Shown: piece after piece, positions 1 to 64,000 of the stretch
How positions within the stretch are numbered: the first letter of the stretch is position 1
Layout of the letters: each line of letters opens with the position of its first letter
From: Baekduia soli
GTDB taxonomy: Bacteria > Actinomycetota > Thermoleophilia > Solirubrobacterales > Solirubrobacteraceae
NCBI RefSeq assembly: GCF_007970665.1
Contig: NZ_CP042430.1
Coordinates: 4,836,001 to 4,900,000 of the forward strand
Length of the DNA stretch: 64,000 bases
Direction of reading: 5' to 3'
The notes under the pieces: generated by a model
Databases searched by the model: none
Seen by the model: the letters and a program-made list of their open reading frames with translations, nothing else
What the model was told of the DNA's origin: nothing
Translations under genes and position numbers: made by a program

Positions 1-1
1 G

Positions 2-148
2 CCCGGCGGCTACGACCCCGCCCGGGCCCGCATGCGCACCCGGGAGATCGGTGACACGCTGCGGCGCGTGTTCGACACCGCCGCGGTGGGGGCCACCACG
101 CCCCTGGCCGCGGCGATGAGCGTCGCCCGAGAGAACCTCGCTGCCTGA
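2..148 (+). CDS. C-terminal fragment of a Glu/Leu/Phe/Val-type amino-acid dehydrogenase
   Basis: An open frame enters from the left edge and stops at 146-148, giving 48 residues. The pattern GYDxxRAxxR followed by I-G-D-T-L-R-R-V-F and T-P-L-A-A-A near the end matches the last helices of Leu/Glu/Phe dehydrogenases, NAD-dependent enzymes that oxidatively deaminate amino acids. The catalytic and nucleotide-binding domains lie outside the window, so the assignment rests on a short C-terminal signature and substrate cannot be predicted. It is convergent with the next gene on the minus strand. Confidence 0.55.
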   Translation, partial: PGGYDPARARMRTREIGDTLRRVFDTAAVGATTPLAAAMSVARENLAA

Positions 149-161
149 CGGCGGCGGGGGC

Positions 162-407
162 TCAGACCACGCCGTCGGAGCCCGCGCGCGAGACGGGCGC
201 GGACGCGGGCGCCGCGGCCAGGCGCCGGCGCTCGGCCTCGGCGTCCTCGAGCGTCTCGTCGGGCCAGTGCCCGTTGGCGTCGAAGAACGCGCGGGCGCGG
301 TCCTCCTGACGGCGGTCCTCGTCCCCATGGCGCATCATCCAGATGATCCATCCGACGCCGACGACGCCGGCGACGCAGATGAAGATCCCGTAGATCAGGG
401 AGATCAT
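162..407 (-). CDS. Small single-pass membrane protein, function unknown
   Basis: The product is 81 residues. An N-terminal hydrophobic stretch (about residues 3-24) is followed by a charged basic-acidic segment rich in Arg, Glu and Asp and an Ala-rich tail, so it is probably anchored in the membrane with a cytoplasmic C-terminus. The ATG at 405-407 overlaps the TGA of the upstream MBL gene by four bases (ATGA), which suggests translational coupling in a two-gene operon. A longer open frame runs upstream to 827 but is only the shadow of the MBL gene. I recognise no family. Confidence 0.6.
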   Translation of the reverse strand: MISLIYGIFICVAGVVGVGWIIWMMRHGDEDRRQEDRARAFFDANGHWPDETLEDAEAERRRLAAAPASAPVSRAGSDGVV

Positions 408-1197
408 GCGTCGCCCAGGGTAGACGAGCCCCACTCCGGGCGCTGCACGCCCGGGGGCAGCCGGCCCTCCTCCGCCAGCTTGTCCAGGTGGGCGGCCAGC
501 GTCACGCCCGCCGCGCGCCGCAGGCCGTCGGGGACGTCGTCCCACGCGGCGTCCAGCAGCGCGTCCACGTCGCGCGCGCCGGCGTCCAGCGCCGCGACCA
601 GGCGGCGCTCGCGGTCCAGGCGGTGCGCCACGTAGGCGTCCAGGCGCTCCGCGGCGTCGCCGATCGGCGGGCCGTGGCCGGGGAGCAGCGCCTCGAAGTC
701 GTGCTCGCGCAGCCGCCGCAGGCCGTCGAGGTAGCCCCGCAGCGCGCCGGGGTCGGGCGCGATGAACACGCTGCCCTCGCCGAGGACCGCGTCGCCGGTC
801 AGGCACACGCGCCCGAACGCGAAGCACAGCAGGTCGGGCGCGTGGCCGGGACGGCGATGGCCTGCAGCGGGCCGATCGTGTCGCCGTCGCGCAGCGTGCG
901 GGTGGCCCCGGCGAAGCGGGCCGCGGCGACCGGCACGCCGCCCGCGTGGTGGGCGACCTGCTCGGCGGCGTCGGCGTGGTCGTGGTGGTCGTGCGTGAGC
1001 ACGACGCCGGCGATGCCGCCCCGCGCGGTGCCCTGGGCCAGCACCGCGGCTACGTGCTCCTCCAGCGCGGGCCCCGGATCCACGACCCAGCAGGGATCGC
1101 GGCCGACCAGCCACGTGTTGGTCCCCGAGAGCGTGAACAGCCCCGGGTTGTCCGCGCGGACGAGGGCGACGTCATGGTCGGTCAGCGGGTCGGCCAT
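404..1197 (-). CDS. MBL-fold metallo-hydrolase with an apparent single-base frameshift
   Basis: Two overlapping frames together make one metallo-beta-lactamase-fold protein of about 264 residues. The first half (from ATG 1195-1197) carries S-G-T-N-T-W and the zinc motif H-D-H-H-D-H; the second half carries T-G-D, then G-H-G-P-P-I, and an alpha-helical C-terminal domain as in LACTB2-like hydrolases. Homology breaks near position 848, exactly where P-G-H-A-P-D, holding the third metal-ligand histidine, is expected. Adding one G/C to the local run restores the frame. This is either a sequencing error or a recently broken gene. The substrate is unknown; family members hydrolyse thioesters, lactones or RNA. 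It overlaps the small membrane gene by four bases. Confidence 0.7.
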
Positions 1198-1206
1198 GGC
1201 CCTACG

Positions 1207-2475
1207 CTACGCGACGGCGCCGTCGGCCACGATGGGCCGCCGGGCCCACACCGCGGCGATAACGACGGCGCCCACCCCTGCGACCGCGTAGGCCACGCGC
1301 GGCGACGACGCCGCGGTCAGCAGGCCGCCGACGACGAAGCCGATGCCTGGCGCCACGGCGCCCACGGACTCCAGCAGCCCGGCGGCGCGGGCCTGGTAGG
1401 CGTCGCCCACCGAGTCCTGCAGCGCGGTCATCACCGAGATCCACTGGATCCCGTTGCCGACGCCCCCGACGACGCTGGCCAGGCAGGCGAGCAGGAGCGT
1501 CGGCGAGGCCGCGATCCCCGCATAGCCGACCCCGACGGCCAGCGTGGAGGCGAGCACGAGCACGTGCAGCGACATGTCGCCGGCGCGCGCGAAGACCACC
1601 GACCCCAGGATGACCCCGACGCCCCAGGCGCCGAGCATGACGCCGTAGCCGAGGCTGCTGGAGTGCAGCGTCTCGCGCACGAAGACGACCGAGATCGGCA
1701 CGACGAGCGTGAAGAAGACGATCGCCACGCCCTCCCCGGCGACGAGGCGGCCCGCCGTCGGGTGGCTGCGGACGTGGCTCAGGCCGTCGCGCACCCGGGC
1801 CCGCCACCCCTGGTGGTCGCCGACCACGGCCATCGGCAGGCTCCGGCGCGCGGCGGCCAGCAGCAGGCCCGCGCAGAGGAACGAGCCGGCGTCGATCCAC
1901 AGCGCGGCGTCCACGCCGCCGAAGTGGATGACGACGCCCGCCAGGACGGGCCCGGCCGCGCTCGTGATCGCGTAGGCGACGTTGAGCAGCGCGTTGCCCT
2001 CACGCAGCACGCCGGCGGGCCCGAGCACGCCCGCGACCGCCCCGCGGGTCAGCCCGCGGGCCGTGAGCGCCAGCACGCCGTCGGCGAACGCGAGCGCCAG
2101 GACGCCGGGCAGCCAGAACGCCGTGCTGAGCTGGGCCAGGCCCGCGAACGCCCCGGCCTCCAGGAAGTAGACGACGGGCACGACGCGCCCGATGGCGCGC
2201 TGGTCCAACCCGGCGGTGAGCGCCGGCGAGAGCAGCGCCGGCATCGACTTGGCGGCCAGGAACAGGGCGGTCGTGGCCAGCGCGCTGCCGGTCTGCTGCA
2301 GGACGAGTACGGCCAGGGCCACCACACCGAGCATGTCGCCCAGCCCGTTGAGGGTGTACGAGGCAGCCAGTGGGGAGAACCCGGCAACGCGCAGCGAGCT
2401 CCTCACCGGGCGCAGCTTAGCCACGGATGCGGTCCGACGACCCGCGCGTCGTGCCGCGTCCGAACACCCGCTCAC
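1207..2475 (-). CDS. MFS transporter, 12-helix type
   Basis: The product is 422 residues with about twelve hydrophobic segments and a central basic loop around residues 210-235, as in major facilitator exporters of the Bcr/MdtH/enterobactin-exporter kind. Substrate cannot be read from sequence. The start is uncertain: the longest frame begins with GTG at 2475, only 38 bases from the divergent HD-GYP gene, while GTG codons at 2424 and 2406 lie just before the first helix and would leave room for a promoter. The first about 20 residues are Arg/Ala-rich and probably not translated. It sits 9 bases from the start of the MBL gene on the same strand. Confidence 0.8.
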   Translation of the reverse strand: MSGCSDAARRAGRRTASVAKLRPVRSSLRVAGFSPLAASYTLNGLGDMLGVVALAVLVLQQTGSALATTALFLAAKSMPALLSPALTAGLDQRAIGRVVPVVYFLEAGAFAGLAQLSTAFWLPGVLALAFADGVLALTARGLTRGAVAGVLGPAGVLREGNALLNVAYAITSAAGPVLAGVVIHFGGVDAALWIDAGSFLCAGLLLAAARRSLPMAVVGDHQGWRARVRDGLSHVRSHPTAGRLVAGEGVAIVFFTLVVPISVVFVRETLHSSSLGYGVMLGAWGVGVILGSVVFARAGDMSLHVLVLASTLAVGVGYAGIAASPTLLLACLASVVGGVGNGIQWISVMTALQDSVGDAYQARAAGLLESVGAVAPGIGFVVGGLLTAASSPRVAYAVAGVGAVVIAAVWARRPIVADGAVA

Positions 2476-2513
2476 GCCTAAGGATCGTGGTGCATCGACC
2501 GATATGAAGGGAG

Positions 2514-3863
2514 ATGGCGCGTCGGTCCGTGTTTGCGCTGCAGGCAGCGCTCTTCGTGGCGGCGATCACCGCCGCGGTCTTGACCTCCCGTGCGTCCGAC
2601 TGGCACCCCATCGGACTGGTGGTCGGCCTCCTGCCGCTCATGGTCCTCAGCGAGGCGCTGGCGATCGAGACGAAGTCGCTGCGCCTGTCGGGCGGCTTCA
2701 TCGTCGTCGTGCTGGCCACCGCGCTGCTCGGCCCGGCGCCGGCGCTCGCGCTGCAGATGGTCGCCCTGACCGTCGACGCCATCCGGCGCCCGCTGCCCCG
2801 CGACCTGCGCCTCGCCAACCTCTGCTCGGGGTCGGTCTACCCGATCGTCGGCGCGCTGCTGGTCCGGGCCCTGGGCCTGCCCACCGCCAACGACCTCGAC
2901 TTCGCCCTCGGCGTCTTCGCGGTCTTCTTCGTCACCAACACGGTCAACTTCTCGACGATCGCGATCCCGTTCAGCATCACCCACGGGGTCTCGCTGCGCA
3001 AGCAGGTCGTCACGGCGTTCCTGCCCATGCTCCCGGCCGAGGCGCTCGCCGGGGCCCTGACCGTCACGATCGCGGTGACCTACCGCGCCGTCGGAGCCAC
3101 CGCGCTGGCCGCGCTGTTCATCGTCCTGTTCCTCTTCCAGGTCCTCACGCGCGAGCTCCTGCTCTCCCAGCGCCGCGCCGAGGAGCTCGAGACGCGGTCG
3201 ACCCAGCTGGCCTCCCTGCAGGTCGGGGTGCTGAGCGCGATGCTCCAGACGCTCTCGCTGCGCGACCGCATGACCGCGCGCCACTCGGCCGCCGTCGCGC
3301 GCTACGCCCGGGCCATCGCCGCCGAGATCGGCTGCTCGGAGATCGAGCAGGAGCTCGTCCACACCGCCGGCCTGCTGCACGACATCGGCAAGTTCGCGTT
3401 CCCCGACCGGATCCTGCTCGCCAACCGCAAGCTCGACGACGACGACTGGAACATCGTCCGCACGCACCCCTACCAGGGAGCGCGCCTCGTCCGGCGGATC
3501 GACGGCTACGGACCGGTCGCCGAGATCATCCTGGCCCATCACGAGCGCATCGACGGCCGGGGCTACCCCCGTGGCCTCGTCGGCGAGGAGATCCCGATCT
3601 TCGCGCGGATGATCTCCATCGCCGACACCTACGACGTCATGACCGCGCGCGACTCCTACCGCACGCCGGTCCCCCAGGCCGAGGCCTTCGCCGAGCTGCG
3701 CCGCGTCTCGGGCGCCCAGCTGGACGGCGACCTCGTCGAGGTCTTCATCGGCATCCTCGGCCGGCGCGACCTGACGTTCCAGCACACCACCGACGCCGAC
3801 TTCGAGCACGAGCTCGACTTCGACCGCCGCGTGCTGGGCTACTCGCTGCCCCTCGCGGCCTAG
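2514..3863 (+). CDS. Membrane-anchored HD-GYP domain protein, probable cyclic-di-GMP phosphodiesterase
   Basis: The product is 449 residues. Residues 1-212 form about seven hydrophobic segments, a membrane sensor of the MASE kind; a short coiled linker (about 213-235) leads to an HD-GYP domain. The domain shows H-D-I-G-K at 289-293, the metal-site pair H-H at 342-343, G-R-G-Y-P at 348-352 and D-T-Y-D at 371-374. HD-GYP proteins hydrolyse c-di-GMP to GMP through a metal centre. The complete motif set suggests an active enzyme that couples a membrane or extracellular signal to c-di-GMP breakdown. A purine-rich GAAGGGAG lies immediately before the ATG. Confidence 0.88.
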   Translation: MARRSVFALQAALFVAAITAAVLTSRASDWHPIGLVVGLLPLMVLSEALAIETKSLRLSGGFIVVVLATALLGPAPALALQMVALTVDAIRRPLPRDLRLANLCSGSVYPIVGALLVRALGLPTANDLDFALGVFAVFFVTNTVNFSTIAIPFSITHGVSLRKQVVTAFLPMLPAEALAGALTVTIAVTYRAVGATALAALFIVLFLFQVLTRELLLSQRRAEELETRSTQLASLQVGVLSAMLQTLSLRDRMTARHSAAVARYARAIAAEIGCSEIEQELVHTAGLLHDIGKFAFPDRILLANRKLDDDDWNIVRTHPYQGARLVRRIDGYGPVAEIILAHHERIDGRGYPRGLVGEEIPIFARMISIADTYDVMTARDSYRTPVPQAEAFAELRRVSGAQLDGDLVEVFIGILGRRDLTFQHTTDADFEHELDFDRRVLGYSLPLAA

Positions 3864-4674
3864 CGCCCGGCCGCGCGCTCGGCCGCGCCCCAGGTGCGCC
3901 GCTGCGCGCCTGGAAGGCCTCGGGAGGCCCCGCGCGGCACCCGATCGGGCGCCACGACGGCGTCGCGAGCGCATGCGGCGTCCGGCAGGCAACACCGCGG
4001 GGAGCAGGCGAAAGCTGGCTAGGACATCTGTCCAGACAGCGCTGAATACCCCAAAGTGGGGATGGCGCGATGGACGTCTGAACCAGCAAGATGAGCAACG
4101 ACGGAAAGGTCGCGCCGGCTTTTGCAGGGCTCAGGCGCGACCCGACCGCTATTCGTCCATGTGGCTGCAGGGAGCGCAGCCATCCGCAGAGGGGGGTGCA
4201 CACCATGGGCTGGGGCCACTAGATTTCCCACAACGGTTTTGCCAGGAGGCGCCTCGTACGGCGCCTCCTCGCCGTTAAGCGGCGTTGCGACATTCATCTT
4301 GAGGGATCCGGAGGGTCACTGGACGGGTGTTCGACCGGATTACGGTGTCGATCCGAGGGGGCGCGGTGCCCGTGCCTGCTCAGCGCGCCGCGACCCGGTG
4401 GACCGTGCCCGCCTGCGAGACGACGTCGACCCGGCCGGAGCCGCACGCCACGGGCGGCCGCCGCGGCCGCCGGCGTGGTGGCGGTCGCCCCCGTCGCCGA
4501 CCCCGCCTCGCTCGCGGAGGGCTGGGCGCCCGCGGGCCGGGGTCGCGGTCGCTGCCCCACGCGGCGAGCGCGAGGTCGGCGGTGACGGGCAGCAGCGCGC
4601 GGCCGAGCATCGCGGGAGCAGTTGCAGAGCCTCCCCCACACGAGCCGCCTGGCCGGGGTCGGCACAATGCGGGC
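3864..4674. other. 811-base gene-free region with a structured central part
   Basis: No convincing protein-coding gene was found on either strand. All open frames are short, of low complexity, or shadows of pabB. The segment about 3990-4300 is visibly less GC-rich than its surroundings and contains many inverted repeats, described as a separate entry. The part 4300-4674 is again very GC-rich and shows nothing recognisable except the expected upstream region of pabBC. Confidence 0.6.
4014..4276. ncRNA. Candidate structured RNA of unknown class
   Basis: Several perfect inverted repeats nest or follow one another. An outer stem GCTGG (4014-4018) pairs with CCAGC (4083-4087). Inside it lie GGAC/GTCC (4022-4025, 4030-4033), CAGAC/GTCTG (4033-4037, 4076-4080), GCGC/GCGC (4039-4042, 4065-4068) and CCCCA/TGGGG (4049-4053, 4057-4061). 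Then come a 9-bp stem (4108-4116 with 4134-4142), a 7-bp stem (4162-4168 with 4176-4182) and a 9-bp hairpin with a six-base loop (4245-4253 with 4260-4268). I tested it by eye against RNase P RNA, tmRNA, SRP RNA and the common riboswitches and found none of their conserved cores. The strand is undetermined. It lies between an HD-GYP gene and pabBC. Confidence 0.35.
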
Positions 4675-6779
4675 ATGCCCGCCGGTGTCGCCACTGTCGC
4701 CACCGCCCGCGCCGTGCGCATCGGGCTGCCGGGCGACACGCCGGCCCACCGGGCGGCGCTGCTCGTCTCGCAGGACCGGCGACCCGTGGCGCTCACCGGC
4801 GTCTGGGCGGGGGCGGCGGCGATCGTGGCCGGCGAGCCCGTGCGCATCGCGGGCCCCGGCGACGATCCGTTCGCCCTGCTCGACGACCTGCCCGAGGTCG
4901 GCGAGGCGCCCGCGGACTTCGTCGGCGGCGGATGGCTCGGGACGCTGGGCTACGGCCTCGGGCGCCGCCTGGAGGCGCTCGGACCGCCGCCTCCGGCCGC
5001 CGAGCGCCTGCCGGCCGCGGTCCTCGGGTTCTACGACCACGTCCTGCGCCTGGACGCCGAGGGACGGTGGTGGTTCGAGCGCTGTGGACCGACGAGCGCT
5101 CGGCGCAGCTGGAGCAGCGCCTGCAGACGCTGGGCGACCGGCTCCGCGCCGGAGTGGGCGCGCCGCGGCGGGTCCGGACCGGCCGGTGGTCGGCGACGCC
5201 GTCGGCCGCGGGCCATGCACGGGCCGTGGAGGCCTGCCGCGAGCGGATCGCGGCCGGCGACCTGTTCCAGGCCAACCTCGCCCTGCGCCTGCGCGCGACG
5301 GTGTACGAAGGCCGCCCGGCCGACATGTTCGCGCGCGGCGTCGAGGCGCTCGCGCCCGACCGCGCCGCGTTCGTCGGCGACGGCGACCGCGCCGTCGCGA
5401 GTCTGTCGCCCGAGCTGTTCGTCACGCGCCGGGGCGATGAGGTGGCGACGGCGCCCATCAAGGGCACGCGCCCACGGCGGTCGGACCCCGGCGACGACGC
5501 GGCGCAGCGCGCCGCGCTCCGGGCGTCGGCCAAGGACCGGGCCGAGAACGTGATGATCGTCGACCTCATGCGCAACGACCTGGGACGCGTGTGCACGCCG
5601 GGGACGGTCCGGGTCGGCGCGCTGGCCGAGGTCCGCCCGCACGCCGGCGTCTGGCACCTGGTCTCCGAGGTGTCCGGCCGCCGCCGCGCGGGCACCGGCG
5701 ACGCCGAGCTCGTCCGGGCGATGTTCCCGCCGGGGTCGGTGACCGGCGCGCCGAAGCTCGCGGCCATGGACGTCATCTCGGCGCTGGAGAGCACGGAGCG
5801 CCAGGCGTTCTGCGGGGCGATCGGGCTCGCCTCGCCCGTGGCCGGCCTCGAGCTCAGCGTGGCGATCCGGACATTCGAGTTCGACGGGCCTCACGCCTGG
5901 CTCGACGTCGGGGGCGGCGTCGTCGCGGACTCCGACCCGGCCGAGGAGGCGGCGGAGTGCCTCGCCAAGGCGCGACCGCTGCTGGCGGCGCTCGGCGCCG
6001 GGCCGCCGGCGGCCGTGGCGGTCCGTGACGGGACGGTCGGTGACGCGGCGGCGGTGCCGGTGCCGCCGCGGCTGGGCGCCCGGCCGCGGCGGCGCCCCGA
6101 CCCGGCCGCGGGCGTCTTCGAGACGCTCCTGGTCCGCGACGGGATCGCCGTGGCGGCACGGCGCCATCTCGCGCGCCTGGCGGCGAGCGCCGAGGCGCTG
6201 TACGGCCTGGCGCTGCCGAGCGGTCTGGCGGCGCTGGTCGATCACGCGGCCGTCGAGCACGGGGGCCCGTGCCGGCTGCGCGTCCGGCTGGCCGCCGACG
6301 GCGCGGTCGCGCTGGAGGCCGGGCCCCTGCCGTCTCCGGCCGGCCCGCTCGTGCTCGAGCCCGTCTGTCTGCCGGGCGGGATCGGCGCCCACAAGTGGCA
6401 GGACCGCCGGCTCCTGGAGGGGCTCGAGGCGGTCGCGCTCCCGGCCACGGTGCTCCTGGTCGACCTCGACGGCCTCGTGCTCGAGACGGCCCGCTCGTGC
6501 ATGTTCGCGGTCCGGGACGATGAGCTCGTGACCCCGCCGCTGGACGGCCGCATCCTGCCCGGCGTGACCCGCGCGCGCGTCCTCGAGGCCGCCCGGGCGG
6601 CCGGCGTCGCGGCCTCCGAGCGCCCGCTGCACCTCGACGAGCTGCGCCACAGCGATGCGGCCTTCGCCGTCAACGCGCTGCGCGGCGTCCAGCCCGTCGC
6701 GGCGGTGGACGGGACGCACCTCGGGCGACCCGGCGACCGGGTGCGGACGGTCATCGAGCGGTACCCACAGCTGTGGTAG
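4675..6779 (+). CDS. pabB: Fused aminodeoxychorismate synthase component I / aminodeoxychorismate lyase (PabB-PabC), apparent frameshift
   Basis: The N-terminal about 450 residues are PabB, which with a glutamine amidotransferase converts chorismate to 4-amino-4-deoxychorismate. They show P-I-K-G-T-R-P-R, the M-R-N-D-L-G-R block, G-S-V-T-G-A-P-K and a C-terminal G-G-G-V-V-x-D-S-D. The C-terminal about 240 residues are a fold-type IV PLP enzyme like PabC, which releases pyruvate to give p-aminobenzoate; they show G-V-F-E-T-L-L, a lysine in G-A-H-K-W-Q-D and E-T-A-R-S-C. The fusion covers two consecutive folate-pathway steps. The frame changes near 5079 (W-W-F-E followed out of frame by A-L-W-T-D-E); one extra G restores a 701-residue protein. 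Start ATG at 4675; upstream reading has no conserved sequence. Confidence 0.85.
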
Positions 6780-6904
6780 TGACGGCGCGGCCCTGCTCCC
6801 GGAGCATGCGTCGGCGGCCACGGTCTGGTGCCCCCTTGTCAGCTCGTGGCCGCAGCTGTGCCCGCACCCGGGATCCCGGCGCAGCGCCCACGTCCCGCCG
6901 GCCC

Positions 6905-8973
6905 TCAGAACGCCGTGGCCAGCGCGAACGGGAACACCGGCCCCGCGCCCTTGCGCCGCAGCTGCCCGGCGAGCATCGCCAGGGTCCAGCCGCTGAACCG
7001 CAGGTCGTCGACGAGCAGGCACGACCCCGAGGGCGGCGCGCCGCGCACGGCGAACGCGCCACGGACGTTGGCGACCTGCTGCGGGGCGTTGGCCATCTCG
7101 CGCTGCGGCGGGCCGTCGGCCACGCGCTCGAGCACGTCCTCGTAGGCCAGGCCGAGCGCGACCGCCAGGCGCTGGGCCAGGTCCGGCACCAGGGCGCCGC
7201 TACGGAGGGAGGGCACCGCCGTGACCCAGCTCACACCGACCTGCCACGCCCGGACCGCCTCGGCTGCCGCGGCGACCAGCTCGTCATCAAAGCGCCCTGC
7301 GGCCCGGCCCGAGCGGACCAGCGGATCCCAGCCGCCGTCGCCCATGCGCGCCAGCGCGCGCCCCTCCTCGGCCCGCACGACCTCCGGGATCTTCTTGAGG
7401 CGGCCATCGGCCTCCGGCGCCATCTTCTTGACCTCGAGCACGATGGGCCGCGAGCGCAGATGCCGTGACGCCTCCCGGACGAGGGCGGGGTCCAGCGGGC
7501 CGTCCCACCGGGGCCCGGTGCACACCGAGCAGCGCCCGCAGTCCTGCGGGTCGGGGTCATCGAGCTCCTCCTGCAGCGCCCGCATGAGGCACCGGCCATC
7601 GGCGCCGAACGCCGCCATCGCGGCCTGCTCGCGCCGGCGCAGCTCGGTGATGCGCGCGTAGCGCTCGGCGTCGTAGTTCCATCCGGCGCCGGGCCGCAGG
7701 ATCCAGCGGGAGCCGCTGCGATCGACCGCACCCTCGACGTCGAGGACCTTGAGCAGCCCCTCGATGCGCCCCCGTCCGAGGTTGACCTGCGCCATGAGCT
7801 CCTGCGTCGACGCCCCGTCGCCGGCGACGGCGTCGAGGTGCTCGAGCACGCGGTCCACGACCTCGCGGCGGGGAAAGGCCTGCTCGATGAAGAAGTCCTG
7901 GATACGCCGGTCCTCGGCGCCGCGCAGGAGCACGACCTCCGCGCGGTCGATGCCGCGCCCGGCGCGGCCGACCTGCTGGTAGTAGGCGATGACCGAGCCC
8001 GGCGCCTGGTAGTGGACGACGAACCCCAGGTCGGGTTTGTCGTAGCCCATCCCCAGTGCGCTGGTGGCCACCACGGCCTTGAGCTCGTTGCGCAGCAGGC
8101 GCTCCTCGACGGCGATGCGCTGCTCGGTCTCGATCTCCCCGCTGTAGGCCTCGGCGGCAATCCCCTGCCCCGTGAGCCACGTCGCCACGATGTCGGCGTC
8201 GCGCTTGGTCAGCGTGTAGATGATCCCCGAGCCCGGCAGCTCGGGGAGCCGGCGCGCCAGCCACGCCAGCCGGTCGGCCTGGGCGGCCAGCTCCACGACC
8301 TCGAAGCGCAGGCTCGAGCGCCCGAGCGCGCCGCGGTAGGTCCGCAGCCCGGCGCGCTCGCGGCCGGCCTGCAGCTGCTCGGCGACGTCGGCCACGACCC
8401 GGTCGTTGGCGGTGGCAGTGGTGCACAGCACCCCGACGCCGTCGGGCAGCGCCCGCAGCATGTCGCCGATGCGGCGGTAGTCGGGCGGAAGTCGTGGCCC
8501 CAGTCGCTGATGCAGTGCGCCTCGTCGACCACGAGCAGACCCACGCGCGCGGCGAACACCGGCAGCATGGTCTCGCGGAACTGCGGGTTGTTGAGCCGCT
8601 CCGGGCTGATGAGCAGCAGGTCGACGGCGTCCTCGGACAGCAGCCGCGAGACCTCCTCCCAGGACTCGCGGTTGGTCGAGTTGATCGTGTGGGCCGACAG
8701 GCCGAGCCGCCGGGCGGCATCGATCTGGTTGCGCATGAGGGCGAGCAGCGGCGAGACGATGAGCGTCGGGCCCGCACCACGCTCGCGCAGCAGCGCCGTG
8801 GCCACGAAGTACACCGCCGACTTCCCCCAGCCCGTCCGCTGCACGCAGAGCACGCGCGCGTGGTCCTCGACGAGGTCGCGCACCGCCTCGAGCTGATGCT
8901 CGCGGAACCCGGCCTCGGGCCCAGCCAGGGTCTGCAGCAGCTGCTCGGCGCGGGTGTCGGTCGCGGTGCTCAT
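6905..8973 (-). CDS. RecQ-family DNA helicase with C-terminal phosphoribosyltransferase-like domain, apparent frameshift
   Basis: Starts at ATG 8971-8973 with GGGAG just upstream. The first part has the RecQ helicase motifs T-G-W-G-K-S (Walker A) and D-E-A-H-C-I-S-D-W-G-H-D-F-R-P. The second part has A-L-G-M-G-Y-D-K-P-D, Q-x-G-R-A-G-R-G, a zinc-type cysteine cluster (C-G-R-C-x-x-C) and a winged-helix region. The C-terminus holds V-D-D-L-R-F-S-G-W-T, a PRPP-binding motif typical of type I phosphoribosyltransferases. The two halves lie in different frames, meeting near 8482, where D-Y-R-R-I-G is expected after F-R-P; one missing G explains it, giving a 689-residue protein. The helicase is expected to unwind recombination and repair intermediates. 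Confidence 0.82.
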
Positions 8974-9098
8974 GTGCTCCCGACGGTAGACCACGCGCCG
9001 CCGGCGACCCCCGGACGAGGCGATGCCGACGCAGATCCTGCGCTGGTTCGTGACCATCGACGCGTCCCGCCTCACAGCCCTCGCGCCATCATCCGGCC

Positions 9099-9950
9099 AT
9101 GCCCGCTCCCGACACCCCCGACGTCCTGCGGCTCGCCGCGTTCACCGACCGTCCCGACGGTGGCAACCCCGCCGGCGTGGTCCTCGACGCCAGCGGGCTC
9201 CGCGGCGACCGCATGCAGGCCATCGCGACCGCCGTCGGCTACTCGGAGACCGCGTTCCTGACCGCTCGCGACGACGGCTCGCTCGACGCCCGCTACTTCA
9301 GCCCGGAGGCGGAGGTCCCGTTCTGCGGGCACGCCACGATCGCCGCCGCGGTGGCGGTCGCCGGGGTGCGCGGACCGGGGCGGCTGGTCCTGCACACCCT
9401 CGCCGGGGACGTCCCGGTGCGCACAAAGCGCGATGGCGGCGTGGTCACCGCGACGCTGACGAGCGTGACGCCGGAGGTCGGCCCGGTCCCCGGCGCCGAC
9501 CTGGCGACGGCGCTCGACGCGCTGCGCTGGGCACCCCGGGACCTCGACCCGGACCTGCCGCCGCGGATCGCGTTCGCCGGCGCGCGCCATCTCGTGCTGG
9601 CCGCCGGCTCACGGGCGCGCCTGGCCGACCTCGACTACGACTTCGCCGCCCTGAGGACGTACATGGCCGCTCGCGACCTGACGACCGTCGATCTCGTCTG
9701 GCGCGAGGACCCGCTCACGTTCCACGCCCGCAACCCGTTCCCGGTCGGCGGCGTGGTCGAGGACCCCGCGACGGGCGCTGCTGCGGCGGCGCTCGGGGCC
9801 TACCTGCGCGCGCTCGGCGCTGTGACACCCCCGGCCCGCGTCACCATCCACCAGGGCGAGGACCTCGGGCGCCCGAGCCTGCTGACCGTCGACATCGACG
9901 CCGGGAGCGGCGGCATCGAGGTCACGGGCACCGCGGTGGCGATCGCGTGA
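9099..9950 (+). CDS. PhzF-family isomerase-like protein
   Basis: The product is 283 residues with the two-half beta-barrel signature of the PhzF/YddE family: G-N-P-A-G-V near residue 22, S-E-T-A-F-L with the catalytic-type glutamate at residue 50, Y-F-S-P-E-A-E-V-P-F-C-G-H-A-T, and V-E-D-P-A-T-G-A-A-A-A-A in the second half. PhzF isomerises dihydro-hydroxyanthranilate in phenazine synthesis. Here there are no other phenazine genes, so a general small-molecule isomerase or epimerase is more likely. No strong ribosome-binding site precedes the ATG. Confidence 0.87.
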   Translation: MPAPDTPDVLRLAAFTDRPDGGNPAGVVLDASGLRGDRMQAIATAVGYSETAFLTARDDGSLDARYFSPEAEVPFCGHATIAAAVAVAGVRGPGRLVLHTLAGDVPVRTKRDGGVVTATLTSVTPEVGPVPGADLATALDALRWAPRDLDPDLPPRIAFAGARHLVLAAGSRARLADLDYDFAALRTYMAARDLTTVDLVWREDPLTFHARNPFPVGGVVEDPATGAAAAALGAYLRALGAVTPPARVTIHQGEDLGRPSLLTVDIDAGSGGIEVTGTAVAIA

Positions 9951-10003
9951 GCGCCGCCGCCCGTGGACGATCGTCGCCGGCACGTCGCGGCCCGACAACG
10001 ACG

Positions 10004-10030
10004 AAGGGCCGCATCGGGTATGCGGCCCTT
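10004..10030 (-). terminator. Hairpin terminator behind tRNA-Pro
   Basis: An 11-bp perfect stem, AAGGGCCGCAT with ATGCGGCCCTT around a five-base loop. On the minus strand it lies 16 bases past the 3' end of the tRNA-Pro gene and is followed by a weakly T-rich stretch. It may also stop transcription of phzF from the other side. Confidence 0.6.
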
Positions 10031-10046
10031 CTGACCTGCGAATCCA

Positions 10047-10120
10047 TCGGGGCGCCCGGATTCGAACCGGGGACCTCGCCGACCCGAACGGCGCGCGCTA
10101 CCAGGCTGCGCCACGCCCCG
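10047..10120 (-). tRNA. tRNA-Pro (anticodon CGG)
   Basis: A 74-nt cloverleaf on the minus strand. The acceptor stem is CGGGGCG/CGCCCCG with A as discriminator; the D arm GCGCAGCCTGGTAGCGC is standard; the anticodon stem CGCCG/CGGCG encloses the loop TTCGGGT, giving anticodon CGG, which reads CCG, a common proline codon in this genome; the T arm holds GGTTCGAATCC. The CCA end is not encoded. A strong hairpin follows. Confidence 0.95.
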
Positions 10121-10133
10121 AGGACCAAGGATG

Positions 10134-10373
10134 CTACTCGCCCGTGCCCGCGACGGCCTTGTAGTAGCGGACCGCGAGGCCGGTCATGAGGGTCTGGAAG
10201 GCCGCATCGAGCGTCATGTCCGCGTGCTCGGCCCAGCGCTGCAGGCCCTCGTCCTCGATCGCCTGGGCCTCCGCGATGACGTCGTCGCACAGCTCCGGGT
10301 GGCGATCGGCGAAGAACGCGCCGATGGAGTACAGCCCCGTATCGGTGAGCGGCTCGAGCGGATCGCTGCTCAC
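10134..10373 (-). CDS. Small conserved-looking protein, function unknown
   Basis: The product is 79 residues, acidic overall and predicted helical (start V-S-S-D-P-L-E-P-L-T-D, end Y-K-A-V-A-G-T-G-E), with no signal peptide or membrane segment. The GTG at 10371-10373 overlaps the TGA of the sigma-factor gene by four bases (GTGA), so it is translated as the second gene of that operon. Sequence complexity and codon use are those of a real gene. Its link to the sigma factor suggests a regulatory partner, but that is inference only. Confidence 0.6.
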   Translation of the reverse strand: MSSDPLEPLTDTGLYSIGAFFADRHPELCDDVIAEAQAIEDEGLQRWAEHADMTLDAAFQTLMTGLAVRYYKAVAGTGE

Positions 10374-12163
10374 GAGCCCCCGAGCAGCCCACTCACGGTT
10401 CCGGTGACCCCGTCGACGGTCTTCCCGGCGGTGCCTGCGACCGCGCCCGTCGCGCCCTGGACGGCCTGCGCACCCGCGGTGCCGACGGTGCCCTTGACCT
10501 CGGCGACCGTCTGGCCGACCTGGCCGGCGGCGCCCTGGGCGACCGCGCCGGCGGCCTGGCCCGCCGCCTGGCCCGCGTCGACGGTCTGGTCGACGGTCTG
10601 GCCCACCGCCTGGCCCGTGTCCTCGACGACCTGGCCGGCGGTGCCGCCGATGGTGGCTCCGGCCGCGTCGGTGACGTGGGAGACGACCTGCCCCGCCGTC
10701 GCCGGTGCCGAGGCCGGCGGCTGCAGCAGCGCGACCGGGTCGGGATCGACCAGCGGCTGCGTGCCGCCGCCCGAGGACCCCGCGCCACCCAGCGCGCCCG
10801 TGAGCACCGACGGCGTGCTGTCGTGGCCGGCCGGACGCGCCGACGACCCCGTCGAGGCCGCCCCGGAGGCGGCGCTCGGCGCGGACCCCCCGGCGCCGGC
10901 GCCCGTGCCCGGATCGGCGCCCGCAGACCCCTGGGACGCGCCCGGCGCCGTCGCGGGCCGCGTCGCGCTGCCCGACCCCGCGCCGGCGCGGCCGGCGGGG
11001 GTCCGTGCGCTCGTGGCGGCGACCGCCGCAGCGGCCCGCGCCCCGGCACCGGACGATCCGGCGGCGCCGCCCGGCCCGCCGGTGGGCTGCGCCGCCGCCG
11101 CGCGCGCGGCGCCGGTGTCGTGCTGGACCACGGCGCCCGCGCCCACGCCCGTGAGGGCGAGCGCGGCGACGGCCGCGGCGGCCTTGACCCAGCCGGCACC
11201 GGCGGAGTCCCCGTACTGGGCGGCGGCCAGCGAGGCCTGCGTGAGGGATGTCCCGTGCTGCGCGACCCCTGTCCCGGCGGCATCGGCGTGACCGCCGTCG
11301 GGCGCGTCGGTCCCGCCGAGCCGGCGCCGCAGGAACGCAGGCAGCGGCAGCAGCGCCGCCAGCCGCGACCGCGTGCGCCCGCGCATCAGAGCCGTCACGT
11401 CCAGGCCCGCAAGCTGGGCCTCGCGGCGACAGGGCGTGCACTGCGCGAGGTGGCTGCCGACCCGGCGCTCCTCCCGGCCCGACAGCGCCGCCGCGCCCGT
11501 CGTGCCCGCGCGCCCGACGGCCGCCCGAACCACCAGGCAGCGCTCACCGGTCACGAGCTCGGAGTACTCCTCGGTCAGGCGGCGGCGCGCGCGGAACAGC
11601 GTGGACTCCACCGCTGCGCGTGAGAGCCCGAGGCGCTCGCCGATCTCCCGGTACGACAGGCCCTCGAGCTCACGCATGACGAGGATCTGGTGATGGGTCG
11701 GCGAGAGCCCACCGAACGCGCCACACAGGTCTGAGAGCCGCTGCTTGGCGTCCACGGCCGCGTCGGGCCCGGGCGCCGGGCTGGCCAGCCGGCCCAGGTC
11801 GGCCGCACCGAGGGCCTCCTGTGCGTCGTAGGAGACCTCTTCGGAGCGGCGTCCGCGGCGGAACGCGTCGATGCCGGCGTTCTTGGCGATCTCGTAGATC
11901 CACGGCTTGAACGCGATGGGCTGCGTCGTCTGGCGCATGCGCCGAAGCGCCGCGACGAAGACCTCCTGGGTGAGGTCCTCGGCGCGCCCGTGGTCGCGCA
12001 CCATCCCGTAGAGGTAGGCGGAGATCCGGCGGTGGTAGCGCTGATACAGCCGCTCGAACGCGCGATCGTCGCCGGCGCGGACGGCGCGGACCAGATCGTG
12101 ATCGGCAGCGTCGGCGCGACCCCTTGCGGTCGCGGGCACTGCCGGTACGGCGAGCGTGGCCAA
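10370..12163 (-). CDS. ECF-type sigma factor fused to a zinc-finger, membrane-spanning anti-sigma-like part with a repetitive tail
   Basis: The product is 597 residues starting at TTG 12161-12163. Residues about 22-95 are sigma region 2 (A-E-D-L-T-Q-E-V-F). Residues about 150-200 are region 4 (L-S-Y-R-E-I-G-E-R-L-G-L-S). A zinc-finger anti-sigma motif H-x3-C-x2-C follows at 238-245, then one transmembrane helix at about 327-346. The remaining about 250 residues are Ala/Gly/Ser/Thr-rich and end in repeats of the type G-Q-x-V-x-x-T-x-Q-x-V. Combining sigma and anti-sigma-like modules in one chain suggests a membrane-tethered sigma factor. Whether it is released by proteolysis is inference. Confidence 0.85.
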   Translation of the reverse strand: MATLAVPAVPATARGRADAADHDLVRAVRAGDDRAFERLYQRYHRRISAYLYGMVRDHGRAEDLTQEVFVAALRRMRQTTQPIAFKPWIYEIAKNAGIDAFRRGRRSEEVSYDAQEALGAADLGRLASPAPGPDAAVDAKQRLSDLCGAFGGLSPTHHQILVMRELEGLSYREIGERLGLSRAAVESTLFRARRRLTEEYSELVTGERCLVVRAAVGRAGTTGAAALSGREERRVGSHLAQCTPCRREAQLAGLDVTALMRGRTRSRLAALLPLPAFLRRRLGGTDAPDGGHADAAGTGVAQHGTSLTQASLAAAQYGDSAGAGWVKAAAAVAALALTGVGAGAVVQHDTGAARAAAAQPTGGPGGAAGSSGAGARAAAAVAATSARTPAGRAGAGSGSATRPATAPGASQGSAGADPGTGAGAGGSAPSAASGAASTGSSARPAGHDSTPSVLTGALGGAGSSGGGTQPLVDPDPVALLQPPASAPATAGQVVSHVTDAAGATIGGTAGQVVEDTGQAVGQTVDQTVDAGQAAGQAAGAVAQGAAGQVGQTVAEVKGTVGTAGAQAVQGATGAVAGTAGKTVDGVTGTVSGLLGGS

Positions 12164-12242
12164 GATCTCGTTCCCCGTTCCCCTGTGCGCCCCGGCCCCC
12201 GGCCCGCGCGCGACGGAACTGTAGCGTTTCCCCGAACTGCCG

Positions 12243-13007
12243 ATGCCGAGCCCCAGAGCCCTGACCGACCACCTCGACGCGCTGCTCGAGATCGACGACT
12301 TCCGCGACTACGGCCCCAACGGTCTGCAGGTACCCGCCAACGCCGATGTCCAGACCGTCGTGACCGGCGTCTCGGCCCACGTGGACCTCTTCTCCGCCGC
12401 CGCGCAGGAGGGCGCCGACCTCATCGTCGTCCACCACGGGCTGTTCTGGCGAGGTCAGCCGCTGGAGGTGACCGCGCCGATGTACCGCCGCCTGCGCCTG
12501 CTCTTCGACCACGACATGGCGCTGGCCGCCTATCACCTGCCGCTGGACGCCCACCCCCGCCACGGCAACAACGCGCTGCTGGCCGAGGGCCTCGGCGGCC
12601 TGCGCCCGCGCCCGTTCGCCGCCAGCGAGGGCCGCGACATCGGCGTCCGCGTCGAGTTCGACGGCGACGGGCTCGGCCTGGCGGAGCTGACCGACCGCGT
12701 CCGGGATCTCGTCGGCGGCCGCGAGCCGCTCGTCGTGGACGGCGGGCCCGAGCGCATCCGCAGCCTCGGCATCGTGTCCGGCGGCGGGACCGACTACGTG
12801 CACGAGGCGGTCGCCCTGGGGCTCGACGCGTTCCTGACCGGCGAGCCGGCCGAGCGGGCGTTCGGCATCGCCCGCGACGAGGGCATCCACTTCCTCGCCG
12901 CCGGCCACCACGCCACCGAGACCTTCGGCGTCCGCCGCCTCGGCGACCTGCTCGCCGACGAGTTCGGTGTGCGGCACGTCTTCGTCGATGTGCCCAACCC
13001 GATCTGA
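12243..13007 (+). CDS. Nif3-like dinuclear metal centre protein (DUF34)
   Basis: The product is 254 residues, near the short end for the family. The metal-binding motifs are clear: V-H-H-G-L-F-W near residue 64, H-L-P-L-D-A-H-P near residue 99, and A-G-H-H-A-T-E-T near residue 220. Family members form toroidal hexamers with a dinuclear metal site; a GTP cyclohydrolase-like or nucleotide-hydrolase role has been proposed, but the physiological reaction is unsettled. The insertion domain of longer homologues is absent. It is divergent from the sigma-factor gene, with about 79 bases between. Confidence 0.88.
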   Translation: MPSPRALTDHLDALLEIDDFRDYGPNGLQVPANADVQTVVTGVSAHVDLFSAAAQEGADLIVVHHGLFWRGQPLEVTAPMYRRLRLLFDHDMALAAYHLPLDAHPRHGNNALLAEGLGGLRPRPFAASEGRDIGVRVEFDGDGLGLAELTDRVRDLVGGREPLVVDGGPERIRSLGIVSGGGTDYVHEAVALGLDAFLTGEPAERAFGIARDEGIHFLAAGHHATETFGVRRLGDLLADEFGVRHVFVDVPNPI

Positions 13008-13034
13008 TCCGCAGGCCGGGCCGGGGATCCGGCC

Positions 13035-14444
13035 CTAGGACGTCGCCGGCGCCCCGGAGCCCGTCGCGATCCCGGCCAGCGCCCGCACCCCGCCGGCGAC
13101 GGAGGCCTCCGGGATGTTGGCGTAGCCGAGCATGAGCCGGGACACCCCGCCGTGCTCGAACCCGTGCAGGCCGACGCCGCGCTCCCAGGCCCGGGCCAGC
13201 AGCGGCCCGAGCGCCCAGGCGCCGGGCAGGCGCGCCGTCACGTGCAGCCCCGCCGGCAGCCCCTCGACCACGACGGCCGGCAGGTGGCGCTCGAGCGCGC
13301 CGACCAGGAGGTCGCGGCGGCGGCGGTAGCGGCCGCGCATGCGCCGCAGGTGCCGGTCGAGGTCGCCGCGCTCGATGAACCGCGCGAGGGCCAGCTGGTC
13401 GATCTGCGGGCTGCCGGAGTCCGCGAGCGCCTTGGCCTCGGTCACCGCCTCCGCCAGCCCCTCGGGCAGCACGGCCCAGCCCAGGCGCAGGCCGGGCGCG
13501 AGCGTCTTGGACGCCGTCCCGAGGTAGACGACGTGGCCGGGCGCCAGCGCCTGCAGCGCCCCGACGGGCTCGCGGTCGAAGCGGTACTCGCCGTCGTAGT
13601 CGTCCTCGAGGATCCAGGCCCCCCGGCGCACCGCCCACTCCACGACCCCCGCGCGCCGCTCCGGCGCCAGCGCCATGCCGAGCGGGTACTGGTGCGAGGG
13701 CGTGATGAGGACCGCGCCGACATCGGCGCCCTCCAGCGCCTGCACGACCAGGCCGTCGCGGTCGACGGGGACCGGGACGACCGCCAGCCCCTCGCGCGCG
13801 AGGACCCGGCGATGCACCGGGAAGCCCGGGTCCTCGACGCCCACGCGCCCGACGCCGCTGCGGCGCAGCGCGCGCGCCAGCACCGCCACCGCCTGGGTCA
13901 TGCCCGTGCACACCACGATCCGCTCGGGCTCGGCGGCCACGCCGCGTGCGCGCCCGAGGTACGCCGCCAGCGTCGCGCGCAGCGCGGGCACCCCCGCGCG
14001 GTCCCCGTAGCCCAGGGCGGCGTCGGGCGCGTCGTGCAGCGCGTCGCGCAGCGCCGCCAGCCAGGCGCGCCGCGGGAAGGCCGACAGGTCGGCGGCCTCG
14101 ACCCGGAAGTCGAACCGGACCGAGCGCGGCGGACCCGGAACGGCGGGCGGCGACGGCTCGTGGCGCTCGACGTGCGCGACGCGCGTGACCGCCCCGGCGC
14201 GGGACACGAGAAAGCCCTCCGCGGCCAGTTGGGCGTAGGCCTCGACGACGACGCCGCGGGAGATCCCGAGCTCGGCGGCGAGCGCCCGCGTCGACGGCAG
14301 CGGGGTGCCCGCGTGGAGCACGCCGCGGCGGATGCCGTCGCGCAGCTGCTGCTCGAGCTGCTCGCGCAGCGGCCGTGCTCCGGAGCGGTCCACAGCGACG
14401 AGCAGGTCCAGTCCGAGGTGCGGTGCCGGGCGCCACCCCGACAC
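13035..14444 (-). CDS. MocR/PdxR-type regulator (GntR HTH fused to aminotransferase-like domain)
   Basis: The product is 469 residues. Residues about 12-85 are a GntR winged helix-turn-helix (P-S-T-R-A-L-A-A-E-L-G-I-S-R). The rest is a fold-type I aminotransferase-like domain with E-D-D-Y-D-G-E-Y-R-F and the PLP-lysine motif S-K-T-L-A-P-G-L-R-L-G. MocR proteins use bound PLP as an effector; PdxR members control vitamin B6 synthesis, others control GABA or taurine use. No pdxST genes are nearby, so the target is unknown. It is divergent from a small 60-residue gene, and the 117-base gap is the likely operator region. Confidence 0.87.
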   Translation of the reverse strand: MSGWRPAPHLGLDLLVAVDRSGARPLREQLEQQLRDGIRRGVLHAGTPLPSTRALAAELGISRGVVVEAYAQLAAEGFLVSRAGAVTRVAHVERHEPSPPAVPGPPRSVRFDFRVEAADLSAFPRRAWLAALRDALHDAPDAALGYGDRAGVPALRATLAAYLGRARGVAAEPERIVVCTGMTQAVAVLARALRRSGVGRVGVEDPGFPVHRRVLAREGLAVVPVPVDRDGLVVQALEGADVGAVLITPSHQYPLGMALAPERRAGVVEWAVRRGAWILEDDYDGEYRFDREPVGALQALAPGHVVYLGTASKTLAPGLRLGWAVLPEGLAEAVTEAKALADSGSPQIDQLALARFIERGDLDRHLRRMRGRYRRRRDLLVGALERHLPAVVVEGLPAGLHVTARLPGAWALGPLLARAWERGVGLHGFEHGGVSRLMLGYANIPEASVAGGVRALAGIATGSGAPATS

Positions 14445-14491
14445 TGTGACAGCGCCCGACGCACCGGAAGTCAGATATCCGGCTCGATCGG

Positions 14492-14520
14492 TTGTCGCCG
14501 TCCACCCTGCGCGCTACGTT
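14492..14520 (+). promoter_or_regulatory. Putative sigma-A-type promoter of the 60-residue gene
   Basis: TTGTCG (14492-14497) and TACGTT (14515-14520) are separated by 17 bases. The -10 fits TANNNT. It sits about 40 bases before the ATG at 14562, within the divergent gap that also serves the MocR gene. Confidence 0.45.
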
Positions 14521-14561
14521 CCAATCGTCACCACCACCCATCCACATAGGAGGGCATGCCG

Positions 14562-14744
14562 ATGGCCATTCACCTGACGCCGACCGAGTTGGCACGCGAG
14601 TCCGGACTCGATCGGCGCGACGTCATCGCCAAGTGCATGGAGATGGGCGTCCCGATCTTCCAGGGACGCATCGACAAGACGCTCTTCATCGCCTCGCTCG
14701 AGAGCGGCGTCAGCGTCCAGCAGCCGGCGGAGGCCACCGCCTAG
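14562..14744 (+). CDS. Small 60-residue protein with an IF2-N-like helical pattern
   Basis: The product is about 60 residues. Two ATGs are possible (14556 and 14562). The AGGAGGG at 14548-14554 stands at the correct distance from the second, which I prefer. The segment L-T-P-T-E-L-A-R-E-S-G-L-D-R-R-D-V-I-A-K resembles the small helical IF2-N or helix-turn-helix fold (E-L-A-x-E-x-G then V-x-x-K-x-x-x-M-G), followed by a beta-like end. A nucleic-acid contact is possible but unproven. It has its own promoter-like elements and a strong ribosome-binding site, so it is probably well expressed. Confidence 0.7.
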   Translation: MAIHLTPTELARESGLDRRDVIAKCMEMGVPIFQGRIDKTLFIASLESGVSVQQPAEATA

Positions 14745-14788
14745 CGGCGGACCGCACGATGCACCTCGCGCGCTCCGCGCGCGGACCC

Positions 14789-14794
14789 TAGACT
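14789..14794 (+). promoter_or_regulatory. Putative -10 element of the acyl-CoA synthetase gene
   Basis: TAGACT fits the actinobacterial TANNNT -10 and lies 45 bases before the ATG at 14839. No good -35 is visible. A small GC hairpin (GCGCG/CGCGC) stands just upstream. The gene itself has an AGGAGGAGGAG ribosome-binding site. Confidence 0.35.
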
Positions 14795-14838
14795 CCTCGC
14801 CTGACACCCTGTCGAAGCAGCAGCAGGAGGAGGAGAAG

Positions 14839-16632
14839 ATGTCGGCTGGCATCACGCCCGCCGTCACGTCCGGATCGGTGACGATCGCGGACCTCTGCGC
14901 GCGCGCGGCCGAGCGGTTCGCCGATCGCATCGCGATCCGCCACAAGGTCGACGGCGAGTGGCGCGACGTGACGTTCGCCGAGCTGGGCCGGACGGTCACC
15001 GAGATCGGCCTCGGCCTCATCGCCCTCGGCCTGCAGCCGGGCGAGCGCGTCGCGATCCTCTGCGACACCCGCCCGGAGTGGGCCTACGCGGATTTTGCGA
15101 TCTCCAGCGCCGGCGGCGTCGTGGTTCCCGTCTACCCCACGAACTCGGCCGAGGAGTGCGAGTGGGTCGTCGGCAACTCGGAGTCGGTGCTCGTCGTGTG
15201 CGAGAACGCCGAGCAGGTCGCCAAGATCGTCGCCGTCCGCGAACGCCTCCCCCACCTGCGCGGCCTCGTGGTCATCGACCCCGCCGGCGACGTGGCCGAC
15301 GCCGTGGGCCTCGACGAGCTGCGCCGCCGCGGTGCCTCTGAGGATCCCGAGGCGCTGCGCGCGCGCACCGCCGCCGTCGGGCCCGACGACCCCTTCACCT
15401 TCATCTACACCTCGGGGACGACCGGGCCCCCGAAGGGCTGCGTGCTCACCCACGGCAACTACCGCTCGGTGCTGGACATGGTCAGTCGCCGGGGGCTGTT
15501 CGAGGACGGCGATGACCTCGTCTACCTCTTCCTGCCGCTCGCGCACGCGTTCGCGCTGCTCATCCAGCTCGGCGCCGTGGACCGCGGCACCGCGATCGCC
15601 TACTGGGGCGGGGACGCCAAGGCCATCATCGGCGAGCTCATGGAGGTCAAGCCGACCTACCTGCCGTCGGTCCCGCGCATCTTCGAGAAGCTCTACACGC
15701 TGGCCCAGCAGCAGATGACGCCCGACGAGCTCGCGACGATCCGCACCGTCGGCGGACGGATCCGCGACCTCGAGATCCGTGGCGAGGCGGTCCCCGGCGA
15801 GCTCCGCGAGCAGTTCGCCGCCGTGGCCCCCAAGGCCGAGTTCGTCCGCGGGCTGTTCGGCGGCCGCATCCGCGAGGCCGTCACGGGGGCGGCCCCCATC
15901 GCCCGCGAGATCCTCGAGTTCTTCTGGGGCTGCGGCATCCCCGTCCTGGAGGGCTACGGGATGACCGAGACGTCGACGGTCGCCACGAGCTCGCGCCCGG
16001 AGGACCACCGCTTCGGCTCGGTCGGGCGCCCCCTGGAGGGCGTCGAGGTCCGCATCGCGCCCGACGGCGAGCTGCTCCTGCGCGGTGCCAACATCTTCCA
16101 GGGCTACTACAAGAACGACGACGCGTCGTTCGGCGCCGTCGAGGACGGCTGGCTGCACACGGGCGACCTGGGCTCCGTCGACGAGGACGGCTTCGTCTAC
16201 ATCACGGGCCGCAAGAAGGACATCATCATCACCTCGGGCGGCAAGAACCTGACGCCGGCCAACCTCGAGAACGACCTCAAGCAGACGCGCTGGGTCTCCC
16301 AGGCCGTGATGCACGGCGACCGCCGCCCCTACCCCGTCATGCTCATCACGCTCGACGAGGAGGAGATCGTGCCCTGGGCGACCGCGCAGGGGATCGAGGA
16401 CACGTCGATGGCCGCCCTGGCCGCGAGCCCCGAGGTGCACGCGCTCGTCCAGGGCGTGCTCGACGCGGCCAACGCGAAGTACGCGCCGGTCGAGCAGGTC
16501 AAGAAGTTCGCGATCCTGGACCACGACCTCTCCCAGGAGACCGGCGAGCTCACGCCGACGCTGAAGGTCAAGCGCAACGTCGTCAACGAGAAGTACCTCC
16601 CGGTCCTGGACGCGCTCTACGACGAGGGCTGA
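14839..16632 (+). CDS. AMP-forming long-chain acyl-CoA synthetase (FadD15-like)
   Basis: The product is 597 residues, the usual length for bacterial long-chain acyl-CoA synthetases. The AMP-binding motif Y-T-S-G-T-T-G-P-P-K-G is at about residue 191, E-G-Y-G-M-T-E-T at about 372, G-D-L-G at about 441 and the hinge/K region G-R-K-K-D-I-I-I-T-S-G-G-K-N-L-T-P at about 457. The enzyme activates fatty acids with ATP and CoA through an acyl-adenylate for lipid synthesis or beta-oxidation. The resemblance to membrane-associated FadD15/FAA types is from overall pattern only. Start ATG has an exceptionally good AGGAGG site. Confidence 0.92.
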   Translation: MSAGITPAVTSGSVTIADLCARAAERFADRIAIRHKVDGEWRDVTFAELGRTVTEIGLGLIALGLQPGERVAILCDTRPEWAYADFAISSAGGVVVPVYPTNSAEECEWVVGNSESVLVVCENAEQVAKIVAVRERLPHLRGLVVIDPAGDVADAVGLDELRRRGASEDPEALRARTAAVGPDDPFTFIYTSGTTGPPKGCVLTHGNYRSVLDMVSRRGLFEDGDDLVYLFLPLAHAFALLIQLGAVDRGTAIAYWGGDAKAIIGELMEVKPTYLPSVPRIFEKLYTLAQQQMTPDELATIRTVGGRIRDLEIRGEAVPGELREQFAAVAPKAEFVRGLFGGRIREAVTGAAPIAREILEFFWGCGIPVLEGYGMTETSTVATSSRPEDHRFGSVGRPLEGVEVRIAPDGELLLRGANIFQGYYKNDDASFGAVEDGWLHTGDLGSVDEDGFVYITGRKKDIIITSGGKNLTPANLENDLKQTRWVSQAVMHGDRRPYPVMLITLDEEEIVPWATAQGIEDTSMAALAASPEVHALVQGVLDAANAKYAPVEQVKKFAILDHDLSQETGELTPTLKVKRNVVNEKYLPVLDALYDEG

Positions 16633-16646
16633 GCGGCCCGGGGCGC

Positions 16647-16988
16647 TCAGCCCTGGCGCGTGGGGTCCATCGACGGGTCGGCGGTCGCGCGGACCGACCC
16701 GGCGACGTCGAGGATCGTGACGTCGCTGGGTCGCGCCAGCAGCTCGCCGACGCCCTGGAGGTAGTGGGTGAACTCCGGCGTCGCGTAGTGCGCGCGCAGC
16801 GCGGCCTCGTCGCGCCAGTGGGCGTCGAGGACGAACTCTCCGGGCTCGGCGTCCAGCGGCTCGTAGGCCGCCGCCGCCAGCGCGCCCGGCGCCGTGCGCA
16901 TCCCGGCGGCGTGCTGCACCAGCAGCGCCCGCAGCTCGCCGGCGCGCCCCGCCAGCCCATGGATCTCCGCGTGGACGAGCAGGCTCAT
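16647..16988 (-). CDS. Antibiotic biosynthesis monooxygenase (ABM)-domain protein
   Basis: The product is 113 residues with a ferredoxin-like dimeric alpha-beta-barrel pattern: an N-terminal strand M-S-L-L-V-H-A-E-I, a helix from residue 14, the core strand E-P-G-E-F-V-L-D-A-H-W-R-D-E-A-A-L-R-A-H, and the closing F-T-H-Y-L motif. ABM proteins act as small cofactor-free oxygenases, heme-degrading enzymes or quinol-handling proteins. Nothing here selects among these. It is convergent with the acyl-CoA synthetase gene, 14 bases apart. Confidence 0.82.
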   Translation of the reverse strand: MSLLVHAEIHGLAGRAGELRALLVQHAAGMRTAPGALAAAAYEPLDAEPGEFVLDAHWRDEAALRAHYATPEFTHYLQGVGELLARPSDVTILDVAGSVRATADPSMDPTRQG

Positions 16989-17056
16989 GGCGCCATCTTG
17001 GCAAACCCCCGCGCGACGGCCGGGAAGGCTCCGGGCCGCCGGCGACGCCGTACCCT

Positions 17057-17542
17057 GTGACCGTGCGCACGGACCCCACCGACAACGGCGGCCTGTTCGT
17101 CGGTCGTCGTCCGGGAACGGCGCCGACGCGCTACCGGGAGCTGCCCGAGCCGGGCAGCCCGGCGCGCCGCCGCGCCGACGCGGTGGTGGCGCACGCGCTG
17201 CTCGGGCTGGAGATCGTGCTCAGCCTGCTCTTCTGGGGTCCGATCCCGGCGGGGGCGCTCTGGCTGGCCTCGCGCGTGCAGTACTGGGGCGGCGGCGTCT
17301 TCGCGGCGATCCTCGTCGGCTTCGCGGCGATGCTCGTGGTCCTGATGGGCGGGCTCATGGTGCTCAAGCGCATCGACCAGGCCTGGATCCTCGTGCGCCG
17401 GGCCGCCGGCGTCGACCAGCGCCAGGGCGCGCTGGGCCGCGTCTTCGCGGTCACCGCGGCGATCTGCGCCACGGCGTTCGCGGTGTGGTTCCTGCTCGTC
17501 AACGGGCCGGGATCGTCGAGCTTCTCCGGCCAGGGCGGCTGA
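17057..17542 (+). CDS. Membrane protein of unknown function with three transmembrane segments
   Basis: The product is 161 residues. Start is GTG at 17057 or GTG at 17063. A polar N-terminal about 45 residues (Arg/Pro-rich) is followed by hydrophobic segments at about 45-70, 78-103 and 128-148 and a short Gly/Ser tail. I recognise no family motif. It ends five bases before the TTG start of the aminotransferase gene, so the two are probably co-transcribed. Confidence 0.7.
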   Translation: MTVRTDPTDNGGLFVGRRPGTAPTRYRELPEPGSPARRRADAVVAHALLGLEIVLSLLFWGPIPAGALWLASRVQYWGGGVFAAILVGFAAMLVVLMGGLMVLKRIDQAWILVRRAAGVDQRQGALGRVFAVTAAICATAFAVWFLLVNGPGSSSFSGQGG

Positions 17543-17547
17543 CCCGC

Positions 17548-18669
17548 TTGGCGCGCAAGGGCCTGTTCGGCCACTACCGGCAGTTCGCGGGCATGACGGA
17601 GGAGGAGGTCAACGCGGGGCTGCGGGAGGAGGCGGCGCAGCGCCGGGCGCGCGAGCTCGCGCGGCTCGAGCCCCTGGACCTCTCGCGCACGACCTGGCCC
17701 GACTACCCGCACCCGGCGATCGTCAACGCCATCACCTTCGCGGCCCGCCGCGGCCTGCACCGCTACCTCGACCGCTCGAGCTCCGAGCTGCGCTCCGAGC
17801 TGGCCCACCGCCACCGCGTCGCCGAGGCGCGCATCGTCGTCGGCGACGGCGCCGCGCAGCTGCTCTCCGCAGCCGCCGCGGCGCTGCTGGAGCCCGGGGA
17901 CGAGCTCGTCACCCCGTGGCCCTCCTACCCGCTGTACCCGACTGCGGCCCGCCGCGCCCGGGGCCAGGCGGTGCCCGTGGCGGGCTTCGGCGTGGCGCCG
18001 GTGCTGACCGCCGTCAACGACCGCACGCGCCTCGTGGCGGTGTGCAACCCCAACGACCCGACGGGCGAGCTGCTCGACGTCGCCGCGTTGCGCGCCCTGC
18101 TCGAGGCCCTGCCCGAGCGCGTCATCGTCCTGCTCGACGAGGCGCTGCGCGACTTCGTCGACGCCGAGGAGCGCGACGCCGCGCTGGCGCTGCTGGAGGA
18201 CTTCCCGCGGCTGCTCGTCTTCCGCACCTTCTCCAAGGCCTGGGGCCTGGCGGGCCTGCGCTGCGGCTACGCGCTCGGCGGCCCGGGCGCCGAGCCGCTG
18301 CTCGAGCAGCTCGCGCCCGCGCTCGGCGTCAACGAGCTCGCCCAGGCCGGCGCGCTGGAGGCGCTGCGCACGGTCGCGGGCGCCGTCGACCGCCGCGCCG
18401 CGGCGCTGGCGGCGCGGCGCACCGTGCTGGCCGGCGCCCTGCGCGAGCGCGGCCTCACCGCGCCGCCGTCACAGGCCAACGTCGTCTGGCTCGCCGCGCC
18501 CGGTCCGCGCGGCGCCGCGGAGCTGGCCGCACGGCTGCAGCGCAGCGGCATCCTCGTGCAGCCCGGGGCCGGCGTCGGCGCCCCGGACCACGTGCGGATC
18601 ACGGTCCCGCACCGCGACGAGGACCTCGAGCGCCTGCTGCGCGCGCTCGACGCCGCCGCCGTGGGCTGA
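17548..18669 (+). CDS. Class I/II PLP aminotransferase, histidinol-phosphate aminotransferase-like
   Basis: The product is 373 residues from a TTG at 17548, the only start codon near the beginning of family similarity; the open frame continues upstream without conserved sequence. Motifs are N-P-N-D-P-T-G (substrate region), D-E-A-L-R-D-F and the PLP lysine in F-S-K-A-W-G-L-A-G-L-R-C-G-Y. This arrangement is that of HisC and related aminotransferases such as CobD or aromatic aminotransferases. No other his genes are in the window, so the substrate is open. The upstream membrane protein gene ends five bases before. Confidence 0.83.
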   Translation: MARKGLFGHYRQFAGMTEEEVNAGLREEAAQRRARELARLEPLDLSRTTWPDYPHPAIVNAITFAARRGLHRYLDRSSSELRSELAHRHRVAEARIVVGDGAAQLLSAAAAALLEPGDELVTPWPSYPLYPTAARRARGQAVPVAGFGVAPVLTAVNDRTRLVAVCNPNDPTGELLDVAALRALLEALPERVIVLLDEALRDFVDAEERDAALALLEDFPRLLVFRTFSKAWGLAGLRCGYALGGPGAEPLLEQLAPALGVNELAQAGALEALRTVAGAVDRRAAALAARRTVLAGALRERGLTAPPSQANVVWLAAPGPRGAAELAARLQRSGILVQPGAGVGAPDHVRITVPHRDEDLERLLRALDAAAVG

Positions 18670-18678
18670 ACCGGCGGC

Positions 18679-19941
18679 TCAGCGGCCGGCGATCCGCACG
18701 ATGCGGCTCGTGCCGCGCACGTGCCCCCCGCCGTCGTGCGGCAGCCCGACGGTGCGGACCTCCATCGCCGTGCGTCGGCTGCGCAGGACGATGCGGTAGC
18801 GGCCCGCGGCGTCGGTCCGCGCCCGGCGCAGCGGTACCCAGCGGCCGCCGGAGCCGCGGCGCTGCAGCGCGGCGACGCCGGCGGCCGTCGCCGGCGTCAG
18901 GCGGCCGGAGACCGTCACGGTGCCGCGGGCGCGGTGCACGGACGTGATGCCGGTCCGCACGGCGCTGCGCAGGACGACGATCGGGCTGAGCACCGGCGGC
19001 ACGCCGTCGGCGATCACGACCGCGCGGGTGGTGATCGTCAGCGCGGGCAGCGTGAACGCGTAACGGCCGGAGGACGAGCTGCGCACGGGCGACAGCGTGT
19101 CGGCGAACGGTGAGTCGAAGGGGAACGGCGTGATCTGCAGGCGCACGCGGACCCCGTTGGTCCGCGTGCCCGATAGCCGGCCGCTCAGCGTGGCCGGCCG
19201 GCCGTAGACCACCGGGTCGGTGCCGGCCTCCAGCGTCGCGCCCGTCGGCGTGGTCCCGGCGCGGAAGCTGCGGTCCGAGCCGCGCGTCGTGCCCTTCGCG
19301 TTGACCGCCACGAGCCGGTAGTGATAGGTCTTGCCCGCCGTCAGCCCGGTGACCGCGGCCGAGACGCTGCGCGACGACGTGCCCGCGCCGAGCGCGACGC
19401 CGGGCGTCGAGGCGCCGTAGGAGGTCGAGGTGCCGTACTCGAAGTAGGCGGTCGTCGCGGCCCCCTGCGGGTCCACCGAACCGGTCAGCGTGGCCGTCGA
19501 GGGCGTCACCGACCGCGTCGGACCGGTGGTGACGGCCGGCCTGCTCGTCGCCGCGGGCGCCGCGTCGGTGGTGAACGTCGCGTCGGCGCCCTGCGCGCTG
19601 CCGCCGTCGCTGGTGGCCTGGACGCGGTAGTGGTAGGTCGTGCCCGCCGTCAGCCCGGCGACGGGGACCTGGACGGTCACGGTCCCCGTGCCCGAGCCGG
19701 CGTCCGCGGAGGCCGACTGCAGCCCGTAGGACGTGCTCGTGCCCAGGTCGAACCGCACCGTGGTCGCCGAGCCGCGCGGATCGACCTTGGCGGTCAGGGT
19801 CGCCTGGGTCTGGCCCACGCCCGTGGCCGGGCCGGTGTCGGCGACCGGGGCGCCGGCGCCCAGCGCGGAGGTCGCCAGGGCGAGGGCCAGGGCCAGGGCC
19901 AGGGCCAGGACGGCGGGGAGCAGCGGGCGGAGGCGGCGCAT
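18679..19941 (-). CDS. Secreted protein with fibronectin-type/Ig-like repeats
   Basis: The product is 420 residues from the ATG at 19939-19941. An N-terminal signal peptide has a striking Leu-Ala alternation (about residues 12-25). Two tandem domains of about 100 residues each end in a Y-H-Y-R-V/L-x-A strand (fibronectin type III-like; V-D-P-x-G-x-A-T-T is repeated at the same place in each). The C-terminal about 200 residues form two Ig-like modules: G-R-P-A-T-L-S-G-R-L and later V-T-V-S-G-R-L-T-P, with G-R-Y-x-F/I-x-L. There are no catalytic motifs. It is likely a cell-surface or extracellular binding protein. Confidence 0.78.
   Translation of the reverse strand: MRRLRPLLPAVLALALALALALATSALGAGAPVADTGPATGVGQTQATLTAKVDPRGSATTVRFDLGTSTSYGLQSASADAGSGTGTVTVQVPVAGLTAGTTYHYRVQATSDGGSAQGADATFTTDAAPAATSRPAVTTGPTRSVTPSTATLTGSVDPQGAATTAYFEYGTSTSYGASTPGVALGAGTSSRSVSAAVTGLTAGKTYHYRLVAVNAKGTTRGSDRSFRAGTTPTGATLEAGTDPVVYGRPATLSGRLSGTRTNGVRVRLQITPFPFDSPFADTLSPVRSSSSGRYAFTLPALTITTRAVVIADGVPPVLSPIVVLRSAVRTGITSVHRARGTVTVSGRLTPATAAGVAALQRRGSGGRWVPLRRARTDAAGRYRIVLRSRRTAMEVRTVGLPHDGGGHVRGTSRIVRIAGR
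19874..19909 (-). repeat. Hexanucleotide tandem repeat in the signal-peptide coding sequence
   Basis: Six consecutive units GCCAGG (one of them GCGAGG) on the plus strand, encoding alternating Leu-Ala in the hydrophobic core of the signal peptide of the fibronectin-type protein. A change of one unit adds or removes two residues without breaking the frame. Confidence 0.9.
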
Positions 19942-19979
19942 GTCGGTGTCCAGGACACGCGGCGCCGCGCGGAGTTGCG

Positions 19980-21242
19980 CTACGACGAGGAGCCGGACTG
20001 GCGCAGCAGCGAGCCCGTGGTCTGCTCGAGGATCTTGCGCCAGGCCCGCGTCTTCTCCTGCTCGGCGGCGAAGTGCTTGACGACCTTGCGCACGCGCGTG
20101 GCCGAGATCTGGATGCCGTGGCGCTCGCAGATCGCCCGGAAGTCCTCGTAGTCCTCGGCCAGCTTGAGCGTCACCGACTGGAACCCGTGGCGGGCGATGT
20201 CGGTGCGCTTGGTGAAGTTCATGATCGAGGTCTGGAACATGAGCTCGTCGTCGGGCTCGGGCTCGATGAGCACGATGTCGACGCCGGGGTAGCGGTCCTC
20301 CCACTGCTTGGCCATCTCGTGCAGGCGCTGATAGGCCATGAGCTTGAACGCCTGGTAGCCGATCTGCGGGAGCCCCATGTCGCTGACGTGCCGCGGCCGG
20401 GAGCCCAGGAGCCCCGACACGCGCTCGGTGAAGCCGTTGACGTAGGGGACGAGCGGGTTGACGACGACGATGAACCGGGCGCCGGCCTCGACGGCGATGT
20501 CGAGGTTCGTGGTCGAGACGATGCCGCCGTCGATGAGCTCGCGGTCGCGCACCCGGACGGGCTTGTAGACCATGGGCAGCGCCGTCGAGGCCCGCACGGC
20601 CGTCGAGATCGGCACGTCGTCCCACCCCTCGCCGCCGAAGACGATCCGCTCGCACGTGTCGAGGTCGGTCGCGGCGAGGTAGAGCTCGTGCTCGAGCAGC
20701 CGGAAGTCGTCGCTGCGGTCGGGATCCGACAGGACCGCCCGCATGTAGCTCTCGATGCCCGACCCCGAGTAGATGCCCGACGGCAGGCCCTCGGCGAGCC
20801 CTAGGGCGAAGTCCATGACCGAGACCTGCCCGAGCTGGGGCGCGAGCTGGCGCAGCACCGACAGCGTCTTGAACGGCAGGCCGAGGCCCTTGCGGGCGTA
20901 CTCCAGGACGTTGGGGCGCAGGAGCTGGCCGAGGTCGATGTCCCGGAACGGGCTCGGGACCTGCGCGTTGACGACGCGCATCATCTCCTCGGGCGTGACC
21001 CCGTTGGCGGCCAGGGCCGCGACGAACGACCCGGCGCTCGTGCCGACGTAGACGTCGAACTGGTTGACGGTCCGGTTGACCGACAGGAGGTCGAGGGCCC
21101 GCAGCGCGCCGATCTCGTAGACCCCGCCCGTGAACCCGCCCCCGCCCAGGACCAGCGCGGTCTTGGACCGCCGTGGCCCGCGGCGGCGCGCCGGCCTGGC
21201 CTTGCCGGATTCGGGCGGCGCGAGCTTGACGACCTTGCCCAT
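19980..21242 (-). CDS. Patatin-like phospholipase
   Basis: The product is 420 residues. The patatin fold markers are complete: oxyanion loop G-G-G-G at 33-36, nucleophile elbow G-T-S-A-G with serine at residue 69, and the catalytic aspartate in I-D-G-G at about residue 230. The basic first 27 residues (G-K-A-R-P-A-R-R-R) lack a signal peptide, so the enzyme is probably cytoplasmic or membrane-peripheral. It is expected to hydrolyse acyl esters of phospholipids or neutral lipids with a Ser-Asp dyad. A C-terminal about 120-residue extension, rich in charged residues, follows the catalytic part. Confidence 0.88.
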   Translation of the reverse strand: MGKVVKLAPPESGKARPARRRGPRRSKTALVLGGGGFTGGVYEIGALRALDLLSVNRTVNQFDVYVGTSAGSFVAALAANGVTPEEMMRVVNAQVPSPFRDIDLGQLLRPNVLEYARKGLGLPFKTLSVLRQLAPQLGQVSVMDFALGLAEGLPSGIYSGSGIESYMRAVLSDPDRSDDFRLLEHELYLAATDLDTCERIVFGGEGWDDVPISTAVRASTALPMVYKPVRVRDRELIDGGIVSTTNLDIAVEAGARFIVVVNPLVPYVNGFTERVSGLLGSRPRHVSDMGLPQIGYQAFKLMAYQRLHEMAKQWEDRYPGVDIVLIEPEPDDELMFQTSIMNFTKRTDIARHGFQSVTLKLAEDYEDFRAICERHGIQISATRVRKVVKHFAAEQEKTRAWRKILEQTTGSLLRQSGSSS

Positions 21243-21286
21243 CGCCCTTGGATGGTACTCGCGGCCCCGGTGCGACGGAGGGGCCG

Positions 21287-22600
21287 ATGGTCCAGCTAGC
21301 CTGCCGGGACGTGCGCCGCCGCCTCGTCCTGCTGCTCACGCTCGCCGTGCTGGTCGCGGGCGTGCTCGCCCCGGCCGCGCGGGCCGTCGACCGCGCCGGC
21401 CTGCGCTCGACGCTCGCCGTGCTGCACCACCGCCTCGGGCCCGCCGCCGGCGCCTACGTGGTCGACCTGGGCACCGGGCAGCCGATCTTCGCCCACCGCC
21501 AGGACCTGGCGCTGGCGCCCGCCTCCAACGAGAAGCTGTTCGTCACCGCGGCCGCCCTGCTGCGCTTCGGGCCGGCCGCCACGCTGAGCACGCAGCTGCG
21601 CGCGGCGCCCGGCGCCGCGGTCGACGCGTCCGGGGTGCTCCGCGGCGACCTGTACCTCGTCGGCGGCGGTGACCCGACCCTCGGCGACCCGGGGCTGGAG
21701 ACCCTGGCCGACGACCTGGCGGCCGCCGGCGTGACCCGCATCGCGGGCGCCGTGATCGGCGACGAGTCGTCGTTCGACACGCTGCGCGGCGGCCCCGACT
21801 CGGCCTACCGGCCCGACGGCGACCTCGGCGGCTGGCTCAGCGCGCTGTCCTGGGACCACGGCCGCGCGACGGGCGGCAGCCCGGCCAAGGCGGCGGCCGC
21901 GCGCCTGGCGTCGTTGCTCAAGGCCCGCGACATCACCTACGACCGGCGGCCGCGGGCGGGCGCGCTGCCCGGCGGCGCGTCCCCGGCGACCCCCACCCTG
22001 CCGGCGCCCTCCACCACGACGCCCGGCACGTCCGCCACGCCGGCGCAGGTGCCGGCCTCCGACACGCCGCTGGCCGTGCTCCCCTCGCCCGCGATCCGCG
22101 AGCTCATGGCCGACACGAACATCCCCTCGGAGAACTTCTACGCCGAGATGCTCACGAAGGCCCTGGGCGCGCACTTCGGGGCGGGCGGGACCACCGCGGC
22201 GGGGCTGGCGGTGACGCGCGCGCAGATGGCCGCCCTGGGCATCCACCCGCGCCTCGTCGACGGCTCGGGCCTGTCGCGCGCCGATCGCACCACGCCGCGT
22301 CAGATCGTGCGGCTCCTGACGCGCATGGACGGCCAGGACACGTCGGCCGACTGGGAGGCCTCGCTGCCCGTGGCCGGGGCCACCGGCACGCTGCGGCTGC
22401 GGATGCGGCGCTCCGCGGCGGCGGGCCGCTGCCTGGCCAAGACCGGCACGCTCATCGGCGTCAGCGCCCTGTCGGGCTACTGCACGACGACCGGCGGCGT
22501 CCGCGTCGCCTTCTCGTTCCTGGAGAACCGCGTGTGCGCCTCGTGCGCCAAGCGCCTGGAGGACCGGATGGTGGGCGCGATCGCGCGCCTGGACGGCTGA
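21287..22600 (+). CDS. dacB: D-alanyl-D-alanine carboxypeptidase/endopeptidase, PBP4 (peptidase S13) family
   Basis: I choose the ATG at 21287 because GGAGG stands five bases before it and a signal peptide (about residues 10-33) follows directly; the ATG at 21248 would add 13 non-conserved residues. The product is 437 residues. Penicillin-binding motifs are S-N-E-K (S-x-x-K, residues 80-83), S-E-N (S-x-N) and K-T-G near the C-terminus. A Pro/Thr/Ala-rich linker interrupts the middle. The enzyme should trim or cleave peptidoglycan cross-links outside the membrane. Confidence 0.9.
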   Translation: MVQLACRDVRRRLVLLLTLAVLVAGVLAPAARAVDRAGLRSTLAVLHHRLGPAAGAYVVDLGTGQPIFAHRQDLALAPASNEKLFVTAAALLRFGPAATLSTQLRAAPGAAVDASGVLRGDLYLVGGGDPTLGDPGLETLADDLAAAGVTRIAGAVIGDESSFDTLRGGPDSAYRPDGDLGGWLSALSWDHGRATGGSPAKAAAARLASLLKARDITYDRRPRAGALPGGASPATPTLPAPSTTTPGTSATPAQVPASDTPLAVLPSPAIRELMADTNIPSENFYAEMLTKALGAHFGAGGTTAAGLAVTRAQMAALGIHPRLVDGSGLSRADRTTPRQIVRLLTRMDGQDTSADWEASLPVAGATGTLRLRMRRSAAAGRCLAKTGTLIGVSALSGYCTTTGGVRVAFSFLENRVCASCAKRLEDRMVGAIARLDG

Positions 22601-22614
22601 GCCGGGACCGCCGG

Positions 22615-25963
<3,349 letters not shown>

Positions 25964-26094
25964 GGCCTCCAGGATACGTCGCGCCGGACGGGGCGCCCCG
26001 GTCCTCGACCGTCACACACCTGTTTGCAGAGCGAGGGGGTGCGGGCACACCCCGGCCGGGCTGACCGTCCAACCCACCCTCACGGAGGAATCCC

Positions 26095-26241
26095 ATGCTG
26101 CTCATCCTCGGCATCATCCTGCTCATCATCGCCATCGCCGGCGGCGCGATCATCCACCCCATCATCTTCGCGCTGGCGATCGTCGCCCTCGCGCTGTTCT
26201 TCACGGGGTACCGTGGCCGTGGGCGCGGCCACGCGCTGTAG
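26095..26241 (+). CDS. Small hydrophobic membrane protein (48 residues)
   Basis: ATG at 26095-26097 follows GGAGGAA by a few bases. The product is 48 residues with two almost continuous hydrophobic segments (about 1-18 and 22-37) and a basic Arg/Gly-rich end (Y-R-G-R-G-R-G). It resembles the short hydrophobic proteins often annotated as lmo0937-type in Gram-positives, commonly stress-related, but this is a loose resemblance. It stands alone, with a GTTT-N17-GGGCAC sequence upstream at 26022-26048 that could be a stress-sigma promoter. Confidence 0.65.
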   Translation: MLLILGIILLIIAIAGGAIIHPIIFALAIVALALFFTGYRGRGRGHAL

Positions 26242-26250
26242 GGCAGGCGC

Positions 26251-26991
26251 TCAGCTCTCCGTGGCCCCGCCGAAGCCAACGGCCGCGAGGTAGAGCCCGT
26301 GCGGCGGGGCCGTCGGCCCCGCCGCCGCCCGCGGGCGGCCCTCCAGCAGCGCCCGGAAGTCCTCAGGCGCCCGGCGCCCGCCGGCCACCTCCAGCATCGT
26401 GCCGACCAGCGTGCGGTTCATGTGCCGCATGAACGAGTCGGCCTGGATCCAGAACTCGAGCACGTCGCCCTCGCGGGTCCACCCCGCGTGCAGCACGTCG
26501 CGCTCGAAGCGCACGTGGTCGGTCTCGGTCGGCGTGAACGCCGTGAAGTCGTGCGTGCCGATCAGCGCGGCGGCGCAGGCGTGCAGCGCGTCGAGGTCGA
26601 CGGGCCGCGGCCAGTGCAGCGCGCGCCCGTGCTCGAAGGCGGAGGGCACCCTGCGGGCCAGCAGCCGGTAGCAATACGTCCGCGACGTCGCGTCGCGGCG
26701 CGCGTCGAACCCGTCGGCGACCGGCTCGCAGGCCAGGATCGCGACGTCGTGCGGGAGAACGGCGTTGAGGCCGTCGACCGTGACCGGATCGTCGGGGTAG
26801 GACGCGACCTGGCTCCAGGCGTGCACGCCGCGATCGGTGCGCCCGGCGACCGTCAGGTCGACCGGCCGTCCTCCGCGCAGGCGCGCGAGGCCGTCCTCGA
26901 CGACGCCCTGGACCGTGCGCAGCCCGGGCTGGCGCGCCCAGCCGGCGAAGCCGGTGCCGTCGTAGTCCAGGGTCAGCCGCGTCGCCGCCAT
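26251..26991 (-). CDS. truA: tRNA pseudouridine synthase A
   Basis: The product is 246 residues with the catalytic aspartate in A-G-R-T-D-R-G-V-H-A and the conserved Y-C-Y-R-L-L and F-M-R-H-M-N-R motifs. TruA modifies positions 38-40 of the anticodon arm of many tRNAs. It lies downstream of rplQ, the usual place for truA in Gram-positives, but here strong hairpins separate the two, so its expression may be partly uncoupled from the ribosomal operon. Confidence 0.95.
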   Translation of the reverse strand: MAATRLTLDYDGTGFAGWARQPGLRTVQGVVEDGLARLRGGRPVDLTVAGRTDRGVHAWSQVASYPDDPVTVDGLNAVLPHDVAILACEPVADGFDARRDATSRTYCYRLLARRVPSAFEHGRALHWPRPVDLDALHACAAALIGTHDFTAFTPTETDHVRFERDVLHAGWTREGDVLEFWIQADSFMRHMNRTLVGTMLEVAGGRRAPEDFRALLEGRPRAAAGPTAPPHGLYLAAVGFGGATES

Positions 26992-27013
26992 GCGGTGGCG
27001 GAGCCTAACGACG

Positions 27014-27037
27014 ACGGGCGCCCGTCAGGGCGCCCGT
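27014..27037 (-). terminator. Hairpin between rplQ and truA (second)
   Basis: A 10-bp perfect stem, ACGGGCGCCC with GGGCGCCCGT, loop GTCA. No T-run follows on the minus strand, so it may act as a weak terminator or RNA-stability element. Confidence 0.5.
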
Positions 27038-27052
27038 GGGACCACGTGCCGC

Positions 27053-27075
27053 AGATCGCCCCCCTGGGGCGATCT
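27053..27075 (-). terminator. Hairpin overlapping the rplQ stop codon (first)
   Basis: A 10-bp perfect stem AGATCGCCCC/GGGGCGATCT with a three-base loop, overlapping two bases of the rplQ stop. Together with the next hairpin it marks the end of the alpha operon before truA. Confidence 0.5.
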
Positions 27076-27427
27076 AGACGAGCTCGATGAACACCATCTC
27101 GGTCGAGTCGCTGCGGCGCGGGCCGAGCTTGAGGATGCGGGTGTAGCCGCCCGGGCGCTCCACGTAGCGCGGCGCGACCTCCTCGAACAGCTTGTGCACC
27201 GCGAACTTGTCCTGGCCCAGCGCCGACAGCGCCTGGCGGCGGGCGTGCAGGTCGCCGCGCTTGGCGAGCGTGATGAGCTGCTCGACCTCGGGCTTGACGG
27301 CCTTGGCCTTGGCCTCGGTCGTCTTGATCCGCTCGTGCTCGATGATCTCCTTGCAGAGGTTGGCGAGCAGCGCCTTGCGGTGCGCGGTGGAACGGCTGAG
27401 CTTGTGACGGGTCTTCTGGTGGCGCAT
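27074..27427 (-). CDS. rplQ: Large-subunit ribosomal protein bL17
   Basis: The product is 117 residues with the standard start [12 protein letters not shown] and [12 protein letters not shown]. The longer frame extends upstream through rpoA but the ATG at 27425-27427 with an AAGGAA site is the true start. It is the last gene of the alpha operon behind rpoA. Confidence 0.97.
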
Positions 27428-27473
27428 GGGATCGGTTCCTTGGTCGGTGCCGGGGGCGACGGGAGACTGGGGC

Positions 27474-28448
27474 TCAGTCGTCGCGCAGCGCCAGCCCGCG
27501 GGCGTGCAGCGTCTCGATGACCTCGTCGATGGACTTCTTGCCGAAGTTCGGGATGGCCGCGAGCTCGCCCTCGGACTTCGAGATGAGGTCGCCGACCGTC
27601 TGGATCCCGGCGCGCTTGAGGCAGTTGTAGGACCGGACGCCGAGCTCGAGCTCCTCGATGAGGATGTCGTGCATCGGGCCCTGGCTCGTCGCGCCGGCGC
27701 CGTTGACGCCGGGAACCTGGCCGGGGTCCAGCGCGCCGCCCGGGCCCGCACGGAGCTCCTCGATGCGGTCGGCGTCGGTGAAGATCGCCAGCTGGGAGAT
27801 GAGGATCTCGGCGGCCTCGCGCAGCGCGGCCTGCGGCTCGATCGAGGAGTCGGTCTCGATGTCGAGCGTGAGCTTGTCGTAGTCGGTGCGCTGGCCGACG
27901 CGGGCCTGCTCGACCGAGTAGGCGACGCGGCGCACGGGCGAGAAGATCGAGTCGATCGGGATGACGCCGATCGGCTGGTCGGGCGACTTGTTCTCCTCCG
28001 CCGGGCGGTAGCCGCGGCCGCGGCCGATCGTCATGTACATCTCGAGCTTCGTCTTCTTCTCGAGCGTCGCGATGTGCACGTCGGGGTTGAGGATCTCGAC
28101 GCCGGCCGGCAGGTCGATGTCCTTCGCCGTGATCTCACCGGGGCCGGTGACGACGAGGGGCGCCTCGATCTCCGTGGCGTCGGAATGCATGCGGCAGACG
28201 ATGCCCTTGAGGTTCAGGACGATGTCGGTGACGTCCTCGGTGACGCCCTTGATCGTCGAGAACTCGTGGGCGACGCCCTCGATCCGCACGCTCGTGACGG
28301 CCGCACCGGCCAGCGAGGACAGCAGCACGCGGCGCAGGGAGTTGCCGAACGTGTAGCCGAAGCCGCGGTCGAGGGGCTCGATCACGAACGAGCCGCGATG
28401 CTCCTCGACGGATTCGCTGGTGATGCGAGGGATCTGGAAGTCGAGCAC
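27474..28448 (-). CDS. rpoA: RNA polymerase alpha subunit
   Basis: The product is 324 residues. The N-terminal dimerisation domain has [16 protein letters not shown]; the C-terminal DNA-binding domain has [13 protein letters not shown] and N-F-G-K-K-S. A Gly/Ala linker (about residues 232-250) joins them. The core enzyme needs two copies. It stands in the order rpsD-rpoA-rplQ. Confidence 0.98.
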
Positions 28449-28511
28449 TGGGAGGTCCTGGTTCTTTGTCGTGTCCCGGCGCAGAGGGGGAGTCGCCGGG
28501 CCTCTCGCGCG

Positions 28512-28539
28512 GCCCTCCCACGCGGTGTCACGGGAGGGC
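28512..28539 (-). promoter_or_regulatory. Hairpin in the rpsD-rpoA spacer
   Basis: GCCCTCCC and GGGAGGGC form an 8-bp stem around a 12-base loop, in the 107-base gap between rpsD and rpoA on the minus strand. It could be a partial terminator or an RNA-binding site; S4 control of its operon is known elsewhere, but no specific evidence links it here. Confidence 0.35.
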
Positions 28540-28555
28540 GCGCGTCAAGTCGGTC

Positions 28556-29176
28556 CTACTTGGAGTACAGCTCGACGATGAGCTGCTCCTGCACGGGCGT
28601 CGTGATCTCGCGACGCTCGGGCTTGCGGAGCACCTTCGCCGTCAGGCCGTCGTGGTCGGCCTGCAGCCACGCGGGCACCTGCGCGGTGAGCTCGGTGGCG
28701 TCGCGGATGATGGCCTCGGCGCCCGTGCCGACCTTGACCGCGAGGACGTCGCCCTCGCGCACCTGGTAGCTGGGGATGTCCACGCGGCGGCCGTTGATCG
28801 TCCAGTGGCCGTGACGGATCATCTGGCGCGCCTGGCGGCGCGACGCGGCGAAGCCGAGGCGCACGACGACGTTGTCCAGGCGCGACTCGAGCAGCATGAG
28901 CAGGTTCTCGCCGGTGATGCCCGGCTGCCGCGACGCCTTGTCGTAGTAGCGGCGGAACTGGCTCTCGAGCACGCCGTAGTAGCGGCGCGCCTTCTGCTTC
29001 TCGCGCAGCTGCACGCGGTACTCGGACTGCTTCTGGCGGCCTCGGCCGTGGTCGCCGGGCGGGTACGCGCGGCGCTCGACGCCGCACTTGTCGGTCAGGC
29101 AGCGCTCACCCTTGAGGAAGAGCTTCTGGCCTTCGCGGCGGCACTGCTTGCACTGGGGGCCTGTATCACGAGCCAT
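28556..29176 (-). CDS. rpsD: Small-subunit ribosomal protein uS4, zinc-binding form
   Basis: The product is 206 residues. The N-terminus keeps C-K-Q-C and then C-L-T-D-K-C, a four-cysteine zinc site present in only some bacterial S4 proteins. The S4 RNA-binding domain ([12 protein letters not shown]) lies at about 95-155. S4 is a primary assembly protein of the 30S body and in many bacteria represses its own operon. It lies between rpsK and rpoA. Confidence 0.97.
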
Positions 29177-29188
29177 GTGTCGGAAACC

Positions 29189-29584
29189 TCAGACGCGGCG
29201 GCGCTTGCGGGGCCGGCATCCGTTGTGGGCCTGCGGGGTGACGTCCTTGACGCCGGTCACTTCGAGGCCGGCGGCCTGGAGCGAGCGGATCGCCGTCTCG
29301 CGACCGGAGCCGGGACCCTTCACGAACACCTCGACCTTCTGGAGGCCCTGCTCGATGCCCTTGCGGGCGGCGGCATCGGCCGTGACCTGCGCGGCGAACG
29401 GCGTCGACTTGCGGGAGCCCTTGAAGCCGGCACCGCCGGCGGACTCCCAGGCGATGACGTTGCCCTCGCGGTCGGTGAGGGAGACGATCGTGTTGTTGAA
29501 CGAGGTCTTGATGTGGGCCTGGCCGATCGGAATGTTCTTCTTCGGCTTGCGGCGGCCGCGCTGCGGGCGCTTGGGTGCGGGCAT
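29189..29584 (-). CDS. rpsK: Small-subunit ribosomal protein uS11
   Basis: The product is 131 residues with [22 protein letters not shown] and the C-terminal [15 protein letters not shown]. It forms part of the 30S platform next to the mRNA exit. It starts three bases after the stop of rpsM. Confidence 0.98.
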
Positions 29585-29587
29585 CGG

Positions 29588-29968
29588 CTACTTCTTCCCA
29601 GCCTTCTTCTTGCCTGCGACCGACATGCGCTTCGGGCCCTTGCGCGTGCGGGCGTTGGTCTTGGTGTTCTGACCCCGGACGGGGAGGCCGCGCCGATGGC
29701 GCAGGCCCCGGTAGCACCCGATCTCCATCAGGCGCTTGATGTTCTGCGAGCGCTCGCGCCGCAGGTCGCCCTCGACCGTGAGGTCGTCGACCGCGTCGCG
29801 CAGCTTGCCGACCTCGTCCTCGGTGAGGTCCCGGACGTAGGTGTCGGGATGGATCCCGGCGTCCGACAGGAGCCTGTTCGAGGTCGAGCGGCCGATGCCG
29901 TAGATGTACGTCAGGCCGACTTCGACGCGCTTGTTGAGGGGGACGTTGACCCCGGCGATACGTGCCAT
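29588..29968 (-). CDS. rpsM: Small-subunit ribosomal protein uS13
   Basis: The product is 126 residues: start [10 protein letters not shown], helix-turn region Y-I-Y-G-I-G, then [13 protein letters not shown] and a Lys-rich tail. It sits in the 30S head and contacts tRNA and the 50S subunit. It lies 16 bases downstream of rpmJ. Confidence 0.98.
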
Positions 29969-29984
29969 CTAAGTGGTTTCTTCC

Positions 29985-30098
29985 CTATCCCTGGCGCTGC
30001 TTGTGGCGCGGGTTCTGGCAGATCACGAGCACCGCGCCATGACGGCGGATGATCTTGCACTTCTCGCACATCGGCTTGACCGACGGTCGTACCTTCAT
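29985..30098 (-). CDS. rpmJ: Large-subunit ribosomal protein bL36, zinc-ribbon form
   Basis: The product is 37 residues, [10 protein letters not shown] then the zinc ligands C-E-K-C, C and H. This is the zinc-containing L36 paralogue. It is the first gene of the rpmJ-rpsM-rpsK-rpsD-rpoA-rplQ unit. Its predicted promoter is about 110 bases upstream, and infA, which usually precedes it, is absent. Confidence 0.95.
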
Positions 30099-30210
30099 GA
30101 TCCCTTTCAAGAGTTTGGGCCCGGTGATGTGCTCTGGCTGCCGCAAGGGCTGCCGCTGCTCCATCACGGTTGGCGCGCACGCAGGGGCAGTGCGCACGCG
30201 CGGACAGTTG

Positions 30211-30223
30211 AGACTAGCAAAGG
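30211..30223 (-). promoter_or_regulatory. Extended -10 promoter of the rpmJ operon
   Basis: On the minus strand the sequence reads CCTTTGCTAGTCT: TGC followed by TAGTCT, an extended -10. The same 13-base pattern stands before fusA and rpsL. It predicts a leader of about 105 bases for rpmJ. Confidence 0.5.
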
Positions 30224-30246
30224 CGCCACCGCGTCGTCTGGTGGCG
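30224..30246 (-). terminator. Hairpin behind map, adjoining the rpmJ promoter
   Basis: CGCCACC with GGTGGCG, a 7-bp stem and nine-base loop, followed on the minus strand by CCTTTGCT. It should weaken read-through from secY-adk-map into rpmJ; the hairpin occupies the -35 position of the promoter next to it. Confidence 0.45.
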
Positions 30247-30285
30247 AACGATCGCCTGCCGCGACGCGGCGCGGGCGCCCCCGGC

Positions 30286-31053
30286 TCAGAGGCCGTCGTC
30301 GCCCTCGTGCCAGGGCGTCAGGATCCGCGGCCCGTCGGCCGTGATCGCGATCGTGAACTCGAAGTGCGCGGCCAGCGAGCCGTCCTGGGAGTAGATCGCC
30401 CAGCCGTCGTCGCCCATGCGGACCATGTGGCGCCCGGCCGTGGTCATCGGCTCGATGGCGAGCACCATGCCGGGCTCGAGCATCGGGCCCTTGCCCGGAT
30501 CGCCGTAGTTCGGGATCTGCGGCTCCTCGTGCATGCTGCGCCCGACGCCGTGGCCGACCAGCGAGCGCACGACGGACAGGCCCTCGGACTCCACGGTCTG
30601 CTGGACGGCGTGCGAGACGTCGCTGAGCCGGTTCCCGGGGCGGCACTGCTCCACCGCGTCGAACAGCGACCGGCGCGTGACCTCCAGCAGCTTCGCGGCG
30701 ACGGGCGTCACCGCGCCCACCGCGAACGTGACGGCGCCGTCGGCGACCCACCCCTCGTGGGTCACGCCGATGTCGATGCTGATCACGTCGCCCTTGGCCA
30801 GCCGGTAGGGGCCGGGGATGCCGTGGACGACCATCGCGTTGGGCGAGGCGCAGATCGAGCCCGGGAAGCCCCGGTAGCCCTTGAAGGACGGCACGGCCCC
30901 CTGGGAGCGGATGAAGCGCTCGGCGGCCTGGTCGAGCTCGGCGGTGCTGACGCCCTCGCGGATCTTGCTCGCGATGAGCTTCATCGTGCGGGCGTGGATG
31001 GCGCCGGCGGCGGCCATCTTCTCGATCTCGGCGGGGGACTTCTTGATGATCAC
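30286..31053 (-). CDS. map: Type I methionine aminopeptidase
   Basis: The product is 255 residues, starting at GTG 31051-31053. The metal ligands are visible: Asp in I-D-I-G-V, Asp in V-A-D-G-A-V-T-F, His in [10 protein letters not shown], Glu in A-I-E-P-M and Glu in F-E-F-T-I. It removes N-terminal methionine from new proteins. The His usually following the last Glu (F-E-H-T) is Phe here. It lies 10 bases behind adk. Confidence 0.96.
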
Positions 31054-31063
31054 GGCGGACGGG

Positions 31064-31738
31064 CTAGAGCTCGTCTTCCAGGCGCAGCGTGGCGACGGTC
31101 GCCCGGATGTGGTCGTGGACCTCGGTCGGGCGGCGCGTGCCGTCGAAGCGGCGCAGCAGGTCGCGGTCGTCGTAGTAGGCCACGAGCGGCTCGGTCTGCT
31201 CGTGGTAGACCGACAGGCGCTTGCGGATGGTGTCGGGCTTGTCGTCGTCTCGCTGGACGAGCCGCGAGCCGTCCTGGTCGCAGACGTCGGCGTGCTTGGG
31301 CGGGTCGAACTCGACGTGGTAGGTGTGGCCCGACTTGACGCAGGTGCGCCGTCCCGAGAGCCGCCGGACGACCTCGTCGTCGTCGACGTCGATGAGCAGC
31401 ACCGCGGTCAGCGACCGCCCGACCTTGTCCAGGGCCTCCCCCAGCGCATCGGCCTGCGGCACCGTGCGCGGGAAGCCGTCCAGGAGGAAGCCGTCGCTGG
31501 CGTCCTCGCCCTGCAGCGCCTCGAGGATGACCCCGATGATCACCTCGTCGGGGACGAGGTCCCCGGCATCCATGAACGCCTTGGCCTGCTTCCCGAGGTC
31601 CGTGCCGTCCGCGACCGCGGCGCGCAGGATGTTGCCCGTCGCGAAGTACGGGAGGTTGAAGTCCTCCGTGAGGCGCTCGGCTTGGGTGCCCTTGCCGGCG
31701 CCGGGAGGTCCGACGAGGATGAGGTTGAGCTCTGACAC
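31064..31738 (-). CDS. adk: Adenylate kinase
   Basis: From the GTG at 31736-31738 the product is 224 residues beginning right at the conserved L-I-L-V-G-P-P-G-A-G-K-G-T-Q P-loop; an ATG at 31804, one base from the secY stop, would add 22 non-conserved residues and cannot be excluded, because neither start has a good Shine-Dalgarno. The NMP-binding and LID regions are normal in length (D-G-F-P-R-T, R-R-L-S-G-R-R-T-C). The zinc site of the LID is degraded: two of four cysteines are replaced (C-V-K-S, C-D-Q-D). It balances ATP, ADP and AMP. Confidence 0.94.
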   Translation of the reverse strand: MSELNLILVGPPGAGKGTQAERLTEDFNLPYFATGNILRAAVADGTDLGKQAKAFMDAGDLVPDEVIIGVILEALQGEDASDGFLLDGFPRTVPQADALGEALDKVGRSLTAVLLIDVDDDEVVRRLSGRRTCVKSGHTYHVEFDPPKHADVCDQDGSRLVQRDDDKPDTIRKRLSVYHEQTEPLVAYYDDRDLLRRFDGTRRPTEVHDHIRATVATLRLEDEL

Positions 31739-31805
31739 GAGGGGGGTGGTCGTTCCCGTGGCGACCGGGGCGCGGATGCGCCCGGTTCCGGGAAGGTCGG
31801 GCATC

Positions 31806-33083
31806 CTACTTCAGGAAGCCTTCGTAGTTGCGCATCATGAGCTGCGCCTCGAGCTGCTTCATCGTGTCCAGGGCCACGCCGATGACGATCAGCAGCGACG
31901 TTCCGCCGAAGTAGAACGACTGCGTGGCGCCCGTGGCGGCGATGAGAATGGTCGGGAACGCGGCGACCGCGGCCAGGTACAGCGCTCCGGGAAACGTCAG
32001 CCGGGCCAGGATCCGGTCCAGGAACTCGGCGGTCGGCCGGCCGGGCCGCACCCCCGGGATGAACCCGCCGTACTTCTTCAGGTTGTCGGCCTGGTCGACG
32101 GGGTTGAACGTCACCGCCGTGTAGAAGTAGGTGAACAGGATGATGAAGAGCGACTCGCCGATGACGTACGGCGCCTTCGTCGGCCCGAAGAAGTTGGCGA
32201 TGCTGTGGGTGCCCGGCGTGTTGATGAGCTGGCCCACGGTGGGCGGGAAGGCCATGATCGACGCGGCGAAGATGACCGGGATGACGCCGGCCATGTTGAC
32301 CCGCAGCGGCAGGTAGGTCTGGCCGCCGCCGCTCATGCGGCGCCCGATGACGCGCTTGGCGTACTGGACCGGGATGCGGCGCTGGCCCTCCTGGATGAAC
32401 ACGATCGCGCAGACCACGCCGAGCGCGATGAACGGCATCATCACGACGAAGACCTGGTCGGGGTTGTTCCACCAGTTCGAGACGCCGCCGGGCAGGCGCG
32501 CGACGATCGACGCGAAGATCATCAGCGAGATGCCGTTGCCGATGCCGCGCTGGGTGATCAGCTCGCCCATCCACATGAGCAGGATCGTGCCCGCGGTCAG
32601 CGAGATGACGATGAGGAAGACGTGTGGCGTGTCGAACGTCGAGATGACCTTCTCGCCGGCCGACGCGCTGAGCGACTTGAACAGGAAGACGTAGCCGATG
32701 GACTGCGCGAAGGCCAGGCCGACCGTCAGGTAGCGCGTGTACTGCGTGATGCGCGCCTGCCCGACCTCGCCCTCCTTCTGCAGCTTCTCCAGCGACGGCA
32801 CGACGACCGTGAGCAGCTGCAGGATGATGCTCGCGGTGATGTAGGGCATGATCCCCAGCGCGAACAGCGCGATCCGGCTCAGCCCGCCACCCGAGAACGT
32901 GTTCAGCAGGTTGAGGATCCCGCCCCCGCCGAACTGCGACTGGATGTCGTTGACCGCCTGCAGGTTGATCCCGGGCACCGGGATGTGGGAGCCGAGGCGG
33001 TAGAGCGCGAGCAGCATCGCCGTGAAGGCGAGCTTCTTGCGGATCTCGGGCACCGTGAAGGCGCTCATGATGGTCGACAGCAT
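31806..33083 (-). CDS. secY: Preprotein translocase subunit SecY
   Basis: The product is 425 residues with ten hydrophobic segments; conserved parts include the plug region near the N-terminus, L-M-W-M-G-E-L-I-T-Q-R-G-I-G-N-G-I-S and G-I-R-P-G-like G-V-R-P-G-R-P-T. ATG at 33083 is the longest start; the ATG at 33068 (M-S-A-F-T-V-P-E-I) is equally possible. It forms the protein-conducting channel. In most bacteria it follows rplO directly; here 1.4 kb and an opposite-strand gene intervene, so it needs its own promoter. Confidence 0.97.
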   Translation of the reverse strand: MLSTIMSAFTVPEIRKKLAFTAMLLALYRLGSHIPVPGINLQAVNDIQSQFGGGGILNLLNTFSGGGLSRIALFALGIMPYITASIILQLLTVVVPSLEKLQKEGEVGQARITQYTRYLTVGLAFAQSIGYVFLFKSLSASAGEKVISTFDTPHVFLIVISLTAGTILLMWMGELITQRGIGNGISLMIFASIVARLPGGVSNWWNNPDQVFVVMMPFIALGVVCAIVFIQEGQRRIPVQYAKRVIGRRMSGGGQTYLPLRVNMAGVIPVIFAASIMAFPPTVGQLINTPGTHSIANFFGPTKAPYVIGESLFIILFTYFYTAVTFNPVDQADNLKKYGGFIPGVRPGRPTAEFLDRILARLTFPGALYLAAVAAFPTILIAATGATQSFYFGGTSLLIVIGVALDTMKQLEAQLMMRNYEGFLK

Positions 33084-33093
33084 GCGACCGCGA

Positions 33094-33099
33094 AGGGTA
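33094..33099 (-). promoter_or_regulatory. Possible -10 of secY
   Basis: TACCCT on the minus strand fits TANNNT and lies 10 bases before the first ATG of secY (25 before the second). A start here would give a nearly leaderless message. No -35 is recognisable. Confidence 0.25.
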
Positions 33100-33307
33100 A
33101 CCGACCCAGCTCGTCACCCGCGCGGCCGGCCCCCGAGCCCGGGTCGCGGGAGCTCGTCGCCTGCGCCGGGGCGCACGCGCCCGCGCCCTGACCGACCGCG
33201 CCGTTCCCAGGATCGCCACGGCCGGGCAACCATACGTCAACGACCACCCCGGCCGCCCGGCCTAGCGTCGCCCCCGTCTGATCCCGACGAGCTGACGGAG
33301 GATGTCC

Positions 33308-34387
33308 ATGCAGGGTCTGAAGCGTCTGACGATGACCGCGGCCGTGATCGCGGCGACGGTGGTGGCGACCGCGGCGGTGGCCGATCGCGGCGGCGATCCC
33401 GGGCCGGGCGGCGGTGGCGCCGGCCACGGTGGGTACGGCCTCGAGCGCTCCTACACCGTCGGCCTGTTCGGTGACATGCCCTACGGCGCCGCCGGCCGGA
33501 CCGAGTATCCGAGGCTCCTGGGCGACATGAACGCCGCCCGACCGGCGTTCGCGATCTTCGACGGCGATCTGAAGGCCGGTGGCGACGGGGCGTGCACGGA
33601 CGAGCTCTACACCCAGAGCAAGGCGTGGTTCGACAGCCTGCGCTTCCCGGTGGTCGTGACCCCGGGGGACAACGACTGGACCGATTGCTGGGGTCGCTAC
33701 GGCCCGGGCACCGGCGGCTACGACCCGGAGGAGAGGCTGGCCTTCGAGCGCAGGCTGTTCTTCGCCGACGAGCGGACGCTCGGCGCCCGTCCCATGCGCG
33801 TCGAGCGCGAGAGCACCGAGGCCGGCTACGCGGACTACTCCGAGAACGCGCGCTGGGTCGCCGGGCCCGTGCTCTACGTGACCCTGGACTTCCAGGGCTC
33901 CAACGACAACCTCCCGCACGCGGGGGTCGACGGCGAGACCCGGTCGGACGCCGAGATCGCCCGCCAGGAGGCCGAGCACGATGCGCGGCAGGCCGCGAAC
34001 ATCCACTGGCTGCAGGAGTCCTACGTCAAGGCGACGCAGATCGGGGCCAGGGGCGTCGTCGTCACCTGGCAGTCGGACCCGAACTTCAACAACGAGCAGA
34101 AGCTGCAGCCCGAGGAGTACGACGGGCTGCTGGACCTCCCCGCCGAGCTGCGGCGCCAGGCCATCGCCTTCCCCGGTCAGACGCTGCTGGTCCACGGTGA
34201 CAGCCACTACTACAAGGTCGACAAGCCGCTGAGCTACGACAACGGGCAGGTCGTGGAGAAGTTCACGCGCGTCGAGACGTTCGGGGCGGCCAACACCCAC
34301 TGGGTCAGCCTCACCGTCGACCCGCGCGACCCGCAGCTGTTCCAGCTCAGCCCGCAGATCGTCGCGGGCAACGTCGACGACCGCTAG
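33308..34387 (+). CDS. Secreted calcineurin-like metallophosphoesterase, inserted in the ribosomal cluster
   Basis: I take the ATG at 33308, six bases after GGAGG; the ATG at 33302 overlaps that site. The product is about 359 residues with a signal peptide (cleavage near A-V-A-D at about residue 25) and a Gly-rich spacer. Motifs follow the metallophosphoesterase order: L-F-G-D-M-P (first Asp), F-D-G-D-L-K, T-P-G-D-N-D-W, and V-H-G-D-S-H-Y. The histidine-metal set is partly atypical, so activity is not certain. It lies on the plus strand between rplO and secY, which normally adjoin. Confidence 0.75.
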   Translation: MQGLKRLTMTAAVIAATVVATAAVADRGGDPGPGGGGAGHGGYGLERSYTVGLFGDMPYGAAGRTEYPRLLGDMNAARPAFAIFDGDLKAGGDGACTDELYTQSKAWFDSLRFPVVVTPGDNDWTDCWGRYGPGTGGYDPEERLAFERRLFFADERTLGARPMRVERESTEAGYADYSENARWVAGPVLYVTLDFQGSNDNLPHAGVDGETRSDAEIARQEAEHDARQAANIHWLQESYVKATQIGARGVVVTWQSDPNFNNEQKLQPEEYDGLLDLPAELRRQAIAFPGQTLLVHGDSHYYKVDKPLSYDNGQVVEKFTRVETFGAANTHWVSLTVDPRDPQLFQLSPQIVAGNVDDR

Positions 34388-34404
34388 ACGCGGTCGCAGG
34401 ACGG

Positions 34405-34434
34405 CCGAGCGCCCCGGGGTGCCGGGGCGCTCGG
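34405..34434. terminator. Bidirectional terminator between the metallophosphoesterase and rplO
   Basis: A 13-bp perfect stem, CCGAGCGCCCCGG with CCGGGGCGCTCGG, around the loop GGTG. It lies between two convergent genes and should end both the metallophosphoesterase message and the long S10-spc message coming from rplO. No T-run is present on either side. Confidence 0.7.
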
Positions 34435-34460
34435 GTCCTGCGCAGCGGTGACGGGCGCCG

Positions 34461-34967
34461 CTAGGCGTCGATGACGTGCACGGTGCCGCCCGCGGCCTCG
34501 ATGGCCGCGCGGGCGGTGCCGCTGAACTTGTGCGCATGCACGGTCAGCGGCTTGGAGATCTCGCCCTTGGCGAGGATCTTGACCGGGATGTCCTTGCGCG
34601 TCCCCAGCCCGGCGGCCTTGAGCGCCTCGAGGGTCACCTCGGCGCCGCTGTCGAAGCGGGACTCGAGGTCCTTGAGGTTGACCGCCTGCGTGTGCGTGCG
34701 GAACGGCTCGAACGGCATGGACTTCTTCATGTGCGGGCCGCGCAGCTTGCGCATCCGCATGTGGATCGGCATCTGGCCGCCCTCGAACCGCGCGCGGTCC
34801 TTGGCGCCCGAGCGCGAGCCGTAGCCCTTCTGGCCGCGGCCGGCGGTCTTGCCGGTGCCCGAGCCCTCGCCGCGGCCGACGCGCTTGCGCGGCTTGCGGC
34901 TGCCCGGGGCGGGCTTGAGGTTGTGGAGCCCGATGGCCTCGGGCTTGTCGTCGGCCTCGTCGGCCAT
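34461..34967 (-). CDS. rplO: Large-subunit ribosomal protein uL15
   Basis: The product is 168 residues. A short acidic N-terminal addition (M-A-D-E-A-D-D-K-P-E) precedes the normal G-L-H-N-L-K-P-A-P-G-S-R. The Gly/Arg-rich loop G-R-G-E-G-S-G-T-G-K-T-A-G-R-G is standard. It is the last gene of the S10-spc unit here; secY is separated from it. Confidence 0.97.
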   Translation of the reverse strand: MADEADDKPEAIGLHNLKPAPGSRKPRKRVGRGEGSGTGKTAGRGQKGYGSRSGAKDRARFEGGQMPIHMRMRKLRGPHMKKSMPFEPFRTHTQAVNLKDLESRFDSGAEVTLEALKAAGLGTRKDIPVKILAKGEISKPLTVHAHKFSGTARAAIEAAGGTVHVIDA

Positions 34968-34968
34968 G

Positions 34969-35141
34969 TCAGTCCTCCTGGACGGTGATCAGGTGACGGA
35001 CGCGATGCAGCATGCCCCGCGACTGCGGGGTGTCCTTGACCTCGACCGTGTGGCCGATGCGCCGCAGCCCGAGCGAGCGCAGCGTGTCGAGCTGGCGCTG
35101 CGTCGAGCCGTTCTTGGACTTGATCTGGGTCACCTTGGGCA

Positions 35142-35142
<1 letters not shown>
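34969..35142 (-). CDS. rpmD: Large-subunit ribosomal protein uL30
   Basis: The product is 57 residues: [24 protein letters not shown] and [11 protein letters not shown]. It fits exactly between rpsE and rplO; its ATG overlaps the stop of rpsE by one base (TGATG), and its stop is followed by one base and the rplO ATG. The gene is short and easily missed. Confidence 0.95.
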
Positions 35143-35803
<661 letters not shown>

Positions 35804-35807
<4 letters not shown>

Positions 35808-36157
35808 ACGGCGATGCCTCCCTCGCGGACGCCGTCGGCGAATGCCTTCACGCGTCCGTGGTACTGGTAGCCGCCGCGATCGAAGACGGCGCGCTCGATG
35901 CCGGCCGCCTTCGCGCGCTGCGCGAGCAGCTCGCCGGCCTTGGTGCTCTGCTCGGCCTTCTTGAGCTCACGCAGCTCGGGCTCGGTCCACTGGACCGCGG
36001 CCAGCGTGCGCCCCGCATCGTCGTCGACGAGCTGGGCGGCGATGCCGCGGTTGGACCGGAACACGGAGATGCGCGGGCGCTCGGCCGTGCCGCGCACCTT
36101 GGCGCGGACGCGGCGGCGGCGCTTGAGACGGCGCTGCTCAGGGGTGGTGATGCTCAT
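35804..36157 (-). CDS. rplR: Large-subunit ribosomal protein uL18
   Basis: The product is 117 residues with [23 protein letters not shown] and the C-terminal F-D-R-G-G-Y-x-Y-H-G-R-V-K-A. It binds 5S rRNA. It overlaps rplF upstream and rpsE downstream by four bases each. Confidence 0.97.
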
Positions 36158-36687
36158 GCTCGCTTACCGACCTTGCGGGCGACGTACTCGCCCTCGTAGC
36201 GGATGCCCTTGCCCTTGTAGGGCTCCGGGGGCCGCTGCTTGCGGATGTTGGCGGCGATCTCGCCGACCGCCTGCTTCGAGATGCCGCGGACGATGACGCG
36301 CGTCGGCTGGGGCACCTCGAACTCGATCCCGTCCGGCGCCTTGATGGACACCGGGTGCGAGTAGCCGAGCGCCAGCTCCAGGTCGCGGCCCTTGAGGACC
36401 GCGCGGTAGCCGACGCCCTGGATCTCGAGCGTCTTGGTGTAGCCCGACGTGACGCCCTCGACCATGTTGGCCACCAGCGAGCGCGTGAGCCCGTGCAGGG
36501 CGCGGTGCTCGCCGCGGTCGGTGGGGCGCGTGACGATCAGCTCGTCCTCGTTGTGCTCCACCGTGATGTCGCGGTGGATGCGCTCGAAGAGCTCGCCCTT
36601 GGGCCCGTTGACACGGACCATCTCGGGCTCGATGGAGATGGAGACCCCGGCGGGGACCGGGATGGGCTTGCGACCGATTCGGCTCAT
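36154..36687 (-). CDS. rplF: Large-subunit ribosomal protein uL6
   Basis: The product is 177 residues, standard length: [11 protein letters not shown] at the start and [11 protein letters not shown] near the end. It lies near the factor-binding site of the 50S subunit. Gap of four bases to rpsH. Confidence 0.98.
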
Positions 36688-36691
36688 GGGG

Positions 36692-37099
36692 TCACCAGAC
36701 CTTCGCGACCACTTCGCCGCCGATGCCGCGGCGACGGGCCTCGTGGCCGGTCATGACGCCCTGGGACGTCGAGACGATGGCGGTCCCCATCCCGCCCAGG
36801 ACCTTGGGGATGCCCGTGGCCGGCACGTAGTAGCGCTGGCCGGGGCGCGAGGCCCGCTGCAGCCCGGACACGACGGACTTCCGCTGCTCGGTGTACTTGA
36901 GCTGGATGCGGATGAGCTCGCTCGGGTGGTCGGGCGTGGGCGCCTCGGTCTCCCAGCCGTCGATGTAGCCCTGCTCGGCGAGGATGCGGGTCATCTCGCG
37001 CTTGAGCTTGGAGGCCGGGATCTCGACGATGTCGTGCTGGGCCTGGATCGCGTTGCGGATCCGGGTCAGGTAGTCGGCGATCGGATCGGTCATCGACAT
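36692..37099 (-). CDS. rpsH: Small-subunit ribosomal protein uS8
   Basis: The product is 135 residues; [17 protein letters not shown] at the start, and S-T-S-Q-G-V-M-T at the conserved rRNA-binding C-terminal block. S8 binds central-domain 16S rRNA and in E. coli regulates the spc operon. It lies four bases after rpsN. Confidence 0.98.
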
Positions 37100-37103
37100 G
37101 TGG

Positions 37104-37289
37104 TCACCAGCTCGACTTCGTCATGCCGGGGATGAAGCCGTTGTGCGCGAGCTCGCGCAGGCAGATGCGGCACACGCCGAACTTGCGGTAGACCGCACGC
37201 GAACGGCCGCACTTGCGACAGCGGGTGTACTCCCGCGTCTTGTACTTGGACCCGCGCTGCTGGCGGACTCTCTGCGATGTCTTGGCCAC
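37104..37289 (-). CDS. rpsN: Small-subunit ribosomal protein uS14, type Z (zinc)
   Basis: The product is 61 residues with C-R-K-C and C-R-I-C zinc ligands, i.e. the short zinc-ribbon form of S14 common in Gram-positives. It replaces the longer zinc-free S14. Between rplE and rpsH, with four-base gaps on both sides. Confidence 0.97.
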
Positions 37290-37293
37290 GGGT

Positions 37294-37899
37294 CTAGCTC
37301 TCCTGGTTGGCGCCGGCGTCGGCGGTCACGTACGGGTTGCCCTCGCGGCTGAAGGGGAACCCGAACGCCTCGAGCAACGCGTACGCCTCGGTGTCGGATG
37401 CAGCGGAGGTCGTGACCGTGATGTCGAGGCCACGCACGTTGTCGATGGCGTCGTAGTCGATCTCGGGGAAGATGATCTGCTCGCGCAGCCCCATCGAGTA
37501 GTTGCCCCGGCCGTCGAACGACGTCGGCTTGAGGCCCCGGAAGTCCCTCGTGCGCGGGAGCGCGACGGACACCAGCCGGTCGATGAACTCGTAGGCGCGC
37601 TCGCCGCGCAGCGTCACGCTGACGCCGACGGGCATGCCCTCACGGACCTTGAACTGCGCGATGGACTTGCGGGCGCGCCGGATCGACGGCTTCTGGCCGG
37701 CGATCGTCGCGAGCTGCTCGGCGGCCGCGTCGAGAACCTTGGAGTCCTGCTTGGCGTCACCGACGCCCATGTTCAGGGTGACCTTCTCGAGGCGGGGGGC
37801 CTGCATGTAGCTCGAGTACCCGAAGCGCTCGATCAGCGCGGGTCGGATCTCCTCGAGGTAGCGCGTCTTGAGGCGCGCGGTCTGGATGGCGGCTTCCAT
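37294..37899 (-). CDS. rplE: Large-subunit ribosomal protein uL5
   Basis: The product is 201 residues, with [17 protein letters not shown] and F-P-E-I-D-Y-D as conserved blocks. It holds 5S rRNA in the central protuberance. A 15-residue N-terminal addition precedes the usual start. Confidence 0.98.
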
Positions 37900-37932
37900 G
37901 GTCCTAGTCCAGCTTCGTTCCCGAAGCGCGCG

Positions 37933-38259
37933 TCACGCGGTTGCGGACGCCCCCTCGCGGGTCACGCCCACGCGGGTCGGCTTCTTGGTCTTGGGATCGA
38001 TGAGCATGACGTTGCTGATGTGGATGGGGCCCTCGCGCTCGATGACCCCGGCCTCACGCTGCGGCGCGTTGGGCAGCGGGCGCTGGTGGCGCTTGATGAT
38101 GTTCAGGCCCTCGACGAAGACCTTGTCCTTCTTGGGGTCGACGCGGAGGATCTTGCCCGTCTTGCCGCGGTCCTTGCCGCTGATCACGACGACCTCGTCG
38201 TCGCGGCGGATCTTGAGGGCGCGGGCCTTCTTGACGGGCGCGGGCTTCTTGGCGGCCAT
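37933..38259 (-). CDS. rplX: Large-subunit ribosomal protein uL24
   Basis: The product is 108 residues with the KOW motif (K-I-R-R-D-D-E-V-V-V-I-S-G-K-D-R-G-K-T-G). A Lys/Pro/Ala-rich N-terminal stretch of about 15 residues precedes it. It starts one base after the rplN stop. Confidence 0.97.
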   Translation of the reverse strand: MAAKKPAPVKKARALKIRRDDEVVVISGKDRGKTGKILRVDPKKDKVFVEGLNIIKRHQRPLPNAPQREAGVIEREGPIHISNVMLIDPKTKKPTRVGVTREGASATA

Positions 38260-38260
38260 G

Positions 38261-38629
38261 CTAGAGCACCTCCGGGGCGAGCGAGATGATCTTCATGTAG
38301 TTGCGGTCGCGCAGCTCGCGGGCCACCGGCCCGAAGATGCGCGTCCCGCGCGGGTTGCCGGCGGCGTCGATGATCACCGCGGCGTTCTCGTCGAAGGCGA
38401 TGTAGGTCCCGTCGTCACGCCCGAACTCCTTCTTCGTGCGCACGACGACGGCCTTGACGACCTCGCCCTTCTTGACCGTGCCCTGCGGGCTGGCGGTCTT
38501 GACGGTGGCGGTGATGACGTCCCCGACATGCGCGTACTTGCGGCGCGAGCCGCCCTGCACGCGGATGACGAGGATCTCGCGGGCGCCGGTGTTGTCGGCG
38601 ACCTTGAGGCGTGACTCGTTCTGGATCAT
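38261..38629 (-). CDS. rplN: Large-subunit ribosomal protein uL14
   Basis: The product is 122 residues, [16 protein letters not shown] at the start and [13 protein letters not shown] at the end. Its position at the subunit interface is well established. About 50 bases separate it from rpsQ. Confidence 0.98.
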
Positions 38630-38678
38630 GCCGTCACCTCACGAGCGACCGCAGCGCTGGTCCGACGGAGCAGGGCGA

Positions 38679-39269
38679 TCACTTGGCACGCTCCAGGACC
38701 TCGACGAGGCGCCAGCGCTTCGTCGCGCTCAGCGGGCGGGACTCGATGACGCGGACGCGGTCGCCGGCGTGGGCGTCGTTGGCCTCGTCGTGGGCGTGCA
38801 GCGTCGTCGAGCTGCGGACGATCTTCTGGTAGCGGCGATGCCGGCGCGCGACGTCGATGCGGACCGTGATCGTCTTGTCCGCCTTGTCGGAGACGACGAT
38901 GCCCAGGCGCTCCTTGGGGGCGCCGGGACCGTGCTCCTTGGGCGCCGTGGTCGGCGCGGGGCCGGCCTCGGCGCGGGCGGCCTGCAGCTTCTCGCGGCGC
39001 TTGGCGCGGTAGCGCGAGCGGGCGGCGGCCTTGGCCTTGCGCTCCGTGGCGCGCTCCTCGGGCGTGGCGGCGCGGCGGTTGCCGCGGCGGGCGCGCGCGG
39101 CGGCCTTGCGCTCCTTGGGGGTCTGGGGGACGACCGGCTCGGCGGGGGCCGCCGGCTCGGCAGGCGCCTCGACCGCGGCCTCGGGGGCCACGGTCTCCTC
39201 CGCGGTCTCGGCGGGAGGGGTCGGGCGGGCGGGGTCCGAGTCGGTGGTGTCAGGGGTCTCGTCAGCCAT
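38679..39269 (-). CDS. rpsQ: Small-subunit ribosomal protein uS17 with a long N-terminal extension
   Basis: The product is 196 residues, more than twice the usual about 80-90. The S17 core is only residues about 117-196 (R-L-G-I-V-V-S-D-K-A-D-K-T-I-T-V, then G-D-R-V-R-V-I-E-S-R-P-L-S). Residues 1-50 are acidic and Ala/Pro-rich, 51-100 strongly basic (R-K-A-A-A-R-A-R-R-G). No internal start with a clear ribosome-binding site separates the extension from the core, and the frame is uninterrupted from two bases after the rpmC stop region, so the extension appears translated. Confidence 0.93.
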   Translation of the reverse strand: MADETPDTTDSDPARPTPPAETAEETVAPEAAVEAPAEPAAPAEPVVPQTPKERKAAARARRGNRRAATPEERATERKAKAAARSRYRAKRREKLQAARAEAGPAPTTAPKEHGPGAPKERLGIVVSDKADKTITVRIDVARRHRRYQKIVRSSTTLHAHDEANDAHAGDRVRVIESRPLSATKRWRLVEVLERAK

Positions 39270-39271
39270 GG

Positions 39272-39472
39272 CTACTTGTCCGTGTCGATCCCGCGCTCGC
39301 GGGCGATGGTCAGAGCGCGAGCGAGGTCGCGCTTGGTGGAGCGGAGGCCGGCGCTGTTCTCCAGCTCGCCGGTGGCGTGCTGGAAGCGCAGGCCGAAGAT
39401 GTCGCGTCGGACCGTCTTGATGTGGTCCAGCAGCTCGTCGTCGCGAAGGTCGCGGATCTCCTTGGCGTCCAT
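39272..39472 (-). CDS. rpmC: Large-subunit ribosomal protein uL29
   Basis: The product is 66 residues, a two-helix bundle: K-E-I-R-D-L-R-D-D-E-L, L-R-F-Q-H-A-T-G-E-L-E-N-S and R-D-L-A-R-A-L-T-I-A-R-E-R. It lies at the polypeptide exit. Its ATG overlaps the rplP stop by one base (TGATG). Confidence 0.96.
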   Translation of the reverse strand: MDAKEIRDLRDDELLDHIKTVRRDIFGLRFQHATGELENSAGLRSTKRDLARALTIARERGIDTDK

Positions 39473-39888
39473 CAGGACCAGTCCTCCGCGGTCACGATCT
39501 TGGTGCGGACGGGCAGCTTCATGCCGGCCAGGCGCAGGGCCTCGCGGGCGAGGGGCTCGGGAACCCCGGCCAGCTCGAACATGACGCGGCCCGGCTTGAC
39601 GACGGCGACCCAGCCCTCGGGCGAGCCCTTGCCGGAGCCCATGCGGGTCTCGGCGGGCTTCTTGGTCACCGGCTTGTCGGGATACACGTTGATCCAGACC
39701 TTGCCGCCGCGCTTGATCTTGCGGGTCATCGCGATACGCGCGGCCTCGATCTGGCGGTTGGTGAGCCAGCCGGCGTCGAGCGACTTGATGCCGTACTCGC
39801 CGAACTGCACCTTGGTCTGGCCGCGTGAGAACCCGGGCTTGCGCCCGCGGTGCTGCTTGCGGTGCTTCACACGCTTGGGGGAGAGCAT
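39472..39888 (-). CDS. rplP: Large-subunit ribosomal protein uL16
   Basis: The product is 138 residues, with K-H-R-K-Q-H-R-G-R and [15 protein letters not shown] as conserved blocks. It is needed for A-site tRNA placement. It overlaps rpmC by one base and follows the rpsC stop with no gap. Confidence 0.98.
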
Positions 39889-40782
<894 letters not shown>

Positions 40783-40784
40783 GC

Positions 40785-41417
40785 TTACTGCTCCTTCGGG
40801 GTGAGCGCGATCGACAGGTGCGACGTGCGCTTGCGGATGCGCGAGGCGCGACCCATCGCGCGCGGCTGGAAGCGCTTGAGCGTCGGGCCCTCGTCGGCGG
40901 TGACGGACAGGATCCGCAGGTCGTCGCCGAGCAGCTCGTGGTTGTGCTCGGCGTTGGCGACGGCGGACTCCAGGAGCTTCTGCCAGTCCTCGGCCACGGC
41001 GCGGGGCGTGTGCGCGAGGATCGCGCGTGCCTCGGTGACCGACTTGCCGCGGATGTGGTCGCAGACCAGGCGCGCCTTGCGCGCCGACGTGCGGACGTAC
41101 TTGGCGTGCGCGCGGACGACGGGACGCGCCTCGCCGGAGCGGGTGGCCTTGCGCGCGGGGGCCGGGGCCTCCTGCGCGGGGGCGTCGGCCTTCGCGCCGC
41201 GGCGACGGCGGGGCTTGGCGGGGGCGGCGGCCTCGGGCTCGCCGGCGGCCTCGGGCTCGCCGGCGGCCTCGGGCTCCTCGGCGGCGGCCTGGGGCTCGGC
41301 CGGCGGCTCGGCGGGCTCGGGCAGCACGGCCTCGCCGGTGCCCGACTTCTCGACCGGGGTCTCCGGCGCGTTGTCCTCGAGGACCTCGTCCTGCTTGGGG
41401 TCGTCGGCCGGGGTCAT
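40785..41417 (-). CDS. rplV: Large-subunit ribosomal protein uL22 with a long N-terminal extension
   Basis: The product is 210 residues from ATG 41415-41417, which overlaps the rpsS stop by four bases. The L22 core is residues about 99-210 ([14 protein letters not shown] and N-A-E-H-N-H). Residues 1-98 are acidic with a perfect repeat E-P-E-A-A-G three times, then a basic patch K-P-R-R-R-R-G. L22 lines the exit tunnel; the extension must lie on the outer surface if retained. Confidence 0.94.
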
Positions 41418-41686
41418 CGCTTCTTCCCGGTGTCGACGTGCCCGCGGTAGGTCCGCGTCGGCGCGAACTCGCCGAGCTTGTGGCCCACCATCGACTCCGA
41501 CACGAACACGGGCACGTGCTTGCGCCCGTCGTGTACGGCGATGGTGTGGCCGACCATCTCGGGGAAGATCGTCGAGGTCCGCGACCAGGTGCGGACCATC
41601 TGCTTGCTGTTGGACGCGTTCAGTCGCTCGATGCGCGTCATCAGACGCTCCTCGACGAACGGTCCCTTCTTGCTCGAACGGCTCAT
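41414..41686 (-). CDS. rpsS: Small-subunit ribosomal protein uS19
   Basis: The product is 90 residues, [11 protein letters not shown] at the start and [11 protein letters not shown] near the end. It sits in the 30S head. It overlaps rplV by four bases. Confidence 0.98.
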
Positions 41687-41700
41687 GGTGGCGCTTTCCT

Positions 41701-42543
41701 CTACCGCTTGCCCTTGCCGCGACGGCGGCCGCGGACGATGTAGCGGTCAGACGACTTGTTCTTCTTGCGGGTGCGGTACCCGAGGGTCGGGACGCCCCAG
41801 GGCGTGACCGGATGGCGGCCCGGCGTGGTCGAACCCTCGCCACCGCCGTGCGGATGGTCCACGGGGTTCATGGCGGTGCCTCGCGTCTGCGGGCGCACGC
41901 CCATGTGACGCTTGCGGCCGGCCTTGCCGATCTTGACGTTCTGGTGGTCGGCGTTGCCGATGGTGCCGACGGTGGCCCGACACTCGGCGCGCACGAGGCG
42001 CATCTCGCCGGAGGGCAGGCGCAGCGTCGCCATGCCGCCCTCCTTGGCCATGAGCTGGATGCTCACGCCCGCGGAGCGGCCGAGCTGGCCGCCACGGCCG
42101 GGCTGCAGCTCGACGTTGTGCACCACGGTGCCCGTCGGCATGTTGGACAGCGGCAGGCAGTTGCCCGTCGCGATCTCGGCCTCGGGGCCCGACATGACCG
42201 TCGCGCCCACCTGCAGGCGCTGCGGAGCCAGGATGTAGGACTTGACGCCATCGGCGTAGTGCAGCAGCGCGATGTACGAGGTCCGGTTGGGGTCGTACTC
42301 GATGGCGGCGACCTTGGCGGGAATCCCGTCGCGGCGGCGCTTGAAGTCGATCTTGCGGTACAGGCGCTTCGCCCCGCCGCCGCGATGGCGGGAGGTCTTG
42401 CGGCCGTAGCTGTTGCGCCCGCCGGACTTCTTGAGGCCCTCGACGAGCGTGCGCTCCGGCTCGGTCTTCGTGATCTCGGCGAAGTCGGGATACGAGACGA
42501 AGCGGAGGCCCGGGCTCGTGGGCTTGGGCTTGCGGATCGGCAT
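41701..42543 (-). CDS. rplB: Large-subunit ribosomal protein uL2
   Basis: The product is 280 residues. The conserved H-P-H-G-G-G-E-G near the C-terminus carries the histidine close to the peptidyl-transferase centre. [10 protein letters not shown] at the start is standard. Confidence 0.98.
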
Positions 42544-42546
42544 GGT

Positions 42547-42849
42547 CTACGACTCCTCGAGGCCCTGCAGGCCCTGGAAGATCGGGATGGACTGGCCCGG
42601 CGCCACCTGGACGATCGCCTTCTTCCAGGCCCGCGTGCGACCGGCGGTCTGGCCGCGGCGCTTGGGCTTGGACTTCACCGACATCGTGCGCACCTCGACG
42701 ACGTTGACGTCGAAGAGCGACTCGATGGCCTGGCGGATCTGGGTCTTGTGGGCGTTCGGGTGGACCCGGAACGTGTACTTGTCGGCGGTCGCGAGCACGT
42801 AGGACTTCTCGCTCACGACCGGCCGGATGATCACCTGGCTGGCGTCCAT
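42547..42849 (-). CDS. rplW: Large-subunit ribosomal protein uL23
   Basis: The product is 100 residues: [11 protein letters not shown], then [10 protein letters not shown] and K-S-K-P-K-R-R-G. It provides the ribosomal docking point for SRP and trigger factor. Its ATG overlaps the rplD stop by one base; the open frame extends upstream but only as a shadow of rplD. Confidence 0.97.
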
Positions 42850-43499
42850 CAGGCGCTCGCCTCCTCGGTGGTCTGGGACTTCTCGCCCTTGGCGCGGGCC
42901 GTCAGCGCCTCGAGCGCCGCGGGGCTGACCAGCACGTTGGCGGCGCCGATGAGATCGGCGACGCCGACGTTGGTGGTCGGCACCACGCCGCGGACGTTGG
43001 ACAGGTTGCGGAAGCTCAGCGCCGCGCGCTCCTCGGACTCGCCGAGGATCACCAGCAGGGAGCCCCGGGCGCCCCAGTCGGCCACCAGGCGCGCCGCGGC
43101 CTTGGTCGAGATCTCGTCGAAGGCGCCGGTGTCGAACACGGCCAGCGAGCCGCGCTCGGCGTGCACAGACAGCGCGCTGCGGAACGCCGCGCGGCGCTCC
43201 TTGCGGTTGACCTTGAAGGTGAAGTGGCGAGGCTTGGGCCCGAACGTCGTGCCGCCGCCGGTCCAGATCGGCGAGCGGGACGAGCCGGCGCGGGCACGGC
43301 CCGTGCCCTTCTGGCGCCACGGCTTGGCGCCGCCGCCGCGGACCTCGCCGCGCGTCTTGGTCGACGACGTGCCCTGGCGCTTGGCCGCGAGCTCCGCGCG
43401 CACGGACTCGTGCACCAGCGGGCCGTTGAAGCGCGCGCCGAAGGCGACGTCGTCCAGGGCGACGTCCTTGCCGTCGCTCAGGTTCTTGGCACTAGGCAT
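42849..43499 (-). CDS. rplD: Large-subunit ribosomal protein uL4
   Basis: The product is 216 residues. The tunnel loop shows [22 protein letters not shown] (residues about 48-69). It starts 8 bases before the end of rplC. In E. coli L4 represses the S10 operon; no corresponding leader could be identified here. Confidence 0.98.
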
Positions 43500-44109
43500 C
43501 GGTGCGGACCTCCACGAAGCCGCTCTTGGGCCCGGGGACCGAGCCGCGGACCAGCAGCAGGTTCTCGCCCGCGTCGATGCGAACGATCTCCAGCCCCTTC
43601 TGGGTGACGCGCTTGTTGCCCATCTGGCCCGGGCCGCGAATGCCCTTCATCACGCGGGCGGGCCAGGCGGAGGCGCCGATGGATCCCGGGGCGCGCACGT
43701 TGTGCGAGCCGTGGGACTTCGGCCCGCGCTTGAAGTTGTGGCGCTTGATCGTGCCCTGGAAGCCCTTGCCCTTGCTCGTGCCGGCGATCTTGACCTTCTG
43801 GCCGACCTCGAAGGCCTCCACGGTCACCGTGTCGCCGACCTGCAGCTCGCCGGCCTCGTCGCGAAACTCCACGATATGGCGCAGCGGGGGCGCGCCGGCC
43901 TTCTTGAGGTGGCCGAGCTCGGGCTTGGAGAGGTGCTTCTCCTTCGACGCGCCGAACGCCAGCTGGACGGCCTCGTAGCCGTCGCGGTCCGGCGTGCGGA
44001 TCGCGGTGACGGGACACGGGCCGGCCTCGAGCACGGTGACGCGCTCGACGCGGCCGTCGTCGAGGAAGACCTGGGTCATGCCCAGCTTCTTGGCAAGGAT
44101 GGCTGGCAT
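43492..44109 (-). CDS. rplC: Large-subunit ribosomal protein uL3
   Basis: The product is 205 residues: [11 protein letters not shown] at the start, then the central loop [19 protein letters not shown] that reaches toward the peptidyl-transferase centre. It begins directly after the rpsJ stop. Confidence 0.98.
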
Positions 44110-44436
44110 CTAGGTGAGGAGCTTGATCTCGATGTTCACGCCGGCGGGGAGGTGGTCCAGGCGCTGGAGCGAGTCGACCGTCTTGGGGGTCGGCCCATGG
44201 ATGTCGATCAGGCGCTTGTGCGTCCGGATCTCGAAGTGCTCCTGCGAGTCCTTGTCCTTGAACGGCGACTTGATGACCGCGTAGATGTTGCGGTCGGTCG
44301 GCAGCGGCACGGGACCCGAGACGGTCGCGCCGGTGCGCGTCGCCGTCTCGACGATCTCCTTGGCCGCGGTCTCGAGGGCCTGGTGGTCGTAGGCCTTGAG
44401 GCGAATGCGGATCTTGTTCTGTGTGGCGGCTGCCAT
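44110..44436 (-). CDS. rpsJ: Small-subunit ribosomal protein uS10
   Basis: The product is 108 residues, with [18 protein letters not shown] and [10 protein letters not shown]10 also acts in transcription antitermination with NusB. It is the first gene of the long S10-spc unit. The 192 bases between tuf and rpsJ contain no gene; they hold a hairpin behind tuf and a more AT-rich patch (around 44555-44575) that may include a promoter, but no clear -10/-35 pair. Confidence 0.98.
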
Positions 44437-44591
44437 CTGCCTGTCTCTGACGATTCCGTCTGCTGTCTGGGGGATGCTGCTGACTGGGTGCCTTCGCGGC
44501 TATGGGGGCGGACCGCTCGCCGATTCCGACGGGTCTCCGCCCCACATCCTGCTGTCGTATCCGAATTGGATTCCCGAGCGGGTCCCCGCCC

Positions 44592-44607
44592 CGGGCTCAC
44601 GAGCCCG
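44592..44607 (-). terminator. Weak hairpin behind tuf
   Basis: CGGGCT, loop CACG, AGCCCG; a 6-bp stem extended by flanking GCC/GGC with a bulge, 21 bases after the tuf stop. No T-run follows, so read-through into rpsJ is likely. Confidence 0.4.
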
Positions 44608-44628
44608 AGGCGGCGCCGCTCAGGACTG

Positions 44629-45813
<1,185 letters not shown>

Positions 45814-45911
45814 TTTCTGTTCGCTCCTTCTGGAAGTCTTTGGAGGGGGGTGGGTCCTGGCGAACCAGGGAAAGCTATCGCGGATCGCCGGCAGGCGTCC
45901 GCCCGGTCACA

Positions 45912-48011
<2,100 letters not shown>

Positions 48012-48054
48012 CAGAGCAGTGTCGGCTGGCGGGGGGGGCGTGGTGGCTGCGGGC

Positions 48055-48079
48055 AAAAAAAACGGGCCCCTCGGGCCCG
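48055..48079 (-). terminator. Canonical intrinsic terminator in the fusA leader
   Basis: On the minus strand a 7-bp stem CGGGCCC/GGGCCCG with a three-base loop is followed by eight T. It is the only hairpin with a full T-run I saw in the window. It lies 43 bases before the fusA ATG and downstream of the predicted fusA promoter, so it could be an attenuator; it would also stop read-through from rpsL-rpsG. Confidence 0.85.
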
Positions 48080-48113
48080 CACGCACGTCAGGGGGCTGTC
48101 CCTGGTCGGCGCG

Positions 48114-48167
48114 CTATGTGCTCGAGGTCTCCATCTTGCGCAGAGAGCGGTTCCGCGGGGCGCGCAC
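48114..48167 (-). CDS. Possible leader peptide before the fusA terminator
   Basis: A 17-codon frame, GTG to TAG, in the predicted fusA leader, encoding a basic start (R-A-P-R-N-R-S-L-R-K) and M-E-T-S-S-T. It ends 35 bases before the terminator stem. There is no ribosome-binding site, so it may be chance. Confidence 0.15.
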   Translation of the reverse strand: MRAPRNRSLRKMETSST

Positions 48168-48743
48168 GTGAGCAGCGCTGAACGCGGGAACGAGCCCGAT
48201 GATAGCAAAGGCGGGGTCGTCGACCGGCGCCCCGGGGCCCGGCCCGCGGGCGCGACGCCACAGCGCCTGCTGCCCGCCGTCGCGGGCCTCGCCGGGGCCC
48301 TCTGCCTCGTCGCCGCCACGCCGGCGACCGTCATCGCCATCCGGGTGGGGACGCCAGGGCGCACCACCGGCACCTCGGGCTGGGAACGCCACGGGCCGGC
48401 GCTGCTGCTGCTCGGCCTGCTGGGGCTCTGGCTCCTGGCGCTGGGGTTGCGGGGCGCCCGCGCCGCGATGGCCGGCCTGGCCGCGGCCGGCGTGGCCGCG
48501 CTGGCGATCGCGATCGCCTGGGACCGCCCGCACCTGCACGACACGGGCGCCGTCGGCGACCTGTACGCGACGGCCACCGCCGGCCCCGGCGCGGGCTACT
48601 ACCTCGAGACCCTCGGCGGAGCGCTGCTGCTCGCCGCCGGCGGCGCGCTGCTCATCGCGGCCGGGGCCGGAACGACGACGGCCGCCCCGGGGGCGGCCGA
48701 CGGTGCAGCGGTGCGGGCGCGGAGGCGCGGCTACCAGCGGTAA
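48168..48743 (+). CDS. Membrane protein of unknown function, inserted between rpsG and fusA
   Basis: From GTG 48168 the product is 191 residues with hydrophobic segments at about 33-56, 76-95, 98-116 and 145-166, a polar N-terminus and a basic Arg-rich end. I recognise no family. The gene lies on the plus strand inside the str cluster; its stop overlaps the rpsG 3' end by 13 bases tail to tail, and its start region overlaps the predicted fusA leader. The predicted fusA promoter is inside this coding sequence. Confidence 0.65.
48199..48211 (-). promoter_or_regulatory. Extended -10 promoter for fusA-tuf
   Basis: The minus strand reads CCTTTGCTATCAT: TGC followed by TATCAT. The same element stands before rpsL and rpmJ. 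The expected start near 48191 gives a leader of about 180 bases that contains the terminator at 48055-48079. Confidence 0.5.
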
Positions 48744-49201
48744 TGGGCGAAGGCCTTGTTGGCCTGCGCCATGCGGTAGATGTCGTCCTTGCGCTTGAAG
48801 GCGCCGCCCTGCTGGTTGATCGCGTCCATGAGCTCGTTGGCCAGACGCTGGGCCATCGTCTTCTCGCGGCGCTGACGGGCGAACTCGACGAGCCAGCGGA
48901 CAGCGAGGGTGCGCGCCCGGCGCGCGGGGACCTCGACGGGGACCTGGTAGGTCGCGCCGCCGACGCGGCGGGAGCGGACCTCGAGCGCCGGGGTCAGCGT
49001 CTTGAGCGCCGCCTCGAGCTGCTCGACCGGGTCCTTGCCGGTCTTCTCGCCGATGATGGCGAGCGCGTCGTAGACGATCCGCTCGGCCGTGCTCTTCTTG
49101 CCGTCGAGCATGACCTTGTTGACCACCTGGGTGACCAGGCGGGAGCGATGGACGGGGTCCGGCTCGATCGGCCGGATGGAAGCTGCTGCGCGGCGGGGCA
49201 T
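48731..49201 (-). CDS. rpsG: Small-subunit ribosomal protein uS7
   Basis: The product is 156 residues: M-P-R-R-A-A-A at the start, [10 protein letters not shown], and [15 protein letters not shown] in the middle. It nucleates 30S head assembly. It lies 7 bases behind rpsL. Its 3' end overlaps the opposite membrane-protein gene. Confidence 0.98.
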
Positions 49202-49208
49202 TCGGGCT

Positions 49209-49604
<396 letters not shown>

Positions 49605-49614
49605 GCGGCGCGGG

Positions 49615-49627
49615 ATGGTAGCAAGGG
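49615..49627 (-). promoter_or_regulatory. Extended -10 promoter of rpsL-rpsG
   Basis: The minus strand reads CCCTTGCTACCAT: TGC followed by TACCAT. Only 10 bases separate its end from the rpsL ATG, so transcription would begin within a few bases of the start codon. It matches the elements before fusA and rpmJ. Confidence 0.55.
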
Positions 49628-49649
49628 TTCGGCCATTGCCCCGTCGCGC

Positions 49650-50441
49650 CTACCGCAGCGCCGCCAGGTAGCGGTCCGCGGAGCGCAGGACCTTGGCCTT
49701 GGCGTCGTCCTGGACGCTGGCCCCCCACCACGCCCCGTGGACGCGGTCGAAGACCAGGCCGGCGAGCACGTCACGGATCCGCAGGATCTCGCGGGCGGGC
49801 AGCGGGATGAAGCACGGGAAGCTGTACATGAAGCTCACGCGGTCGTGGTCGGCCACGACCTGGACGATGTCGCCGGTCAGCAGCGCGCCGCGGCCCTCGG
49901 CGCCGCCACGCCACAGGCAGATCGTGCCCCCGTCGAAGTGCCCGCCCAGGCGGACGAGCTCCAGGTCGGGCCCCAGGACGTGGTGGTCGCCGGACCACAG
50001 CTCGATGCGGTCGGTCGGCCGCGTGATCCACTGCCGATCGGCCTCGTGGAGCAGGATCCGCGCGTCGAGGCGCTCGGCCAGGTCGGCCATCCCCGTGTAG
50101 TAGTGGGGATGTGAGATGGCGATCGTGTCGACGCCGCCGGCGTCGATCAGGCGCCGGGTGGCGGCGTCGTCGAGGACGGCGATGCAGTCCCACAGCAGGC
50201 CGCCGGTGCACAGCGCGCGCTGGCCGATGCCGAACGCCGGCTCGACCCCGACGCCGAGCAGGCCGGGCTCGACCTCCTCGACGCGGGTGTGGTGCGTGGC
50301 CGCCACCTCCTCGGCGGTCGACCACGCCTGGCCGCCCTGGCGGACGTACTGGCGCTCGTCCTGGCAGATCGGGCACCCGTCGGGGGGCGACGGGGTGTCC
50401 GGGAACTGGGCGCCGCAGCAGATGCAGACGTGGACGGGCAC
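49650..50441 (-). CDS. MBL-fold hydrolase with an N-terminal zinc ribbon
   Basis: The product is 263 residues. Residues about 5-27 form a rubredoxin-like knuckle (C-I-C-C and C-P-I-C). The MBL domain follows: S-H-P-H-Y-Y, G-G-H-F-D-G-G-T, and L-T-G-D-I-V-Q-V. In the first metal motif the usual H-x-H-x-D-H is H-P-H-Y-Y-T, so one metal site is altered. The enzyme probably acts on a small thioester or lactone; the substrate is unknown. An AGGGAGG site precedes the ATG. The preceding ald frame runs into it. Confidence 0.83.
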   Translation of the reverse strand: MPVHVCICCGAQFPDTPSPPDGCPICQDERQYVRQGGQAWSTAEEVAATHHTRVEEVEPGLLGVGVEPAFGIGQRALCTGGLLWDCIAVLDDAATRRLIDAGGVDTIAISHPHYYTGMADLAERLDARILLHEADRQWITRPTDRIELWSGDHHVLGPDLELVRLGGHFDGGTICLWRGGAEGRGALLTGDIVQVVADHDRVSFMYSFPCFIPLPAREILRIRDVLAGLVFDRVHGAWWGASVQDDAKAKVLRSADRYLAALR

Positions 50442-51586
50442 GGCCGGTCCTCCCTAGGCGGGGTGGGGATCAGGGCCAGGGCGTCCTCGGGCGCGGTGTG
50501 CTCCAGGCCCTGGTCGCCGGCCACCGGCGCGTAGGTCAGCCGGCCCGCGGCCACGTTCAGCCCGGCCATGAACCCCGGATCAGACCCCAGCGCGGCGCGC
50601 ACGCCCTGGTCGGCGAGCTTGACGATGTAGGGCATCGTGGCGTTGGTCAGCGCAAACGTGCTGGTGATCGGCACCGCCCCGGGCATGTTGGCCACGCAGT
50701 AGTGCGTCACGCCGTCGACCTCATAGGTCGGATCCGAATGCGTCGTGGGCCGCGAGGTCTCAAAGCAGCCGCCCTGGTCGATGGAGACGTCGACCAGCAC
50801 CGCATGCTGCTTCATCAGCCCCAGCTGGGCGCGCGTGATCACGTGCGGCGCCTTGGCCCCATGGACCAGCACCGCACCGATGACCAGATCGACCTCGGGC
50901 AGCATCCGCTCGATCGACAGCGTCGTCGAGAACACCGTGCTGCAGCGATTGTTGAGCAGGAAGTCCAGCTCGCGCAACCGGTCGATCGAGCGATCATAGA
51001 TATAGGTCTCCGCGCCCATCCCGATCGCGATCTCGGCCGCCGTCAGCCCCACCACGCCGCCACCGATGACCATCACCTTGCCCGCCGCCACGCCGGGCAC
51101 CCCGCCCAGCAGCAGCCCACGGCCGCCCAGCGGCTTCTCCAGCATGAACGCCCCCGCCTGGGTGGCGATCTTGCCCGCCACCTCGCTCATCGGCGCCAGC
51201 AACGGCAGCCGGCCGTTGCGATCGGTCACCGTCTCATAGGCCACACACGTCGCCCCGGAATCCATCAGCCCCCTGGTCAGCACGGGATCCGGCGCCAGAT
51301 GCAGATAGGTGAACACCACATGGTCGGGGCGCAACATCGCCACCTCGACGGCCTGGGGCTCCTTGACCTTGACGATCATCTCGGCCCCCGCGAACACCGC
51401 CGCCGCATCGCCCACGATCTGCGCCCCCTGCTCGACGTACTCCTCGTCAGCGATCGCCGACCCCACCCCCGCCCCCGCCTGCACCAACACCTCATGGCCA
51501 CGATCGACCAGCTCCCGCACCCCCGCCGGCGTCAACGCCACCCGGTACTCATCCGTCTTGATCTCCGTCGGAACACCGACCTTCAT
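50147..51586 (-). CDS. ald: Alanine dehydrogenase, reading frame over-running its expected end
   Basis: From ATG 51584-51586 (GGGAGAGG upstream) residues 1-371 are a full alanine dehydrogenase: M-K-V-G-V-P-T-E-I-K, K-V-K-E-P, Y-L-H-L-A, the NAD-binding G-G-G-V-V-G and the C-terminal L-N-V-A-A-G-R-L-T-Y. It interconverts alanine with pyruvate and ammonia using NAD. Family members end near residue 371, at E-D-A-L-A here; the frame as sequenced continues for 108 further residues, out of phase across the MBL gene. Removing one C from the run near 50473 would give a TGA at 50470-50472, so an indel error or mutation is likely. Much of the gene uses TAT, CAT, GAT and TTG codons rare in its neighbours. 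Confidence 0.88.
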   Translation of the reverse strand: MKVGVPTEIKTDEYRVALTPAGVRELVDRGHEVLVQAGAGVGSAIADEEYVEQGAQIVGDAAAVFAGAEMIVKVKEPQAVEVAMLRPDHVVFTYLHLAPDPVLTRGLMDSGATCVAYETVTDRNGRLPLLAPMSEVAGKIATQAGAFMLEKPLGGRGLLLGGVPGVAAGKVMVIGGGVVGLTAAEIAIGMGAETYIYDRSIDRLRELDFLLNNRCSTVFSTTLSIERMLPEVDLVIGAVLVHGAKAPHVITRAQLGLMKQHAVLVDVSIDQGGCFETSRPTTHSDPTYEVDGVTHYCVANMPGAVPITSTFALTNATMPYIVKLADQGVRAALGSDPGFMAGLNVAAGRLTYAPVAGDQGLEHTAPEDALALIPTPPREDRPCPSTSASAAAPSSRTPRRPPTGARSARTSASTSARAARRGRPPRRWRPRTTPASRRSSPACSASGSSRRSASASARCAPAACCGTASPSSTTPPPGA

Positions 51587-51621
51587 GGGGGACCTCTCCC
51601 TCTTGTGTGGCGGATGGACGT

Positions 51622-53241
51622 CTAGTGGACGAGCTCGCGGCCGCGCAGGGCGAGCCAGAACTCGATGCGATCGCGGGCGCTGGCCAGGTCGCGCCCGGTG
51701 AGCTCCTCGATCTTGCGGATGCGGTACCGCAGCGTGTGGCGGTGGCAGTACAGGCGCCGCGCGGCGGCCTCCCACTGCCCGTTGCACTCGATGAAGGCCT
51801 CGAGGGAGCGCATGAGCTCTCCCCCGTAGTGGCCCTCGCCGCTCTCGATCGGGCCGAGCAGCGACTCGCAGAACAGGCGCAGCGCGTCGGAGTCCTGGAG
51901 CGAGAGCAGCAGCTGGAACGAGCCGAGGTCGCGGTAGGTCGCGATCGTCGCGCGCGCCGCCGTGCCGTTGCCGTTGGCGTGGCCGGCGGCGCCGAGCGTG
52001 CGGGCCTCCAGCGCGCAGCGCGCCTCGTGGTAGGACCGGCGCGCGTCGCCGGCGGGCACGGCGCGGCCCACGCCGACGGCGGGGGCGGCGCCCAGCCGTG
52101 CCACCAACCGCTCCAGCAGCCGCCGGCCCAGCTCGAAGAGCTCGTCGTCGTCGAAGCCGGGCAGCAGGGCGCAGACGTGGCTGCCCGAGGTCGCGACCAG
52201 GCCGCTGACGGCCTCGTCGCGCAGGGCCGCGGTCAGCGCGGCCTCCGTCGCGTCGATGCTGCCGAGCACCGTGCCGCGACCGCCCGTCCGCGCCGGGGGC
52301 GTCATGACGACAGCCGTGAGCCGGCCGCCGAGCCCGAACGGCTCGAGCCGGCGCGTGAGGTCGGCGCCCGTGATGGTCCCCGCGACGAGCTCGGAGAGCA
52401 CGTCGCCGGCCAGCCGCCGCTCGGTCGACGACGCCACGTGGCGACGCAGCAGCTCGAGCGCCACGACCGTGACGGCCTGGTGCAGGACGACGCGGTCGAA
52501 CTCCGACAGGCCGCCGGAGTCCTTGATGGCCACGAGCCAGGCCTGCGGCAGGCCGGTCGTCTCCGCGCCGGCCACGGGCAGCGCCAGGGCGCGGGGCGCC
52601 AGCTCGGGGTGCGACGGGACGAACCCGCGGGCCTCCGTGCGCCGGGCGCGCTCGCGGACCTCGGCGCCGAGCGCCTCGAGGGCGTCGTCGGGCAGCTCGC
52701 GGCGGAAGCTGTGGCGCGCCTGGGGCTCCCCGCGGCCGTCGAAGACGATCGTCGCACCGCCGATGAGGGTGGCCAGCGCCGAGGCGATGGCGTCCAGGCC
52801 CCGCTCGGACAGGACGATGCGCTGGAGGCGCTCCTGGACGGCGATCGAGCGCTGCAGCAGCGCGTACTGCTCGTTGACGAGCCGCGCGAAGGCCTTCTCG
52901 GTGACCGCGATGAACGGCGTGTCGTACGGGATCTCCAGCAGCGGGAAGTCGCGCTCGGCCGCGGCCTGGAGCATCGCCTCGGGCACGGTCGCGTGCCCGA
53001 ACCCGGTGCCGAAGCCCAGCCCGGCCAGGCCGTGGTCGGCGAGGCGGTGGATGTAGTCGCGCTCGGCCTCGGGGGTGTCGACGGTCAGCCCGGTGGTCAG
53101 CAGCAGCTCGCCGCCCGACAGCCACGGCGTGGGGTCCGCGAGCTCGGAGATGTGGACCCAGCGGACCGGCGCGTCGAGGTTGGCCTCGCCGGCGAGCACC
53201 GCGACGTCGAGGTCGCGCAGCAGCTCGCGGACGGTCAGCAC
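51622..53241 (-). CDS. PucR-family transcriptional regulator
   Basis: The product is 539 residues. The N-terminal PucR domain (about 1-120: T-V-R-E-L-L, W-V-H-I-S-E-L-A-D-P, G-G-E-L-L-L-T-T-G) is followed by a GAF-like middle region and a C-terminal CdaR/PucR helix-turn-helix (about 475-535: Y-C-H-R-H-T-L-R-Y-R-I-R-K-I-E-E-L-T-G). Family members activate purine, amino-acid or gamma-aminobutyrate use. It lies between ald and an aminotransferase on the same strand, with 35 and 4 bases between them, so it probably controls both. Confidence 0.9.
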   Translation of the reverse strand: MLTVRELLRDLDVAVLAGEANLDAPVRWVHISELADPTPWLSGGELLLTTGLTVDTPEAERDYIHRLADHGLAGLGFGTGFGHATVPEAMLQAAAERDFPLLEIPYDTPFIAVTEKAFARLVNEQYALLQRSIAVQERLQRIVLSERGLDAIASALATLIGGATIVFDGRGEPQARHSFRRELPDDALEALGAEVRERARRTEARGFVPSHPELAPRALALPVAGAETTGLPQAWLVAIKDSGGLSEFDRVVLHQAVTVVALELLRRHVASSTERRLAGDVLSELVAGTITGADLTRRLEPFGLGGRLTAVVMTPPARTGGRGTVLGSIDATEAALTAALRDEAVSGLVATSGSHVCALLPGFDDDELFELGRRLLERLVARLGAAPAVGVGRAVPAGDARRSYHEARCALEARTLGAAGHANGNGTAARATIATYRDLGSFQLLLSLQDSDALRLFCESLLGPIESGEGHYGGELMRSLEAFIECNGQWEAAARRLYCHRHTLRYRIRKIEELTGRDLASARDRIEFWLALRGRELVH

Positions 53242-53245
53242 GGCC

Positions 53246-54625
53246 TCACCCGACGTGCATCCTCTCCGAGGCCTCGACCAGGACGGGCCGCAGGACGGCC
53301 TCGATCTCGTCGAACTGCTCCGGGCCTGCGATGAGCGGCGGTGAGAGCTGGATGACCGGATCGCCGCGGTCGTCGGCGCGGCAGATGAGGCCGCGCTCGA
53401 ACAGCGCGCCCGAGAGGAAGCCGCGCAGGAGCGTCTCGGACTCCTCGTGGTCGAAGGACCGCTTGGTCGCCTGGTCCTTGACGAGCTCGATGGCCTGGAA
53501 GTAGCCGGCGCCGCGCACGTCGCCCACGATGGGGATGTCGCGCAGGCCGTCGAGCATCCCGCGGAACACGGGCTCGTTGGCGCGGACGTTCTCGAGGATG
53601 TTCTCCTCCTCGAAGACCGCGATGTTGGCCAGCGACACCGCCGCGGAGACCGGGTGGCCGCCGAACGTGATCCCGTGGCTGAACGTGGTCGTCCCCTGCG
53701 AGAACGGCTCGAAGATGCGGTCGGAGGCGATGACCGCGCCCATCGGCGAGTAGGCCGAGGTGATGCCCTTGGCCGTGGTGATGATGTCGGGCTGGTAGCC
53801 GAAGCGCTGCGCGCCGAACCACTCGCCCAGGCGGCCCCAGGAGCAGATGACCTCGTCGGAGATGAAGACGACGTCGTAGCGGTCGGCGATCTCGCGGACG
53901 CGCTGGAAGTAGCCCTTCGGCGCCACGAGGCAGCCGCCGGCGTTCTGCACGGGCTCGAGGATGATGGCCGAGACGGTGCTCGGGTCCTCGAACTCGATGC
54001 GGTGGGCGATGGCCTCGACGAGCTCGTCGGGCGAGTGGCCCTCGGGCAGGCGGTAGGTGTTCGTGTTGGGCACGTGGCAGCCGCCGGGCGGCAGCGGCTC
54101 GAACGGTGCCCGGAGGTTGGCGATGCCGGTCGCCATGAGGCAGCCCATCGTGGTGCCGTGGTAGGCGGTCTCGCGCGCGATGACCTTGTACTTGGTCCCG
54201 TTGCCGCGGAGCTTGTGGTACTGGCGGCAGAGCTTGAGCGCCGACTCGACGGCCTCGCTGCCGCCGCTGGTGAAGAAGACGCGGTTGAGGTCGCCCGGCG
54301 CCAGCTCGGCGACCTTGGCGGCCAGCTCGATGGCCCGCGGGTGGGCGTAGGACCAGTTGGTGAAGAAGCCGAGCTCGCGGGCCTGGTCGGCGCCGGCCTG
54401 CGCGACGTCGGCCCGGCCGTGGCCGATGTTCGTGCAGAAGAGGGAGCTGAGGCCGTCGAGGTAGCGCCGGCCGTGCTGGTCCCACACGTAGCAGCCGTCG
54501 CCGCGCACGATGATCGGCAGCTCGGCCCCCGCCTCGTAGGCGCCCATCCGGCTGAAGTGCATCCACAGGTGGCGCTTGGCCAGCTCCTGCAGCTCCGCCG
54601 CGCCCGTCTCGGCCGTCATCGCCAT
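53246..54625 (-). CDS. Class III (omega) aminotransferase
   Basis: The product is 459 residues. PLP-binding markers are S-G-G-S-E-A-V-E-S-A-L-K, Y-H-G-T-T, the D-E-V-I motif at about residue 245 and the PLP lysine in T-T-A-K-G-I-T-S-A-Y. Relatives transfer the amino group of beta-alanine, GABA, putrescine or taurine to pyruvate, making alanine, which the adjacent Ald could deaminate to regenerate pyruvate. That pathway is inferred from context. ATG with AGGAGG eight bases upstream. Confidence 0.9.
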   Translation of the reverse strand: MAMTAETGAAELQELAKRHLWMHFSRMGAYEAGAELPIIVRGDGCYVWDQHGRRYLDGLSSLFCTNIGHGRADVAQAGADQARELGFFTNWSYAHPRAIELAAKVAELAPGDLNRVFFTSGGSEAVESALKLCRQYHKLRGNGTKYKVIARETAYHGTTMGCLMATGIANLRAPFEPLPPGGCHVPNTNTYRLPEGHSPDELVEAIAHRIEFEDPSTVSAIILEPVQNAGGCLVAPKGYFQRVREIADRYDVVFISDEVICSWGRLGEWFGAQRFGYQPDIITTAKGITSAYSPMGAVIASDRIFEPFSQGTTTFSHGITFGGHPVSAAVSLANIAVFEEENILENVRANEPVFRGMLDGLRDIPIVGDVRGAGYFQAIELVKDQATKRSFDHEESETLLRGFLSGALFERGLICRADDRGDPVIQLSPPLIAGPEQFDEIEAVLRPVLVEASERMHVG

Positions 54626-54645
54626 GTGCGGTCCCTCCTCATCCC

Positions 54646-54684
54646 GTTGTCCGATCCGGCACTCGGATGGTCACAGTGGACAAC
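54646..54684 (-). promoter_or_regulatory. Nested inverted repeat upstream of the aminotransferase operon, possible operator
   Basis: GTTGTCC (54646-54652) and GGACAAC (54678-54684) form a perfect 7-bp inverted repeat; inside lie ATCCG (54654-54658) and CGGAT (54664-54668). It sits 20 to 60 bases before the aminotransferase ATG. The size and place suit a dimeric regulator, possibly the PucR protein. Confidence 0.45.
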
Positions 54685-54783
54685 CGTACCGGGACAGGAG
54701 CCTGGCGCGAAGGGGCCTGCCGTGCTGGCCCAACTTCGGTGCCGCGACGCGCCAGATCGGTGCACGCGCGCCGGCGGTGGTGG

Positions 54784-55305
54784 TCAGGGCGTGGCGACCG
54801 GGGTCCTGTCGAGGTTGCGGATGTCGTAGCCGAGGCGGTGGTAGGCGCGGCGCGCCGCCACGAGGTCGGCGCGCGTGCCCGCCGAGACGATCGCGCCGCT
54901 GGCCAGCAGCCGGTCGGCGCCGGCGCCGTCCCCGCGGCGCAGCGCGGCGCGGGCGCGGTCCAGGTCGGCGGCGAAGCCCCGCACCCCGGCGACGAAGCGG
55001 ACCTGGGCTCGGGCGGCCTCGGCGGGCGGCCGCAGCGCGGCCAGCCGCGCCGACCACGCCCGCAGCAGGCGCTGGAGCCCGGCGATGTGACGGTCCTGCT
55101 CGGCGGGCGTCGGGTGGGCGCCCAGCTCGGTGCCGGCGAGGTAGCGCTGGGCCAGGCCCGCCGCGCTGATCTCGAAGGCGTGGACGTAGTCGCCCTTGGA
55201 CAGCGGCCCGCGCGGCAGGTCCTGCACGGTGGCCTGCGGCCGGCCGCAGCCGGCGGCGGCGAGGACCGCGAGACCGGCGAGGAGGGCGGGCACGAGGCGC
55301 AGCAT
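54784..55305 (-). CDS. Lipoprotein, helical, function unknown
   Basis: The product is 173 residues with a signal peptide and lipobox L-A-A-A-G-C (cysteine at about residue 20). The mature part is Ala/Arg-rich and predicted as helices throughout, without motifs. It is probably anchored to the outer face of the membrane. It stands 70 bases behind the DMT transporter gene. Confidence 0.7.
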   Translation of the reverse strand: MLRLVPALLAGLAVLAAAGCGRPQATVQDLPRGPLSKGDYVHAFEISAAGLAQRYLAGTELGAHPTPAEQDRHIAGLQRLLRAWSARLAALRPPAEAARAQVRFVAGVRGFAADLDRARAALRRGDGAGADRLLASGAIVSAGTRADLVAARRAYHRLGYDIRNLDRTPVATP

Positions 55306-55374
55306 GCCGCCCGCAGGCTAGGCGAAGCCCGGTGGGCGGGCGCGGCCTCTGGCTCGGGCGGGGCCGGTCCGCGG

Positions 55375-56259
55375 CTAGGCCGCCGCGGAAACGGCAGCGC
55401 CCGCGGCACGGGGCGCGGGCGTCAGGGCCGAGGCGACGATGACCAGCAGGAAGGCGACGCCCTGGAGGACGATGCCCAGCGTGGAGCCGGGCAGGGGGTC
55501 GCCGAAGACGATGATGCCGGCGGCGACGGTGGTGACGTTGGCCGCGGTGCCGGTGATCGCGATGACCGGGACGGCGTCGCCGTCCTGCAGGCCGCGGGCC
55601 GAGGAGAAGAAGGCGGCGATGGAGGCCGCGATCGTGACGTAGAGCCAGGGGCTGGCGGCCAGGCCGATGACGCCCTCGTGGCCGGCGATGCCGGTCAGCG
55701 CCTTGATGGCGACGTCGGAGACCCCGAACAGGACGCCGGCGGCGGCGCCGAGCATGACGCCGTGGTGCTCGGCGGGGGCGCCGACGCGCGGGCCCATGAT
55801 GAGCAGGCCGCCGACGCCGAACAGCGCGGCCTCGAAGGCGATCATGGCCGGCATGGAGAAGCTGCTGTGCGCACCGTCGTGATGCGTCGGGAAGGTGACC
55901 GCGAGGAGCACGAGGCCCAGGCAGGTGAGCGCGAGGCCCCACCACTGCCGGTTGCCGACCTCGACGCCGAAGAGCCGCTGGGCCATCACGCCGATCATCA
56001 CGACGCCGCCGGCCAGGACGACCTGCACCACCGAGATGGGGGCCATCGCCAGCGCCGCGACGTGGAAGATCCACGCGCTGGTGGCGATCGCCATGCCGAG
56101 GGCGAACCACTTCGACGAGTAGAGGTTGCGGGCGGTCTTGAACGGGTGGCGGATGTCCACCTTCGCGCACTCGCAGGCTCCGCGATGCTTGAAGAAGAAC
56201 CCGAGGTTCGAGACGAAGGCGCAGACGAGCGCCAGGAGGATTCCGAGCTGGATGGTCAT
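55375..56259 (-). CDS. DMT-superfamily transporter, NIPA/EamA-like
   Basis: The product is 294 residues with about nine hydrophobic segments. The early N-terminal segment followed by H-R-G-A-C-E-C and the pattern W-x-x-x-x-x-x-x-A-L-A-M-A-P-I-S-V-V-Q-V resemble NIPA-like transporters of the drug/metabolite group (Mg2+ in eukaryotic NIPA). The cargo here is unknown. It is divergent from the HAD-like gene. Confidence 0.8.
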   Translation of the reverse strand: MTIQLGILLALVCAFVSNLGFFFKHRGACECAKVDIRHPFKTARNLYSSKWFALGMAIATSAWIFHVAALAMAPISVVQVVLAGGVVMIGVMAQRLFGVEVGNRQWWGLALTCLGLVLLAVTFPTHHDGAHSSFSMPAMIAFEAALFGVGGLLIMGPRVGAPAEHHGVMLGAAAGVLFGVSDVAIKALTGIAGHEGVIGLAASPWLYVTIAASIAAFFSSARGLQDGDAVPVIAITGTAANVTTVAAGIIVFGDPLPGSTLGIVLQGVAFLLVIVASALTPAPRAAGAAVSAAA

Positions 56260-56441
56260 TCAGGGGGGTGGGGGCGGCTGCGGTCAGGCGGAGCGGGCGG
56301 TCTTGGTCCCGGCTCACCGATCTCTCGCCCCAAGCATCGGCAGAGCCTCCGTTCCGCTTGACCCAAACGGTCTCGCAGCAGCGTAGCGGTCTCAGTTCCG
56401 AGAGGCGCCACACTCTCAGGCTCTTGTCAGAATTCCAGCGA

Positions 56442-56930
56442 TTGCGCGCAAAACCGGTGCTCTTCTGTGATATCGACGGCGTCATCTCGCTGTGGGGCTG
56501 GCAGCCGGACACCCGTCCACCCGGGGTGTGGACGGCCGTGGACGGCATCCCCCATTTCCTTTCCACCCGCGCCGCCGAGCACCTCCTCGAGCTCTCGCAG
56601 CTGTACGAGCTCGTGTGGTGCAGCGGCTGGGAGGAGAAGGCCGACGAGCACCTCCCGCGGCTGCTCGGCGTCCCGGCCGGCCGCCCCCACCTGCACTTCG
56701 CGGGCCGTGACCGCGCCGCGGTGTCCGCGCGGGCGCACTGGAAGCTCGAGGCCATCGACGCCTACGCCGGCGGCCGGCCGCTGGCCTGGGTCGACGACGC
56801 GCTCACCGCGGCGTGCTGGGACTGGGCCCGCGCGCGGGCGGCGCCGACCCTCCTGGTGCCCACCGAGCCCGCCCGCGGCCTGGACGCCGACCACGCGGCG
56901 CGGCTGCGCAGCTTCGCGCACGCCGCCTGA
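56442..56930 (+). CDS. HAD-like protein, small
   Basis: The start is uncertain: TTG 56442 or GTG 56457 stand right before the conserved part; an ATG at 56268 would add about 58 non-conserved residues. The product is about 162 residues. V-L-F-C-D-I-D-G-V-I is the HAD nucleophile motif (D-x-D-G), followed by W-C-S-G-W-E-E-K-A at the motif II place and W-V-D-D-A-L like motif IV. Probable phosphohydrolase of the HAD group; substrate unknown. Convergent with rpoC. Confidence 0.72.
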   Translation: MRAKPVLFCDIDGVISLWGWQPDTRPPGVWTAVDGIPHFLSTRAAEHLLELSQLYELVWCSGWEEKADEHLPRLLGVPAGRPHLHFAGRDRAAVSARAHWKLEAIDAYAGGRPLAWVDDALTAACWDWARARAAPTLLVPTEPARGLDADHAARLRSFAHAA

Positions 56931-56961
56931 GGGGGGCCCAAGGCCACCGGGCCCGGAACGG

Positions 56962-56989
56962 GCGAGAGGCCCCATGCGGGGCCCCTCGC
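56962..56989 (-). terminator. Terminator behind rpoC
   Basis: GCGAG-A-GGCCCC with GGGGCC-C-CTCGC around the loop ATGC, an 11-bp stem with one mismatch, 40 bases after the rpoC stop. Also suited to end the convergent HAD-like gene. No T-run follows. Confidence 0.6.
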
Positions 56990-57028
56990 GCGATGCCTGG
57001 TGCCGCCGGCGCCGGCCGGCGGCGGTGA

Positions 57029-61303
<4,275 letters not shown>

Positions 61304-61362
61304 GTGATCTCTTCTCGTCTTGCGGGGTGGTCCTACCTACGAGCGCCGGTTGCGGCGCGGCC

Positions 61363-61381
61363 GCGGGAACGAGGTTCCCGC
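61363..61381 (-). promoter_or_regulatory. Hairpin in the rpoB-rpoC spacer
   Basis: GCGGGAAC, loop GAG, GTTCCCGC: an 8-bp perfect hairpin in the 104-base gap between rpoB and rpoC on the minus strand. No T-run; it may be an RNA-processing or balance element. Confidence 0.4.
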
Positions 61382-61407
61382 CCGTGATGCGAGCCCCTGG
61401 GCGAGCA

Positions 61408-64000
<2,593 letters not shown>

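What the first reader, a model, noticed from the sequence alone, without database searches (positions are those of the whole stretch)
4014..4276. Possible new structured RNA between an HD-GYP gene and pabBC
About 260 bases of lower GC without a gene hold at least seven perfect inverted repeats, several nested in one multi-stem domain, then three further separate hairpins, ending with a 9-bp hairpin with a six-base loop. None of the conserved cores of common bacterial RNAs was recognised. The density of stems is much higher than in other gaps of the window.
Basis: partly seen in the sequence, partly recalled or inferred. Interest (0 to 1): 0.6.

Follow-up and report, generated by a model that had tools for sequence, protein, structure and literature searches.

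The report
Five-codon gene beside its likely receptor
The "structured RNA" is the folded front part of a separate miniature gene that spells a peptide of only five amino acids; such mini-genes sit next to one membrane enzyme that destroys a bacterial second messenger across an order of soil bacteria, and the peptides change in step with that enzyme's sensor part, so this may be an unknown peptide-signalling system.

Summary
Window 4020-4334 is a low-GC island whose stems fold better than shuffles and covary in relatives, and it has no Rfam match. It is probably not a noncoding RNA, and pabBC is not its partner.

The structured part leads into a strong Shine-Dalgarno site and a five-codon ORF (4205-4222, MGWGH*), followed by GC hairpins. 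Relatives show the ORF is the conserved core: 52 distinct micro-ORFs of 5-7 codons, M-[GSTAV]-[WFY]-[KR]-x, with varying codons, stops and leaders.

They lie within about 450 nt of orthologues of the neighbouring HD-GYP gene (2514-3863) across two families of Solirubrobacterales, usually with its MFS neighbour, in varying orientation. At 47 HD-GYP loci, 25 carry the strict form; shuffled flanks give 0.18 on average.

The HD-GYP N-terminus is predicted to have the ECF-transporter S-component (substrate-binding) fold. Peptide similarity tracks that domain's identity, also after controlling for the HD-GYP domain or the MFS protein.

Best explanation: an ultrashort peptide gene whose product, probably trimmed of Met and possibly exported by the MFS protein, is sensed by an S-component/HD-GYP receptor that degrades c-di-GMP. 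Translation and partnership are well supported by inference; ligand and export are not shown.

The parts
4205..4222 (+). five-codon ORF ATG GGC TGG GGC CAC TAG (MGWGH*), the mini-gene itself
   Evidence: Read; homologues MSWRV, MGFRG, MGFKN, MGYKS in congeners and 52 distinct relatives in all
4191..4198 (+). Shine-Dalgarno GGGGGGTG, 6 nt before the ATG; other genera have AAGGAG/GGAGG types here
4020..4190 (+). structured 5' leader: hairpin 4022-4033; hairpin 4046-4063; stem 4070-4076/4154-4160 enclosing stem 4108-4116/4134-4142; hairpin 4162-4168/4176-4182
   Evidence: fold; model R1 built without the window finds it at E = 1.7e-12; covariation
4244..4269 (+). 10-bp GC hairpin with six-base loop after the ORF; terminator-like position but without a T run here
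   Evidence: no T-run terminator found; in the other family some loci have a hairpin followed by a T run
4271..4283 (+). second hairpin GCCG-TTAAG-CGGC; its first arm could pair with an upstream ACGG instead
   Evidence: sequence and alignment
4020..4035 (.). 5' palindromic box TAGGACATCTGTCCAG
   Evidence: nearly invariant in congeners; inverted counterpart downstream in several genera
4320..4334 (.). 3' box TGGACGGGTGTTCGA, inverted relative to the 5' box
   Evidence: comparison by eye; the automatic pair search was not significant for the window itself
2514..3863 (+). HD-GYP gene, probable receptor; residues 27-196 S-component-like membrane domain, 244-407 HD_5/HD-GYP
   Evidence: Pfam; motifs in alignment; structure
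1207..2475 (-). MFS transporter, possible exporter
   Evidence: Pfam MFS_1/MFS_3, H+ antiporter/EntS-like; an MFS relative lies in 23 of 24 HD-GYP loci and 41 of 44 loci with a micro-ORF

Best explanation
Window 4020-4334 is a stand-alone mini-gene. A short transcript with a folded leader presents a strong ribosome-binding site to a five-codon ORF, then ends in GC hairpins. The product (fMGWGH here; typically M-G-[WFY]-[KR]-x) is probably trimmed by methionine aminopeptidase, since residue 2 is almost always G/S/T/A/V, leaving a tetrapeptide. It works with the adjacent membrane HD-GYP protein. The most likely mechanism is that the peptide is a signal, possibly exported by the MFS neighbour, bound by the ECF S-component-like domain of the HD-GYP protein, which then changes its c-di-GMP phosphodiesterase activity. 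Supported by sequence evidence: the conserved short ORF with SD, its linkage to the HD-GYP gene, and peptide/S-domain co-divergence. Predicted: the S-component fold. Inferred: translation, trimming, export, binding, effect on c-di-GMP.
For: (1) Coding: in 52 distinct micro-ORFs codons vary mostly synonymously or conservatively (GGC/GGT, AAG/AAA/CGC/CGT, TTC/TTT/TAC/TGG), starts are ATG or GTG, all three stops occur, length is 5-7 codons, and SD sequence and spacing vary while the SD persists. (2) Linkage: a strict pattern in 399 genomes of the class gave 12 hits, 11 beside an HD-GYP orthologue; the reversed control gave 6 hits. At 47 Solirubrobacterales HD-GYP loci 25 have the strict form, one each, against 0.18 (max 1) in shuffled flanks; 33 HD-GYP loci of other phyla gave 2 weak hits. 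Most of the remaining loci checked have a divergent 5-9-codon ORF in the same place. (3) Paralogous HD-GYPs with about 38-53% identity also have their own micro-ORF: 15 of 20 loci, shuffles 2.8, max 8. One genome (G017) pairs three receptors with MGFKF, MGWKM and MGWRN. (4) Residue 2 was unconstrained, yet 24 of 25 are G/S/T/A/V. (5) Receptor: N-terminal model pLDDT 92; the 22 best structural matches are all ECF-transporter substrate-binding (S-type) components, Z 8.6-13.3, next Z 6.2. (6) Peptide similarity follows S-domain identity: r 0.45; partial r 0.36 given the HD-GYP domain and 0.34 given MFS; the reverse partials are about 0.
Against: No expression, translation or binding data. The Mantel tests do not correct for phylogeny. 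The aromatic/basic motif is partly imposed by the search pattern learned from the first loci. The MFS gene is missing beside some HD-GYP/micro-ORF pairs (3 of 44) and was rarely found beside the more distant paralogues (2 of 20), so export by MFS is weak. S-components bind vitamins or metals in known cases, not peptides. The window's own peptide lacks the basic fourth residue, and the window genome's own distant HD-GYP paralogue (L238) showed no micro-ORF.
Confidence: 0.55

Rival explanations
1. A structured regulatory RNA (trans-acting sRNA or orphan riboswitch); the micro-ORF is incidental or only tunes RNA stability.
For: Strong fold and covariation within the genus; leader of about 170 nt.
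Against: The leader is not conserved between genera while the ORF is; no constant downstream gene; the peptide co-diverges with a protein domain.
Confidence: 0.12
2. A leader-peptide attenuator: ribosome stalling on the micro-ORF switches the following hairpins and so the downstream gene.
For: Micro-ORF followed by alternative hairpins; in family f3 and some others it lies upstream of HD-GYP on the same strand.
Against: In many loci it is convergent with HD-GYP or downstream of it, so readthrough would reach unrelated or antisense sequence; the gene downstream varies (WS/DGAT, pabBC, others).
Confidence: 0.1
3. A precursor of a modified ultrashort peptide, as in microcin C, exported by the MFS pump, with HD-GYP as sensor or unrelated neighbour.
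For: mccA has seven codons, a strong SD, a terminator after it and a dedicated pump (PMC6495379); the MFS gene is nearly constant for the orthologue group.
Against: No ThiF/MccB-type gene near the loci: the nearest full-length ThiF match in the window's genome is over 300 kb away; no conserved C-terminal Asn.
Confidence: 0.13
4. The act of translating the minigene, not the peptide, is the function (ribosome cycling, peptidyl-tRNA drop-off).
For: ORFs of 2-8 codons can be translated reiteratively (PMC6495379).
Against: Does not predict residue conservation or co-divergence with the S-domain.
Confidence: 0.06

Closest known systems
Microcin C precursor gene mccA (MRTGNAN)
   Same: ultrashort ORF with strong SD, hairpin after it, and a pump gene in the cluster
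   Different: 5-7 codons with M-G-aromatic-basic motif, no MccB/ThiF neighbour, no C-terminal Asn, linked to an HD-GYP gene instead
Phr/PapR-type pentapeptide signals of RRNPP systems
   Same: active peptide of about five residues encoded beside its receptor gene, diversifying together
   Different: those are cut from exported propeptides and read by cytoplasmic TPR receptors (own knowledge); here there is no propeptide and the candidate receptor is a membrane HD-GYP protein
ECF-transporter S-components (BioY, RibU, FolT, ThiT, NikM/CbiM)
   Same: predicted fold of HD-GYP residues 27-196
   Different: fused to a c-di-GMP phosphodiesterase domain; sequence identity only about 7-17%
HD-GYP c-di-GMP phosphodiesterases (PA4781 and others)
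   Same: catalytic domain motifs and fold
   Different: S-component-like sensor; a 2022 review of c-di-GMP sensory inputs has no occurrence of 'pheromone' (PMC8846402)

Membership tests
Microcin C (mccA) | ultrashort ORF with strong Shine-Dalgarno site | tested here: met
Microcin C (mccA) | MccB (ThiF-type adenylating enzyme) in the cluster | tested here: not met
   PF00899 in 8 genomes: none of the matches lies beside the micro-ORF
Microcin C (mccA) | C-terminal Asn of the peptide | tested here: not met
   only a few of 52 end in N
HD-GYP phosphodiesterase | HDxGK and HHExxDGxGYP motifs | tested here: met
   window protein and most of the 24 aligned orthologues; a few rows deviate at the D of the second motif
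HD-GYP phosphodiesterase | hydrolysis of c-di-GMP | not testable with these tools
   needs biochemistry
ECF S-component | six-helix S-component fold | tested here: met
   22 top structural matches all ECF substrate-binding components, Z 8.6-13.3, next 6.2; predicted model only
ECF S-component | works with an EcfT/EcfA module | not tested
   not searched
Riboswitch or known structured RNA | match to an Rfam family | tested here: not met
Leader-peptide attenuator | constant regulated gene directly downstream on the same strand | tested here: not met
   position and strand relative to HD-GYP vary; next gene varies

The most novel reading that the evidence does not exclude
A new bacterial signalling system: genes of five to seven codons, among the shortest known, encode ready-made oligopeptide signals, each matched to its own receptor, a transporter-like S-component fused to a c-di-GMP phosphodiesterase, throughout an order of soil Actinobacteria.
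Probability: 0.45. Interest if true: 0.95.

Novelty: categorically new. Interest (0 to 1): 0.82.

Why it matters
Genes of five codons are invisible to annotation, and hardly any are known. A family of them co-diverging with the sensor part of one receptor makes the inputs of c-di-GMP signalling, mostly unknown, directly testable with synthetic tetra- and pentapeptides. It would also be the first peptide-binding use of the S-component fold known to me.

Tried and rejected
pabBC as regulated gene: in congeners WS/DGAT follows instead. WS/DGAT as partner: its orthologues in other genera have no such RNA upstream. Known RNA families: none at the micro-ORF loci. Blastn alone reaches only the genus; its hits in G018, G083, G158 and G035 were short and were taken as chance, not followed. 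Sigma-70 promoter and T-run terminator scan: nothing in 3860-4420, uninformative at this GC content. Literature searches found no such system, but only open-access papers are held.

Full report
What is there. Window 4000-4350 is a low-GC island that folds better than shuffles on both strands and has no Rfam match. Blastn in relatives found four congeneric homologues. They share the whole layout over about 280 nt: a GGACAUNNGUCC box, a hairpin, a long stem enclosing another, a further hairpin, and two GC hairpins at the end. A covariance model built from the four, with the window held out, finds the window at E = 1.7e-12; 9 of 32 pairs change on both sides, against 2.3 in shuffles.

The ORF. 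Reading the homologues showed GGGGGTG, a short spacer, ATG or GTG, four codons and a stop in every one: MGWGH in the window (4205-4222), MSWRV, MGFRG, MGFKN, MGYKS. A sixth relative, in another genus, has a diverged leader and a different SD (AAAAGGAG), but again MGFKN*.

The partner. Synteny was then used instead of RNA similarity. WS/DGAT orthologues elsewhere have no such unit. HD-GYP orthologues do. In family f1 the micro-ORF lies downstream on the same strand, or convergent, or upstream; in family f3 mostly upstream. f3 peptides include MGFRH, MGYKH, MGWRHG and MTFRTN. The leaders differ between genera; the ORF and a hairpin after it remain. The pattern learned in the genus, applied to other genera, is specific: 11 of 12 hits in 399 genomes lie beside HD-GYP, with 6 hits for the reversed control. 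Over 47 HD-GYP loci 25 have the strict form, against 0.18 in shuffled flanks. Loci without it mostly carry a divergent short ORF in the same place, such as MAKWPHY or MEPHGK. More distant HD-GYP paralogues have their own: 15 of 20 loci, 2.8 expected, though this looser pattern has a higher chance rate. An MFS gene beside HD-GYP is found in 23 of 24 loci.

The receptor. The HD-GYP catalytic motifs are present and the domain matches solved HD-GYP structures. The N-terminal 222 residues, unknown to Pfam, were folded alone with pLDDT 92. The 22 best structural matches are all ECF-transporter substrate-binding components, Z 8.6-13.3, then a gap to 6.2. Z values up to about 13 can occur by chance for helical proteins, but a list this pure is hard to get by chance. 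S-components are ligand-binding membrane proteins (established knowledge).

Co-divergence. Over 44 loci, peptide similarity (Met left out) correlates with S-domain identity (r 0.45, 0 of 5000 permutations), and still does given HD-GYP-domain identity (0.36). HD-GYP identity given the S-domain explains nothing (-0.03). Given MFS identity the S-domain correlation is 0.34, and MFS given the S-domain is -0.02. The permutations do not correct for shared ancestry, and the S-domain varies more than the HD-GYP domain, so this is support, not proof.

Mechanism. Residue 2 is G, S, T, A or V in all but one of the 52 (with the window read by hand), residues after which methionine aminopeptidase cuts (established knowledge), so the mature form is probably a tetrapeptide. 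I propose peptide synthesis from the mini-gene, possible export by MFS, binding to the S-domain, and a change of c-di-GMP breakdown. Only the sequence facts are shown; every biochemical step is inferred. Rough odds: translated ORF 0.85; functional partner of HD-GYP 0.75; ligand of the S-domain 0.45; export by MFS 0.3.

Comparison. mccA of microcin C is the nearest known gene in form (PMC6495379), but it needs MccB, which is absent here, and has no HD-GYP partner. Known peptide-signal systems use propeptides and other receptors (own knowledge). I therefore rate the combination as categorically new, with the caution that the literature held here is incomplete.

Noticed in passing
4676-6779: pabBC appears split between two frames (first part in the frame of ORF 4327-5553, the rest in that of ORF 4122-6779), so a frameshift or a sequencing indel near 5100.
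   Followed up: no
L025 1406-1580 (minus strand): A box like that at the 5' end of the window's unit (TAGGACAAACGTCCA ... CTGGGGATGG) sits just before a true c-di-GMP-I riboswitch (RF01051) ahead of a pilin-like gene in another genus; a shared operator or promoter of a c-di-GMP regulon is possible.
   Followed up: partly
4020-4035 and 4320-4334; also L046, L047, L059, L100, L104: Box pairs in inverted orientation flank the mini-gene on both sides in several genera, with different box sequences in family f3 (TGCACAAGTT); operators, promoters or cassette ends, unexplained.
   Followed up: partly
4320-4360: The wax-ester synthase gene that follows the RNA in four congeners is gone here; the sequence resembles the remnant of its 5' end, and only paralogues of about 42% identity remain in the genome.
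   Followed up: partly
L024 423-481 and 1254-1304: Stretches of N cut through the region after the micro-ORF and through the WS/DGAT gene in this record, so the 3' part of that relative could not be compared.
   Followed up: no
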